A DNA stretch of 64,000 nt. Origin: Chrysophaeum taylorii (Eukaryota > Sar > Pelagophyceae > Pelagomonadales > Pelagomonadaceae). Made by a program: the position numbers and the translations under genes. Within the stretch, counting starts at the first letter, position 1; each line of letters starts with the position of its first letter. The DNA lies in NCBI GenBank assembly GCA_029834535.1, contig JAQMWT010000158.1, positions 1-64,000 of the forward strand. The letters run 5' to 3'. This document shows, one piece after another, positions 1 to 64,000 of this stretch. Under the pieces are notes generated by a model. It did not search any database. It had not been told where the DNA came from and saw nothing but the letters and a program-made list of their open reading frames with translations.

Positions 1-2960
1 AGTTACGTATTGCTCGTCCGATGCTCGATGGAGGTAGCGTCAGAAACTTCAGATAAGGATGAGGAAAAGCCGATGGAGTCCGCAAAACATATTTCGTAAC
101 GTGGCGGGGCGTGAGATTGTAGATCGCTCCCAACAAGAACTTTAACGTTAGATGTTGATTTAAGAAAGTCATTGAAACGCAAAGCCAAAGAAGGCAGAAT
201 TAGACATCAGGAACAATAGAGTATGTTCAGTAGTGAGCTAGAGCAAAAGTTGCGTATGCAGAGGCGAAGGATAACCTTGCATATACAGGAGGTGAGAAAT
301 AGCTTGCGTATGTAGCAGCTGCGAATGCATTGACTCCAGGATGGTTTTAAGCCATGGGACGTAAATTACGCGTTCCATGAGGGTGGAATATGGTTTAGGG
401 CGCGTTGTTCATTGCTCACATAGTCTGAACTGTAGTGAGCGAAGTTCCATTTTACGCGCTTTTGCTTGTTGTGGCGAATCGTAGAGTTGGCAACAGGTTA
501 CTGAGTCTAAACAAAGTAATCTTGACATTATCATCAATTTTACTCTGGATGAGATTGTCCTTTAAATTCAACTCCATACATGTACCAACATCTTCTCCCC
601 ATTGAGTCGCTGATGATGCAGAGATCGGGATCGTTATGGTCGTTTTGCTTGGGTAGAAAAAGCGCAACGTCTACTTGCATCCCATTTGGATGCTTTGGGA
701 GAGCAGGAATGACGGTCCTTATAATCATAGCATGTGGATTCTCGTATCCGTAGCAGTCTGGATAGCAGGTGATAGGACTCGGGTAGCTTTACGATTGAGA
801 TAGGATCAGCATAACGTTTAGAGTTATATTTTTGTTGAAGCTTGTGGTCAGCATATCCTGGCGTAGTCATTAGCAGCAAATTAGCGTCGTTGCAGTTTGG
901 CATTGTTGCATAACTGGCATGTGTTGAGCTTTGAAATAACACGTACGTGTCATGAAACTGCGTTTGTTCGGAAGGCACAACGACAGTAAAAACCGTTTTA
1001 ATTTTGGCAACACAGAGGATCTGTACCATCTTCATTATCTTCATTGGGTAGATTACTGGGGAGCTCAGAGTGCGAGAAGTTTCCGAGCTTGACGACGAAC
1101 GATAGCCTGAGCTTTGCATTTGTGTGCTAATAGCGGCTGAGGGATGTTATCGATTTCATCATCTTTAATGGACAGAAAAGTGTGGAACACTTCTGTATCA
1201 GCAGTCCCCTCTGCTCCATCACTGGGGACGCTTCAGGAGCAGATGTTTCAGTTTGATACTTTCTTCTGAAATGAATTCGCTATCGGCCTAAGAGGTTCAT
1301 TATGGTATTGGACATAGTATCAACTCGAGATAAGTAGAGATGAACAGGTGGCTTCATCAGGATCTGGGACTTGTCGAAGCTTGAGAAGCGATTGTCCAGA
1401 AGGGTACTCAGTAGAACATTTCCTCCTGTACCATTTTAGAGTCGGTAGAGGATTGGGATTCGCTTCCTGTAATTCAAACAGGTGGCGAAGACGATCAACT
1501 TGATAAGTAGCCCGGTCCATAAGAGACATATTAGAGCGTGCATTACGGTTAGAGGAGGGATGAGTAGACAGGACGATCGAAGCTGGTACCTTTGACGTTA
1601 TAATTTGAAGGTGGACGATAGTACGACGTGTCACGAGAAAATTGTCGATGCATCTTTTGCATTACAAGCACGAGCGACAGACTGTCCAGCACAGTAATAA
1701 CAACAGGTAAGCGTTGTTTAGAGAAGTCGTGAGGATTGATGAATAGTATCCATCAATAATACATACAGTGGCTTGGTAGGGTAGTACGTACCAGGGATGT
1801 AAGGGATCCAGGAAGCGGGTTTATCCCAAGCGTTAGAAAGGATTTCGTGGCATTGTATATGGCAACAAGAACTCCAATAATGGACGAACGTCGTTAGGAT
1901 CAACAGGAACAGTGCAGGATCGTGAATCGAGGTGGAGCAGAGGTGGTCTCGTAGAGTTTCACCATTCCAATAAAGATGAGAATAGCGCTCGTGATCCGGG
2001 ATGAAACATATAGACAGTAGATCTCGGTGAGCTTTAATGATTATGGAATTATTAAGTGGATTGATGCTTCATCATTATTTAATTGCTTTGCCTGAGATTG
2101 GAAAACAGGGTTTCGACAAATCATGGGCATACCAATTAACATTTAAAGACATTTGATTAAACTGAGTTTCAGCTCAGTGACATCTTGTACAAGACACTGT
2201 CTCATAGTAATGGTAAGCTAAAAGCATTACACACGTAATTTGTTAGGATGTGAGTAAGTGCATAAATCTCTTTAGTTGAGACCACATAGCGAGTGCAGGT
2301 TTTCTTGTGATTCAGATTAAAATTGACAAAAAACCAGCATAAGCCGCAGTGTTTGATCCAGTGGTATTAGAGAGACGTAGGATCTTATTAGTTAGAGATG
2401 GATCATGCACAATTGATTTAGGGAATCGGAGTATCTAATAAAGTAGAGGACGTTAACATCCTGCATTAATTCAGGACGAACGAGATTGGCATGGCTCTGG
2501 TAGTAAAATCGTTCAGATAGCGACATCAACTGATAGTGTTGATGAACGACGATGCCAAGTTTTGCGATGATCGAGCAAATATCTTCATCGGATAAGGCGT
2601 AAATCGTTTTGCAGAGGCATTGAGCAGAATGATATCAACTTGGCTTTGTTCAAAAGCGATTATACTCGGAGCATTCCGGGTGTAAGCACATATGAATCGA
2701 AGCAGAATAACGCGTCACGTATGGACTTGCTTATGCCGCAAGCACCTCAATTTACAAGCTCACCTTGGCTGAGTTGTGTATTGGAAACGCTGTCCGCGTT
2801 GATTTTATCGGGTCAGATTTGTTTGTAGAGGCGTAGGGGATATTGGTTTTTGTTTGACATGGTTGTGACCACAGGAAGAATCGGTTTATAGGATTGATAG
2901 ACACTTGTGCCACAAGAATGGAGGGTTTCGAAGTGCAGGTTATAGCTGATACACACACAT
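1..2960 (-). pseudogene. Degenerate copia-type retroelement fragment (methyltransferase/pol part), minus strand
   Basis: No long frame survives, but several minus-strand pieces occur in the same order as the polyprotein of the copia-type element at 35.5-46.7 kb. The clearest are 1903-1718, where a WIPYIPGTYYPTKPL stretch followed by a His lines up with WICIARRYSTRPINI of the methyltransferase/spacer part, and 1634-1320, where MSLMDRATYQVDRLRHLF resembles LTMTDLETLNMLFLHL. Piece 1119-634 resembles the following spacer region. Piece 2958-2752 has a KPSI stretch like the KPSVM that begins the methyltransferase domain. Stops and frameshifts are dense, so it is an old dead copy. The alignment is by eye and weak outside those blocks. 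The left end is beyond the window. Confidence 0.45.
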
Positions 2961-3061
2961 TAAGCGTGGGCTTATTGCAAGACCAAACAAATCAACATGA
3001 TATTTAAAAACAGGATGACTTGAGACTGAAGAATGGATGATTCTCGAACAGTCAGTGACTT

Positions 3062-3350
3062 TGTTGGTGTGCGCCTCTTACCCTTATCCGTCCGTAAGAC
3101 GGATCTGTGCCTACCGCTTTTCTTCCTTTATACACAATCAAATAGTCCTCTGATTTGTGCCTACGCTCATCATCATGGTCTAAGCGTGCAGTATGTAGCA
3201 CTATGCCCCCGCGCTCTCGTGTAGTTGCTAGATGCCGCTTGTCGTGTTCTGAGGTTATGAAGGAACATCGAAGCCATTCCCAATTAATCACACCCAGTTC
3301 ACGATGAGACAGGATGGTTTGAGTGACTTACCGCTTGCTAAATGCTTGCC
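3062..3350 (+). repeat. Old copia-type LTR (diverged copy)
   Basis: This stretch aligns along its whole length with the two LTRs at 35495 and 46374. Shared blocks include CCTCTTACCCTTATCCGTCC, TCCTCTGATTTGTGC, CTCATCATCATGGTCTA, GTCGTGTTCTGAGG and GATGAGAC(A/G)GGATGGTTT. It runs straight into a primer-binding site, so its right border is well defined. It is much more diverged than the younger LTR pair. Confidence 0.75.
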
Positions 3351-3366
3351 GGTTATGGGCCCAGGC
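3351..3366 (+). other. Primer-binding site of old copia-type element
   Basis: GGTTATGGGCCCAGG directly abuts the LTR end, as at 35808. Its complement is the anticodon arm of initiator tRNA-Met, the same half-tRNA priming arrangement known for Drosophila copia. Confidence 0.7.
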
Positions 3367-4970
3367 AGGTCTCTGAAACCGTGTGTCAACATGCACGTAA
3401 CCGCGGGTATTGGGCTGTGACCGCGCCAGCTCAGCCTCGACATGTGACACGGCTTCCAATATAGCCATTACCATTGGGCTGTATATTGTGACTTTACACG
3501 TGATCGTGCGACCTTGTGCACCTGTTCATAGCATCGTATCATGTCAATGTTGATGTGGCGTGTTATTGGCTAACATACTCTTACACATGTGCGGAATATT
3601 TTGGTACCCACTCGCATTACATGGCAATGCGCAACAAACTCCTTGAGCACCAAAACCCAACCAGCTGCCTGAGTGACTACGCTTAGCGACACTACTGGAC
3701 TCACAGCTTGCACAGTCGTCATATAGACAGGATTTTCCATAGAAAAAATCGTAGTGTACATAGACACCAGACAGACCCCCAGAATGTATGAACGGTGCCA
3801 ACTGCGTGACTGAACCCACAGGTTCCCCGTCAACTGCATGGCAGAACACGCAGCACGAGCCGCACCTAAGGCGATCACAGGCGCGGATATATTGAAGCTC
3901 AAGCTCCTGTAGTTGAGTTTCTTAATGAGGGCAACGCTTTCAGCTTCAGAACCGCAAGGTAATGCAAAATCAAGCATATCAAGCAGTGCTCTGGTCCAGT
4001 CATGCCGATGCTTTCCTCGAGTACGACTCGTATGAAGCACGCTCGAGGTCATGCAAGGACTACGAAATCCTCCGGAATCAAATTCGATCGCGTTTTTCCT
4101 GGAATGGAAGACCGATAGGCTGCTGATCTCCGTTTAGCTGTTGATGAGCGCCCGAATATCAGGAATGGCATTTCACCAACGAAGCCCCCACTTGCCTGAT
4201 GCAGAAGCGACAGCTAACTACCGTCTGTTACGACTTATGAAGTCAAGGCATTACGTCCTGAAATCAACCCCGCGTTTCTTAGAAGAGGAACGAATCTTAA
4301 ATCGCGCGCACCCGAGCGCGGCTCGACACTCGTGTTCGTGCCCCGGTTACCATGTTTCGTTAACTGCAGCTGACTGGCACACTTGCCAGAACACGCCTAC
4401 ATTCTTGCATACTTACTTCAATCTTGAAAGTGTTGGAAAACCGGCACTTGCGGCCTGGCCCGCCATCAATGAGATATACAACAAAAGCTTACCCAAGGCT
4501 TAGGAAGAGACTGACCTTCAATTCGAATTTGGCACTCTTTGGAAAAAAATCTATGAAGAGATACATCGGCACTATGCCGATAATACCAGCAACAACCGTT
4601 ATGATCGTGGTTGGGTAGATTGGTGTTATATGTACGAAACCCAATCTTCATCTCGCCTGTACCAGAAGCTGAACGATTGTGTCACCCTACCAACCCACTT
4701 TTTAGAATACGCATTAGATCTTTACAATGTCGTATCAAATGGGTCGAACAAAAGACGCTTAGAACGCCCTGTTTCTTGGCAACCCTATGTCGAAGGTTTA
4801 TCATCTCAACCAAAGCCAAAGTTACTCCTTACACATACTTTGGACTCATCGGACAAAAGTCTGACTCAAACTGCTAACACACTCGCCTTCATCACTTCGT
4901 CCCAACGTGGTACATCTTCCACGTTTAATGCTAGACGCTTGCGTAACTCTAATGATGCTCGCCATGTAAT
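3367..4970 (+). pseudogene. Old copia-type leader and gag-like region, broken
   Basis: The sequence parallels 35823-37790 of the younger element, including the leader and gag-like reading frames. The pieces at 4141-4503 and 4630-5034 share peptides such as FLEEERILNRAHP, LTAADWHTYQNT-like and EYALDLYNVVSNGSNKRRLE with the younger copy. Relative to it, this copy lacks a 0.3-kb GC-rich insertion and about 180 bp after it. Frames are interrupted. Homology stops at about 4970, where an inverted LTR piece begins. Function of the product is not recognisable by motif; the position after the primer site implies a structural gag role. Confidence 0.6.
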
Positions 4971-4974
4971 TACT

Positions 4975-5124
4975 ACGTACCTGCGGGACGCGCTAGACCA
5001 TGATGATGAGCGTGAGCACAGATCAGAGGACTGATTGACTGTGTGGAAAGGAAGAAGAAGGGTAAGGAAGAGATCTCGTTCTCAACGGACGGAATAAGGG
5101 TAGGAGTTAGCAGATTTCTCTGCA
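4975..5124 (-). repeat. Inverted partial copia-type LTR
   Basis: The reverse complement begins TGCAGAGAAATCTGC at 5124, exactly as the LTR starts at 35495 and 46374, and continues through the CATCATCATGGTCTAGCGCG block before breaking off. It marks either a second element in opposite orientation or an inversion breakpoint. Confidence 0.7.
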
Positions 5125-5612
5125 CAATACCTACGGCGTGACCTGCCTCGCTGCTGCCTCGTTGCTGCGCGTCGGGTCGAATTTTAAGGGAAGGCTGGTC
5201 GATGTTACTATAATATTCAGGGGTGCGCAACGACCACTTTCTTTTTTCATCGGTGTTCACGTTGCCGCATAAGACGATCGATAAGGTGGGCGACTGCGGT
5301 GAGAACGATATTTCCGACAGTTGTCCACAGACGCCGACGCTCTCAGCGAAGGCAAGGAGTGCGTGATCGATGCCGAGTCAGGTTGGTTGTGCTGAAGCGT
5401 GCATAAAGCCGACCACGCGCTAATGTAGGGTCGATAACCTCGCGAATTCCCGCAGCGAGTTCCTGCATATCGATGATCGCTGGGCCGATCGCCTCGGCGC
5501 GCAGGCCACACCTAGTTATCTATTGGATGATTGGCTGAAGAAACCAAAGCGGGAAGCAGAACTGCCACCGGCCGTATCGACGGTCTCTGAGCCTCAAGGC
5601 CCAACCCGCTAT
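5125..5612. other. Unassigned stretch between retroelement debris and Helitron array
   Basis: Only short frames occur (minus 5260-4973 and 5511-5257). Neither shows a recognisable domain, and codon use does not look selected. Probably element debris. Confidence 0.4.
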
Positions 5613-6715
5613 AATCTTAACTACTAATCGACAGATGTTTGTTTGTTTGTTTGTTTGTTTGTTTGTTTGTTTGTTTGTTTGTTTGTCTGTCTGTCTTTAA
5701 ATGTCGACTACTAAGAGGGGGGGGTGTGTGTGGGTTTGTCTGTCTGTCCCTCGATTTAGGGTAATGATCAGGTAGGCGCGAGAGTAAGGATCAGGTAGGC
5801 GCGAGAGCCAGACAGTGATCCTCCAAGCCGTCTACGGCGACCTCGCAGACTATTTCCACGACCCGCGGCGGCTCTTTCAGCGCGCCATTCTCACGCCCCG
5901 TCGAAACGATGTTGTCGATGCTGACAACGCGCGCATGACCGCGGCCTTTTTTTCCCGGAGACGAGGCGTCGGAGTTCTTTTCGGCTGACTAGGCTGGGTC
6001 GGAAGACGACGCCTCGCTCTTTACAGTAGGGTTTTCAACTCCCTGACAACCAACGGGATGCTGACTTTGAGCGCGAGCTTAAGGTCTTCGAAACCTCGAC
6101 CCGTCGCACGGCCACTGCAACGGTACCAGATACATGATCGATCGTGTCGTTGTCACCGAGGCTCCTCCAACCTGTACCCCTTAAGGCCCGCCTACGCCAA
6201 ACGATCAACAAGAGCCAGACGCCCCGCGAGGTCGGCGTCCTCTTTCCCAAGCCCGTCTTCTGCCACGTCCAGCTCTACGTGGCTCTCTGTCGATCGGCAT
6301 CCCCGAGGATATACTCATCTGGGTCGACGACTCCACCCTACCCCACACGAGCTGCGCAATACCGATAAGCCCCCTCCCGGCGTCTACACGCGCACTGTAG
6401 GTGAACTTACTGGGGCCAGGTGAACTTACTGGGGTTGGAGATTGGGACTAGGTGAGCTGAGTAACCAGGTGAAACTGGGACCAGGTGAACTTACTGGGGT
6501 TTTTAGAGTAAAGGGTTTTAGAGTAAACTCAAAGGTTGGCGGCGCGTGCGGATCAAAGCAGCTTAGATTGGCGGAGGCGAGAGCGACGAGCTCAAAGGAG
6601 TTGGTGTGAGCTAGGCGAACTTACTGACCAGGTGAACTTATATGAAACTTACTGGGGCCAGTTGAACTTACTGGGGTTAGCGATTGGGACTAGGTGAACT
6701 TACTGGCCTGCACTT
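5613..6715 (+). mobile_element. Helitron-derived tandem unit 1 (helicase C-terminus remnant)
   Basis: The unit starts at CTTAACTACTAATCGACAG. At 5813 it encodes VILQAVYGDLADYFHDPRRL...RAILTPRRNDVVD, the end of a PIF1-type helicase domain as found in Helitron Rep-helicases. After stops it continues at 6144-6368 with RQTINKSQTPREVG and PKPVFCHVQLYVALCR, matching the conserved Helitron helicase tail (NKSQGQT, then P..VF.HGQLYVALSR). Two residues (GQ) are missing from the NKSQGQT motif. The unit ends with repeats of GGTGAACTTACTGG. It is non-coding now. No Rep HUH motif is present. Confidence 0.65.
5638..5697 (+). repeat. (GTTT)n microsatellite grading into (GTCT)n
   Basis: About twelve consecutive GTTT units are followed by GTCTGTCT. 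Shorter versions of the same tract occur at the equivalent place in each later unit (6740, 8068) and at 20118, so the microsatellite belongs to the repeat unit. Confidence 0.9.
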
Positions 6716-8042
6716 GTCTTAACTACTAATCGACAGATGTTTGTCTGTTTGTCTGTCTGTCTTTAAATGTCGACTGCGAAGAGGGGGGGGTGTGTGTGTG
6801 GGGAGCATGAAGGATGTGGGTGGGTTGTCTGTCTTTAAATGTCGACTGGTAAGAGGGGGGGGTGTGTGTGGGGAGCATGAAGGATGTGGGTGGGTTTGTG
6901 GGGTATGTCTGTCTTTAAATGTCGACTGCTAAGAGGGGGGTGTGTGTGGGGAGCATGAAGGATGTGGGTGGGTTTGTGGGGTATGAGGGATGTGCCTGAC
7001 GGGCGGAGATAAGTATGTCTGTCTGTCTGTAAATGTCGATAGCTAAGAGGGGGGGGTGTGTGTGGGGATGTCTGTCCGTCTCTCGATTTAGGGTAAGGAT
7101 CATGTAGGCGCGGGCGTAAGGATCAGGTAGGCGCGAGAGCCAGATAGTGATCCTCCAAGCCGTCTACGGCGACCTCGCAGACTATTTCCACGACCCGCGG
7201 CGGCTCTTTCAGCGCGCAATTCTCACGCCCCGTCGAAACGATGTTGTCGATGCTGACAACGCGCGCATGACCGCGGCCTTTTTTTCCCGGAGACGAGGCG
7301 TCGGAGTTCTTTTCGGCTGACTAGGCTGGGTCGGAAGACGACGCCTCGCTCTTTACAGTAGAGTTTTCAACTCCCTGACAACCAACGGCATGCTGACTTT
7401 GATCGCGAGCTTAAGTCTTCGAAACCTCGACCCGTCGCACGGCCACTGCAACGGTACCAGATACATGATCGATCGTGTCGTTGTCACCGAGGCTCCTCCA
7501 ACCTGTATCCCTTAAGGCCCGCCTACGCCAAACGATCAACAAGAGCCAGACGCCCCGCGAGGTCGGCGTCCTCTTTCCCAAGCCCGTCTTCTGCCACGTC
7601 CAGCTCTACGTGGCTCTCTGTCGATCGGCATCCCCGAGGATATACTCATCTGGGTCGACGACTCCACCCTACCCCACACGAGCTGCGCAATACCGATAAG
7701 CCCCCTCCCGGCGTCTACACGCGCACTGTAGGTGAACTTACTGGGGCCAGGTGAACTTACTAGGGTTGGAGATTGGGACTAGGTGAGCTGAGTGACCAGG
7801 TGAAACTGGGACCAGGTGAACTTACTGGGGTTTTTAGAGTAAAGGGTTTTTAGAGTAAACTCAAAGGTTGGCGGCGCGTGCGGATCAAAGCAGCTTAGAT
7901 TGGCGGAGGCGAGAGCGACGAGCTCAAAGGAGTTGGTGTGAGCTAGGCGAACTTACTGACCAGGTGAACTTATAAAACTTACTGGACCAGGAACTTACTG
8001 GGGTTAGCGATTGGGACTAGGGGAACTTACTGGCCTGCACTT
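6716..8042 (+). mobile_element. Helitron-derived tandem unit 2
   Basis: Near-identical to unit 1 but longer, because its 5' part carries extra iterations of a block containing TTTAAATGTCGACTGCTAAG plus a G-rich tract (6760-7050). The helicase remnant starts at 7139 and the NKSQTPREVG stretch is at 7475-7699, again without the GQ residues. Stops break the frame as in unit 1. Confidence 0.65.
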
Positions 8043-9364
8043 GTCTTAACTACTAATCGACAGATGTTTGTCTGTTTGTCTGTCTGTCTTTAAATGTCGA
8101 CTGCGAAGTGTGTGTGGGGAGCATGAAGGGTGGGTGGGTTGTCTTAAATAAATGTTAAACCGAGGGGGTGGGGGCATGAAGGATGTGGGTGGGTTTGTGG
8201 GGTATGTCTGTCTTTAAATGTCGACTGCTAAGAGGGGGGTGTGTGCGGGGAGCATGAAGGATGTGGGTGGGTTTGTGGGGTATGAGGGATGTGCCTGACG
8301 GGCGGAGATAAGTATGTCTGTCTGTCTGTAAATGTCGATAGCTAAGAGGGGGGGGTGTGTGTGGGGATGTCTGTCCGTCTCTCGATTTAGGGTAAGGATC
8401 ATGTAGGCGCGGGCGTAAGGATCAGGTAGGCGCGAGAGCCAGATAGTGATCCTCCAAGCCGTCTACGGCGACCTCGCAGACTATTTCCACGACCCGCGGC
8501 GGCTCTTTCAGCGCGCCATTCTCACGCCCCGTCGAAACGATGTTGTCGATGCTGACAACGCGCGCATGACCGCGGCCTTTTTTTCCCGGAGACGAGGCGT
8601 CGGAGTTCTTTTCGGCTGACTAGGCTGGGTCGGAAGACGACGCCTCGCTCTTTACAGTAGGGTTTTCAACTCCCTGACAACCAACGGGATGCTGACTTTG
8701 AGCGCGAGCTTAAGGTCTTCGAAACCTCGACCCGTCGCACGGCCACTGCAACGGTACCAGATACATGATCGATCGTGTCGTTGTTGTCACCGAGGCTCCT
8801 CCAACCTGTATCCCTTAAGGCCCGCCTACGCCAAACGATCAACAAGAGCCAGACGCCCCGCGAGGTCGGCGTCCTCTTTCCCAAGCCCGTCTTCTGCCAC
8901 GTCCAGCTCTACGTGGCTCTCTGTCGATCGGCATCCCCGAGGATATACTCATCTGGGTCGACGACTCCACCCTACCCCACACGTGCTGCGCAATACCGAT
9001 AAGCCCCCTCCCGGCGTCTACACGTGCACTGTAGGTGAACTTACTGGGACCAGGTGAACTTACTGGGGTTGGAGATTGGGACTAGGTGAGCTGAGTGACC
9101 AGGTGAAACTGGGACCAGGTGAACATACTGGGGCTTTTAGAGTAAAGGGTTTTTAGAGTAAACTCAAAGGTTGGCGGCGCGTGCGGATCAAAGCAGCTTA
9201 GATTGGCGGAGGCGAGAGCGACGAGCTCAAAGGAGTTGGGGTGAGCTAGGTGAACTTACTGACCAGGTGAACTTATATGAAACTTACTGCCAGTATTACT
9301 GGGACCAGACCTGAACTTACTGGGGTTAGAGATTGGGACTAGGTGAACTTACTGGCCTGCACTT
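8043..9364 (+). mobile_element. Helitron-derived tandem unit 3
   Basis: Third copy, with the helicase remnant from about 8448 and the tail motif at 8775-9002, also lacking GQ. It ends in GGTGAACTTACTGGCCTGCACTT, the same terminal block that closes units 1 and 2 and the distant copy at 33.5 kb. It stops only about 75 bp before the Elongin C start codon, so element sequence may supply part of that gene's upstream region. Confidence 0.65.
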
Positions 9365-9438
9365 GTACGTCCCTAAACCCCAGTAGTAGGCGGCGTTCCA
9401 CGTAATATTATTACGCGTAGGGAGCGCGCGTTGAGCTT

Positions 9439-9792
9439 ATGGGTGAGGAGGAGGAAGAGCCAGCAACGTACGTGAAGCTTGTGAGCGCGGAGGGCCACGA
9501 ATTCATCATCGACCGGAAGTGCGCGAATTCGTCGGGGACCATAAAGGCGATGCTCGAAGGTGGGGACAGAATGGTTGGGTTCGTAAATAAAAATCCCCGC
9601 GCAGGGCAGTTCAGCGAAAGCAGCGGTGAAATTCGGTTTCCCGAAATCTCGACCCCGATCCTCGAGAAGGTGATTCAGTACTTTTACTACAAAATGCGGT
9701 ACACGAACAGTCATGTTCGCGTGCCCGAGTTCAAGATCGAGCCGGCGATCGCGCTGGAACTCCTCATGGCCGCGAATTACTTGGACTGCTAG
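9439..9792 (+). CDS. ELOC: Elongin C (Skp1/BTB-POZ fold)
   Basis: The 117-residue protein is the usual length of Elongin C. The single BTB/POZ-like domain fills it: [19 protein letters not shown], then SGTIKAML, then an acidic-loop region, [22 protein letters not shown] and the C-terminal [11 protein letters not shown]. In other eukaryotes Elongin C pairs with Elongin B and bridges BC-box proteins to Cullin-2/5 ubiquitin ligases and acts in the Elongin elongation factor. The start is the first ATG. No intron is needed. It is convergent with Rpn12, with one base between the two stop codons. Confidence 0.95.
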
Positions 9793-9793
9793 G

Positions 9794-10546
9794 TTAGACG
9801 ATGCGCTCGAGTTCGGTGGCGTAGGCGAGGTTTTCGGTGAGGAGACGGACCGAGGGAATTTCGCGGCCGCGGGGTTGGTTGGCGGGGGCATCGAAGAAGA
9901 TGCGGTCGCCCTGGACGCGCCAGTCGGCGTGGGAGTTGCGGATGAAGGCGACGAGATCGTGGGAGGTGTCGAACATCATCATCTCGCGCGCCGCCTCGAG
10001 GGAGAGGGAATCGTAGGAGACCTCGGCGCACTCGGCGACGGTCTCGCGGACGGTGTCGCGGAGGCGACCCATAAAGAAGGAAAAGTGTTCGGGGCTCGGC
10101 ATCTTGGCCTGGAGGACCTCGTTGTAGGTGCCGACCATGAGGTTTTGCTCGAGGGATATCGCGAAGGCGACCTCGTCGCAGGCGCGGTCGGCCTCGCTGA
10201 GGAGTTCGAGTTCGGCGTGGAACTCGGCGAGGCGGTTTTCGACGATGAGGAAGAGAAGGTGGAGCCCCAAAATCGTCGGGCGCAGGCGGGACTCGAGGTC
10301 GGCGTAGTAGGGCTTGAGCTGGGAGATGTAGCGTTGGAAGCGCTGGGCGTCCTCGGCGTGGACGGCAAGGAGGACGCCGAGTTCGAGGACCTGAAGGCTC
10401 ACGACGCGGCTCGCCTCGTCGGTGGGGCCCTGGAGCGTCAGCAACATGAGTTTGGCCTCGGCCGCCTTTGTCGACGCCTCGGCGTATCGACCCGCCGCGA
10501 CAAGGCCCTGGAGGTCGTCTCTTAGCTGCTCGGCGGCCGACATCAT
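9794..10546 (-). CDS. RPN12: 26S proteasome lid subunit Rpn12 (PSMD8)
   Basis: This 250-residue protein matches the Rpn12/PSMD8 family (CSN8/PSMD8/eIF3k group). Helical repeats include a LLLTLQGPTDEASRVVSLQVLELGVLLAVHAEDAQRF-type region with SQLKPYY, followed by the PCI winged-helix part (SYDSLSLEAAREMMMF) and the C-terminal tail with ENLAYATELERIV. Rpn12 is one of the last subunits to join the proteasome lid and gates lid-base assembly. The start codon is 55 bp from that of NVL on the opposite strand, implying a shared promoter. The stop codon is one base from the Elongin C stop. Confidence 0.93.
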   Translation of the reverse strand: MMSAAEQLRDDLQGLVAAGRYAEASTKAAEAKLMLLTLQGPTDEASRVVSLQVLELGVLLAVHAEDAQRFQRYISQLKPYYADLESRLRPTILGLHLLFLIVENRLAEFHAELELLSEADRACDEVAFAISLEQNLMVGTYNEVLQAKMPSPEHFSFFMGRLRDTVRETVAECAEVSYDSLSLEAAREMMMFDTSHDLVAFIRNSHADWRVQGDRIFFDAPANQPRGREIPSVRLLTENLAYATELERIV

Positions 10547-10601
10547 ATTATTATTGTTTATTTATTTGTCGGGAGGGTTCGCTTCGCTTGGTCGCTAAGC
10601 G
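10547..10601. promoter_or_regulatory. 55-bp bidirectional intergenic region, Rpn12/NVL
   Basis: Only 55 bp separate the two start codons. The AT-rich left half (TTATTATTGTTTATTTATTT) is followed by GGGAGGGTTCGC. The same GGGAGGGTTCGC block precedes the Dispatched-like gene. Both 5' UTRs must be very short or overlap. Confidence 0.6.
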
Positions 10602-12556
10602 ATGAGCGACAAGAAGCTGCGGTTTCTGGTGAAGAAGCTGGTGTCCGCGGGCGAGGTGAGCACGAGCGACTCGGCGGCGGTGGTGATCACGGCGCTCGCG
10701 CGGCAGCACGCCGAGTACGCGCGCAAGCCGCAGGCGGCGCTGCGCCGCGAGGTGCAGGAGGCGTTGGGGGCCCTGCGGCCCGAGACGACGATTCCGCCGC
10801 CGCCGGCGGCCAACAAGGTGTTGTTGTCGCCCAAGGCGGGGAAGCGACCCGTCGTCGAAGCGGAGGACGAGGACGACTTTTTTGTGCGGCGCGCGCGGCG
10901 GCGGCGGCCGTCCGAGCGGCTGTGCGACGTCGCTGGCGCGGACGAGGCCGCGCGCGTCGCCATCGAGAGCGTCATCGAGCCGATGCGGCACGCCGGCTTG
11001 TACGAGGCCCTCAAGATAAGCGGGCCGCGCGGCGTCCTGGTCCACGGACCGCCGGGGTGCGGGAAGACGTTGGTCGGGCGAGCTATCGCGGGCGAGGCGT
11101 GCGACGAGGGAATAACCTTCGTCGAGGTTTCTGGCGCCGACCTCGCGTCGCGGCGCGATGTCGACCGCGACATGCGGCGCGTCTTCGAGGCGGCGCGCGA
11201 CGCGGCGCCCTGCGTGCTCTTCCTCGACGACCTCGACGCCGTCCTCGGCAAGGAGGCGAAGCGCGTCTCGGCGACGCTGTGCTCGTGCCTCGACGGCCTC
11301 GACGGGAGCCGCGTCGCCGTGGTCGGCGCGGCGACGGCGGTCGAGGTCGTCGACCCGAGGCTGCGGCGGTTCGGGCGCCTCGAGCGCGAGATCGCGCTAA
11401 GCGCCCCCAACGCCCGCGGCCGCGAGGCCGTGTTGAGGCACCTGATCGCGCGCCTCGGCCGCGTCGCGGACGACGTCGTCGCGTCTCGATTCGCGCGTGT
11501 CACGCCCGGCTGGGTCGGCGCCGACCTCGCCGCGCTGGTTTCCGAGGCCGGCGCGTGCGCGGTGCGGCGTCACGTCGCGGGCGCGGCGACGCTCGAGGTG
11601 ACGGGCGCCGACCTCGAGGCGGCGCGGGAGCGCGTCGCGCCGTCCTTCTGCCGTGCGGGCTTCGCCGCGTCGCCAAACGTATCTTGGACCGACGTCGGCG
11701 CGCTCGCCGACGTGCGCGACGAGCTCGCCTGCGCCATTCTCGCGCCCATCGCTGATCCCGACAAGTTCTCCGCTCTCGGGGTCCCGCTGCCCGCGGGCGT
11801 GCTCCTCTACGGTCCCCCCGGCTGCGGTAAGACGTTGCTTGCCAAGGCGCTCGCGACCGAGTCCTGCGCGAACTTCGTCGCAATCAAGGGCCCCGAACTC
11901 CTCGACAAGTACGTCGGCGAGTCGGAGCGCGCCGTCCGCGGCGTCTTCTCGCGCGCGCGCGCCTCGGCTCCCTGCATCGTCTTCTTCGACGAAATCGACG
12001 CCCTCTGTCCGCGCCGCTCCGAGACGAACGACTCCAACTCGGCAGTGACCGACCGCGTCGTCAACCAGCTCCTCACCGAGCTCGACGGCCTCGACGCGCG
12101 CGGTCAGGTCTACGTCGTGGCGGCCACAAACCGACCCGAGCTTCTCGACCCGGCCCTCTTGCGACCCGGTCGCGTCGACAAGCTACTTCTGGTCCCCCTC
12201 CCGTCGAAAAGAGACCGGACCGACATCCTCAGAGCCCTTACCTCGAGAGTCAGGTTGGACGACGACGTCGACCTCGACTCCCTCGCCACGGACCCGCGGG
12301 CTGACGGATTCTCGGGCGCAGACCTTGCTGCCCTCGTCCGCGAGGCGGGGTTGGCGGCGCTCAACGATGGCGCCCAGACGTGCGTTAAAGCCCGCCATTT
12401 CCGCGAGGCCCTCGACCGCGTCCCGCCCTCCGTCTTGCCCTCCGACGCCCGCGCCTACGACACCCTCGGTGAGTCGCTTGTCGTGGCGACTGACTGACTG
12501 ACTGATCGATCTCCCGCGCAGGCTTGCGACTCTCCAAGAAGCGTCCGCGCGAGTAA
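10602..12556 (+). CDS. NVL: Nuclear VCP-like AAA ATPase (NVL/Rix7)
   Basis: Two AAA modules follow an N-terminal helical domain. D1 has Walker A GPPGCGKT near residue 150 and D2 near residue 405. D2 carries the family signature KGPELLDKYVGESERAVR, DEIDALCPRR and AATNRPELLDPALLRPGR, as in NVL/Rix7, which extracts pre-60S assembly factors in the nucleolus. D1 is degenerate: Walker B reads LDDLDA instead of DEID, and the sensor Asn is replaced (GAATAVEVVD). A 53-nt GT-AG intron (12469-12521) lies near the 3' end. Splicing gives a 633-residue protein ending SKKRPRE, a basic tail fitting a nuclear signal; unspliced, the frame would run into TGACTGACTGACTGA. Confidence 0.9.
12469..12521 (+). other. 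53-nt intron in NVL
   Basis: Donor GTGAGT, acceptor CCGCGCAG. It interrupts a Gly codon (phase 1). Inside is a TGAC microrepeat that puts a stop into the unspliced frame. Confidence 0.8.
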
Positions 12557-13546
12557 AAGGAAAGGTTCTTCGCGTTGACGATCGACGACTCGCCGCGCGA
12601 TCGGATCCAGCCACTGCGCTTTATATATTCGTGGCGGGTTCGACGAAAATCGTCGTCATCCTGGTCGCGATCGGATCCAGCCACCGCGCTTTATATATTC
12701 GCGGCGGCGGCTATGCCCGCCGGCCATTTCATGGATCGATCGTCCAGGGAGAGAGGAGGGCACCGCCCACCAGGCTCGCCGAGCAGCGGCGCCCTCGATG
12801 ATATTAATGAATTTGTGGGTTACCTGCTAATACGAGGTCCTCCTCCCACACTCGTCGTGGTCGTGGTTTCAGACGCACGCACGGGTTACCTGACCTGACC
12901 TACCAACTGCGAGGTGTTCGGTCTCCCTGGTTGGCCAACTTCTTTGTAGGGTCTCGAATCACCCGATACTCGCAAGACTTTCCCGACACCTCGCCCACCT
13001 TCAGAACGGCGATGTCCCGAACGAGACCGATCCGTCGTCGACTTCAAGATTCGGTAAACCGAACATCCATCTGCTGGATATAGCTAGCAAGTAAGGTAGC
13101 TAGCTATCATTCCGAGAGGTCGACGACGTCGGAAGGTGTTGTCCAGACCGGAGAGGGGCGGCGATCTCGAGCCTCTCCTAGCTCCTAAAGACAACCGAAG
13201 ATGCATCGCAACGTGCTGGCAAGATTCTACGTAGTGAAAAAGATTCGATCGAACCAAACAGACCACACACACGAATGGTGTGAGCCACCCATTCCATATC
13301 CTAGTATGGGACGAACGAATTATGCGTCAAGGTAAGGAAGGTGCGTGGCGCGCTTAGAGCGAACACTTAAAGCCAGGAAGATTCTCTCAAATCTTTGCCG
13401 TCTCTCTGGTCCACGAATTAGTGCTTAAAATCGCAAGGTCATTTCTTCAACCAAAAACCTTGATCCACGCGGAAGCGGGGCAGGTCCAGCGAGAATTGTT
13501 GTTGTTTTTGTTGTTGTTGTTGGTGTTGTTGGGAGGGTTCGCCACG
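12557..13546. other. Intergenic region with direct repeat upstream of Dispatched-like gene
   Basis: No gene is supported. At 12599-12641 and 12667-12706 a block of about 38 bp is repeated (GATCGGATCCAGCCAC, then GCGCTTTATATATTCG), each with a TATA-like core. A (TTG)n tract lies at 13498-13532 and GGGAGGGTTCGCC just before the next start codon. Confidence 0.6.
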
Positions 13547-16500
13547 ATGTCCGAGTATACGAGGGAATCGGAATTTATGGACGAGCGCGTGTCGGCATAC
13601 AGCATGGTGGCACGCGAGCACCCCACGGACGAGGCGATGGGGGTGTTCCAGTTTGCCTCGACCTTTCGCCGGGCTTCGTGCTGCGTCTTGTTTTTTGTCA
13701 ACCTGTTTTGGCTGCTGTTCACGATCGTGCTCGGGATCACGGGACTCAATCCGATCAACGACCATTTTATCGGCAAGGTCGGGATGCACATTCCCGAGGA
13801 TGATTATCAGCAGCGCCTCAACGCGTACGAGGTCGCCAAGGAGAAGGCTGACATGGCTTTGACGGTCGCCAAGTGCGCGCGCGAGGACGCGGCCGATCCG
13901 ATCACGTTGGTCATGTTGAAGGGCCGATTTACCTTCGAGGGCCGCGGCAACGCGCTGACGAAATCTGGCCTCGAAACTCTACGCGCGCGCGAGCAACGGA
14001 TTCTCGGCGAGAGCGGCTGGAAGGACCGGTGTTTGGCTGTGTACAAGACCTCGTATCCCGATTGCGACATCGATTATGGCACGCGGTATATGACGGGGTA
14101 CGGCAATACCACTTTCGCCACGGCGAGCGAGGAGGGTTGCCAGCTTCCGTTCTCGCCCGTGTACATGTTCGAGAAGTACGGCGACCCCAACTTTGAGGAC
14201 ATTCCGGGCACGATTGAGCGCATCCAGACCAACAACATCGACTGGTTGTCCTTCGTGGACATGATGCACAAAGACTTCACTGCGTCGAACCTTAAATCGA
14301 AGATTATGGTGTCGCAGATTTACGCCGGCACGCCGCGACATTCCGTCGAGTACTACGTCGGCGGAGATGATTTGGAGAGGATCGACCAAGGGCTGAGCAT
14401 CACGTACTACACCACCAAGCGGCGGGAGCGGGAGCAGGAGCACTTGCATCACTGGATCGAAAAAAATCTCGCCACGTGGCTCGACAACCAGTTCCACAAG
14501 ACCCCGATACGCACGCTCTACTCGTATTCGTTGTACGATCCCATATCCGACGCCGTCGTCGAGGACCTGAACTTGCTCATCGTCGCGCTGCTGTTCGTCG
14601 TGTTGTACATGTGGTTCTATACAGGATCGCTTTTCGTCACCGCGTGCGGGATATTCCAGATTTTGATGTCGTTCTTCGGGGCCAATTTGCTGTACCGCTA
14701 CTGCTGGCCGCACGAGGACGGACTCGGATACAACTTCTTCACGTTGTTTTGCGCGCTCTCGCTGTTCATCATCATGGGCATTGGCGCCGACGATATTTTT
14801 GTGTATTGGGACACCTGGCAAGGCAGCGCAACCGTCTACTTCAAAACCGTCGCGCACCGCATGTCTCACGTTTACGCGCACGCGGCAACCGCGATGGCCG
14901 TCACGTCGGCGACGACCATCCTCGCGTTTGTCTCCAACCTGTCGAGTCCGTTCGTGGGCATACGCACGTTCGGAGTCTTCTCGGCGCTGCTCGTCTTCGT
15001 CAACTACTGCGCCGTCATCACATTTTTTCCGTGCGTCGTCCTGGTTTATGACGAAAGTTTCAAGCACAGAAAGTACTGGTGGGATCCTCTCTGGCAGCTC
15101 TTGCGTCGCGTCTCGTGCCGCTGTCCGACGCGGTCGTGGTCGGGCCTCGGGCAATTCGAGGCACCGACCGACAGCGAGGCACCAGCACCATCAACGGAGC
15201 GCAGGTCGATCGGGGCGAGAGCTTCGTCGGGGCGAAACTTGATGGAAGGCCGACGCTCGCTCGACGCCGTCGGACGGCGCTCGCTCGACGGCGGTGGACG
15301 GCGCTCGCTTGACCGCGTCCCCAGCCGACGCTCGCTCGGCACCGTCCGGACGTCTATCGCAGGCGGTGACTACGCCGACCCGCTCCCTCGTTGGTTCCGT
15401 AATCGGTATGCGCCGTTCCTGATTAAACGGAGCAAGTGGGTCGCGGGGCTGCTCGTGGCGTTTTGGGCCCTATTTCTCGTGTTCGCGTCACTCATCGAGG
15501 TATCGCCTTTCCGGCTTTACGAGCTCCTCCCAATCACGTCTAACTTTCATCAGTTCACCTTGATCAAGCAAGAGTGGCGCCCCAAGAGCTCCGCGCCGCT
15601 CAGGGTCCACGTCCTGTATGGCCTCGATCATCGCGACCCGCTCAATATTCACGGAGTCAAGATCGCCGCGTTTGAAGAACGAGAGTCTGGTCGACCTAAT
15701 TGGGACACGACGTTCGACCTCAACTCGATCGCCGCGCAGATGCAGCTCTACAGCACTGCGGAGGAACTGGCGTATGAACCGCGCCGCGGGCTCAAGGTGA
15801 ACACCGAGTACGGAATCAACACCCAGCTCGAGGGCTCGACGACAGGCTCGCTCGAACAAACCGCTGACGGGGGTGCCTCGAGTGCGCTTCAGAACCCCTA
15901 CGGCATCCAGAGCTTCCTACACGCGCTCGCTCAGTGGGAGAACGTATCTGAGGTAGTCGACGTTGCTGCCGGAAGCTATCGTAAGAAAGACGTCGTCGAG
16001 TCGTCGTGCGTGCCCTGCTTTCCGACGTTCAATATCCACCCCGCACCGAGCACGCTCGACGCCGGGTACTACGACACCCAAGAGGGCGATATCGTCGGCG
16101 GTCTCATTCAAAACGGAACGTCGGACCTCATTGACGACTGCCGCTGCAACGGCTTTTTCCCCATACCCACGTCCGTATGTCTCCACGAAACGCGCGGCAG
16201 CTCCGTCCAGACCATCCTCAAGTGCCAATCGGGCGACGAGAACGTCCCCACCCAGATCCGCGAATTTGTCCGTGCGGCAGCGACCAACGCCGACGAAAGT
16301 TGGTGGAGTGACTTCGTGTACGCCATCGCGGACGACGACGGCAACTTCGAGCGTATGGCGCTCTACGAGATCCAGGTCCAGAGTGTCCTGAGTCGGTTCG
16401 ACCACGACTTTCGGCAAGGACTCCGCATGGCCAAAAAGTGGGATGACTGGGCGGACGACCACAACGGAGACCCGAGCCATCCACTCAAGGTACTGGTGTA

Positions 16501-17344
16501 TGTCGAAACTTCTGAGGATTGGATCGTCACGTCGAGCCTCGGGCCGTCAGCTTTCGGAAGCATGCTCCTCTCGCTCTGTCTTTCGTGGGTTCTCCTCCTG
16601 CTTTCCACCGGTAACTTCATCACCGCATGCCTCGCGGTCGTGACGATCGGCATGGTCTGTACCATCGTCATTGGCTTTATCAACATCGTCGGCTGGGGTC
16701 TCGGCCCGCTCGAGTCTGTCCTCATCGTGATCGTCGTCGGCTTCTCCATCGACTACACCGTCCATCTCGCCGACTCGTTCATGAATTCTCGATCCACAAC
16801 GCGGGAGGCCAAGGTCCGCGACGCCGTCACCCACACGGGGTCGTCTGTGCTCTCGGGGGCAGTCTCCACGCTCACCGCGTCGATTCCTATGTTCTTCGCG
16901 CAGGTCATCTTCTTCCAGAAATTCGGAGTACGTCGCGTCCTCTTCTCCGACCAATTAATGTGTTCTGTTCAGGCATTCGTCTTCATGACCATCGCGTTGT
17001 CGCTCATCTATTCGCTCGGATTTTTCTGCTCTCTGCTGATTCACTTTGGCCCCATGGGTACGTCGGGGTCTCTCAGCAAATACTACGGCGGCTTGGTCAC
17101 AAAAATGCACAAGCACATGGTCGAGCTCGAAAAGCAGCAAGCTGCCATCGACCAAGATAGGATCCACATCATGGATGCTATTCCGGAGGCCGAGGCCTCC
17201 TTCGACACCACGCACGAGAAGAGCTTCCTTGGAGACTCGTCTCAAAGCGAGGAAAGCAAAGCTTTAGAATCAGAATCGGTTATACAGCACCCCAAATTTC
17301 GCGAACCTGGTCGCAATGCTAAGGTCGACATGAATCACGGATAA
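13547..17344 (+). CDS. Dispatched/Patched-type RND transporter with sterol-sensing domain
   Basis: About 1250 residues, with two RND halves. The first has an N-terminal membrane helix, a large loop, then a sterol-sensing-type bundle ending in IIMGIGADDIFVYWDTW, the GADD signature of Dispatched. The second half carries the partner motif VVGFSIDYTVHLADSF in the equivalent helix. In animals Dispatched exports lipidated Hedgehog; protist members are predicted proton- or ion-driven lipid/sterol transporters of unknown substrate. A low-complexity linker with RRSLD/RRSLG repeats (near residues 560-610) and a helix-rich cytosolic tail surround the second half. I start at the ATG at 13547, since the open frame upstream is a (TTG)n tract without an ATG. 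A probable 45-nt in-frame intron lies at 16928-16972. Confidence 0.85.
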   Translation: MSEYTRESEFMDERVSAYSMVAREHPTDEAMGVFQFASTFRRASCCVLFFVNLFWLLFTIVLGITGLNPINDHFIGKVGMHIPEDDYQQRLNAYEVAKEKADMALTVAKCAREDAADPITLVMLKGRFTFEGRGNALTKSGLETLRAREQRILGESGWKDRCLAVYKTSYPDCDIDYGTRYMTGYGNTTFATASEEGCQLPFSPVYMFEKYGDPNFEDIPGTIERIQTNNIDWLSFVDMMHKDFTASNLKSKIMVSQIYAGTPRHSVEYYVGGDDLERIDQGLSITYYTTKRREREQEHLHHWIEKNLATWLDNQFHKTPIRTLYSYSLYDPISDAVVEDLNLLIVALLFVVLYMWFYTGSLFVTACGIFQILMSFFGANLLYRYCWPHEDGLGYNFFTLFCALSLFIIMGIGADDIFVYWDTWQGSATVYFKTVAHRMSHVYAHAATAMAVTSATTILAFVSNLSSPFVGIRTFGVFSALLVFVNYCAVITFFPCVVLVYDESFKHRKYWWDPLWQLLRRVSCRCPTRSWSGLGQFEAPTDSEAPAPSTERRSIGARASSGRNLMEGRRSLDAVGRRSLDGGGRRSLDRVPSRRSLGTVRTSIAGGDYADPLPRWFRNRYAPFLIKRSKWVAGLLVAFWALFLVFASLIEVSPFRLYELLPITSNFHQFTLIKQEWRPKSSAPLRVHVLYGLDHRDPLNIHGVKIAAFEERESGRPNWDTTFDLNSIAAQMQLYSTAEELAYEPRRGLKVNTEYGINTQLEGSTTGSLEQTADGGASSALQNPYGIQSFLHALAQWENVSEVVDVAAGSYRKKDVVESSCVPCFPTFNIHPAPSTLDAGYYDTQEGDIVGGLIQNGTSDLIDDCRCNGFFPIPTSVCLHETRGSSVQTILKCQSGDENVPTQIREFVRAAATNADESWWSDFVYAIADDDGNFERMALYEIQVQSVLSRFDHDFRQGLRMAKKWDDWADDHNGDPSHPLKVLVYVETSEDWIVTSSLGPSAFGSMLLSLCLSWVLLLLSTGNFITACLAVVTIGMVCTIVIGFINIVGWGLGPLESVLIVIVVGFSIDYTVHLADSFMNSRSTTREAKVRDAVTHTGSSVLSGAVSTLTASIPMFFAQVIFFQKFGVRRVLFSDQLMCSVQAFVFMTIALSLIYSLGFFCSLLIHFGPMGTSGSLSKYYGGLVTKMHKHMVELEKQQAAIDQDRIHIMDAIPEAEASFDTTHEKSFLGDSSQSEESKALESESVIQHPKFREPGRNAKVDMNHG
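16928..16972 (+). other. Probable 45-nt in-frame intron in Dispatched-like gene
   Basis: GTACGT...TCTGTTCAG, length divisible by three and free of stops. Removing it joins FFQKFG to AFVFMTIALS, restoring the continuous transmembrane helix seen in RND proteins. Retaining it adds 15 residues including VRRVLFSDQLMCS. Confidence 0.65.
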
Positions 17345-18084
17345 CACCCGACAAAGATCATTTAGCCCTCTCCGCCTCTCGACCCCTATCTCGGGCACGT
17401 CGCCTTCATTCCACGCCATTACCTTCTTCCTCGAGCAGCAGATGCCCCCCGCCCCTCAACAACAACCAGGGGCAGTACCGCGCGCCGGAGGATGACGGTA
17501 GCCACCCTTCCGTGCGTATCCCGGCGACGGCCACATCAAGTTTCTCGACAAATTCCTGGGGCGCGTACGAGCCGCCATTGAGGACGGTACCGAGCAAATT
17601 CAAGTCGTAGCCGACGACAGTTCCGAGGCCGCACCGACCGTGGTCCCGTGGCTACTGAGCAATGTACATTCGTCCTATTAGGAAGATGGTGCAGCAGCAC
17701 CCGCAGCAGAATTTTAAACATAAGACGTAAAAGAAGACACACACACTGGGATATGTAAAGTGGGAGGGAAGATGGTCGCGTTGTGAAGGCACTTATTGAG
17801 TCTCGGAATATCTTGCCATCATCATAGAGTCTACTAGAATCGGTGGCGGTCGATGTCAAGACGCTTAATCAGCTACGCACTGCGCTTAATTATCCACGTC
17901 AAGACGGACGGGTTGTGGCCGGGTGGCGCGGCGCAGAAGAAACAGCGTTGTGCATTTACTCACACGATAGTAAAAAAGATCACGAAATTCCTTTACTTTA
18001 CCTATTTTACTTTACTGTACCGTTACTTTACAGTCGTTTCAAAATGATGGTAAAGTATTTACATTACTACGTGGTGGGGTCTGT
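17345..18084. other. Intergenic; possible gene debris and start of TTTACTTTAC repeats
   Basis: A plus-strand frame at about 17518-17680 (DGHIKFLDKFLGRVRAAIEDGTEQIQVVADDSSE) looks protein-like but has no start and no recognised domain. From about 17985 the sequence becomes rich in TTTACTTTAC motifs. Confidence 0.4.
17985..18065. repeat. Left TTTACTTTAC-rich block
   Basis: Several copies of CTTTAC(TTTAC) on both strands. A similar block lies at 18930-19050, on the far side of the hAT remnant, so the pair may be subterminal repeats of that transposon. Confidence 0.5.
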
Positions 18085-18807
18085 AGACGATGTCTGCGTT
18101 ACGGACGCCGCATGCGACGCCCAGGCCGGCCGAAGCGGAGCAGTCGCCTCCGATGGCATGCCACAACGTGGAGGACGAGATCGAGGGTGGTACTAATGAC
18201 GACGGTGAGGAGGAGGACGGCGACGCATTCATGCGACTGCGCCGGCGTCCGACTCAGATGACGATGGCGACATCGAGCCCGACTGCTGGGCCGAAGCCAT
18301 TCCTCAGCCCGAAGAGCAGCAGCAACCTGATTAATCGGAGGAGGCGATACCGGACTTCAAGGTGGAGTTCGAACGCATCTTCATGAAGTGGGTCCAGCAC
18401 GCTCGCACCATCGATTGGCTCAAGGAATTTCCTGACGACCTCTCGGATTCCTCCGACGCCTCCTGGATCCCAAGCTCTCGGACATGATGTTGCTCGACGT
18501 CGGCAAGCTCTACACGCGAATAGAAGGCAACCAGGAGTACGGCTACCTTCGAGACATTGCACGAGTCTCGAAGGGCATTATCGGCGCGCTGCCTGCTGAC
18601 AGCTTCTGCGAGCGCATCATCTCAGCTGCCAACATCGTCATGTCCGAGGGCAACACCCTCCTGAGCGACGAGGACCTGGACATGCTCGTGACCCTGCGCA
18701 TGAACAAGGAGTTTATTATGTGGGCTCGAGACAAGTACGGCCACATCCTCAAGAAGTTCGAGTTCAAGTCCGAGATCATTCCCCTACAAAGGAGACGAGA
18801 CGATTAA
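18085..18807 (+). pseudogene. hAT-family transposase remnant (C-terminal dimerisation region)
   Basis: The frame 18484-18807 encodes YGYLRDIARVSKGIIGALPADSFCERIISAANIVMSEGNTLLSDEDLDMLVTLRMNKEF-like sequence. This matches the hAT C-terminal dimerisation domain: a short helix, the P-S-x-x-E-R-x-x-S-like turn (here PADSFCERIIS), then L-S-x-x-x-L-x-x-L-V-x-L-R-x-N. Upstream, another frame encodes an acidic stretch and FKVEFERIFMKWVQHARTIDWLKEF. The two pieces are in different frames, and the catalytic RNase-H core is absent, so it is a fragment. It is flanked by TTTACTTTAC-rich blocks. Confidence 0.6.
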
Positions 18808-20100
18808 CCACGACGATTAACCATTAAAAGCAAGCGAGTCCGCTCATCACATCGGTGCGTAGTGCTCCGTCCCTGCACGAGGTTGGGGCCAGAACAGAAA
18901 TACGGCACAATTAAATTTTCACCCCGAGCAGTCTTTACCTTTACTTTACGCGGCACCCGGCTCTAATGCTCGACTTTTACTTTACGAATTACTTTTCTCA
19001 AAAGGTGTGGTAAGGTAATGCTCGTTACATTACTAAACTGATTTAGTAAATGCACAACGCTGAGAAGAAAGTTGACGACGAAGTTGATAGTGAGTCTGAA
19101 TGTCCGCGGTCTCAAAAACGAGGCCATGGTAGTTCACCTAAGGCAAGGGTCTCAACAAGGCACTCCTCAAATTCCACATACCACTGAAGACATGGTACTC
19201 CCTCGCCCAAGACCGTGACAACCGGTGACAGACCATCAACTCGCCCTCTGTAAGCCCGGTGACTCTGATCCCACGCTCCACGGCGCCGGGATTAACCTAC
19301 GCACCGTGCATTGGGCTGACTTCTCGTTAGTTAGATAGACGTACGCGAAACGAAGAATGAAAAGTACTGAAAGTGGTCCCACGCGTAGGTGCCCGATGTG
19401 GCCACTTATCGTCACTTTGTGCTACCTTGCTTCCCCGGGTGTCGCCGTGTGGTAGTGTGGTGGTCGCCGCGTGTTGTTTTTGGGTTACCCAGTGTAGTTT
19501 ATTAGTCGCCCAGTGTAGTTTAGTCACCGCCGAGGGTGTTGAGGGGCGTTAACATTAATGAGCATCTTGGGACGCCGCCGAGGCAACGGCGCCGGCAACG
19601 GCGTCCGCGAGTCCGCGGCAATACCACTTCTGTCATGAAATATCTTGCCTACTGGCTACACGCACCAACCATCATAAAACCGCGCTGTAGTTCACGGAGG
19701 CGACGCGTCGCCCACGCCTCCCGTACGGCCGACCGGCGCGGGGCCCGGAGGTTATGACTTGGGGTTGGACATCTCGAGCCTGTACGTTCATATGGGCACA
19801 TCTAATACACGGTGCATCCTAGTCACAGCTCACGTTGGAGCCTAAGGTACGTGCATCAATGGTGGATACTTCAGAGGACTGCGGCTGTACACCAAATTGC
19901 ACTCACCCGGTTGCTGCGCCGCGTAGAACTCGAATGCCACCGGCTACACGAAACAAAAGGCGCAAAAGGAGGGGAGCAGAATCCGAGAGTCTAACATTAG
20001 TGCCGCCAATTATTATCCTGTTGATGGAATCAACAGCTACGAATCGAATAATTCGACGACCGACCGACCGTCCGTCCGTCCGTCCGTCCGACCAGTATCC
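18808..20100. other. Region without supported genes; right TTTACTTTAC block
   Basis: 18930-19050 repeats TTTACTTTAC-type motifs. From there to 20100 no frame has a recognisable domain. 19489-19530 contains two copies of a CCAGTGTAGTTTA block, and 20055-20093 is a CCGA/CCGT microrepeat. Confidence 0.5.
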
Positions 20101-20104
20101 TTAC

Positions 20105-20300
20105 TACTAATTGGCAGATGTTTGTCTGTCTGTCTGTCTGTTTGTTTGTCTTTAAAGATCGACTGCTAAGAGGGGTGTGTGTGGGGGGGGCATGAAGGAT
20201 GTGGGTGGTTTTGAGATACGTATGCGGAACCTAGTCGTTGTCTTTAAATGTCGACTGCTAAGAGGGGGGTTGTTTGTCTTTAAATGTCGACTGCTAAGAG
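20105..20300 (+). repeat. Cluster of Helitron-associated TTTAAATGTCGACTGCTAAG blocks
   Basis: Three copies of the block (about 20149, 20241 and 20276; the first reads AAAGATCGACTGC) preceded by a GTCT/GTTT microsatellite, as in the 5.6-9.4 kb units. The same block recurs at 32684, so the whole 20.3-32.7 kb region is bracketed by it in the same orientation. Confidence 0.7.
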
Positions 20301-20863
20301 TAGGGTCGGATAAGAAAGTTCGTACGAGCCGTTAACTATGTTTCAGTTTGTACTAAGATATACTCAACGGATCGCTGAGCTATGTTCATTTGTACTCAAG
20401 CAGTATGTGCCGCCACGCCGCGAGATCGTCGCGATGGAACTAGTCCCCATAGTGAAGTCGGCATCCTTTCGTCCCCTCACGCAAAAAAAGGAAAAAGCCC
20501 ACGCGTTTTAGGACCCGTCGTTGCGGCGCGGGCTAGTCTCGTTTTCTTATCCGACCGTATACATTATACCGGAAATCTACATTTTCGTTTGCACACCTTT
20601 GTAGCTTTGGCTACAAGTGAACTTCACGCGAACTTCCACATCTTTTACGTCATCTTCGATGCGGCCCTCCCCCTTCGGCACGGAGACCCGGCACGGAGAC
20701 CGTTGGGCCGCGAAAGATCGCATTGCTTCAACACTGCGTCGACGTCAGTGCTTTGCTCGCAGACGTCACTACCAGACGACCCCCCCCGATTCCTTCTCCC
20801 CGTTTCTAGGACTTCTCGACGAAGGCGAGGACTGAGGAGAGCCGTGCTGTGGTGCACGACATC

Positions 20864-22844
20864 ATGCGACGGATGGGAAGGAAGGCGCGTCGTCAGGAAA
20901 CCCAAGGCCGCGCCGTCCTCATACAAGTCACCAAGACGTGTGAAAGTCTTGTGGCCGCGGCGCTGAGTGGACGCAGCATCGGGCTTTACCCTCCCGAGTT
21001 TGTGAAAAAAATGTTGGGGAGGGAGCACCTCATCTCGCTATGCAACTTGGTCTTCCGGCACGCGAACTTCGTGAACGTCGACCACCGCGATGTCATCAGC
21101 GCTGTAGTCGGCGAAGCCTTCCAGTGGCACGTTAATGTGGAACGACCTACGACTGACGTTGCAGATGGCGCGACTCCGGTGTCAAGGTCGCCGGGTGTTG
21201 TTGTCACGTCGTTGAACGGGACGAGTGAGTTCCCGACGTGGGCATGTTCTGTGCTTAATGAGAAAGCCGACTTTTGGTCTCGAGCCACGGTCCCCGCTTC
21301 ACCAGTTGACGCTGAACCTCGTCCAGACGACCGACCTCAACCTCGATCGTTTCATGTCAAACGACTCGCGTCGATGACGCAGTGGACGTCCGTGCACGAG
21401 CACGAACTGCGTGGCGGGATTCGTGGTGCCGTGATTGCGGAATTTGTGAAGGGAAGCTACGACCAATACTGGGCCGATCCTGTAGCTGATTGGGACCGTA
21501 AGTTCGTGATCGACACATCGTTTGCGATAGGCTGCATACTTTGTGGTACCCTTCGATTTGTGCAGAATGGAGGCCACCTCGATGTGGATCGACTGATATG
21601 TCCGGACGAGCGGCCCGCTGCTTCCATTGGAAATGGTCCATTTGCATCCCACCGAGGTGCACGCGGTCACTCCGAATGTGGAATTCTTACCGCCCCATCT
21701 TTGCGACGTGAGTCAATCTCGAGTGACATACCGAAAGCATCGCGTCGAAAACATGCGACCACAGGTGCAGAGCGATGCACGATTCTTTCTTTACGTTTTG
21801 GCTCGCGAATTGGCAAGAGAAACGCCGTTCATCACGTGCTTACCCGAACGTTTATGATGATGAAGACAATGCACTTGCTTCCCAGAAAAAAAGTCCCTTT
21901 TCCAATGACACTGGCCCGGACAAGCCGACAGCACGACATCGCAAAAAGCGTTGCCGACGGAATGATTTGCTGGAACCTGAATTGGAAGCCGCAACAGCAC
22001 CTCGTCGTGGTGGACTGCATCGTGATGGTGGAACTGAGTTCGCCTTTGTTGCGGAGGGTGAGAACTTTCTAGCCTGGCCGCCAGTCAAGACAATGTTGTC
22101 CGAAGCACACGTGCCGTGTGATTTGGTGCAGCGAGTTGCCTTCGGCATTGTGGACGGCCGGCAAACGCGACAAACGAGCGCCTTCAGCGCAGTGTTTGGG
22201 CACACGCGCTCATTCTGCAACTATACCCACGACTTCGCCACAAGTGAGTCCCCCCCTGAGATAATGTCAGTGACATTTACACAGATAAAAAGGAGCGAGA
22301 AGCCGCAAGGCGAATGTGCCGATTTGAAGACGTGTTTAATGACCACCGGCAGTGGGCGTTTTTCCGCCCGCTTTGGGAGGGACTTGATGCTGCCGTCCGC
22401 AGCGCTTTTCAATTCAATGACGGCAAGTGCGTGCAAGTGCACATCTTTCAACAGCAAATTGTTGCTGGGCGTTATCGGCCGCACAATGATTACTCGGAAC
22501 GCGGAAACATTACGATTGTCGCGCTGCTGCATGTGTCTCCACCGCGGAATGCGACCGTGTCCGCCTTTCTCAAAACCCATCCGTGTGGCATCGTCGCATG
22601 GAAGGCTTCGGATCCTTCTTCCCCCAAACACCAAGCAGTGTGCTTTCACGAGCGCCTTGCCGCTATTGCCTTTCCATCCCACTGCGTCCACGAATCATCA
22701 GTGCCAGTCCCTTTTCCACGTGACTGTGTGGTGCTCAAGTCTGCTTCGTTCTACGATGTTCCTCCGGTTACCTTCCTCAGGCTGTTCCCTGCACATCCCT
22801 ACAAGCCAGGGTCCGCGTCTACTTGCGCTGGCTCCCGAAACTAG
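20864..22844 (+). CDS. Four-exon gene with candidate 2-oxoglutarate/Fe(II) dioxygenase domain
   Basis: Exons 20864-21497, 21566-21707, 21771-22243 and 22285-22844 splice into one 602-residue frame. The introns are 68, 63 and 41 nt, all with GTRAGT donors and CAG acceptors; the summed exon length is a multiple of three, which supports the model. A basic RHRKKRCRR stretch near the middle looks nuclear. The last exon has features of a double-stranded beta-helix dioxygenase: RPHNDYSERGNITIVALL (HxD, His about 483 and Asp about 485) and, 67 residues later, HESSVPVPFPR (distal His about 552 and Arg about 562). This could be an AlkB- or TET/JBP-like nucleic-acid oxidase, but family placement is open. 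The start ATG is uncertain; 20876 is an alternative. Confidence 0.55.
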
Positions 22845-22975
22845 ACCGATTTCCCTCCCCATCGGACGCGCTCCATCACCAATCCAACGGACGCGCTCCA
22901 ACGCCACTCCACCTGCGCATGAAACACCGCACCCCTTTGGATCATCTATGAATCTGCCCTCAAGCACCGACGAAA

Positions 22976-23281
22976 TGGGCGTTTTTGCCGGGGTTGCTAC
23001 TGCCTCGCCCGACCTCCACGACCCGGGGTCGTTGGTGCGCTTGGCGGTTTGGGCCAAAATGCTACTTCCATGCGTCGCGCTCGATGAAGACGACTGGCCA
23101 TCGCTTCCGCGACGTGGCAAGAAACATGTGTGTGTAGCCTGGCTGGAAACGAAAGGCGATCTCGGGTGGACGTACGAAAGGAAAGTGAGCTCGGTGCCAC
23201 CGTCACACGTGCGACCATTGTGCTCCTCTCGAGGGGGAACTAACGCAGAGCTAGATTTTAGGAGTGCATGCGAGCTAGTTA
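22976..23281 (+). pseudogene. PWWP-like domain copy 0
   Basis: The frame encodes DLHDPGSLVRLAVWAKMLLPCVALDEDDWPSLP..., then KHVCVAWLETKGD and KVSSVPPSHVR, matching the PWWP-like part of the downstream 909-bp units. Its upstream exon is not present, so it appears to be a partial fourth copy at the left edge of the tandem array. Confidence 0.5.
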
Positions 23282-23621
23282 ACTAATAAGTAATTAAAAA
23301 GTCGACTGCTACGAGGGTTTCGTTTCTAATATGTAGTTAAAAGAGAAGCCACGATGTTCTCGCGTCGAAGGAAATGGATACAGCGCTCTGGCCCCGCGCG
23401 GCCGAGTTGGTGCCCTCTCGCAGACAAACTCACCCACGAGATGAGGTGCATCGGGCGTGCCTTGGCAGGTTGAGCTCAGAAGTGTGTTTTTTTGCTGTCG
23501 TGCGAGATTGTCTTGATTGGCCGACACGCAGCGCACCATCCTCGTGCACTTTTTTGGCGCTTTGTTCCTTCGTTCCCAGGGGGCCCATCAACCTACGTCC
23601 GTCGGTTGGGCACGTGGCCTG

Positions 23622-24152
23622 ATGGAATTTGATTCTCGGGCTCAAGATCGATTACAGCGCGAAGCCAGTGTCATCAACGAGCTCACAAACAAAGAATCAA
23701 CGGGATACATCACCACATCGGAGAGGATCGTCCTTATGAACAAAGAGCTCGGGCTGGCCGCGCGCGCCCAGAGCCGTCAGGGCACGTACAAGCTCGTCGA
23801 GATACTCTCAGCATGCACCAGCAGCAATGTCGACGTTATCCGTACCTCCGCTCCCGCTGCGTCTCCAACAGCTTTTGGTGTACTGGAGCACGACGCACCG
23901 AGAGAGAGCGTTTCGACAGGAGACCCCGACCTCCACGACCCGGGGTCGTTGGTGCGCTTGGCGGTTTGGGCCAAAAAGCTACTTCCATGCGTCGCGCTCG
24001 ATGAAGACGACTGGCCATCGCTTCCGCGACGTGGCAAGAAACATGTGTGTGTAGCCTGGCTGGAAACGAAAGGCGATGTCGGGTTGACGTACGAAGGGAA
24101 AGTGAGCTGGGTGCTACCGTCACATGTGCGACTCCTCTCGAGGGGGAACTAA
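23622..24152 (+). CDS. PWWP-like protein, tandem copy 1
   Basis: A 176-residue frame from ATG 23622. The N-terminal half is helical (MEFDSRAQDRLQREASVINEL...). The C-terminal half is PWWP/Tudor-like: VRLAVWAKKLLPCVALDEDDWPS, then HVCVAWLETKGD and KVSWVLPSHVR, resembling the VWAK..P..A / V.F / WV.PS.L.P pattern of PWWP domains that read methylated histone tails. The frame stops soon after the domain, so relative to copy 3 this is a truncated duplicate; whether it is expressed is unknown. An exon upstream (ATG 23353, MFSRRRKWIQRSG) may belong to it, but no clean splice joins them. Confidence 0.4.
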   Translation: MEFDSRAQDRLQREASVINELTNKESTGYITTSERIVLMNKELGLAARAQSRQGTYKLVEILSACTSSNVDVIRTSAPAASPTAFGVLEHDAPRESVSTGDPDLHDPGSLVRLAVWAKKLLPCVALDEDDWPSLPRRGKKHVCVAWLETKGDVGLTYEGKVSWVLPSHVRLLSRGN

Positions 24153-24530
24153 CGCAGAGCGAGATTTTAGGAGTGCATGCGAGCTAGTTTTTTAATGAGT
24201 AATTAAAAAGTCGACTGCTACGAGGGTTTCGTTTCTAATATGTAGTTAAAAGAGAAGCCACGATGTTCTCGCGTCGAAGGAAATGGATACAGCGCTCTGG
24301 CCCCGCGCGGCCGAGTTGGTGCCCTCTCGCAGACAAACTCACCCACGAGATGAGGTGCATCGGGCGTGCCTTGGCAGGTTGAGCTCAGAAGTGTGTTTTT
24401 TTGCTGTCGTGCGAGATTGTCTTGATTGGCCGACACGCAGCGCACCATCCTCGTGCACTTTTTTGGCGCTTTGTTCCTTCGTTCCCAGGGGGCCCATCAA
24501 CCTACGTCCGTCGGTTGGGCACGTGGCCTG

Positions 24531-25061
24531 ATGGAATTTGATTCTCGGGCTCAAGATCGATTACAGCGCGAAGCCAGTGTCATCAACGAGCTCACAAACA
24601 AAGAATCAACGGGATACATCACCACATCGGAGAGGATCGTCCTTATGAACAAAGAGCTCGGGCTGGCCGCGCGCGCCCAGAGCCGTCAGGGCACGTACAA
24701 GCTCGTCGAGATACTCTCAGCATGCACCAGCAGCAATGTCGACGTTATCCGTACCTCCGCTCCCGCTGCGTCTCCAACAGCTTTTGGTGTACTGGAGCAC
24801 GACGCACCGAGAGAGAGCGTTTCGACAGGAGACCCCGACCTCCACGACCCGGGGTCGTTGGTGCGCTTGGCGGTTTGGGCCAAAAAGCTACTTCCATGCG
24901 TCGCGCTCGATGAAGACGACTGGCCATCGCTTCCGCGACGTGGCAAGAAACATGTGTGTGTAGCCTGGCTGGAAACGAAAGGCGATGTCGGGTTGACGTA
25001 CGAAGGGAAAGTGAGCTGGGTGCTACCGTCACATGTGCGACTCCTCTCGAGGGGGAACTAA
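24531..25061 (+). CDS. PWWP-like protein, tandem copy 2
   Basis: Same protein as copy 1, residue for residue, 909 bp downstream. Ends with LLSRGN where unit 3 continues into the methyltransferase gene. The perfect identity argues for a recent event or collapsed/duplicated assembly. Confidence 0.4.
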   Translation: MEFDSRAQDRLQREASVINELTNKESTGYITTSERIVLMNKELGLAARAQSRQGTYKLVEILSACTSSNVDVIRTSAPAASPTAFGVLEHDAPRESVSTGDPDLHDPGSLVRLAVWAKKLLPCVALDEDDWPSLPRRGKKHVCVAWLETKGDVGLTYEGKVSWVLPSHVRLLSRGN

Positions 25062-25439
25062 CGCAGAGCGAGATTTTAGGAGTGCATGCGAGCTAGTTTT
25101 TTAATGAGTAATTAAAAAGTCGACTGCTACGAGGGTTTCGTTTCTAATATGTAGTTAAAAGAGAAGCCACGATGTTCTCGCGTCGAAGGAAATGGATACA
25201 GCGCTCTGGCCCCGCGCGGCCGAGTTGGTGCCCTCTCGCAGACAAACTCACCCACGAGATGAGGTGCATCGCGCGTGCCTTGGCAGGTTGAGCTCAGAAG
25301 TGTGTTTTTTTGCTGTCGTGCGAGATTGTCTTGATTGGCCGACACGCAGCGCACCATCCTCGTGCACATTTTTGCCGCTTTCTTCCTTCGTTCCGAGGGG
25401 GTCCATCAACCTACGTCCGTCGGTTGGGCACGTGGCCTG

Positions 25440-27642
25440 ATGGAATTTGATTCTCGGGCTCAAGATCGATTACAGCGCGAAGCCAGTGTCATCAACGAGC
25501 TCAGAAACAAAGAATCAACGGGAAACATTACCACATCGGAGAGGATCGTCCTAATGAACAAAGAGCTCGGGCTGGCCGCGCGCGCCCAGAGCCGCCAGGG
25601 CACGCACAAGCTCGTCGAGATACTGTCAGCATGCACCAGCAGCAATGTCGACGTTATCCGTACCTCCGCGCCCGCTGCGTCTCCAACAGCTTTTGGTGTA
25701 CTGGAGCACGACGCGCCGAGAGAGAGCGTTTCGGCAGGAGACCCCGACCTCCACGACCCGGGGTCGTTGGTGCGCTTGGCGGTTTGGGCCAAAAAGCTAC
25801 TTCCATGCGTCGCGCTCGATGAAGACGACTGGCCATCGCTTCCGCGACGTGGCGAGAAACATGTGTGTGTAGCCTGGCTGGAAACGAAAGGCGATGTCGG
25901 GTTGACGTACGAAGGGAAAGTGAGCTGGGTGCCACCGTCACACGTGCGTCCCAATGATGTCGCCGGGGGAGGATCGCACGAACGATTGGAACCGTTTCGC
26001 CTATTTTGGTTTCGCGAGGTAGGAGTTCGCATGGTGCACGACATCTGGAAAAGCCTCACCCCGCACACGCTGCTGGCAACGTGGAGTCATCCTCCTGAAC
26101 TCGCAACGTCGTTGGACTTTGTGACCTGGGCCGTGTACACGCTCCGTCTTGACATGCCGACGTCAACGGCCTGGGACGCCGCCGTAAGCAAATTGCGGGT
26201 TTCGACGTCGTTATTCGCCCTTAAACAAGGGCTTGACGACCTCACGCAGTTTGCCCGTGCTCGCCGCGCCATCCGCGGTGTTACCGCCGTCCGAACCGAC
26301 TTCCCCGAGCCTTTGTGGCTTTGTGATTTGGAACACCCCACCCTGTCCTCGTCGGCGTTGGACGAGTCGTGGTGGTGTTCGTCGCAACGCCACAAGCCCT
26401 TGCGCGAAAGGGACTTTGCACTTCGCATGGTTCTGCTCGCCGAAAATACTCTCGGCGTTGGGCACAAAGACGCCCGGCGAAACATCTGCCTCTACGAGCA
26501 GTCCTTGGGCGTCAAAGCCGTCGTTTCGCAGTTGGCCAACATGGCACCATCGAGCCGCCCGAGGGTACTTTTCAGCAACGCGTTGCTGTTGCGACCCGAA
26601 AAAAAAACGTGTCGTTGCACACCTAGCGTCTTCAGACACGCCATCGGGTCGAACTCGTCGACAGGCTGTTCGCATAGCTGCCCCCACGGCATCTTCGCGT
26701 CCACCGGCACGGATAACGACCGACCAGATGACGACATACGCTGCCGCGGACGTTGCCTCACAGAAAGTCCAGGATCTTTTCTCAACGCCGACGCGCATCT
26801 TGGAGCCACCAACATCGAAGGCGCGGTTGCGATCGTCAACGAGGTCCTGGCAGCCAAGCCTTTGCCTCAAGGTGATGACTTGACCAAGGCGAGGAGCATA
26901 ATCGCGAGCTGCAACCTCTTGCCCCAAGCATCTGCGAAACAAGGTCGAAGGCAACGGGTGTCATACAAAGCGCCGACCCCGGACCAAGCTGCTGCTCTTC
27001 TTGTAGTGCGGCTCAATGACGATGCAACCTCACCGACTTCTTGGATGAGGCAAGATCGAACTCTCGCAATGCCGAGCGAGATCGAGCACAAACTGCTCGG
27101 AAGATCGTTCTCCCCTGTGATGATCGAGGCTGCCATGTGCGACTGGCTCGACCCGAGTTCACCCGCGGCATTATGTCGAGGACGGCCGCGGCCCTTGTGG
27201 TCGTTGTTCTGCGGCATTGGCAACGAACTCCCTCCGCTGGCCGACGCCGGCGTGGCGCTCTCGCGCATTTATGCCGTAGACAGCTCGGAGTATGCGCCCA
27301 GAACGTTCGGTGCGCCTGGTTCTTTGCATGACGTAACCTGGCCCATGTGTGCGGTACCTCGCAGCGCGCCAGGCTCAAAAATCTTTTCCCAGCGTCCCAC
27401 TTGAACTTTCTGGTGACATCGGCGATCCATCGTGTCGCATCGACTGGAGTGATGACGCTATTGCTGCGCGCGTTGCGCATGAAGGCGTTCCGGTCATAAT
27501 TGCAGGCTGGCCCTGCAATGGCAACGCAGGCGCTAACAGGAAGGCGCATGACCACGACCCACTGGAAAATGTGGAGAGCGCCATGCTGCTCGTGCTCGTC
27601 CGCATCGTCCACGCGGTGAAGCGGGTTCTCAACACGCTCTAA
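25440..27642 (+). pseudogene. PWWP-like plus DNMT3-like cytosine-C5 methyltransferase, truncated
   Basis: From ATG 25440 the frame gives the helical N-terminus, the PWWP-like domain (about residues 100-170), a long middle part, then PLWSLFCGIGNELPPLADAG, which is motif I (SAM binding) of C5 methyltransferases, followed by YAVDSSEYA (motif II). After a frame change near 27335 comes VPVIIAGWPCNGNAGANR, motif IV with the catalytic Cys in a PCN context as in DNMT3 rather than the PCQ of DNMT1. A 40-nt GTAACC...CCAG intron would join the frames exactly (LHD to AQKSFP), but the donor is weak. A TAA at 27640 stops the frame before motifs VI-X, although DFSPYSRIDEH follows in frame. A poly-A run near 26600 may hide another frameshift. 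PWWP plus DNMT3-like order recalls animal DNMT3. I consider it broken. Confidence 0.55.
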
Positions 27643-27960
27643 GACTTCTCGCCATATTCGAGGATCGATGAGCATACGTCGAAAGAACTAGTCCCTTGCT
27701 TTAAAGCTGATTTGGGTGGAGTTTTTGGTGTTGGCGGCAGGGCGAAACAACACGAGGTGTGCCGCGGGGATTCACGCTGTCAGACAACACACTTTTTTGA
27801 ACTTACAAACGAGTGGAACCGTCGTGTGATAGCTACCATGCATCCAACGTCGCCTGGGTCAGAGAGAGAGTGGGGGGGTGGTTGGAAGAGAGATAACGAG
27901 CTTCTCAAACAAAAGGAATTGGCCGCACAGGGGCACCGTCGATAAGCAGACTCTTCAAGA
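27643..27960. other. Short region between convergent genes, nothing recognised
   Basis: The methyltransferase frame continues after its stop for about 100 codons without recognisable late methyltransferase motifs. The minus-strand neighbour ends at 27961. Confidence 0.4.
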
Positions 27961-29143
27961 TCACGCATCTTCGTGATCATTCTCATGATCCTGAAGAGCC
28001 CGGAGAACAGCAGTCGTGGCACCATTGGTATCAAAGACCAACGCAGACTCGCATTCAACGCGAGTGGCGATGTCGTCGTGGAAATGGTCCACAAGGACAT
28101 TTTTGTCCCAACGGAAGAGAATATCGAGTGCACGGGGTCGTTCATATTTCGCGATGAAAAATCTTGCAAACTTGACCTTGGAGCCTCCCAGGCGCCCTTC
28201 GGCCTTCGCGAGAAATTTTTTAACCCCATGCGGGGCGTGAACAACTACATAGTCACATCTGAAGCAGCTCAACTCGCCATTCCACTTGACGGCGTTCTCT
28301 TCTGGGTCTGCGCACAAAATGCATGTCAGTTGCCATAAACATCAAAAGCGCTCACTGTGGTGGATCCCAGTCGACTTATCGTCCTCTATAACAAGAGGAT
28401 TGTCGGCATTTGAGCCAACGAGCGCGCGGTCTTCTTCTTTCGCAGCGGCGTCAGCGTAGTCGTTTCCAGGGCCGTGGCTGCGGTCACCCACGTCATCAGT
28501 CTTCGAGATCAGGGCGTTGTCGACGTCTTCGTCGCTGTCGTCCTCAATCACAACAGGATGGTCCGCGCTAGCGCCGACAACCCCGTCTCTCGCTGCAAGG
28601 ATGTCTGCTTTGTGAGCGGCACCGCGGTCATCGCCGTGCCCTACGGAGGCATCCAAGACCTCGAAGTCGTCGAAGTTTTCGCAGCCGTCGACCTCGTGAT
28701 ACTGCGCCGAGTATTACACGCCACCGATAGACTTTCTTTATTCCCACTTGCCTTTCGCTTAGGAGGCGAATCAGGATTGAAGTGCGCGATGTCGGACACT
28801 TCGGCCCGAAGCAAACGCCATCCTTGCACGAGTCCGAGGGGAATTGGGGAGTAGTCTCTGGCGGCCAACAATCCTCGCCTTCGTTCAAGCTCGGCACAGC
28901 ATAAGGTCTGTCTTTGAGGTCCGCGGTCACACGATGCTTTGCACCTCTTTTCCGAGACCTCTTGAGCTTCTTCCGCGCCACTGGCTCCTCCCCTGGCTCC
29001 TCCTCCGCTGGCTCCTCCGCTGACTCCTCCGCTGGCGCCAAAACGGCCGAAGGAGGGTCGACACGACCCCCCTCGCCTTCGGGTGTCGATGATGGCTCGT
29101 TGCCCCGGCGCGCTTTTGCGCTACCTCTCGTAACCATGTGCAT
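27961..29143 (-). CDS. Three-exon nuclear-like protein with SUMO-interaction-like motifs and a CxxC pair
   Basis: Exons 29143-28748, 28701-28356 and 28307-27961 (total 1089 nt) splice into 362 residues. The introns are 46 nt (donor GTGGGA) and 48 nt (donor GTGAGC), both ending GCGCAG. The N-terminal part is acidic with a basic stretch (RKKLKRSRKRGAKHR). The middle part has two hydrophobic-acidic motifs, HPVVIEDDSDED and NPLVIEDD, of the type that binds SUMO. The third exon has ELSCFRCDYVVVHAPHGVKKFL, a single CxxC pair, followed by a compact domain. No family is recognised. It lies between the methyltransferase-like gene and the recombinase gene on the same strand as the latter. The start could also be 29152. 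Confidence 0.5.
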
Positions 29144-29738
29144 CTTGCTCATCACGCTTCGTCGCACTAACAATGAGTATTCAAAATATTTCGAGTCCCA
29201 TGACAAAGATACATTGGATCTTGGAAAAAAAAAAGAAGATAAAATAATTCTGCGCGATTTAATGGGTGTTTAGATCTAGGACTCAATTTCCAACTCCGCG
29301 TCGACATGGCGGCGCGGAGGTCGACGGTTTCTTTGTCGTCGAATGTCCATCGCTCGACGGTCCATCGCGCCGCGGTTTCCGCGGTCCGCCTAAGACTGCT
29401 GAGGGTTCCGCTCCGCGCGCCCGCCCTGCGGTTGCAATTGTGATTTCGAGTCTTATGTATGCACAGGTGAAAACTCGTTGGGGATCTAGGAGGACCGCAA
29501 TTTGGAACAATGGCGCGTGACCCGTGTGGCTCGTGGCTACCTCGAGGCAAGGGCGATGGCTGCTGGGAGAAGAGAGGGCTCCCAAAGTCGCAACAGTGGC
29601 CGAGAGGATGGGAAGCAGCACCACGTTCGCCGGGCGCGCTACGCCAGAGGCAAGCTTTGAGCGAATGGGTTGTGTCGTCTGCCCGAAGACAAAATGCGGC
29701 GGTGAATCGTACAGCAGAGGAGTGGGTGTCTGGAGGGT
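29144..29738. other. Spacer between recombinase gene and upstream gene
   Basis: No supported gene on either strand. It holds the presumed promoter of the minus-strand gene starting at 29143. An A-rich run occurs at 29224-29238. Confidence 0.5.
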
Positions 29739-32430
29739 TCAAACCTCCATGTTCCAGAGCTCGGGGATACTTTCTTCATCGCGGCGACGCTTGAGCCACG
29801 TTATCAATGGCTCGCTGCGGTTCGTGAAGTCCTCGTTGACGCAGGCTTCGCACGACCGGAGTCGCATATCGCTCTTGGGATCGGCGAGTGGATCTCCCTC
29901 GACCGATCCGTGCTTATCCCTCGCCCAGGTCATCTGGTCGCGGAGGTAGAGCTCGAGGTTCTCGCCCGCGCTCGCGTGGCCCATGTGCAGTTTCACGAGC
30001 TCCAACTCGGAGCACTTGAGCACGCGGCACATCCAGCCGCAGCTAGATGGCCGCAGGCTTCGATGGTTCGGTAGGGGGTTTGTCCATCCCAGCCTGCGCC
30101 GGGAAACATCATCGTTACAAGAGGAATTTCCCGCACCTGCGGCCATGAACATCCGCTGCAAGTATCGGCGGAACATTTCGTCCTGCCAAGGCTCGCCGCA
30201 CTTGACGCCACCTTCCTCAAAATCGTAGTGGCGGAAGAGCGGCCCTTCCGTTACGTTGTTGGGGATGAAGTAGGTGAGCATGACGTGCACAATTCGCATG
30301 ACCGGGCACAACGCGAGGTTTCGGTCATTGTGGTAGACGCGCTTATACTCCTTGCGGTTCTTCGTGTGGTGCACCTTGGGCGACTTGAAGACGATAAAGT
30401 CGGGGAGCCCCGTGACCTCGTTAAGAATGTCGTTGCCGTGGTGGTCTTTGGGGACGAGGAGGTTGTCGCGGATGTCGATGCCATCGTCCTCGGTTGGTCG
30501 GCCCGCGTGGCACAACCCGAAAATGATCCGGAAAATCGCCAGATGCAGAAAGCACCTGATCGACGGTTGAGCGGATGCCTTCGAGATCCTCTCGACGGCA
30601 CGAAGACACCACCGATGAGCGCCAACGAGACGTCGAAGCCGACAATTGACGTCAAACCAGGGCGGAGGCGATACTTCGCGCGGAATGTCGGTGATGAGAG
30701 CGATGTACTCTTCGTCAAGCCTCTCCTTGACGATGCGTAGTGCACTCAACTGGGGCTGCATCGTGGACGGCACGAGTGCCTTCGCTTTAAGCGTTCCGAC
30801 CACTGTATTGATAATGGGTTGGTCTTTTGCGAAAACACAGAAATTCAGATATGCAATGACCCAGGCAACGTGCGGAGGTTTGAACGTAACGACGCCGTTT
30901 TCATTGAGCTGAAGCCAGGGGTGGCTCATGAAGACTTCGTAGTCGGTCAACGCCGCGACGCGTTCGAACTCGATCCACATGTTCTCGCGCTTGCGAGAAT
31001 ACTGGTCGCTCCCAGTGTTCCCACTAAAAAGGTCGCCGAACGACACGTGCATTAGGGTCCCAACACATGAAAGAAGCTCTTGTGAGTGCACGCAACTACT
31101 ATCTTGGTGCGAATTGGGATTTAAGTAGTTGGCAAAACAACGCAAAAAATAACCGAGTACCGACGATCCGTTGCCCTTGCCAGAAACAAACATCGTCCAT
31201 GGCAATTGGACCGAACGGATAACCTTATCCCTCGAGACATTCGAACCGACATTGGCAAAAAAAGTGTCATGGTACATTTCATCCGTCATGAGCATACCCT
31301 CAACGTCGCCATGGAGATTCCTGAGCGCTTTGGTGGCGCTCGCCAGATCCAAATGATCAGCTCGTACGGAATCCCGCGCGGTCTGTGATCGTTGGCACGT
31401 ACCGACGACCGACCCCGGGTTTTCGAGCGCCGAGTGGGGATTTTCGCTGGCGATGCTTTTGACCAACTCGCCGATAAGTTCCTTTGAGCAACCAAGCATC
31501 GCTGAGACCCACTTGGAGCGATCAACGCCGCGATGAACAGACGACTCCATGCCGCTGTCGTTAAGTGCGAGACCACGATCCAGCATGGTTTCGATGACTG
31601 CTCTCGGGGGTCTCCGAAAATGCCTTGTTTCCAACGCGCAATTGGAGAATGAGGGCTCCAAAAAAGCCCGGAACGCCGCCGATCGCGTACGCGCTGTTGA
31701 GACAGTTTACAGGCACTTCAACATTGGGCTTGTTTGCAAGGCTCGGCAGCTGGGGATGCGCTTCAAGCCTCCAGTAAAAAAGGCCGAAGCAGTCCAGCGC
31801 GTAACCCGCGCGCGCGGCATAGAGAAGTCCGTACCTTTCGTTGAAGGTGGCTCGGAGTCTCTCGGATGTGCTGGCCTCCAATGTCTTGTGAAATGCCCAT
31901 TCGTACGTGTACACCCGGTACCTCCCGCGCAAGGCAAAGCGCCACCAGTCGGGATCGTCTGGATGCACGCCGATCATACGCGAAAATTCATTCACCGTGC
32001 AAGCTCTGGTAACACCGCCAGCGTGGCCAAAGAACGCGAAGTTGAGGAGACTCCGCAGGCAGGTGGGGGGAAAGTGACGCCGACGATTCTGGCGAAGCCA
32101 AGGAATCTGCGCCCGAAAGAATCGGGCGACCCTCCCCTTGCCGACATAACTCATATCCGCCGACTCCAATATTGTACAGAGCGTGTCGACGTGGCGCTCT
32201 TCCAAGTAGGCGAGCTCGTCGAGCACATCGCAGTGATCTTCCACACTGAAGCCGAGGTAAAACAACAGCCATCTCAGCTGGTACGCGTCTCGCGGCACCA
32301 ATTTTAACTTCGAGGCGAGGTCCGTCAGCGAATGCGACTTGCCGAGTTCAATATTGACCGCAGCGTCGACGACACTCAAGTCGGGGGGCAACGGGATCGC
32401 GTTGAGTCGGCGCTTCCTCGAGGTCGGCAT
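29739..32430 (-). CDS. Tyrosine-recombinase-like protein (Crypton/captain-like)
   Basis: ATG at 32430. A 55-nt intron (31710-31656, donor GTAAAC, acceptor TTTTTTGGAG) joins the first frame to the second and gives about 878 residues. The C-terminal 300 residues resemble tyrosine recombinases: LHLAIFRIIFGLCHAGRPTEDDG around the first catalytic Arg, and NHRSLRPSSCGWM...LELVKLHMGHASAGENLELYL, matching box II (H-x-x-R-like, then L-G-H-x-x...-T-x-x-Y). The final Tyr is in LYLRDQM. The spacing HRSLR is not the canonical HxxR, so activity is uncertain. Such enzymes cut and rejoin DNA and move Crypton and Starship elements and DIRS retrotransposons; no reverse transcriptase is adjacent here. It sits at the right edge of the 20-32 kb block and is transcribed inward. 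Confidence 0.6.
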
Positions 32431-32683
32431 GGGTCGAGAGGGAGAGGCGAGGAGCGCGAGCGTGTCGACGCCGAGATGTCGACGCCGAGATGGTTGAAAT
32501 CCGAACTATAACTAAACGATGATGCCGTTGAGGCCTTCAAATCGAGGCTAACCGCCTAAAATTTCCCCCAAAAAACGGTTCATGCCCAACGGACGCTTCA
32601 AGTATCATATATTCAATATCCTATATCCAATATCAAATATCAAACTATGACATCACATATCCAATATCCCTTTAGTAGAGGTG
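32431..32683. repeat. AT-rich region with iterated ATATCC/AATATC motifs
   Basis: At 32608-32675 the hexamers ATATCC/AATATC recur about eight times over roughly 70 bp, in otherwise GC-rich surroundings, directly upstream of the recombinase gene and directly before the Helitron-type block at 32684. It could be an element end or recombinase binding array. An eleven-base direct repeat (CCGAGATG...) lies at 32471-32493. Confidence 0.55.
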
Positions 32684-33530
32684 TCTTTAAATGTCGACTG
32701 CTAAGAGGGGGGTGTGTGTGGGGTGCTAAGATGTGTCCTCGATTCAGGGTAAGGATCAGGTAGGCGCGCGAGCTAGACAGTGATCCTATAAGCCGTCTAC
32801 GGCGACCTCGCAGACTTTTTCCACGACCCGCGGCGGCTCTTTCAGCGCGCCACTCTCACGCCCCGTCGAAACGATGTTGTCGATGCTGACAACGCGCGCA
32901 TGACCGCGGCCGCTTTTTCCCCGGAGACGAGGCGTCGGAGTTCTTTTCGGCCGACTAGGTTGGGTCGGAAGACGACGCCTCGCTCTCAAGAGTCGAGTTT
33001 TGAACTCCCCGACAACCAACGGCATGCTGACGTTGAGCGCGAGCTTAAGGTCTTCGCAACCTCGACCCGTCGCACGGCCACTGCAACGGTACCAGATACA
33101 TGATCGATCGTGCCGCGTCACCGAGGCTCCTCCAACCAGTATCCCTTAAGGCCCGCCTACGCCAAACGATCAACAAGAGCCAGGGCCAAACGCCCCGCGA
33201 GGTCGGCGTCCTCTTGCCCAAGCCCGTCTTCTGCCACGTCCAGCTCTACGTGGCTCTCTGTCGATCGGCAACCCCGAGGATATCCTCTTCTGGGTCGACG
33301 ACTCCACCCTACCCCACACGTGCTGCGCAATACCCATAAGCCCCCTCCCGGCGTCTACACGCGCACTGTAGGTGAACTTGCTGGGACCAGGTGAACTTAC
33401 TGGGTTAGAGATTGGGACTAGGTGAACTTACTGACCAGGTTAACTTATATGAAACTTGCTGGGACCAGGTGAACTTAGTGGGGTTAGAGATTGGGACTAG
33501 GTGAACATACTGGCCTGCACTTATTTCTAA
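32684..33530 (+). mobile_element. Helitron-derived unit, distant fourth copy with intact NKSQGQT
   Basis: Same order as the 5.6-9.4 kb units: the TTTAAATGTCGACTGCTAAG block, the PIF1-type helicase end (from about 32783), and the Helitron tail. Here the tail reads INKSQGQTPREVGVLLPKPVFCHVQLYVALCRS (33160-33265), keeping the GQ residues that all three tandem copies have lost. It ends with GGTGAAC(A/T)TACTGGCCTGCACTT. The minisatellite near its end is shorter. It is broken by stops and non-functional. Confidence 0.65.
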
Positions 33531-33632
33531 ACCCCATGTAAGGCGGTCTGTTCGAGAATGCGTCAATTGTGAGGTCACGGGTTCGAACGGGTCCTTTCTA
33601 TCGTCACTAACGTAGTAGGTGTCTCAGAAACA

Positions 33633-35045
33633 ATGGCGGGTGCGACGGCGGGTGGTCCCAAGGCGTCCTTCCACAGCATGTTCGCGTTCGCGCTGATGAT
33701 GTCGATCGGGGCGGGCGTGCTGTCGCTGCCGCAAAACGTGAGCCGGACCGGGGTCTGTGCGTCGTTGGTGTTGTCGTTGTACGTCGGGTTCGCTGTTTTG
33801 TGGTGCATGCAGCTGATGCTGCGCGCCAAGACGGTGTGCGAGGAGCATGGCGTCCGGATCGCGACATACCAAGATCTGGGAACGATATTACTCGGAGGCG
33901 AGGCGGGTCGGCGCGTCGTCGAGTTGAGCGTGTGCGGGTTCCAGCTCGGCGTGCTGTGCGTCTACTTTGATTTTATCGCGACGTGTCTCGTCGTGCTGTT
34001 CCCAACGGTGTTCGTCGGCGCGCGTCGGGTCGCGTGGATGGCGGTGTTTTACGTGCCCATCTGCGCGGCGTGCTGTTTGCGGTATTTGCGCGATTTGGGA
34101 TTTGTGGCCGAAGTAGCGATCAGCTCCTACGTGATCGGGTGGTGTATCATCGTCATCATCTGCGCCGTGCGCGTCGGGAACATGGGGTTTGAAAACACGA
34201 GACTCGAACCCAAGCACACCGAGTGGTCGGTGGTCGGGTTGTTTGGAGCATTGTGCTACTCTTTCGAGGGAGTGCCGGCGTCGTTGTGTCAAATGGTCGA
34301 CACCCTCGAGGAACGCCCCCGGGCGGCCGAATTGATCACGGTGTCCATCCTGGCGATTCTCGGGGTCTACGTATTCACCGAGTACGTGGGCGCCTTCGCT
34401 TTCGTGCGACCCGGCGACCCGCTCTCGCTCTCTCTCGTCGAACATTACGGCCTTACCTTCCCTTCGATTTCGCTCAACCTTCTTATCGTCTTCGCCGTTT
34501 TTCTCAAGTACCCGCTCCAGTTCTTTCCGATGATCACCATCTTCGAGCGAAACATGAACTTTGGACCTGGCGCCCGACTCCGCGCCAATACCGCCTCCGC
34601 GCCCAAGGCTATCGAGGTCAAGCCAAGCAATTACTCCCGCGTCGAGCAAGGAGTCTCCGACGACAACACGCCGCTCCTGCGCGCCAAGCTCCAAGAAGAA
34701 GAAGAAGAAGAGGACGACACGATCTGGATCTCGCGCTCGGATGGTGGCGTCTATGTTGTTATGCTCCGTTCCGCCATTGTCGCCCTCACTGCTGTCGTCG
34801 CGCTTGTTGTCCCAAACCTCACCGATCTCATCGACCTTGTCGGCGTCCTCTTTGCACCCGTTCTCGCGATTGTCTTTCCTTGCATTTTCGACCTCGGGAT
34901 CAAGCGCAAGTTCGCCCCAATACCCTCCATGGGCGTTCCCTTCGAAACCTCACTCACCATCTTCTTCCTCACCACTGGCATCATCGGCTGGCTCTTTGGT
35001 AGCACCCAGCAGATCACCAACCTCGCCTCTGGGGGCGCGAGATAA
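33633..35045 (+). CDS. Amino acid permease, AAAP family (SLC36/SLC38-like)
   Basis: 470 residues with about eleven membrane helices. The first helix carries FALMMSIGAGVLSLPQNVSRTG, the family hallmark GxGxLxLP. An acidic cytoplasmic loop (EEEEEEDD) lies between helices 9 and 10. AAAP carriers move neutral or cationic amino acids with protons or sodium across plasma or vacuolar membranes; the substrate cannot be predicted here. No intron is needed. It stands alone between the Helitron-derived unit and the LINE remnant. Confidence 0.85.
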   Translation: MAGATAGGPKASFHSMFAFALMMSIGAGVLSLPQNVSRTGVCASLVLSLYVGFAVLWCMQLMLRAKTVCEEHGVRIATYQDLGTILLGGEAGRRVVELSVCGFQLGVLCVYFDFIATCLVVLFPTVFVGARRVAWMAVFYVPICAACCLRYLRDLGFVAEVAISSYVIGWCIIVIICAVRVGNMGFENTRLEPKHTEWSVVGLFGALCYSFEGVPASLCQMVDTLEERPRAAELITVSILAILGVYVFTEYVGAFAFVRPGDPLSLSLVEHYGLTFPSISLNLLIVFAVFLKYPLQFFPMITIFERNMNFGPGARLRANTASAPKAIEVKPSNYSRVEQGVSDDNTPLLRAKLQEEEEEEDDTIWISRSDGGVYVVMLRSAIVALTAVVALVVPNLTDLIDLVGVLFAPVLAIVFPCIFDLGIKRKFAPIPSMGVPFETSLTIFFLTTGIIGWLFGSTQQITNLASGGAR

Positions 35046-35099
35046 TACTCTTTCGACCAACAACTAAAAAGCAGTAATCATTACATTTCACACCCACCT

Positions 35100-35489
35100 G
35101 AAATAATAACACTAACTAGACGCCAGCCCAATGCATGAGGCGCAGGCTACTACTCCCAGTGCCATATGGCGCATAGGAGTCGGGTCACTGGGTGATGAGA
35201 AGAGGGGGGGGTAGAAAGGGGGATTGAGGACGAGTTGATTTGCTGTCGCCTGTTGTCACGGTTTTGAGCGAGAGAGTACCAGGCCGCTGCTGGTATATGG
35301 AACTGGCGGACTGCATTGTTGAGACCACGGCCGTACGTGAACTGTGGGGACAGCGGGGACGTTTGGAGGCGCACCAGGAGGTGAGCATTTCCCGAGGGAG
35401 GCGATGCCAGGGCATCCGGGCAACGTGGCCTGCCCAGCGAAGTTGTCGGCGCGAGATGTAGATGTCGATAGTCTCCAAGCCGAAGCGCC
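35100..35489 (-). pseudogene. LINE reverse transcriptase, C-terminal part (3' portion)
   Basis: From 35489 down to a stop at 35185 the minus strand encodes LRRFGLETIDIYISRR then QLRWAGHVARMPWHRLP, the typical tail of LINE proteins (RRLRWxGHVxRM). It is the continuation of the LINE at 46689-48430, separated by the copia insertion. Everything from the tail to about 35100 is probably LINE 3' UTR; the 3' border is not defined. Confidence 0.75.
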
Positions 35490-35494
35490 GGAGG
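35490..35494 (+). other. Target-site duplication GGAGG, left
   Basis: GGAGG directly precedes the 5' LTR (TGCAGAG...) and recurs at 46684-46688 after the 3' LTR. Five bp is the usual duplication length for Ty1/copia integrases. Confidence 0.85.
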
Positions 35495-35807
35495 TGCAGA
35501 GAAATCTGCTGCCTCTTACCCTTATCCGTCCGTTGAGAACGTGATCTCTTCCTTACCCTTCTTCTTCCTTTCTGCACAGTCAATTAGTCCTCTGATTTGT
35601 GCTCGAGCTCATCATCATGGTCTAGCGCGTCCCGAGGTATGTAGCACTATACACTTAACCTTTCTCGTATAGTTAGAGATGCCGCCTGTCGTGTTCTGAG
35701 GATATAGGGAACATAACCTTTCATTCCCCGAATTAACCTTCCAGACGTTCATGATGAGACGGGATGGTTTCCCAGGTGACTTACCACTGCATGCTAAATG
35801 CTCTGCA
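35495..35807 (+). repeat. 5' LTR of copia-type element
   Basis: 313 bp from TGCAGAG to CTCTGCA. About 96% identical by eye to the 3' LTR. Confidence 0.92.
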
Positions 35808-35822
35808 GGTTATGGGCCCAGG
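35808..35822 (+). other. Primer-binding site, half initiator tRNA-Met type
   Basis: GGTTATGGGCCCAGG abuts the LTR. Its complement CTGGGCCCATAACC is the anticodon arm of initiator tRNA-Met. Drosophila copia is known to prime from a tRNA fragment cut at this position. Confidence 0.85.
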
Positions 35823-36468
35823 CGGGTCCCTGAGAAACCATGTGTAACGCGTGCACGTAACCTATGGGTTTTGGACTGTTACCGCGCCGGTCCAGCCTCG
35901 CCACGCAAACACACTTGTTTATATAACGCCATTACCACTGGGCTGTATATAGCATATTTTGCACACGTGATCGTGTAACCTTGTGTGCACCTGTTCATAG
36001 TATCGTATTGTCATGTTAATGTTGGTGTGTGTGTAAGTTGGCTAACCTGTACTCTTGCACACATGTTATGGAATATTTTGGGTACGTCCACTAGTACATT
36101 CCGTGGCAATGCACTTACCAAGCTCCTTGAGAGCACCAAAATAACCAGCTGCCATGAGTGACTACGCTTAGCGGCACTACTCTGGACTCACAGCTTGCAC
36201 AGTTGTCAAATAGACATTTTCCCATCGATAACGCATGAGTGTACATAGACACCGATAGACAGACCCCCTTAGAATGTCTAGACAGTGCCAACTGCGTGAC
36301 TGAACCCACTGGTTCCCCGTCAACTGCTATGGCAGAAGACGCAGCACGAGCCGCACCCAAGACGATCACAGGTGCGGACATACTATCCCTTGGAATCAAA
36401 TTCTCGATCGTGTTTTCCTGGAATGGAAGACCGATAGGGCTGCTGATCTCCGTTTAGCTGTTGATGAA

Positions 36469-36777
36469 TTGCCCCCTGAGTATCAGGAATGGCACTTCAC
36501 CAATGAAGCTTTCCCCAACTTACCTGACGCAGAAGTAGCTCAGCTAGCTACTGTCTGTTACGACAATGAAGTCAAGGCATTACGCCCTGAAATCAATCTC
36601 CGTTTCTTAGAAGAGGAACGAATCTTAAATCGCGCGCACCCGAAAGCATTAGCTTTTGACACCCGTGTTCGCGCCCCTGTTACCATGTTTTCGTTAACTG
36701 CTGCTGACTGGCACACTTATCAGAACACGTATGCTACATTCTTGCATACTTTCTTCAATCTTGAACTAACTAACTAA
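36469..36777 (+). CDS. Copia-type element: gag-like frame, N-terminal piece
   Basis: Encodes EYQEWHFTNEAFPNLPDAEVAQL...FLEEERILNRAHP...LTAADWHTYQNTYATFLHTFFNLEL, shared with the old copy at 4141-4503 and therefore ancestral element coding. It is cut off by the GC-rich insertion that starts at about 36767. No zinc knuckle is visible. Confidence 0.55.
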   Translation: MPPEYQEWHFTNEAFPNLPDAEVAQLATVCYDNEVKALRPEINLRFLEEERILNRAHPKALAFDTRVRAPVTMFSLTAADWHTYQNTYATFLHTFFNLELTN

Positions 36778-37079
36778 CTTCAGACCTCTCCCGAGCATGG
36801 GAGCCAGGCCGGACCGACAGGAGCCAGTCCGGAATCACGGGCCTGTAGACGAGGAGCGCCGAAAGGTCGGTCGGCGGAGAGTGACCATCAAGCTTGTCGC
36901 CATGCGACGAGGAGACCGCGATGTGACTGACAACCAACTCGTCGATAACCTTCCGTCTGCGCCCCCCGGCCATACCGTCCCACTGCGAACGTTCCGGCTG
37001 CCAACCGGCCCGCCCGGGAGGCGAATATGTGCCAACCTACGCCGGGAGGGCGGATGCCCTCGCAAGGCTCAGTCTTGAA
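36761..37079 (+). repeat. GC-rich insertion of about 310 bp inside gag-like region
   Basis: Absent from the old copy, where TTCAATCTTGAAAGTGTTGG is continuous (4410-4436). Here TCTTGAA occurs on both sides (36761-36767 and 37073-37079), which looks like a 7-bp target duplication. The insert starts CTAACTAACTAACTTCAG and is much more GC-rich than the element around it. Confidence 0.7.
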
Positions 37080-37319
37080 AGCGTTGGAAAACCAGCACTT
37101 GCTGCCTGGCCCGCCATCAATGAGGTGTATAATATTTACCAACAAGGCTCGCGCCATTATGCTCATTGCCTTTAGTCACTACGAGTCTGTTACGACTACT
37201 GATGTGTCCTACCTGAAACAGCAGTTTAACTCTGTTGTTTATATCCTAACTGGTATGTCCATGTCTTTATTGAAGCTGTCCTAGCATTTAGGCAATCTCT
37301 TACCAACTTAACCAGGAAG

Positions 37320-38651
37320 AGACTGACCTTCAATTCGACTTTGGTACACTTTGTAAAAAAATTTATGAAGAGATACATCGGCATTATGCCGATAATACCA
37401 GCAACAATCGTTACGATCGTGGTTGGGTAGACTGGTGTTATATGTATGAAACTCGACCTTCATCTCGGCCTGTGCCAGACGCTGAATGATTGTGTCACCC
37501 TACCAACCCTAGCTATATCTTAGAATACGCATTAGACTTATATAATGTGGTATCTAACGGGTCGAACAAAAGACGCTTAGAACGCCCTGTTTCTTGGCAA
37601 CCCTACGTCGAAGGATTGACACCACAACCGAAGCCGAAATTACTACTGACAAACAAGCTGGATTTATCAGACAAAAGTCTGACTCAAACTGCAAACGCAC
37701 TGGCGTCCATTACTTCTTCTCAACCTGGAACATCCTCCACGTTTTAACGCTAGACGCTTGCGTAACTCTAACGATGCACGCCAGCCTTTCTCTCGCAGCG
37801 ACTTATCGTATTATCGTTCTGGTGATTCTTATGTCACCAAGAAAACTGCCGGACAGTCCCATGACCGTCCAATTTACCCTCACACTTTCGACAGGTCCTC
37901 TCGATCTAATATGAAACTGTTGGACCGAACGAAGCACACCATAAATACACTGCAAGAGCAGTGTAGCGAACTTACGAAGCATGTGACAGATAATTATATC
38001 ACGGCTCAGCTACAACAGAACATCACCAAGTTATTTGAGACTCTGTTGCAATCTGCCGATGTTCTGTCTACCACATCTACTGAGGACAATGGTGACTTAC
38101 TTCGTCTAAACGAACAACTCATGTTCGCAGAAGACATCATTTATGATGTAAACTTTCATCTATCCTCGACCGAAAAGTCGTTAAACTAGGTGGAGCCACA
38201 ACATCATACTGTTGCTACTGCTCCCACCCCAAAGGCAGCTCCTCCTACTACAGATACCAAGAATGCCTCCAACACACAGAGTAATCCCTCTGATATAGTG
38301 CCTAACTTCTTAACTGCTTCCGCCATCTCGGCGTTATCACCAGCGTTACTGTCCTCGTTATCTTCACAGGTCCAATCAGCCATCAACCAACCACAACAAG
38401 CCGAAACCACAAGGGATGTCGATCAGACCTCGCTATCATCATTTGATGAAAAGCACGGCATGGCTGATGAGGCTGACGAACCATCACCACCTGTTCAACC
38501 GATTATCATTCCAACTCACTTGTTATTTCTGGAGAACTTCTTCACTGCCAGCCTCTCCACTACTTGCCAGCATTCGGAAAATGCACTTCTCGCGAAACAT
38601 ATGAAGGTAAACAGTGTCCCCCAACATTGTTCCTTTTTTTTTATATTTTGA
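37320..38651 (+). CDS. Copia-type element: gag-like frames, C-terminal part
   Basis: Pieces 37490-37747 (shared with the old copy) and 37758-38189 encode a probable coiled coil (LLDRTKHTINTLQEQCSELTKHV...). An in-frame TAG at 38187 separates it from 38190-38651, a Pro/Thr/Ser-rich frame. The order fits a gag polyprotein, but no conserved nucleocapsid motif is seen. Confidence 0.5.
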
Positions 38652-39138
38652 CTCTTGTGCTACCATATCGCTAATGTCCAGCTACGATTATGCAATACCG
38701 AATCATATTATTCCACTGGATCCCAAATACGCGCCGATTATTATACAAACTGCCACTGGACAACAACGTGCCTCACATATGATGCTAACACGTAATACAG
38801 TTGTTCCCCTACCAGATCATCCACAAATCAGTTACGTGAAGATTGACTTCGCTTTATGTCTTCGCATAGACAAAGATGTGCGTATTCCCATACATTACGT
38901 AGCATCTAATTTGCCTGGACTCCCCTGTCTCACCTACAAAATCGCTCGCGACAAGCAACTTGAACTGCGCTCCCTCGCATTTCCGCTGAAGCGATACCAC
39001 GAAAACAGGGATCTACTGGCATATTATAACTATCTCCTCAAGAGAGTTTTACCAGATCGCCCGTGGATTCGCCCTTTGGTTCTTAATCTTCGGAAACAGA
39101 ACAAGTTCATCCAGCAAAACACTCCACCATTGACATGA
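38614..39138 (+). CDS. Copia-type element: aspartic protease region
   Basis: Begins with LYFDSCATISLMSS, equivalent to the retroviral-type protease active site D-S/T-G-A; the Gly is Cys here. The following beta-rich segment fits a pepsin-like fold. The frame overlaps the preceding one by 38 nt in the +1 direction, a common arrangement for frameshift expression. It ends TGA immediately followed by ATG of the next frame, in the same frame. Confidence 0.65.
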   Translation: MSPNIVPFFLYFDSCATISLMSSYDYAIPNHIIPLDPKYAPIIIQTATGQQRASHMMLTRNTVVPLPDHPQISYVKIDFALCLRIDKDVRIPIHYVASNLPGLPCLTYKIARDKQLELRSLAFPLKRYHENRDLLAYYNYLLKRVLPDRPWIRPLVLNLRKQNKFIQQNTPPLT

Positions 39139-41805
39139 ATGCTTTCTCGCCCAGTGTTTCTCTCACTAGAGCCCAATCTTCGCAAACCCTCTGTGATGTT
39201 ACTTTGTTCTGGTTTGTCAACCCCAGCGTTCCTGTCTCAAGCCACTAATGACCTAGGCTTATATATCAATGTAAAAGTTGTTGTTGAGTCTGATGATACG
39301 CTTGTGCGCATGTTACGCCACCGTTTTCCTACAGTATTATTATTTGAATCTTTACCCGCCTTTATCAACCACCTTCACCAGCTCTCACCAGAGGAAAGGC
39401 GCAAATTTTATTGCGATATCATTGAGATAACTCCTCCTTGCACCAACAGGAATCTACTAAAGCAGCATAAGACCGAAGACTTACACAGCCTGCTCGACGA
39501 CTCTCTGTTCGACGTGTTCGACAGTATGCTGTCTGTCATCAAACTTCTCCAACCCTTGGTACTACTGGCTGAGATGACACCACCCCACAAGTATTGTCAC
39601 CAAGACCACATAAACGTCGCCAATCTCATCCATGCCACACTCGATTACTGTGTCGATGTTGTTGACAGGCTCCCGACTTACCTATGTGGCGACTACCAAT
39701 CTAGGGAAAGATGGATCTGCATCGCACGCAGGTATTCTACTAGACCAATCAACATACTGTCATGGCCTATCCACCACCCACGCCCCTTCCTTAAGATCGT
39801 GGATGACACACAAGCCATTCCTAAACGATTTTGTCTATCAAAAGATATCGCCAAAGACTGGATCCGGGTGTTCCCCGACCCACCAGATGTCCCCGTTCCT
39901 AAAACGTTTGCACCTTACTCTCGCACAGGTTCTGTTCAGCTTACTATGACTGACCTTGAAACACTCAATATGTTATTTCTGCACCTTCACTCACAACAGG
40001 CTCACGAGCAACGCACGCACTCTGTTCAATCCGAGTGTACTTATCATCAGCTGTGTTTCAAACGCTCCTCCATGGATCCACTGCCTCATGCAACTAACCC
40101 ATTGCGTGTCAAGGCCTTCACTATCCTCTGTAATGTGTTTGCCAGATTGCACACTAACTCACCCACTCCTGTGTCCTATTACATAACCGTTTTCGAAACT
40201 GACCAACCGTCACATAGGTTACTACTTACAACCTCATCAACATCACACAAGACCTACTTCCTAACCGGCGGTCACCATTCTGACGGCAACCTCACCATAG
40301 AAAACGCCGCCACCAAATATCATGCTTCCATTGGCGCGTTTGGAAGCACGTATACGTTTACTGCCTCCAACGTCCCCCGCGACAGAGACAGGTCTATATA
40401 TTTGGAGCCGTTTATAGGTTACTTGTGGATAATCCAAGCCCTTCCTCAAGTTGGCTCCGCTGCCACCTATGGCACTGCCATACAAAAGCTCTTGTCCAGA
40501 TGCTCTCTTGTGATGCCTGGCTGCCTTACCTACAAGGCCACCGACAATTCTTTCGACTACAAGGATTCTCATTTTGCTCTGGAAGATCACCACTTATCCC
40601 ATAGTCGCTATATAGGGTATCTTCGTGGAAGTGACCGCAAACTCGGCTCTAAAATCCACTCCATGCTTGCTCCATTGCCCACCGTCCGCGGATATACAAA
40701 CATTATCTTACTCGACCCTCGCAACGGGAAACTACGCTATCCCACTCGACCGGAGTTGATTCGTGCAAACAACCACACCAAACAACAGGAATCTTTCCTC
40801 TTGTCTCTTCGCCACGACCTTCGCTGCGACATGCTCAGCAATGCTCTGCCTGCCGGTACGTACAGCACACTGTACAAGCACCTTTCGCTCCTCGTTGCCG
40901 ATATTAAATCTCTTATGTTGGACCCTACCTTCCAACATGCTGCTTCCGTGATGAAGAAATCCTATGTATCCACCTTCAAGACCTTTGACTCGGCCTCCAC
41001 CACGTGCAGCACAGATACCTTGTCTTTGGCACAAGCCTTCATGACGTCTATCTTCAGCAACTGCTTGACCGAAATGTCGTTAAACTATATGTCTTCGTCC
41101 TACGAAGATAATCTCGCTACTTGTGATAATGAGGATGCATCTCCAATTGACCCTGCTGCGCACCAGGATGACGACGCACCGCCTCCTCCTGCCTTGGACA
41201 CCGAACTCAAGTTCGATGTTCGGCGCAAACGTCATATCCCCGCTCATCCCATTCCTCGCAAATCCTTCGCACACGGATCTGCTGAATACCTCAACGCCAA
41301 AGAACGTGCCAATCGCTTCCACCGGGTGCACCACTGCCCCGACAACGTTGCAGCCAAGGCCCCCAACGTACTGGCTCGCCCTGGCTTCTCTGCCTCAGAC
41401 CTACCGTATCGCGACTTATGCACCGACTGCATCGCACATAACAAGCGCCACCCGCGCAAGCACTTCAATCCGACCAAGCCCTCTTTTGAGCGAACTCACA
41501 AAGCCGGCGAAGTCTGGGCGTGCGACGGCGGCTATGTGACAATTCCATCAGAATGGGGAGGCTTCACACATATTATTGTGTTCAAAGAACTTATCTCGAA
41601 GTTTCTCTTGGTGTACTTTACGCGCACCACCAACGCCACGGAGTTCACTCAAGCTCTGGACTTTGTGTGTGACTTTTGTCGTACACAACTCAACGTGCAC
41701 ATGCGCACCCTCTTCTCTGATGCCTTCAAGCCCTATTTTAGCCAGCACATTACCGCCCCGTACCGCGTCGATAAGGGCATTCAGCTCATCGCTTTCCCGC
41801 TCTAA
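39139..41805 (+). CDS. Copia-type element: C5 methyltransferase domain, spacer and integrase N-terminal half
   Basis: Residues 15-200 contain the ordered motifs of cytosine-C5 methyltransferases: motif I VMLLCSGLSTPAFL (20-33), acidic residue Glu 50 at the end of strand 2 (VVVESDD), motif IV EITPPCTNRNLL with the catalytic Cys at 101, motif VI Glu 145 (LLAEMTPP), and motif VIII GDYQSRERWICIAR (185-198). The GGPPCQ context is altered but PPC remains. A spacer of about 500 residues has no recognised domain. The last 150 residues hold the integrase HHCC finger (HRVHHCP...CTDCIAHNKRH), the first catalytic Asp (WACDGGYV) and the second (LFSDAFKPYF). A +1 shift at about 41790 ends the frame. Confidence 0.7.
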   Translation: MLSRPVFLSLEPNLRKPSVMLLCSGLSTPAFLSQATNDLGLYINVKVVVESDDTLVRMLRHRFPTVLLFESLPAFINHLHQLSPEERRKFYCDIIEITPPCTNRNLLKQHKTEDLHSLLDDSLFDVFDSMLSVIKLLQPLVLLAEMTPPHKYCHQDHINVANLIHATLDYCVDVVDRLPTYLCGDYQSRERWICIARRYSTRPINILSWPIHHPRPFLKIVDDTQAIPKRFCLSKDIAKDWIRVFPDPPDVPVPKTFAPYSRTGSVQLTMTDLETLNMLFLHLHSQQAHEQRTHSVQSECTYHQLCFKRSSMDPLPHATNPLRVKAFTILCNVFARLHTNSPTPVSYYITVFETDQPSHRLLLTTSSTSHKTYFLTGGHHSDGNLTIENAATKYHASIGAFGSTYTFTASNVPRDRDRSIYLEPFIGYLWIIQALPQVGSAATYGTAIQKLLSRCSLVMPGCLTYKATDNSFDYKDSHFALEDHHLSHSRYIGYLRGSDRKLGSKIHSMLAPLPTVRGYTNIILLDPRNGKLRYPTRPELIRANNHTKQQESFLLSLRHDLRCDMLSNALPAGTYSTLYKHLSLLVADIKSLMLDPTFQHAASVMKKSYVSTFKTFDSASTTCSTDTLSLAQAFMTSIFSNCLTEMSLNYMSSSYEDNLATCDNEDASPIDPAAHQDDDAPPPPALDTELKFDVRRKRHIPAHPIPRKSFAHGSAEYLNAKERANRFHRVHHCPDNVAAKAPNVLARPGFSASDLPYRDLCTDCIAHNKRHPRKHFNPTKPSFERTHKAGEVWACDGGYVTIPSEWGGFTHIIVFKELISKFLLVYFTRTTNATEFTQALDFVCDFCRTQLNVHMRTLFSDAFKPYFSQHITAPYRVDKGIQLIAFPL

Positions 41806-43360
41806 CTTTGAAGTCGAGTCAGCCATCGGCTTCATCGCCTCCGCCTCCTCAACTCGCCTTCGTTCTCTCCTTAATGCTCATTATCGTGGCTCAAAGATCG
41901 TGGAACCAGCCATCATGTTTCCCTGGGCGGTAATACACACCATCCAAAGCTACAACCTTATCCCGAACGCCACGCTCGAGCGCATTCACCATGCTATCCT
42001 GAGTCCGCAACAGCTGCTCTACAATCAACTGAGCACCCCCCAGCACGACATGCTCAAGATCTTCGGCGCTGAATGCTACCTTCTATTGGAACCCCACGAG
42101 CACCACAAGTGGGAACCGTGCCGCCGCAAATACTTATATCTATGTTGCGCCGACGCGCAAAACCCGCTCGTCTCCCCACGTGTTGACCATATTGCCGACG
42201 TCGTCCTCAACGCTGAAAACGGACAAATCCGTGTTTCGTCCAAGCTGCAATTCCTCTACATGCTCCAGCATCCTACTCCTGATCCTGAACTTGCTCCTCC
42301 GCCTCACGCTCCTCCCGCGCCTTTCTCGCTCACACCCCACGCTGCTATCCAAGACCATGTCATTCAGAGGGGGGCACGGACACTTCATCCTCAGAGGGGG
42401 CACTCTCCACCTCCCTCCGCTCCTTCTTCGTCCCCTGCTCCTGCTTCTCCTCCCCCTTCCGACGTTCCCGTCGACGATTCTGGCTCTATGCCACCGCCGC
42501 CCCTGCTCCCTTCTTACAAAGACCATTTTGCACAAGATGATCTCATTCTTGTCCCAGGTTCCAAACAACCTAACAACCGCAAGGCAACCTCCATGAAAAG
42601 TATCCAAGCCCGGCTACAAGCGCCTACTATTGGTGCTTACAAAGCCGCTGGTGGCAAACTCGCCGATTTCCGCTGGGATCTTCGCCACCACTTTCTTACG
42701 TTCACGTCTCCCGCCCTCTCCGCCCTACATGTCAACGGTGGTATCCTCTGGTCTGCTATCTGCTCAGAGGGGGAACATGCGTTGTTGGCTCGTCTTCTTC
42801 TCCCGTTGCGCACTGACTTACTAGCCCGTTACCCTCACGTCGATGGTTACTTCGCCCACGCTAAGTGCGCATCCAGCATCCCAGCCGCCACCTTTCTAAC
42901 TGCTGATGGTTCACCTACGCGCCCCATTCCTCAGCCTCTTTTAGCTGCGTTCACTGAGCACGCTGCTGCCTTTGGCATCTCTTCATTACAGTATGCACTT
43001 ACTTATCTGGCGCCGACCAGCTTTATCGATCACAACTCTTCCGAGTTTGGCGCTAATTCTGCATCTCTGTCTGACTTGGAGGAATACCTTCTGGTCTCTA
43101 CAGAGTATATCACGCAGGTCTTACATGCCGACCCTACTATCCATATTCAACTGGAATCTGCTTCCTCTACCCCTCCTACTGACGCTGTTTCCGCTTATCC
43201 CGAAGTCGCGCACACTGCCTCGACCGCAACGCCGCTAAACTATACTTCACAAGCCATTGTGGGTCCTGACGAATATAAGGTCCAAGAAGCGGACGTTTCC
43301 ATCGACGAATATAAACTAAAGTGCCTCCACGGTATGTCGCCTGAAGACAGGCACGCCTAG
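41806..43360 (+). CDS. Copia-type element: integrase C-terminal half and Pro-rich linker
   Basis: In the +1 frame (open from 41576) integrase continues with SNFEVESAIGF, giving the catalytic Glu, and FGAECYLLLEPHEHHKWEPCRRKYLYLCC, the copia-typical C-terminal region. A Pro-rich linker (PAPPSAPSSSPAPASPPPSD-like) and about 250 further residues follow. It ends at an in-frame TAG (43358-43360), beyond which the same frame runs on into reverse transcriptase. Confidence 0.65.
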
Positions 43361-44005
43361 CTCAAGACCATCGCCAAGGAACTCCACGACATTATCCGCT
43401 TTGGCTGCTTCAAACTTTCATTACCCGACGGTGTCTCTCGTCCTATTGACAGCAAGATGGTGCTGAAGATTAAAACAGACTCTGCACGCAAATACGTTAA
43501 GCACAAGGCTCGCCTCGTGCTACGTGGCTCCCTAGCATCCCTTGGCGCCGATTTCTTTGGCACCTTCAGCCCAATGGCCACAATGACCGCAATCCGAGTA
43601 CTACTGGCTATTGCAGCATACAAGCAATTGCCTGTCTACCACGCAGACGTCCCGAACGCCTTCGTTCAGTCTGACATTGATGCCAACGTCTATGTTCAGT
43701 TACCAGACGGCATCAAGCTTATCGACCCCGATGACGCTAAGTACAAGGGCCGACGCCTACCGAAACTGCTGAAGTCACTTTATGGACTTCGTCAATCGCC
43801 ATCTCTTTGGAACAAAGAAATAGACGGCTTCTTTCGTAGCCTTGGCTACAGGCGCCTGCATTCGGACTCTTGCCTATATGCTCGAGTATCCGCACATGCT
43901 AAGTTCGTCGTATGCAGTCTGTCTGTAGACGACATAATTATTGTGTCCAATGATGACACTCTCGTACTGAATTACAGGATGCCCTCCACAAACGGTATGC
44001 TGTAG
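43361..44005 (+). CDS. Copia-type element: reverse transcriptase
   Basis: Same frame after the TAG: VLKIKTDSARKYVKHKARLVLRG, FSPMATMTAIRVLLAIAA, LPVYHADVPNAFVQSDIDANVYVQLP, KLLKSLYGLRQSPSLWN. All match copia RT blocks. The catalytic YVDD box reads SVDD (LSVDDIIIV), a one-base change from Tyr to Ser codon. The frame shifts near 43975. Confidence 0.8.
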   Translation, partial: LKTIAKELHDIIRFGCFKLSLPDGVSRPIDSKMVLKIKTDSARKYVKHKARLVLRGSLASLGADFFGTFSPMATMTAIRVLLAIAAYKQLPVYHADVPNAFVQSDIDANVYVQLPDGIKLIDPDDAKYKGRRLPKLLKSLYGLRQSPSLWNKEIDGFFRSLGYRRLHSDSCLYARVSAHAKFVVCSLSVDDIIIVSNDDTLVLNYRMPSTNGML

Positions 44006-45220
44006 AGCAGTTTGAACCTGTCCATACCCTCCTAGGCATGCGTGTGTGTCGCACATCTGATGGATCCATTTCTCTGGGTGTGCGAGCCAAGCTTGATGAA
44101 CTCTTCGCTGATCATCCTGTCCTGCAGCAACTAACTCCGCTCAAATATCCTATGTCCTCGTCCTTCAAGTATAAAGATGGTACTCCAAGCTCTGAAACAG
44201 AGTTGTACATCAACTCGCACTTTGCGAAGCCTCCTTGGCAAGCTGGTGGTCATGCAAGTGGCCTGCAGACCTGACTTCTCGCAAGCCTTGGGCAGATGTT
44301 CGCGTGGTATGCATGCACCCACGTATGTTCACGTCCAAATGCTAGAACACCTGCTCCGCTACCTGAGGAAGCCGGAAAACCGCTCACTTCGCCTCTGGTT
44401 TCATCATAAAGGTAATGCTATTGAAGCTCACCTTCGCACTGTTTCCGCTAATAGAATCGATCTCTCCACTGTGGTCGACTACCAACCGCAGGATGTATCC
44501 ACTGGACAGTTTGATCCCTTAGTAGCCATGGTCGACGCTGACAACGCCCCTTCCTTAGCACAGGAAGATAGGAAATCTACCACCGGGTTTGTCTCCTATC
44601 TTTTCAACTGCCTTATTGGTTGGAAAAGCAAGCGACAACCGATTGTCTCCTGCTCAACTCACGAAGCTGAGTTGATTACCCTCAGTATTCGTGCTGATGA
44701 AGCTGTTTGGCTACGCAAGCTGCTGTTGGAACTCTCCTTTGTCGTCAATCCCACCTTCTACGTCAACAATGTTAATGGTGAGAACACCGCTGATCCTGTT
44801 GATTTCGATGACAATGACAACCCAATTGCTGAAGATATGCGCTTCATCTGAAGCCTCCCTCTCTTGTCTGACAATGCTGCTGCTGTTCACACCTCTAATA
44901 ACCCAGATGGATCCTCGCGCTAATACCCAGATGGATCCTCGCGCTCCAAGGCACTGTCGACTAGATGGTTTAAGATCTGTGAGTACATCTCGCTACAGAA
45001 AATTCGAGTCCATCACGTTCCCGGCAAGCTAAACGTGGCTGATGGGTTTACAAAGCCACTTGCTGCTGAGTTCTCCACTTTTCGCTCTCTACTCGTGACC
45101 GCAACGTCGTTAAACTGGCCGCCCTACCTTCTTATGCCACAAATTTTTTGTGTGCGTGTGAGTGTCGCTTATGTCTTTTCCTTGGCACTTCCTTGGCTGC
45201 GGCTTCTCCCCAGTCGTTAG
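44006..45220 (+). CDS. Copia-type element: RT thumb, RNase H and C-terminal tail
   Basis: After the shift, 44038-44274 gives the connection region (LLGMRVCRTSDGSISL...DELFADHPVLQQL). A second, compensating shift near 44200 returns to the original frame, 44177-44851: VAMVDADNAPSLAQEDRKSTTGFVSYLFNCLIGWKSKRQPIVSCSTHEAELITLS, a clear copia RNase H with its DADN, RKST.G and THEAE motifs. The tail near 45000-45090 includes ADGFTKPL, the usual copia C-terminus. Confidence 0.75.
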
Positions 45221-45285
45221 AAGGACAGTCCCACGCTCGCTCTCCACGGCCGAACCTTCCCCCAGGTTGTCGCAAAAGCGACAAA

Positions 45286-46161
45286 CCATGACTGCTACTA
45301 CTGCTACCACACAGGCTGCTGCGGTTGCACCGACACCAGCCGTGCATATCTCACCTCAGTCGCTGACGTTCCAGGACGGCCTCAGCATGGACTATGCTGT
45401 GTATGAGCGAGGACAACCTACCGTATATGCTCGCAATGATACTTCTTTCCAATTCCCTTGTGGTGCGCGCTCAGCTGGTCATATACGCGCTACCCTCGTA
45501 CGCGTCTATCATTTGCCAAGGGAGTTATATACTTTTGACAAGTGTGCTAGCTCAACACCCGTCACTTGTTAACTTGGTCTTATCCTACGCCTTCTGCTTC
45601 GCTTGGTGATTTCGATGCCTTGCGTCAACAAGTCGAACAACTCCAGGTAACTCTTCGAATCTATATTAACAAGGTCAACGCTCTCAGTGCTGAGAATCTA
45701 TCTCTACGCACAGATCTACAGGCTGCCATTGCTTCAATCACCTATGACACTGTACAAGATCACAGAGCTGTTGTCTCGGTTAACTCTTACCGCTCAAGAC
45801 CAACATGCCGCCAACCACTCCTCCCCGGACGATCACCTCCTTCATCTGCGTGACAAGTTGCTCTCATGCATTCGGAGCATTCCACATTCCGCTCTCATGT
45901 GAATCTGAAGACTCTTCTGTCTTCACGTTCGCCAAGTCCAACTTCTTGGAAAACCAGCTGGACACCTTACAACTAGATTCTCTTTTGCCATCCATACTGA
46001 ATGCGCTACTTGCACTCACATTCCCCATGGCACCACATCATTCAGCTATTGGTGTTCACCACCTTACAGCAGAAGCTGACGATGATTCCAACACTCTCGA
46101 ACCGGTAACGACATCTACCACCTCACCTCAACACACTGTTTGTTGTACCTGTGTTTCGTAA
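45286..46161 (+). CDS. Copia-type element: extra ORF region after RNase H
   Basis: From ATG 45286 the frame encodes MTATTATTQAAAVAPTPAV..., a beta-rich-looking segment, then after a shift a leucine-zipper-like coiled coil (FDALRQQVEQLQVTLRIYINKVNALSAENLSLRTDL), then two further overlapping pieces to 46161. No transmembrane segment is convincing. Copia elements normally have nothing here; extra ORFs at this place exist in some lineages. Function unknown. Confidence 0.45.
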
Positions 46162-46359
46162 TGATCTGTTCAAAAGCGTCAAAATCAATCAATCAATCGA
46201 CTCTCAGCCCCACCAAACAATTCCTTAAAGACACTCCTCCTTCTATACTCTTGATGCTTCGTATGTGACCTCTGCGACCATCAAGGCTGTATACTCCTTT
46301 TTTTTTCTTCATCATCATCTTTCTCCAGAGATGTTCTATAGTCGCACCTTGCGCTTAAG

Positions 46360-46373
46360 ACATCTCGAGGGGG
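46360..46373 (+). other. Polypurine tract before 3' LTR
   Basis: CATCTCGAGGGGG directly precedes the LTR TG. The G-rich purine run is where plus-strand synthesis would be primed. Confidence 0.6.
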
Positions 46374-46683
46374 TGCAGAGAAATCTGCAGCCTCTTACCC
46401 TCATCCGTCCGTTGAGAACGTGATCTCTTCCTTACCCTTCTTCCTTTCTACACAGTCAATTAGTCCTCTGATTTGTGCTCAAGCTCATCATCATGGTCTA
46501 GCGCGTCCCGAGGTATGTAGCACAATACACTGAACCTTTTTCGTGTAGTTCTAGATGCCGCCTGTCGTGTTCTGAGGATATAGGGAACATAACCTTTCAT
46601 TCCCCGAATTAACCTTCCAGACGTTCATGATGAGACGGGATGGTTTCCCAGGTGACTTACCACTGCATGCTAAATGCCCTGCA
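46374..46683 (+). repeat. 3' LTR of copia-type element
   Basis: 310 bp, TGCAGAG to CCCTGCA. Same orientation as the 5' LTR and followed by the second GGAGG. Confidence 0.92.
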
Positions 46684-46688
46684 GGAGG
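46684..46688 (+). other. Target-site duplication GGAGG, right
   Basis: Pairs with 35490-35494. Confidence 0.85.
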
Positions 46689-48430
46689 GTTGAAGTTTTG
46701 ATTTGATGTTGCCAGGTCTGGCGACGTGTAGAGCGGCACATCGCGAGTGCGCATTGTGCGTGAAAGCATCGTAGACGATTGTTGACAACCTCGGTTAGGC
46801 ACCATGATTCCGCACCGTGAAGAAGGATGGCGAGGATAAGACCGACGTAGACAGTTCGTTTGGCTCGGGCAGAGACGCATTTCGAGCCAAAAACGTAGTG
46901 ACGGAGCGCGCCGAAAGCTGCTGCCGCCTTCTTTAGACGAGAGTCAACGTCCTCATAGTCACTGCAGTTGCGAGAGAGTATAGAGCCCAGGTACTTGGAT
47001 GTGGCCACCACGGGGATATGACGGCCGTCACCTACGTCTAATAAGTCGGAGAGGTCGACACCATCGTTGGTTGTCTGGTCATTGTAGAGAATGCCTGGCT
47101 TGGCGAAGAACAGTATCTTGGATTTCGACTCTTTCCCTGCTTGTCGGTCACCCGCGTAGACTTCCATATCTCATCTGGCAAAATGCCGGATGAGACGGGG
47201 CGTCGCCTCATTCGCAGCACGAGGATCGGGAAACGGGAACGCCACATCATCTGCGTACGCTGACTCTTCGAGTGCGACTTCCTCAGTGCCGCGTTTTGCG
47301 TTGTAGCGACGTCCAGTGAGTACATCATCATGCTTCGTCTTGAAAACGCATGCTGGTTCCCGACCTTCACCACGCCGCCATGAAATGGTCAAGGCCGCCA
47401 TGTATAGATCGAAAAGAACCGGGCCTATGACATCACCCTGCTTATCGCCGATGGTGGAGTCGATCGAGGCGGTAGCGCCGGAGACGGAGAACCGCACTTG
47501 TATACGGTGGAGAGCTATATTGAGTCGCACGAGTTTCTCTGGAACGCCGAATTTCGATAGCATTTGCCAGAGTAGTTCCCGCGGGACCCTCTCGAAAGTC
47601 TTGGCGAAATCAGTGAATAGTACCCATGTTTCCATGCTGTGCTCACGACGCTTCTTCAAAGCCATCTTCAGGCTGAAGGTTGCGTCGGCAGTCCCTCGTT
47701 CCGGCCGAAAGCCGCACCGCGACTCGTGTTCGAGCTCAGCTGAGATGACACCGAGACACGCGCGTATGATGTTGGAGACAATCTTTTGTGCGACCTCGAG
47801 CATCATCACGCCGCGATAGGAACCTGGGAGAGAAAGGTCACCTTTCTTCGGCGAAATACCAAGAAGGCCGATATCCTATGCTTCAGGTTGTTTCTCGGAC
47901 GACCAGAAATCATGCACTACTGTACTGAGGATCCTAAACATTATCTGACGACCAGCGAGCGTCCGCCATACCTCCGCACGAGAGCACACATGCTCCAGCA
48001 ATTGAAAGATTGAGCTGCTGCACAGCACGACGAATCTCGTCATCTGACGTTACAGCACCAAGTTCATCACGGATTCACCGCTGATCTATATCCTCAATGA
48101 TTTCTGCATCAAAACAAAAGTGGTGGTGATATCAAGCTTCGCAAAAAGTGAACGAAACACTTCGGCATTTTCCTGAGGTGTAGAACAGCGCGTACCATCC
48201 GGCTTGCGAAGGAGTGTCTTCTGACGTGACGACCGATCCTTGACAAGCCGCTCTTAAGACGGCCGACAATCTCCCAATATCGCTACTTGCCACCAGACGA
48301 CTCACAGCCTTGATCCAGCCCGTTACACATCGAGCAGATCCAGCGTTCCTTCGCCTGTCCCACGGCCTTATTAACTTCACGACGAGCATTTCTCAGAGGA
48401 GTAAGGAACAAGCGGCGCGCGGCGGCCGAG
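46689..48430 (-). pseudogene. LINE reverse transcriptase, N-terminal and central part
   Basis: Minus strand. 48430-48130: linker of the endonuclease-RT type (AVGQAKERWI, then YWEIVGRLKSGL, RSSRQKTLLRKPDG, ENAEVFRSLFAKL). 47809-47171: RT with CGFRPERGTADATFSLK, LFTDFAKTFERVPRE, KQGDVIGPVLFDLYM and an intact YADD box (ESAYADDVAF). 47167-46690: thumb and connection (TSKYLGSILS, LHGAESWCLT). There are frameshifts between pieces and no upstream endonuclease, so it is 5'-truncated and dead. The remaining C-terminus lies at 35489-35185 beyond the copia element. Confidence 0.8.
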
Positions 48431-48762
48431 GATGCTGCCGTGAACTTTCTGAAAGGCGAGTTGCGCGCTTAAATTCGGGGTGATACTATCGTAGCTGCAG
48501 CTGCGAACCAACCCGGCTAGTTGCGTCGGGTACCGTTCAGCGTAGTAGAAGCCGTTGCTGGCGCCGCTGCTTCCAACTTGGAGGACACAAAACCCGCGTC
48601 CGCGTCTGACGGTGTCGATGCAACAACGTAACGCGTGTATCCAAAAGATCCATCATAGCATCATTACCCCTCTATTGCAGACGACATAACGCCAACTTTT
48701 TTCTTCCAGGTTGTGGCTCTGTGTAACGAACGAACGAAGGATCGACGAGGTCGGCCCCCACG
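48431..48762. other. Junction between LINE remnant and radial spoke gene
   Basis: No gene supported. Holds the presumed promoter of the radial spoke gene. The last 50 bp contain CGAACGAACGAAGG. Confidence 0.5.
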
Positions 48763-50046
48763 ATGTCGTTCGAGGAGGCGAAGCAGTTCCTGCGTCGCGA
48801 GGACGAGGACGGGAGCTCGTTATACGAACACCTGTCGCGCGTCCTGACGAAAATCATCGTGGAGAAGCCAGCGAACGCCAACGCGATGTTTGAGCAAATC
48901 TCGCAGGAGATGCGGGGCACCGAGTTCATAAAGAAGACCCCCCCGGCCGAGGGCGACCAGGAGGTGGTACGACCCGAAAAGGAGGCGCAGCTCGAATGGT
49001 GCGGCACCATATCGCGGCTGTACGAAGAAATGGAAGAGCGCGAGGGCACGTTTCCCGACTTGATGACGGAAGCGAACTTGTACGAATGGGCGGGGATTAG
49101 CTTTGGCCGCGCCGAGACGTACCGGCTGTATCTGGCGATCAAGGCCAAAGCGCTCCAGGAAGGGCTGAAATTGCGGTTCTGGGGCAAAATTCTCGCGCGA
49201 AGCGGCGATTATTACGTCGCGCAGGCCGAGAACTCAGAGCCGCCGAGTGCGGAGGACGTCAAGACAATCGAGGGCGCCGAAGGCGCGAACAAGTACGCGT
49301 TTTGGGTGTGCAAGTACGCTGGCGGCGACTGGACGAAGCTCCCTAACGTCTCGCCCGAGGCGATCGTCGTCGCGCGCCAAATCAAGCGGTACCTCACGGG
49401 CGACCTCGACGCTAAGGTGCCGTCATACCCGCCGTTTCCGGGCGGCACCGAGGCCCACCTGGTCCGTGCCCAGATCGCTCAAATTACTGCCGAGTGCTGC
49501 GTGTCCCCCGCCGGGTTTTACCAAGAGGATGACGAGGCCGAAGAGGGTATCAAGAGCATCAAAAAGGTCGACGAGATGGAGGACTACAAGTCGATGGACG
49601 ACCTCAAGGACGGGAGTAATTGGAAGCACCACGAGCTTCCGATCAACGTAAACGGCAGGTGCAACCAGCCTCCCGTGGACGAGGAAGTAGACGCAGAGTC
49701 GGCCGATCTCCCCGACATGCCTCTGCTGGCGCCCATCGCCGACGACGATCCCGCGTGGAGGATCGAGGCCTGCCCGGGTGGGACGGGCGAATCGCCCGAC
49801 TCGGCCGTCGTCGCCAAGTCCTTGAAGTGGCCTGGCGCCGTCGCGGCAGCCTTTGGCAATAAGTTCGTTAACGTCTACTGCGGCTTTGGCTACAGCTCCA
49901 ACCGCGGCACGCCGTACCAACCGCCCCCCATCGCGCCCATCCAAAAGGAATGGGCACCCGTCGAGGAGGAGACAGACTTGGTCGAGGACGAAGACAAAAT
50001 CACGGCGCCCGTCTTCGAGACCGAGGGCGACGAGGAAGAAGCTTAG
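48763..50046 (+). CDS. RSPH4A/6A-like: Radial spoke head protein 4/6
   Basis: 427 residues, single exon. It has the N-terminal helical segment (EEAKQFLRREDEDGSSLYEHLSRVLTKIIVEKPANA) and the conserved central block KYAFWVCKYAGGDWTKLPNVSPEAIVVARQIKRYLTGDL, PSYPPFPG.EAHLVRAQIAQITAECCVSPAGFY. RSP4/6 paralogues form the spoke head that contacts the central pair in motile 9+2 axonemes, so the organism has a beating flagellum at some stage. The typical acidic C-terminus (ETEGDEEEA) is present. The usual C-terminal region of animal RSPH4A/6A is shorter here. Confidence 0.92.
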   Translation: MSFEEAKQFLRREDEDGSSLYEHLSRVLTKIIVEKPANANAMFEQISQEMRGTEFIKKTPPAEGDQEVVRPEKEAQLEWCGTISRLYEEMEEREGTFPDLMTEANLYEWAGISFGRAETYRLYLAIKAKALQEGLKLRFWGKILARSGDYYVAQAENSEPPSAEDVKTIEGAEGANKYAFWVCKYAGGDWTKLPNVSPEAIVVARQIKRYLTGDLDAKVPSYPPFPGGTEAHLVRAQIAQITAECCVSPAGFYQEDDEAEEGIKSIKKVDEMEDYKSMDDLKDGSNWKHHELPINVNGRCNQPPVDEEVDAESADLPDMPLLAPIADDDPAWRIEACPGGTGESPDSAVVAKSLKWPGAVAAAFGNKFVNVYCGFGYSSNRGTPYQPPPIAPIQKEWAPVEEETDLVEDEDKITAPVFETEGDEEEA

Positions 50047-50100
50047 GGGAATATTATCTATAAGTCTATCTATCTCGGTGCTCGTTTGTTGTTGCTCTTC

Positions 50101-50132
<32 letters not shown>

Positions 50133-50585
50133 CCTAAGAGCCAGCACACACGGTGTAGAGTTAAATAAACAACAAGACGTCCTATCCTTTTGGGGCCGGC
50201 CGCGTGGAAAATAAATAAATAAATAAATACACAAACAAACAAACAGCTTTTCGTCTGTTCTGGCGTCGTCGGACGGACGGATTTTTTATCATAATGGCAG
50301 TATAAATAAATAAACCCCGCGGCAGCTCCCTCCCTGGCTTTTCGAAGTCGAATGCTAATAATAATAAATAAGAGGGAGGGGCGTTGTGGTATAAGGCGTG
50401 ATGAGAGAGGTGGATTCGTGGCCTGAAAGGCGTTTTTTTTTTTTTGTAACAGCGCGCGCGCGCTAAGGGCTAGCGTTAAGATAAGAAGGCGGAATGGCCG
50501 CCGCGCCGCCGCCGCCGCTGGCACGATCATCGGCGGCAGTCCGACGTGACCCCTAGAGTATCAAGATTCCACGGAGAAGAATAAA
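50047..50585. other. Low-complexity intergenic region
   Basis: A (TTG)n run at 50100-50131, an AAAT repeat at 50208-50228, a T-run at 50431-50444 followed by GCGCGCGCGC, and a GCC repeat at 50498-50518. No gene. Confidence 0.7.
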
Positions 50586-52183
50586 ATGGTAGCGTTGGTA
50601 ATGTTGTTGATTGGCGAGACGTTCGCGGCGAGCACGGACACGCTGTTCCTGGATTCGCCGGGGATAAAGGTCCTGTCCGACGATGTGGGGTCGCTCGGCG
50701 AGCAATCGAGCCCTTGGCTCGTGAACTTTTACGTTCCGTGGTGCGGGCACTGCCGACAGTATAGCGAGACGTGGCGGCGGCTGGGGCGGTACGCGTCGTC
50801 GCTGGACTTCGTCGACGAGAAGTCGCGGCCGCGATTCGGGGCGATCTCTTGCGCGGCGCATAGGGACGCCTGCGCGGCGCAGGGAGTGCGCCAGTACCCG
50901 ACGATCAAGGCCTACGGTTCGCTCGGAGGCGGCGTCGACGTGCACGAGCGCGAGTGCGCGGCATCGTTTCTTCGCGTCGGTAATAATCTCTCGGTCGCAG
51001 GGCTCGGGACTTGATCGCGTACGTCGCGGAGCGCGTCGACGCCGGTGCGGCCGAGGTGCTGACAGCGCACGTCGGAGAGCTTTTTGAGGACGGGGCGAAG
51101 GAGCCCCCAAAAATGGCCGTCGCGCGGCGGCCGGCTGCGGGCCTCGACGACGCGGCGGCGAGCCTCCGGTACGCTCTCGAGAGCGCCGTCTTCGACGGGC
51201 AGGCGAACGAGTCGCTCTCGCAGGCGCGATTCGTCGCGTTGCGCGGCGTCCTCGCCGCGCTCTCGGTCGCGTTGCCCGGGCTCGAATTGCCGGAAAGGCT
51301 TCTCCCGCGGCTCAAGGCGGCGGGCGAGGTCGCGGCGGCCGAAAAGCTAATCACGCGGCGCGAGTGGGACGAGCTCCTGCGCGAGCACGCGCCCGGGAAA
51401 CCCAAGTGGACCCCGACCTGCGACCCCGACGGTAAGGGCGTTGACTCGGGCGCCTACACGTGCGGCCTCTGGATGCTCTTCCACGCGCTCGTCGCCGAGA
51501 GCCACCCCGAGCCGGGCGCGGGCCTCGCCCCCGCCGCCGCCGCCGCGGCCGTCCGCGCCTTCGTCGACCACTTTTTCGGATGCAAGTGGTGCCGCGAGCA
51601 CTTCCTCGACATGTACGACGCGTGCGAGTACGGCCGCTGCGACGACGCTCAGCGCCTTTATCACGGCGCGACCGAGGCCGACCGCCTCGTGCTCTGGCTC
51701 TGGCGCGCGCACAACGCGGTCAACGCGCGCGTCAAGGGAAAGGTCGAGCCAATTCCCGGGGCCAAGAAGAACGCCTATGACGTCGAGGACCCTACCGCGC
51801 CCTGGGCCTTTCCGTCGACCGCCGACTGTGCCACCTGCCGCAGACGAAAACGATGGGTCGACGAGGAGGTCGTCGCCTACCTCCGCCGCGTCTACGCGCC
51901 GTCGAGACCAACCTCGCCGCGTCTCGTCGCAAAAACACCGACCAAGACTACTCGCCGCTCCTTCTCGTCCCGTTCGCTTCTCTTCGCGTGCGCCCTCGCC
52001 GCCTGCTTTTTCATCTCCTGCGGCCGCCTCCGCGCGAATTTCAGGTCGGGCCTCGTGCCCCGCCGCGGCCGCGCCTCGCCTCCGGGCTTCGGCTCGACGT
52101 CGACCGCGCAGTGGTCCTCATCCTCCGCCGCCGCCGCCTCCTCCTCTTCCAAAAAGCAGCGGGTCCTCGCAGATGCCTTGTGA
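50586..52183 (+). CDS. QSOX: Quiescin sulfhydryl oxidase (QSOX)
   Basis: Exons 50586-50953 and 51001-52183 around a 47-nt intron (GTGCGC...TCGCAG) give 516 residues. Order: signal peptide (MVALVMLLIGETFAAS), thioredoxin domain with VPWCGHC, helical linker, Erv/ALR domain with GLWMLFHALVA and the redox FFGCKWCREHFLDMY centre plus a LWLWRAHNAVNARV helix, a CATC pair, and a C-terminal membrane anchor (SLLFACALAACFFISCG). QSOX oxidises thiols to disulfides in secreted proteins, passing electrons to oxygen through FAD, in the ER/Golgi. Splicing rejoins the frames exactly (HERE to ARDLIAYV); the total length is a multiple of three. Confidence 0.9.
50954..51000 (+). other. 47-nt intron in QSOX
   Basis: Phase 2, GT-AG, needed to connect the thioredoxin and Erv halves. 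Confidence 0.75.
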
Positions 52184-52338
52184 CCGCCCATCCCTCCACC
52201 TTCGCTCGAGCGACGACGACGACTATGCCGAGTGTGACCAAGTGCACGCGCGAAGTGGGCTCTTCTGTTGTTGTTTACTGGATACATAATAGGAAGCTTT
52301 AATATGTCGTCGTCGTCGTCGTCGTCGTTGTGGAAGCG

Positions 52339-53166
52339 CTAGGCCTGCTTGAGCGCCCAGAGCCTCACCTCATCCGTGCCTTCGCAGCAGCAAACGGTCT
52401 TATTCCAGGGACAGCCGTTGGAACGCGCCCACTGGAGGAGCTCGAGATGACCGGAACGCGCGGCGGCCGCACACGTCCACTCGTCCCAAGGGCAATCGTT
52501 GGCACGCGCCCACTTGAGAACCTCCAGGTGACCGCCCGTCGCCGCGTTGGCACACGTCCATTCGTTCAACGAATAGCCGTTTGCCCGCGCCCATTGGAGA
52601 ACCTCGAGGCGACCGTGCCTGGCGGCGACGTGAAAGACCTCGCGACCGAGGCCCAGCGTCCGGCACAGCAACCACCCGACCCAGTTGATCGCGCCGAGAC
52701 GGATAAACTCCGCAAGATCCGTCCTGGCCCCCGACGTGTCCAATTTTGTCCACCGCACTCCGCGCGGCAAGCGGACGTTCTCGTCGATCTCCGGATCGTA
52801 GCCCAGACCCGGAACCATCAACTTGAGGAGCTCGAGCACGTGGTGCTCGATGCCGACCTTGTCGAAAAGTTTAGAGATTTCGACGAGGTGGGACTGCTCT
52901 TCGATGCGCTTCTGCGCGAGCGCCCTGAGGGCGCCATCGGACACGCCCTCGATCAACCCGAACAACCACTCCTCGCCGGCCTCGACCATGGCGTGCAAGA
53001 ACGCGCGCTTCAGCTCGATGGTGCAGTCCTCATCGTCGACGCAGTTCAGCATCACCCAGGCGTTCAGTTCGATCAGGATCCCCAACGCAGATCGTTTCAA
53101 GGCCTCCATTTTCGTGTGATCCACCACGTCGACACCAGATTCGGACCGTCGCACGCTCCACGTCAT
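52339..53166 (-). CDS. Ankyrin-repeat protein of the algal WARANGCPW type
   Basis: 275 residues. The C-terminal half has three to four degenerate ankyrin repeats with the motif HLEVLKWARANDCPWDEWTCAAAA, a subtype abundant in stramenopile and haptophyte genomes. The N-terminal half is helical without a named domain. It is probably a protein-protein interaction module; partner unknown. It is convergent with QSOX (155 bp) and divergent from the FKBP gene (87 bp between starts). Confidence 0.8.
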   Translation of the reverse strand: MTWSVRRSESGVDVVDHTKMEALKRSALGILIELNAWVMLNCVDDEDCTIELKRAFLHAMVEAGEEWLFGLIEGVSDGALRALAQKRIEEQSHLVEISKLFDKVGIEHHVLELLKLMVPGLGYDPEIDENVRLPRGVRWTKLDTSGARTDLAEFIRLGAINWVGWLLCRTLGLGREVFHVAARHGRLEVLQWARANGYSLNEWTCANAATGGHLEVLKWARANDCPWDEWTCAAAARSGHLELLQWARSNGCPWNKTVCCCEGTDEVRLWALKQA

Positions 53167-53253
53167 CTTCCGTCACTCACTCACGAGGGTTTGTTTATTT
53201 TGGTTCCTAGTACATACATACATCATCACCGCAGGAGGGTTTGTTATTGTTAC
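53167..53253. promoter_or_regulatory. 87-bp bidirectional region, ankyrin gene/FKBP
   Basis: Two GAGGGTTTGTT motifs (53186 and 53235) and a TACATACATACATCATC tract. GAGGGTTTGTTATTGTTAC immediately precedes the FKBP start and resembles the sequence before the GNAT start at 58230. Confidence 0.5.
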
Positions 53254-53886
53254 ATGGGCATCATCATCATCTTCTGGATCGTGGTGCCAGCAGCAGCAGC
53301 AGCAGCAGCCTTGTCTTCTTCTTCTTCTTCGCAAGTGCAACACGGCTGTTGTGGGCAGTCTTGTTCGACGGATTTGTTGGTCGGTTGCCGGCGGCGGGCC
53401 CTGGTCTTCCTCGGTGGCGCGGTGGCGGTCTCAAGCGAAGAACGAGTGTTTGCTGCTGGTGTTAACGAGGCGCCGGAGGAAATCGTGACGGCATCGGGGC
53501 TGCGGTTCCAGGATTTTAAGGTGGGGAATGGAAATACCCCCAAGCCAGGTCAGCGCGTGACGATCGACTACGTGATGCAGTCGAGCGGCGCTCGGTACGG
53601 CGCGAAGATCGACTCCACTAGAGATCGTAACGAGCCGTTTTCGTGGGTTTTGTTCGAAGATGCGACGGTCATCGAGGGGCTGCAAGAAGCTGTCGCGACG
53701 ATGCGCGGCGGCGGCGTGCGACGGGCTTTCATCCCGTCGAACCTGGGATATGTCCGGGGCGAGCAACAGCGGCCAATACCGCCGACCTTCGCCGAATATC
53801 AACGATGGAAAAACATTTACGCAAACCCGAATCGAGCGTACCAACCCGACCTCATCATGGACATCAAGCTCTTCAAGAAGTTATAG
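53254..53886 (+). CDS. Thylakoid-lumen FKBP-type peptidyl-prolyl isomerase
   Basis: 210 residues. The N-terminus (MGIIIIFWIVVPAAAAAAALSSS) reads as an ER signal peptide. A short Ser/Cys-rich region follows, then CRRRALVFLGGAVAVSSEERVFAAG, a twin-arginine-type lumen signal with an A-x-A-like cleavage site. The mature part is a single FKBP domain: GLRFQDFKVGNGNTPKPGQRVTIDYV, then WVLFEDATVIEGLQEAVATMRGGGVRRAFIPSNLGY. Lumenal FKBPs assist folding of photosynthetic complexes. The three-step targeting implies a plastid inside the endomembrane system. The start is the first ATG that yields the signal peptide. Confidence 0.85.
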   Translation: MGIIIIFWIVVPAAAAAAALSSSSSSQVQHGCCGQSCSTDLLVGCRRRALVFLGGAVAVSSEERVFAAGVNEAPEEIVTASGLRFQDFKVGNGNTPKPGQRVTIDYVMQSSGARYGAKIDSTRDRNEPFSWVLFEDATVIEGLQEAVATMRGGGVRRAFIPSNLGYVRGEQQRPIPPTFAEYQRWKNIYANPNRAYQPDLIMDIKLFKKL

Positions 53887-53962
53887 TGGAAGTGACATCA
53901 TCATCATCATCATCATCATCATCATATGATTGTTGTTATGGTTATTGATCATTACTACAAGT

Positions 53963-55387
53963 TTACGTCGAGGAGGAGAGCGAAAGGTCGTCTTCGGAGA
54001 AGACATTGGTCGCGTTGGATCGCGGGGATGCGGTGGTGCTGCTGGCGGCGCCGACGGGGGGGGGGTTGAGGCTCGTGGAGATGGACGCGTGGAGGACGGC
54101 GCGGCTGTATTTGAAGACGCGGTCGGCCGCGGCACGATAGGAGGTGGTTGGCTTGAGCGTCCTGGAGGAGCGTCCGTTCGAAATTTCGCGGGCGTAGTCT
54201 CGTCTGAGGTTGTCGAGCTGGGCGTCGAGGGGCTCGTTTTCCTCAAAGGCGTGGGGCTTGGAAGCGAGCAACCGGGCGAGCGAGGTCCCCTTGAAGGTGA
54301 GCGGGAAGTTCTGGAGTTGGTGCAGAGTGTCGTCGAAGGAGAGGCCGACGACGTCGTCGGCGACGGCCTCGAGCGAGAGCAAAATAACGCGGAAGACTAA
54401 TGCCCAACCCCGGAGCGCGACGGGTCTGTTCGAATCCTCGTCGACGGTCCAGGGCGGCGGGGGAGACGCGAGCACGGCGACGAGGTGGTCCCAAGCAACG
54501 GTGGCATCTCGTTCGGGGAGAAAGTTGACCAAGATGGTGACGAACCAGCTGGTCGCGTAGAGCGCGGGCGGCAAGTCGAGGTCGTTCAAAAACGCAGCCA
54601 AGTGCGGGAGATGGAGCGCCAAAAGGGCCTCGAGCTGGAACAAGAGCATTTTCAAGCCGGGCATGTCCGCGCCGTAGACGGACCTCAAGCGGAGAGCCGA
54701 AAAGAGGCGAGAAAAAACGGTCGCCGCGCGATCGACGTCGCCGCTCGCGCGGCGCAAAATAAAGGCAGCAACGAAGTTCATTCCCTGGCAGTAGCCGACG
54801 TCGGGGTGCTCTTCGCAGACGCGCCGCAGCGTGAGCCGCAGGGGATCGAGGTCTGCGCCGTCGCGCGTTCGCCTCAAGTCGAGCTCGATCGCCTCGTCGT
54901 CGCGCGACGTCGCCTCTTCGTCCTCGTCGTCCTCGTCGTCGGAGAAACTCATCAGGCTCGACAGCTGCTCGGCGGCTTCGACCACGAGGCTCTCATTATT
55001 CTCGGGGAGGTCCCCGAGGGACTCGAGGAGACGTCGCCACGCCGAGAAGCGCTCCGCGTCGGCCGCCGCGACGACGCTCTTCGCGCGAGGAGGCCTCGCG
55101 CCGCGCGACTTCCCGCCGCTCGCGACGAGCCACGCCCGCGACACGGCCAAAGCCCGTCGCTGGTCTGCCACGTCGAGCCACCACGCGGCCCGTCGGAGCA
55201 GGGTCCCGGCGCGCCGATCGACGAGAACCAGACACTCCGCGCGCCGAGAAGCGAGCGAGGCCAGGCTGCGTCGCAACGCGGCGACCTCCTCCTCGAGCGT
55301 CCGGATCTGTCGTCGCGCGACCTGGTGCTCGAGCTTTTCCAGCTTGAGCTCGATGCGATACTTTTTGAGGGCCGAAACTACTCCCAT
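53963..55387 (-). CDS. TBC-domain Rab GTPase-activating protein
   Basis: 474 residues from ATG 55387. A basic coiled coil (residues 1-45) precedes the TBC domain, split by an acidic insert (SDDEDDEDEEATSRDDE). The catalytic fingers are visible: IELDLRRTRDG (IxxDxxR) and DVGYCQGMNFVAAF (YxQ). The rest of the TBC helices follow (YATSWFVTILVNFLP...WDHLVA). TBC proteins switch off Rab GTPases in vesicle traffic. Open frame continues upstream of the chosen ATG, but that part overlaps the promoter and the divergent gene. The C-terminus is Ser-rich. Confidence 0.87.
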   Translation of the reverse strand: MGVVSALKKYRIELKLEKLEHQVARRQIRTLEEEVAALRRSLASLASRRAECLVLVDRRAGTLLRRAAWWLDVADQRRALAVSRAWLVASGGKSRGARPPRAKSVVAAADAERFSAWRRLLESLGDLPENNESLVVEAAEQLSSLMSFSDDEDDEDEEATSRDDEAIELDLRRTRDGADLDPLRLTLRRVCEEHPDVGYCQGMNFVAAFILRRASGDVDRAATVFSRLFSALRLRSVYGADMPGLKMLLFQLEALLALHLPHLAAFLNDLDLPPALYATSWFVTILVNFLPERDATVAWDHLVAVLASPPPPWTVDEDSNRPVALRGWALVFRVILLSLEAVADDVVGLSFDDTLHQLQNFPLTFKGTSLARLLASKPHAFEENEPLDAQLDNLRRDYAREISNGRSSRTLKPTTSYRAAADRVFKYSRAVLHASISTSLNPPPVGAASSTTASPRSNATNVFSEDDLSLSSST

Positions 55388-55462
55388 CTTCTTCTTTGTG
55401 GCCGGATTTTTTGCAGGGTGCTGTTGCCGTTGAGATTGTCCGTTAATTAATGAAAGAAGAAG

Positions 55463-56758
55463 ATGTCTGAAACTCTGCGGCGCGCTCGGTGCTTCGGCGT
55501 CAGTTCGAACGATCCGCTGCTCCGCCGCAAAAGCCGCCGCCGCCGAAAGAGGGAAAGAAAGAAGAAAGAGGCACCAGGCGTCGCGGGTGGCGGCGAACGC
55601 TGGTACGTTGGGTCGTGCTCGATTCCTCCAGGTTCGGTGTCTGCGGCCGCGCAACGGTTCGGGGGTCCTGGTGCGGTGCGCGTTGCGAGCCGAAGCGCCG
55701 GCATTTCGGCCAGGAGCGCCGGCCTCGATCCCTGTGCGCCAGAAGGGCTCGTCGACGAGTGGGTCCCGCCGGTCCGCGCCGGGCCGCGCTGCTGGCCCGA
55801 CAACGCCGCGCACGCGACCGGGACCGCGCCCAAGCGGGCCTCCACGTCCAAGTCGTACCGCCGCAAGACGACGGTCTGCGAAGATGATGTGGAAAGGTGG
55901 TCGCGCCGCGCGACGCGGGGCCACCGACGCGCGTTATCGCGCGTCGAATCGCTCCGACCGGTCGTGCCCGCCAAGGTAACGGTATCGCGCCCGCGGTCGG
56001 CCCCCCAATTCTCGCGGCGCCACGAGTCCTTGTCGTTGATCGAGCCCTGTCGACAACCCGGGATCTTCCGCAACACAAGAAATGTGACAACAACAACAGG
56101 GTTCGCGTATTATTTCGAGCAAAACGCCGTCGAAGACCGACTCCACCGCCGCAAGTGGGCGCTCCTCTACGAGTGTTTTCGGGCCTTCAGATTCCGGGGC
56201 GACCCGAGGACAGCGATTTCCTGGATCGCCAGCGCGTTTAAACCCGCGATCGATTATTCTCGAATAGACGACGATCGGGCGACGCCACAATCTCACTACC
56301 AGCTCACCAAGCCAGCCTTCCTGCTGCCTCTCCACAAAATCAAGTTCGATTCGGCCTCCGCGCTCTGGGACCTCCTAGTCGTGGCCGGCGACGACCACCT
56401 CGACCTCGCCTCGCTCCTCTACGCGTTTCGACTCTTCCTCGCCGACCGCCTCGGGGAAACTAACCTGAAGGACACGCTTGCCGGACTCCTTGATATTTTC
56501 CAGACCTACAGCGGGCGCCTCGACAAGCTCCACAACCTCTTCGCCATAGCGGCCTCCTCTTCGCTCCAAAGGCGCAAAATCCGAGCGCTCGTCGACAACA
56601 CTTTCGCGCCGCCGCCGCCGCCGCCGGAAAAACTCACTCGCCCTCTATTTCTGCGGGCCCTCGACCCCGATCTCCTTCGCGAATTTCACCGCCACATTCG
56701 TTGCGCCGCGCTTCTGGAGAACGGCGTCCGAATAGGCGCCGTGATGCCCCCTCCTTGA
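55463..56758 (+). CDS. Unassigned protein with EF-hand-like helical C-terminal half
   Basis: 431 residues. The first 170 residues are basic and low in structure (KSRRRRKRERKKK) and may be partly spurious or include an uncalled intron. From YYFEQNAVEDRLHRRKWALLYECFRAFRF on, the sequence is helical with pairs such as ALWDLLVVAGDDHLDLASLLYAFRLFLA followed by LAGLLDIFQTYSGRLDKLHNLFAI, which resemble degenerate EF-hand pairs without full calcium ligands. Ends in a Pro-rich loop and LLREFHRHIRCAALLENG. Its start is 75 bp from the TBC start on the other strand. Confidence 0.55.
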   Translation: MSETLRRARCFGVSSNDPLLRRKSRRRRKRERKKKEAPGVAGGGERWYVGSCSIPPGSVSAAAQRFGGPGAVRVASRSAGISARSAGLDPCAPEGLVDEWVPPVRAGPRCWPDNAAHATGTAPKRASTSKSYRRKTTVCEDDVERWSRRATRGHRRALSRVESLRPVVPAKVTVSRPRSAPQFSRRHESLSLIEPCRQPGIFRNTRNVTTTTGFAYYFEQNAVEDRLHRRKWALLYECFRAFRFRGDPRTAISWIASAFKPAIDYSRIDDDRATPQSHYQLTKPAFLLPLHKIKFDSASALWDLLVVAGDDHLDLASLLYAFRLFLADRLGETNLKDTLAGLLDIFQTYSGRLDKLHNLFAIAASSSLQRRKIRALVDNTFAPPPPPPEKLTRPLFLRALDPDLLREFHRHIRCAALLENGVRIGAVMPPP

Positions 56759-56818
56759 CCTTTAGGGTTTGTTTTAGTCGTCGAATAGGGTTATTTATTT
56801 ATTTATTATTGCTAGCAT

Positions 56819-57271
56819 ATGCCTTCCCCGAAAGTGGGTGTCGGGTGTGGAGTCGTCGTCATCGACGAGCATTGCCTCCTCATCGGCCGACGAAAGGGCT
56901 CCCATGCCGCCGGAACGTGGGCCTTGCCCGGAGGCTGGCTCGAACGAAACGAGTCCTTTGAGGCGTGCGCGCGGCGTGAACTGGCAGAAGAAACTGGTCT
57001 GACGGACGTCATCGGCGACCGCGTCATTCCGTTTGTGTCGAACAACTTTGGACCCGAAATGGGTGGCGTGCATTCCGTCACGGTATTCGTGCGGCTGCAC
57101 ACCGTCAATCATCGTCCGGTCCCGACGGTCCGCGAGCCACACAAATGCTACGAGTGGAGGTGGCACGACTTGACACAGCCTCTCCCCGCGCCGCTTTTCC
57201 CACCCCTCGCTGCCATCGTGGAGAGCGACGCCTGGGCGGCGGAGCTCTCTTTTTCCTTCTCTATAGATTAA
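56819..57271 (+). CDS. Nudix hydrolase, NUDT15/MTH3-like
   Basis: 150 residues, complete. The Nudix box GGWLERNESFEACARRELAEETGL fits G-x5-E-x7-REU-x-EE-x-GU with all metal ligands. Flanks VGVGCGVVVIDEHCLLIGRRKGSHAAGTWALPGG and HSVTVFVRL...EWRWHDLTQPLPAPLFPPL match the NUDT15 group, which removes oxidised or thio-modified nucleoside triphosphates from the nucleotide pool. TTTAGGGTTTG and ATAGGGTT lie 30-60 bp before the ATG. Confidence 0.88.
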   Translation: MPSPKVGVGCGVVVIDEHCLLIGRRKGSHAAGTWALPGGWLERNESFEACARRELAEETGLTDVIGDRVIPFVSNNFGPEMGGVHSVTVFVRLHTVNHRPVPTVREPHKCYEWRWHDLTQPLPAPLFPPLAAIVESDAWAAELSFSFSID

Positions 57272-57378
57272 AGAAGGTGTGTGTTGTTGTTGATTCTTTT
57301 CTTTTCTTTTCTTGGAAAATTAATTCGATGAGAGAGATTATTTATTATTAACACGCTAAAAACTTACTTGAGTGCGGT

Positions 57379-58204
57379 TTACACCACCGACATCATCATC
57401 ATCATCTGGGCGTAGTGTTGCCACCACACGAGCTCGAGGTCCCCCTTTTTCTTGGCGTCCTCCCACGGCTTGGGGCTCGAAGAAAAATGGAGGATTTTTA
57501 TGGGCTTGATGCTGTTCCAGTAGCCCGGTTGCCTCACGTGCGTCATCCAATACATCGTGCGCTGCGCGTTGTAACGAAAGGGCAAGCGTGTTTCGTGAGG
57601 TCCCGTATACCAGTCGTTGAAAAAGGTGTTGAGGAAGCCGGTGTCGCCACCGTCGTGCGAAGGAGCGGTTGGCGCGGCCTTCATCATGGCCTCGAACGTT
57701 CGCCCGCTCGGACGAAGGACCAACACCCCAGCGTTAAATTTATCCGGCGGAAAGACGTCCGGGGCGGCGGCGAAGTCCACTCGAAGCTCGAAGAGCTCTT
57801 CGAGGGGTTCGAGGACGATCGCGTCGGTATCGATGTACACGACGCGATCGTACTCCTCGAGTTCCCAGGCGCGGAGCTTTGTGTAACCAGAACCCTGCCA
57901 TGGCGCGTCGCTCGCTTCGTGCGGGTTCCTGTGGAGATGCGGTCATCGAAGCACCGGGACAAGACCTACGGGATCGGTTCAACTTGGATGACGCGATCGG
58001 CGGAGGAAAGCTTCGCGCGCGAGCGTGCGCTCACCTCGGACGTGACCATGACGACGAGCTGCGTGCGCCATGTGATGTTGTTCTTCGGACTGGATCGAGC
58101 CGTCCACGCACCGCGCGCTTGGTCCTGGTCTCGCGCAGCGAATGCAGCAACACCTGGGTGCCAGGCAAGTAGCTGTTGTCGGTGAGCAAGGTTACGAAGG
58201 CCAT
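57379..58204 (-). CDS. Glycogenin-like glycosyltransferase (GT8)
   Basis: Three exons, 58204-58112, 58058-57970 and 57928-57379, total 732 nt, 243 residues. Introns are 53 nt (GTGCGT...CGCAG) and 41 nt (GTAGGT...CACAG). Motifs: MAFVTLLTDNSYLPGTQVLLHSLR (nucleotide-sugar fold start), LVVMVTSEVS, KLRAWELEEYDRVVYIDTDAIVLEP with the metal-binding DTD, FNAGVLVLRPS, and GDTGFLNTFFNDWY. GT8 glycogenin-type enzymes use UDP-glucose to prime or extend glucans; without the self-glucosylated Tyr region being identifiable, a general GT8 role is safer. Convergent with the Nudix gene. Confidence 0.88.
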
Positions 58205-58229
58205 ATATATTGTTGTAAGGGTTATTGTT
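58205..58229. promoter_or_regulatory. 25-bp bidirectional region, GT8/GNAT
   Basis: Start codons of opposite genes are separated by 25 bp (ATATATTGTTGTAAGGGTTATTGTT region). Transcription of each gene must begin inside this gap or inside the other gene's first exon. Confidence 0.65.
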
Positions 58230-59078
58230 ATGATGATGACTATCGTCGGGTTTGTCGTCGCCGTCGGCGCCGGCCTCGCGCTCGCCGCCTTGGGGACCCA
58301 CTGCTTTCGGATGACCGCGCGCCACGGCCTCGTGAACGCTCTGGCAAAGAGCGCGGCGCGCAAGGGATCGTGGACGGCGTCGTCGTACCACTTTGTGGCG
58401 ATGGTCTCGGCCGGGTTGCTCATGCGAAACAAAAACATTTCGCTCATGGAGCGCGGGCGACGGTTGCGGAACATTTACGGCCGCTACGTTCGCAGGACAG
58501 GCGAGCGCCACGACGATGCGAGGAAGCGCGAGCTTCGAGAGGCGGCGGCAAAGGCGAAGACGGTCTTGACCGAGTCGCGGCGCTTGGAGTATCACTGGCC
58601 ATCTCGCGACCGCGATGCGGATGTCCACGCCTTGCACAACGACGCGATGACGATGCTTCCACATCTGGAGACATTGTACGGGCTGAGTATGGACGCTGTT
58701 GAAGAACGGCGGGACAAACATCGCGCCGAGCACGGCGAGACGTCGTGCTTCATGGACATAGTCGCTAAAGACACGGGCGCCTTTGTGGGCTCCTGCGGCT
58801 TTCGGTCGTTTGTTGACGGTGGGATCGCAGAATGGGGGATTATCGTCTCCAAGCCGTGGCAGCGGAAAGGCGTGTGTTGCGAGGCCTTCGACGCGACCGC
58901 GCTCTACGCGTACGCCGTCCTCGGCAGCCTCGAGCTCAAAGCTTCTACGCTTGAAGCGAACGAGCCCATGCGCGCCTTCCTCACTAAGAGGGGCCTTGAA
59001 CACACGGGACGATTCGTCGACGAAGGCCGCGAATGGCTTGAGTACACCATGAAATTGAGCCGGCCGCCCGCGTTGTAG
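58230..59078 (+). CDS. Membrane-anchored GNAT acetyltransferase (RimJ-like)
   Basis: 282 residues from ATG 58230. One N-terminal membrane helix (MMMTIVGFVVAVGAGLALAALG), a basic helical segment, then a GNAT fold: WGIIVSKPWQRKGVCCEAFDATALYAY holds the acetyl-CoA loop (Q/R-x-x-G-x-C), followed by LELKASTLEANEPMRAFLTKRGLEHTGRF. Such enzymes acetylate protein N-termini or small amines; the substrate is unknown. An upstream in-frame ATG (58176) would overlap the GT8 exon, so I take 58230. Confidence 0.8.
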   Translation: MMMTIVGFVVAVGAGLALAALGTHCFRMTARHGLVNALAKSAARKGSWTASSYHFVAMVSAGLLMRNKNISLMERGRRLRNIYGRYVRRTGERHDDARKRELREAAAKAKTVLTESRRLEYHWPSRDRDADVHALHNDAMTMLPHLETLYGLSMDAVEERRDKHRAEHGETSCFMDIVAKDTGAFVGSCGFRSFVDGGIAEWGIIVSKPWQRKGVCCEAFDATALYAYAVLGSLELKASTLEANEPMRAFLTKRGLEHTGRFVDEGREWLEYTMKLSRPPAL

Positions 59079-59638
59079 GCGCGTGCTCGACACTCCCTCC
59101 TGACTCCTTCCTCCTCGACAAGTCCTCCGGGACCAGAGGAAACGCCGCCGATTTCAACTACTATGACGGAACAGGTAATAAGATATCTTTTTTTTGGGGG
59201 TGCACGGATGGTGCCAACAATAGGGCGGGCGAGCGAGCGAGCGAATCGGGCCAGCGCGGTTGTAGGAGGCTACTTACTTACTTCAGGTACAGCTTGAGGA
59301 GGCAACTTATTAGGCGCAGCTTGGTGGGTCGCACCGCGGCGCATTGAATGTGCGGCCACGTTCGTAGCAGTGCGTTGAGGAGGAGGAGGAGGGGGAGGAG
59401 GAGGAGATTGAGGAGGATGTTGAGAGCCAATCAGTCTCGCGCCAAGAGAGCAAACAAACAAGGCTACCCGACGACAATCAGCAGCAACAAGCCGCGGTGC
59501 TTGGCTGCGTGCGTGACCACGGGGATGATGCATTGTATTGCATTGCATTGCATTGCACCGACGAAGACGACGACGAACAAGGTGGCCGGCCGCCTCTGGA
59601 GTAGTAAAACAGACGAAGAGTAGTCGTTTGTTCTCGGT
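59079..59638. other. Convergent intergenic region, low complexity
   Basis: A (GGA)n-like run at 59375-59412 and TTGCATTGCATTGCATTGCA at 59535-59556. No gene supported. Confidence 0.6.
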
Positions 59639-61369
59639 CTAAAGCGGCACGGCCATGGTCCAGTTGAGGTGGTTAAGGTCGAGCGCGGTGAGACAGACCT
59701 CCGGGAGCTCGGAATCGTCGCGGCCTTCTATCACAAACCCGATCGAGAGAATGAAGGTCTGGAACTCGCGGTAGATGGACTGGAGGCCTGAGCGCGCGAG
59801 GTAGCCAAAGGCGTGGACGTTGACGTCCATCTCGAGGAGCGATCGGTCGGCGGATCGCGTGAGCATTCCCGTCTTGGCTATGAGCGCGGGCTTGCCGTTG
59901 TAGCCTTTGGCAAAGTTGGGAATCGAGACTTCATCGATGTTGCGAATCTGCGCGAGGACCTTGAAGCGGCCGCGGTCTTTCGGCGAGAGCTGGGGTTCGT
60001 CGGGCGCGACGCGGCAATAGGTTTTGAGGAGCTTGAGCGCGTTGGCGCGTCGCTCGGGAATCTCCACGTCCCCGCCCGCCGCCAGAAGCTCGAGCTCCCT
60101 GCGCGTGCGCTCGGTGAGCTGCATGCAAATGAGGACTTGGTAGCCGTGGCCGTCGGCGTCGAGCTTGACGCGCAGCGGTCCCGTCTCGCTCGGGATCTGA
60201 GCGTTGACGACGAACAACGACGGCACGTCGGGGTCGGGCGACTTGACGGTGGGCAACGCAAAGGAGACGTGGTCCGACATTCGGTTCACGCGGGCGTCCG
60301 TGTCGAAGAGGTCGACGGAGACGACCTGGAAGAAGGCGTCCTCGGAGGGCGCTTTGCGCTTGCTCTTGGCGTAGCCGACTTGGCGGATCTTGAACGTAGA
60401 TCCGGGCGCGACCGACCACGTTCCAGGCGGCCCGCCTTGTTCGTCGAAGGCAACTTCGCGCAGACCCGTCGCGCCGGCGACAACCTTGCCCCCCGGGGCC
60501 CTGGCGGCGGCTTTGCCCGCGGCGGCGTGCGGCGACTTGGAGCGCCGGCCGAGCGCGTCGCCCGTCGACCGCCGGGGCGGCGCGTCCAAGGTCGGCAGTC
60601 TCGCGGGCGGCACGATGAGCGAGACGAGGGTCTCGGAAGCCGGCGGTGCCTGGTCGAAGCCGCGCACGACGAGGGCCGCGACGTAGGCGTTGACCAGGAG
60701 CACGACGGCGATCGAGGCCGCCCAGGTCGCGGCCGTCCACGCGACGAGCGCGCTCAAGTTCACGACGACGAGCGCCTTGGCGACTTCGCCCGAGGGGGCT
60801 CGAGTCGCCAACTCCTTGCCAACCTTGGACTGGCTATTGCGCCGACTCGCCTGCCGGTTGAGCTGGCGCGCGCCGCCCGGCCGAGCCGGCGGGTTCTTGG
60901 CCGGCCGCAGCAACATGGCCGCGGCCGACTGCGGCTTCGCCAGCACTTTTGGTGCCGCCGCCGCGACCCCGTTGGCCGTCGCCACCTCGCGGCTGCCGTC
61001 CACCTTGCGTCCGTCCTCCTCCTGGTACCCTCGACCCTGGCGACACCATTTCGACAACTTGTCCCGCCAAACCGCCAAATCTTGGGTCGTCTCCGCGCAC
61101 AACTTCCACCGCTGGCCCTGGATGTGCGTTATGATAAGCATGTGCCGCGTCGGGGCGTCGTCGCTCGCGTCCTCTACCGTCGACAGCACGGCTTCTGACC
61201 GAGGCAGGTGGAGCGACCCGCGAGGAGTCTTGTCGACGTTGTCGGCGTCGAAGTACATCAGCAGCCCTTCCGAGTTCAGCGCGAATTGCCGCGACACCCA
61301 CGGCGTCCGCGCGTGTCGGCCCATGCCGCCCCGCTTTTTGTAGAGCCGCCCCACGTGCTCGTACCCCAT
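59639..61369 (-). CDS. PH-domain plus EDR2_C (DUF1336) lipid-binding protein
   Basis: 576 residues. PH domain at 1-110 (GRLYKKRGG...TPWVSRQFALNSEGLLMYF...WKLCAETTQDLAVWRDKLSKW), then a basic linker, a hydrophobic segment (VVNLSALVAWTAATWAASIAVVLLVNAYVAALVV) that may be one or two membrane helices, and the EDR2 C-terminal domain: GTWSVAPGSTFKIRQVGYAKSKRKAPS, SLFVVNAQIPSE, and AFGYLARSGLQSIYREFQTFILSIGFVIEGRDDSELPEVCL. Plant EDR2 binds PI4P and dampens cell death; protist members are mostly uncharacterised. The ATG overlaps a CATG palindrome. Confidence 0.88.
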   Translation of the reverse strand: MGYEHVGRLYKKRGGMGRHARTPWVSRQFALNSEGLLMYFDADNVDKTPRGSLHLPRSEAVLSTVEDASDDAPTRHMLIITHIQGQRWKLCAETTQDLAVWRDKLSKWCRQGRGYQEEDGRKVDGSREVATANGVAAAAPKVLAKPQSAAAMLLRPAKNPPARPGGARQLNRQASRRNSQSKVGKELATRAPSGEVAKALVVVNLSALVAWTAATWAASIAVVLLVNAYVAALVVRGFDQAPPASETLVSLIVPPARLPTLDAPPRRSTGDALGRRSKSPHAAAGKAAARAPGGKVVAGATGLREVAFDEQGGPPGTWSVAPGSTFKIRQVGYAKSKRKAPSEDAFFQVVSVDLFDTDARVNRMSDHVSFALPTVKSPDPDVPSLFVVNAQIPSETGPLRVKLDADGHGYQVLICMQLTERTRRELELLAAGGDVEIPERRANALKLLKTYCRVAPDEPQLSPKDRGRFKVLAQIRNIDEVSIPNFAKGYNGKPALIAKTGMLTRSADRSLLEMDVNVHAFGYLARSGLQSIYREFQTFILSIGFVIEGRDDSELPEVCLTALDLNHLNWTMAVPL

Positions 61370-61956
61370 GCTTCCTTTCCCCTACCGCGACTCCGACGAC
61401 GACGTCCACGCCACCGTCACCCAGGATCCGTTGTTTTTACCAAGTAAGTGCACACACCCCGGGGGGGTTTTGGTGTCACGAATACTACTACAGTTCCGAA
61501 TACAGCTTGCTTGCTTTACTTTGCTTTCGAAACCCATGTCCGCATCCCGCACGTCTTTGAACGTCATCACCCCAACCCCTGAACAACGGTCTGAACAACG
61601 GTGTATCCACTTCCGCCTCCTAATAAGCATCCCTCACGTTTCCGCGCGCAGCAACCCACAAAAGCCCCACCCTCGTTCGCACCCCCCCCCTCTCAGCAGC
61701 AGTCGACCTTATAAAAAGAACTCCCACGCCCGCCCGTTTTCGTAGGAAATACGAGCGCATTCATGAGATGAGCTCGCGTGCTCCCATTCCTCCCGCGTGC
61801 CCCCTTCATTCATTCCCTTCTAATCACCGTTTTTCGTAGGAAATAATGCGAGGTCGAGCATGTTCATGATGAAATTGAGCTCGCTTGCTCTCATTCCTCC
61901 CGCGTATCCTTCATTCATTCATTCATGCATCCATTCATTCTTTCCTTTACTCTCGC
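61370..61956. other. Intergenic region with imperfect direct repeat
   Basis: 61737-61815 and 61834-61920 are two imperfect copies of a block: TTTCGTAGGAAATA, then GAGCTCGC, then CATTCCTCCCGCGT, then CCTTCATTCATTC. A frame starting at 61368 reads a few plausible residues and meets GTAAGT, but nothing supports a gene. Confidence 0.6.
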
Positions 61957-64000
61957 TCACCAGTCGTCGAAACAGCGCGAGCGGGTCTTTCGGGGATAAG
62001 CCGACGTCGTCGTGCTCGCGCGTCGCGCGGGGGGTCTTACAGAAGAGTCCTGTTCGACGGACATCGAGAGGCTGGCGGGCGACGAACTTTGCTTGGTGGC
62101 GGCGGCGGCAAGCGAAGATAGGCGTCCATCGGGCGACCGCAGGCTTTGCGGCGTCGCGGCGTCGCACCCGGATCGCGGGTGCTGGTCTTCGAGGTCTGCG
62201 GCGTCGTTGTTGTCGTCGTGGACGTCGCTCCAATCTCGGTATAACGCGGCAATGTACGAGCGAGAGCGGGGGAGGAGATAGGGATCAAAGGGAAAGAAGA
62301 ACTCCTTGTCGAGGGGGGCGCGGTCGTCGTCGCTCGGGGCTTTTCGAGCGACGCTCGGCTTATGAGCAGCAACAGCAGCAGCAGCAGCAGCAGCAGCACC
62401 GTTGGAGGAGCCGTTGTCCGTCGTGGAAAGATGCGAGAGGGCGCGGAGAGCCAAGAGAAAGTCGGAGGAGAACAAACCCTGGACGCGCTCGCAGACATCG
62501 CAGAACTCTGCGAGGATTCTCGGGTCGCAGCGCCTGAGACCGTCGCCGTTGCCCACCGCGAGGAGGTTTTCCCAGCGCGCGGCGTCGGCCAACGATTCTC
62601 CGCGCTGCTCTGAGGACCGAGACGAGAGGAGCTCGTCGCCGCGGAAGCACACGACATAAAGTAGCGCCTGGAAGAGCGCGTAGAACACGGGCGGGTTGCT
62701 CTCCTTGGGGTCGATAACCGAGGCGGCCGCCGACGACGCGAGCGACGAGTCGACCGCCGCCGCCGCCGCCGCCTTGAGCGAGTGGGGCGAGGTGGGGAGC
62801 GACACGGCCATGGGCTGGCCGTCGAGCGAGCGGGGCGAGGCCGACGGAGAGGCACCCCAGTTGGCGCCGGCGCCAGCGCCGACGCCGGCGCCGGCGCCCC
62901 CCCAAATGGCGGCGGCATGGTCCTCGGCCGAGCGAAAGAGTTGCTCGGTGCACCACGCGGCGAGGTCAGCGTCGACCGACTTGGCCCGACACACGAAGCT
63001 CGCGAGGTAGGCGACAGCGCCGAGCCGAGACACGTGGGGTGCCGAGTCGTCCGCGACGACGTTCGAGAGCCGCGACGCGAAGCGAGCCGACCGCTCGGCG
63101 CTCGACGCGCAGACAAAAAACACAAAGAACTGCACAAACTTAGACTCGTGCGTGTTCAAGATCGCCGACTCAAACACGTTGAGCGTCACCGCGACAAAAG
63201 CGTCCTTCGCGCGCGCGTCGGCGTTCGGCGCGACGCGCGCGGCGACGTACGCCATAACGAGGCACATAACACCGTCGAGCTTACCGGCCGATGAATCATC
63301 GTCCTCCCCCTCTTGGGCCATCATCTCCTCCCCGGGTGGCGAGACACTCTTCGGGTTCGAGCCCTCCATTTCGAGTTGGAATACGTCGTCGTCGCCGCCG
63401 CGCCGACCTTCGCTCGAATTCGGCTGCTCGGGTCGCTTCTTGGGCGACTGCCCCCGCCAGAGGTCGGAGATATCGACCTCGACGTCGAGCGCGAGAGCCC
63501 GTTCGACGACGAGCTGCAACACAAAGGCCTCGAGGAGGGCGTGTCTCTCGCCGAGGGCGAGCAGGACTCGAGCGTATCGCGCGTGATGCTTGCCGGGCGC
63601 GCCGCTCCACGGATAATTTCTTCGGGCGGCGACAAGCAGCTCGCTCATGCCGAGCGGGCACAGCTCGATGAGCGCGAAGAGACCCTTGATGACAGGATTC
63701 GTTGCGTCGCACGTCGCCCCCACCCGAAGCAACGTCCCAAAAGCCTTGCCCACGAGCGTCGCGCGGCTCGCGACCACAGACGCGAGCGCCGCCGCCAGGC
63801 CCTCGACCACCACTGGCGTCGTCGACTGGCACGCAAACAGCGCCTCCACCAACGACGCGTGCCCCGTCGCGACGCGCTGCCCGAGCCGAGCGATCGCGAA
63901 CATCAGGGCTCCCTTCATCGCCACCTCTTCCGCCTCGAGCCCCACGTCCCCCGCGCGCACCTGGGCGACCAGCCCCTCGTACTCGTTGCATCGCTTACGA
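61957..64000 (-). CDS. RRN3: RNA polymerase I initiation factor RRN3/TIF-IA, N-terminus beyond window
   Basis: The frame is open from the right window edge to 61957, at least 680 residues; the true start lies beyond 64000. RRN3 hallmarks are present: LNTHESKFVQFFVFFVCASS...FASRLSNVV, then GAVAYLASFVCRAKSVDADLAAWC (HEAT-like core), and FFPFDPYLLPRSRSYIAALYRDWSDV at the C-terminal side. RRN3 bridges RNA polymerase I to the rDNA promoter. Long low-complexity inserts occur: an acidic stretch, a Gly/Ala run (GGAGAGVGAGAGANWG) and a poly-Ala encoded by a CAG-type repeat at about 62360-62400. Confidence 0.88.
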   Translation of the reverse strand, partial: RKRCNEYEGLVAQVRAGDVGLEAEEVAMKGALMFAIARLGQRVATGHASLVEALFACQSTTPVVVEGLAAALASVVASRATLVGKAFGTLLRVGATCDATNPVIKGLFALIELCPLGMSELLVAARRNYPWSGAPGKHHARYARVLLALGERHALLEAFVLQLVVERALALDVEVDISDLWRGQSPKKRPEQPNSSEGRRGGDDDVFQLEMEGSNPKSVSPPGEEMMAQEGEDDDSSAGKLDGVMCLVMAYVAARVAPNADARAKDAFVAVTLNVFESAILNTHESKFVQFFVFFVCASSAERSARFASRLSNVVADDSAPHVSRLGAVAYLASFVCRAKSVDADLAAWCTEQLFRSAEDHAAAIWGGAGAGVGAGAGANWGASPSASPRSLDGQPMAVSLPTSPHSLKAAAAAAVDSSLASSAAASVIDPKESNPPVFYALFQALLYVVCFRGDELLSSRSSEQRGESLADAARWENLLAVGNGDGLRRCDPRILAEFCDVCERVQGLFSSDFLLALRALSHLSTTDNGSSNGAAAAAAAAVAAHKPSVARKAPSDDDRAPLDKEFFFPFDPYLLPRSRSYIAALYRDWSDVHDDNNDAADLEDQHPRSGCDAATPQSLRSPDGRLSSLAAAATKQSSSPASLSMSVEQDSSVRPPARRASTTTSAYPRKTRSRCFDDW

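Follow-up and report, generated by a model that had tools for sequence, protein, structure and literature searches.

A multicopy mobile element with recombinase-like and putative DRM-like methyltransferase genes in the pelagophyte Chrysophaeum taylorii

Hosts often silence transposons by DNA methylation. Mobile elements carrying DNA methyltransferases have been described among LINE and DIRS retrotransposons of dinoflagellates and Gypsy retrotransposons of charophytes, the DIRS members also having a tyrosine recombinase; in the parts of that report drawn on here, the elements with their own cytosine methyltransferase are retrotransposons (PMC5890265). Among DNA transposons, Cryptons are described in the sections used here as ending in direct repeats of 4–6 bp (PMC3212892). 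At the level of titles and abstract openings, the literature yielded no methyltransferase-bearing DNA transposon of the sort reported below beyond the named retrotransposons. The main text of the C. taylorii genome paper (PMC10366177) contains no mention of transposable, repeat, retrotransposon or Crypton. Methyltransferase-bearing mobile elements are therefore known as such; the one described here is apparently a DNA transposon and most likely a new variant.

The window that we analyzed is a stretch of 64,000 nucleotides, positions 1–64,000 of contig C158 (JAQMWT010000158.1), in the 70.8-Mb assembly of C. taylorii, a pelagophyte stramenopile. Coordinates refer to this window unless they are preceded by a C or L number, which denotes another contig or sequence. 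The features are as follows.

20549..32671, no strand: mobile element, worn copy of about 12.1 kb, delimited by synteny with the copies elsewhere in the genome; sharply defined on the right, approximately on the left
20810..21688, plus strand: gene 1 fragment, matching residues 1–293 of a 606-aa frame in C113
21676..23009, plus strand: segment replacing the remainder of gene 1, holding the dioxygenase-candidate ORF 22314–22844
23294..25111, plus strand: two tandem units that duplicate the beginning of the methyltransferase gene, 909 bp each, identical at 909/909 bases
25335..27309, plus strand: exon 1 of the putative DRM-like methyltransferase gene; frame open from 25335, first ATG at 25440
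27310..27364, plus strand: predicted 55-base intron (GT...AG), kept in 7/7 other copies aligned and absent from the C36 relative
27365..27642, plus strand: second exon of the methyltransferase gene, including motif IV (PCN, near 27505) and the stop codon
28628..29206, minus strand: N-terminal stub of gene 3, deletion junction at 28814–28818
29739..32430, minus strand: recombinase-like gene, broken copy, in ORFs 29739–31661 and 31561–32430
32651..32671, no strand: right terminus (...CAATATCCCT), its end at 32671 common to 5/8 sequences

This block is a genuine multicopy mobile element with a methyltransferase gene. When the genome was searched at the protein level, the recombinase-like ORF had 43 exon-level matches, which lie on at least 11 contigs, C158 included; both counts are lower bounds. 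For comparison, up to 20 kb was fetched around the matches on each of the 10 other contigs (less for C300, because of contig ends). In most of these copies the pieces stand in the same order at the nucleotide level, so that the further copies with conserved gene order for which the first-pass annotation had proposed a search do exist. The C378 copy is without the left part, C309 matches the window only partially, and C671, with no DNA match of at least 200 bases to the window, is a decayed relative visible at the protein level. The unit recurs with a common sharp right end in unrelated flanks. Five of the eight sequences examined (window, C113, C173, C589 and C300) end at 32671; C378 falls short of this point by about 16 bp, the end of C542 is a variant, and C664 has lost it. 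When seven 2-kb right flanks were compared with one another, no two matched onward from the junction. Three short matches occur among the seven: one of 56 bp, pairing base 1218 of the C113 flank with base 1 of the C300 flank, and two, of 102 and 57 bp, linking distant parts of the C300 and window flanks. Over 12,654 aligned bases, which take in an inserted dispersed repeat, the C113 and C173 copies have 99.15% identity. Spread over 11 contigs, a sharp end in unrelated surroundings and two nearly identical copies bear out the mobility that had been suspected.

The left end is placed at about 20549, where similarity between the window and C113 begins, and these first bases also terminate an unrelated repeat beside C113. 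Both ends of C113 carry a 10-bp direct repeat, CCCTATACAT; the window ends share a 5-bp match only, and the other left ends are missing or unsure. Terminal inverted repeats are absent, the matches between the two ends (20501–21000 against 32301–32700) being of 7–9 bp. Exact ends were to have come from an empty site, and the search of the genome found no intact one; both flanks of C113 are repeats themselves. Fragments of the left terminus, 33–135 bp long, lie on 12 contigs (C112, C464, C670, C341, C60, C671, C154, C633, C351, C675, C359 and C467), none of which is among the right-terminus matches listed. Beside the left end, an inverted repeat, GGTCGGATAAGAAA...TTTCTTATCCGACC, with arms about 250 bp apart (20304–20556), has the look of a MITE-like insert, and immediately to the right of the element lies an amino-acid transporter gene (33633–35045; PF01490, 170.7 bits).

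The block had been delimited in the first-pass annotation by a bracketing 20-mer, TTTAAATGTCGACTGCTAAG. These repeats are present, with exact copies at 20243, 20279 and 32686, and they exceed chance, 15 window matches with up to three mismatches comparing with 0.00 expected. However, the 20-mer is part of a dispersed repeat of about 1 kb, also found within or beside several element copies, and it occurs exactly 2265 times in the genome (1099 + 1166). Bracketing by it thus marks no boundary, and we rejected it in favor of the common right end at 32671. In the window, the dispersed repeat occupies 5696–9367, 20151–20298 and 32686–33447.

A fuller copy of about 15 kb, on C113, carries gene 1 (+), the PWWP-like/methyltransferase gene (+), gene 3 (−) and the recombinase-like gene (−), and the window copy is decayed relative to it. 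A 3976-bp stretch of C113 is missing from the window, C589 and C513, all three with the same deletion junction; C542 and C664 have a different common deletion, of about 2.36 kb, inside that stretch. One junction common to three copies shows that deletion derivatives, the window copy among them, spread or moved on. The missing stretch completes gene 3, a minus-strand ORF of about 960 aa in C113. In the window stub, CxxC letters occur only past the deletion junction, where C113 reads differently, and the SIM-like acidic ORF is a separate small ORF at 28342–28656. What had been described as a SIM/CxxC protein is therefore not one protein, and we abandoned it as a unit. A reading of gene 3 as an Hsp70, from motif inspection, was also rejected: with an HMM of E. 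coli DnaK, HscC and part of HscA, 34/500 shuffles were as good, and gene 3 gave no Pfam or PDB match and no Hsp70 ATPase domain.

Gene 1 is a stop-free frame of 606 aa in C113, and its DNA similarity to the window stops at 21675. The segment that follows in the window is also in C513 and C317, is absent from C113, and occurs without the gene 1 start on C694 and C52. The pattern H-x-D...H...R is the signature of 2OG-Fe(II) dioxygenases, and it can be read by eye in ORF 22314–22844. This ORF has no recognizable 2OG domain and no Pfam or PDB match, and its segment is not part of the fuller copy; the TET/JBP-like dioxygenase formerly proposed as an oxidative eraser was accordingly dropped. Diverged relatives of gene 1 (53–61%) lie in open frames at C581:37472–38914, C667:266584–267429 and C3:136693–137394.

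The methyltransferase ORF (25335–27404, 689 aa) has a C5-methyltransferase-like motif I at 27207. After predicted splicing, the C-terminal 138 aa, spanning motifs I–IV, match PDB entries 4onj and 4onq ("DNA methyltransferase," which we take to be tobacco DRM) at E 2.8e-5, with four further DRM2 rows at E 0.76–0.78; a longer piece of the protein gave E 0.0011. Motifs I and IV, with the catalytic Cys, are thus homologous to known C5 enzymes. The protein ends just after motif IV, as DRM chains do (chain 357, match to 352), and the TAA after exon 2 is kept in 7/7 other copies aligned, C309 having upstream frame shifts. A relative at C36:51695–53626, a stop-free, intron-free frame of 677 aa that also ends after motif IV, is 42% identical over residues 49–660 and 50% identical over exon 2; this supports the methyltransferase frame and its splice. 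Since both this relative and those of gene 1 are diverged and open, older or sister families may exist.

Upstream, exon 1 holds a PWWP-like stretch near 25761 and candidates for motifs VI (26433), VIII (26556) and X (27093). These candidates stand in the DRM order, and with stretches of human DNMT3A as reference, 326/2000 and 186/2000 shuffles were as good, which is not significant for either singly; they had no PDB match. Pfam recognized no family in the 689-aa ORF, PF00145 and UBA included, and did not match the PWWP-like stretch. Exchanging the two halves of the protein produced no Pfam or NCBIfam match, and a protein look-up with words from the first 500 residues returned nothing informative. 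As judged from motifs and PDB matches, the enzyme is DRM-like and its motif order probably permuted (VI–X before I–V). A DNMT3-like gene with a PWWP-like reader had been called here: the methyltransferase stands, but its best matches are of the DRM type rather than DNMT3, and the reader is without a Pfam match. The complete identity of the two tandem units upstream could mean that the duplication is very recent, or it could stem from the assembly.

A PF00145 profile search of the genome gave 124 matches, none on C158 (123/474 candidates scored). Beside the C378 copy, a 527-aa ORF at L035:6489–8069 (minus) has a C5 DNA methylase match of 25.2 bits (cut-off 22). It adjoins integrase-like and Copia-like reverse-transcriptase-like ORFs (by eye; one was scanned and had no Pfam match), and a second methylase-like ORF, also by eye, lies close to it at L035:2304–3083 (plus). 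Methyltransferase-bearing repeats thus look abundant in this alga.

Ratios of dN/dS were 0.45–0.56 for the recombinase in pairs including C542 or C309 and 0.46–0.55 for the methyltransferase in pairs with C309, which we count as support for purifying selection on these two genes in diverged pairs. In all other pairs for these genes the values range widely, between 0.42 and 2.9, as expected from dead copies and few changes. For gene 3, the ratio was 0.64 for C300 against C113 or C173 and 0.87–1.21 for other pairs. The element shows no mutational footprint of methylation in the form of CpG depletion (observed/expected 1.21, against 1.22–1.23 in two other parts of the window) or of a context bias in C-to-T changes (CG 110/12893, CHG 43/5680, CHH 128/18522). 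Such figures argue against prolonged heavy methylation or else in favor of efficient repair.

The recombinase-like gene is the first from the right end of the element (gene start 32430, right end 32671) and reads inward. The first-pass annotation was correct about this position and direction; the identity that it gave the gene, tyrosine recombinase-like, holds at the motif level, with no family match. An annotated protein, P0001 (903 aa), served for comparison, and the window gene is broken relative to it. Tyrosine recombinases are recognized by R, H-x-x-R, GH and Y boxes in order. By eye, P0001 has GRPTED at 664, NHRSLR at 795, MGHA at 823 and ELYLR at 833, the second box (H-x-x-x-R) being one residue longer than usual. 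An HMM of nine phage integrases aligned to P0001 in the same register as these boxes at −0.5 bits, a score reached by 2/300 shuffles, 146 of the 300 having scored at all. Given the motifs and the place of the gene at the element end, we consider it quite likely that this gene encodes a tyrosine recombinase.

It is useful to weigh this against the possibility that the 903-aa protein is some other kind of protein and that gene 1, gene 3, the host or the machinery of another transposon moves the element. Such a reading could draw on the databases, HMMs and structures: the protein matched no Pfam, NCBIfam or PHROGs family, its PDB rows (E 0.013, 0.79 and 0.44) were unrelated molecules, PF00589 had no match anywhere in the genome, and the AlphaFold2 model of P0001 has a mean pLDDT of 29.7. 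Across the element genes, Pfam, PHROGs and NCBIfam scans gave chance-level matches only (E 0.11 and 0.17). The four boxes nevertheless stand in order and in the register that the phage-integrase HMM aligns best, and copies without most of gene 3 have moved. We therefore regard movement by another enzyme as unlikely.

Less likely still is a tyrosine-recombinase retrotransposon of the DIRS type, or a degenerate relative resembling SymbioDIRS-Dnmt3, whose reverse transcriptase was lost or went unrecognized. DIRS elements that combine a tyrosine recombinase with DNMT3 exist in dinoflagellates, as parts of PMC5890265 describe, and reverse transcription could give left-terminus fragments with no right terminus listed. 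Against this origin, Pfam found no reverse transcriptase in gene 1, the methyltransferase, gene 3 or the recombinase-like protein. The ends have no terminal repeats beyond 9-bp matches, and no split direct or inverted terminal repeats, and a predicted intron interrupts the methyltransferase gene, whose strand is not that of the recombinase-like gene. The presence of several unfamiliar genes on the two strands, one of them integrase-like and placed at an end, could also point to an integrated virus or virus-like element, but we found no viral-contig relative of the recombinase-like protein, the methyltransferase or gene 3 (few patterns) and no PHROGs match in any of the four proteins, and this origin is very improbable.

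We thus favor, as the probable explanation, a multicopy DNA transposon of C. taylorii, 12–15 kb long, with recombinase-like and DRM-like methyltransferase genes. In its life cycle, a tyrosine-type recombinase would excise the element, perhaps as a circle, and insert it at a short matching sequence. Upon insertion or later, the DRM-like enzyme would carry out de novo cytosine methylation of the element, and the methylated element could pass as silenced host DNA or tune its own expression. More tentatively, and with greater doubt than belief, we propose that this is the first recombinase-type DNA transposon, as opposed to a retrotransposon, to carry a core DRM-type, circularly permuted methyltransferase together with a chromatin-reader-like module, and that, in algae only distantly related to plants, it places silencing marks on its own DNA when newly integrated.

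An element that appears to carry both its own recombinase and a DNA-methylating enzyme may mark its own DNA when moving, and this may be relevant in several ways. First, if a DNA transposon does have such a gene, the same strategy would have evolved once more, in a different mobility class and a different algal lineage. Second, the purpose of element-borne methyltransferases would become testable. Finally, the likeness to plant DRM bears on the origin of rearranged methyltransferases.

Like SymbioDIRS-Dnmt3 and KnitGypsy-Dnmt3, the element is multicopy, mobile and equipped with a cytosine methyltransferase, and SymbioDIRS-Dnmt3 also has a tyrosine recombinase. Those two, in the parts of PMC5890265 considered, are retrotransposons with a reverse transcriptase and an unrearranged Dnmt3, whereas the present enzyme is DRM-like and scans of the four gene products detected no reverse transcriptase domain. 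With Cryptons, in the sections of PMC3212892 used, it shares a recombinase-like gene, the lack of terminal inverted repeats and a short direct repeat, seen in one copy. It differs in having several genes and no recognized Crypton domain, and the TATGG termini of CryptonS were not seen. With Starships, as portrayed in portions of PMC12134995, it shares a recombinase-like gene placed first at one end and reading inward, several genes, and a length that in C113 reaches about 15 kb. Starships are described there as fungal only, however, and about 15 kb is their low size limit. Profiles recognized neither a Crypton-kind tyrosine recombinase nor the DUF3435 of captain genes in the recombinase-like protein, which has no Pfam family at all, so that the Crypton- or Starship-like membership first suggested was not upheld. 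The enzyme itself resembles plant DRM (PDB 4onj, 4onq and DRM2 entries) in its match over motifs I–IV and its end just after motif IV. Unlike plant DRM, it has no UBA domain by Pfam, its upstream motifs VI, VIII and X are candidates only, it begins with a PWWP-like N-terminal stretch, and it is carried on a mobile element.
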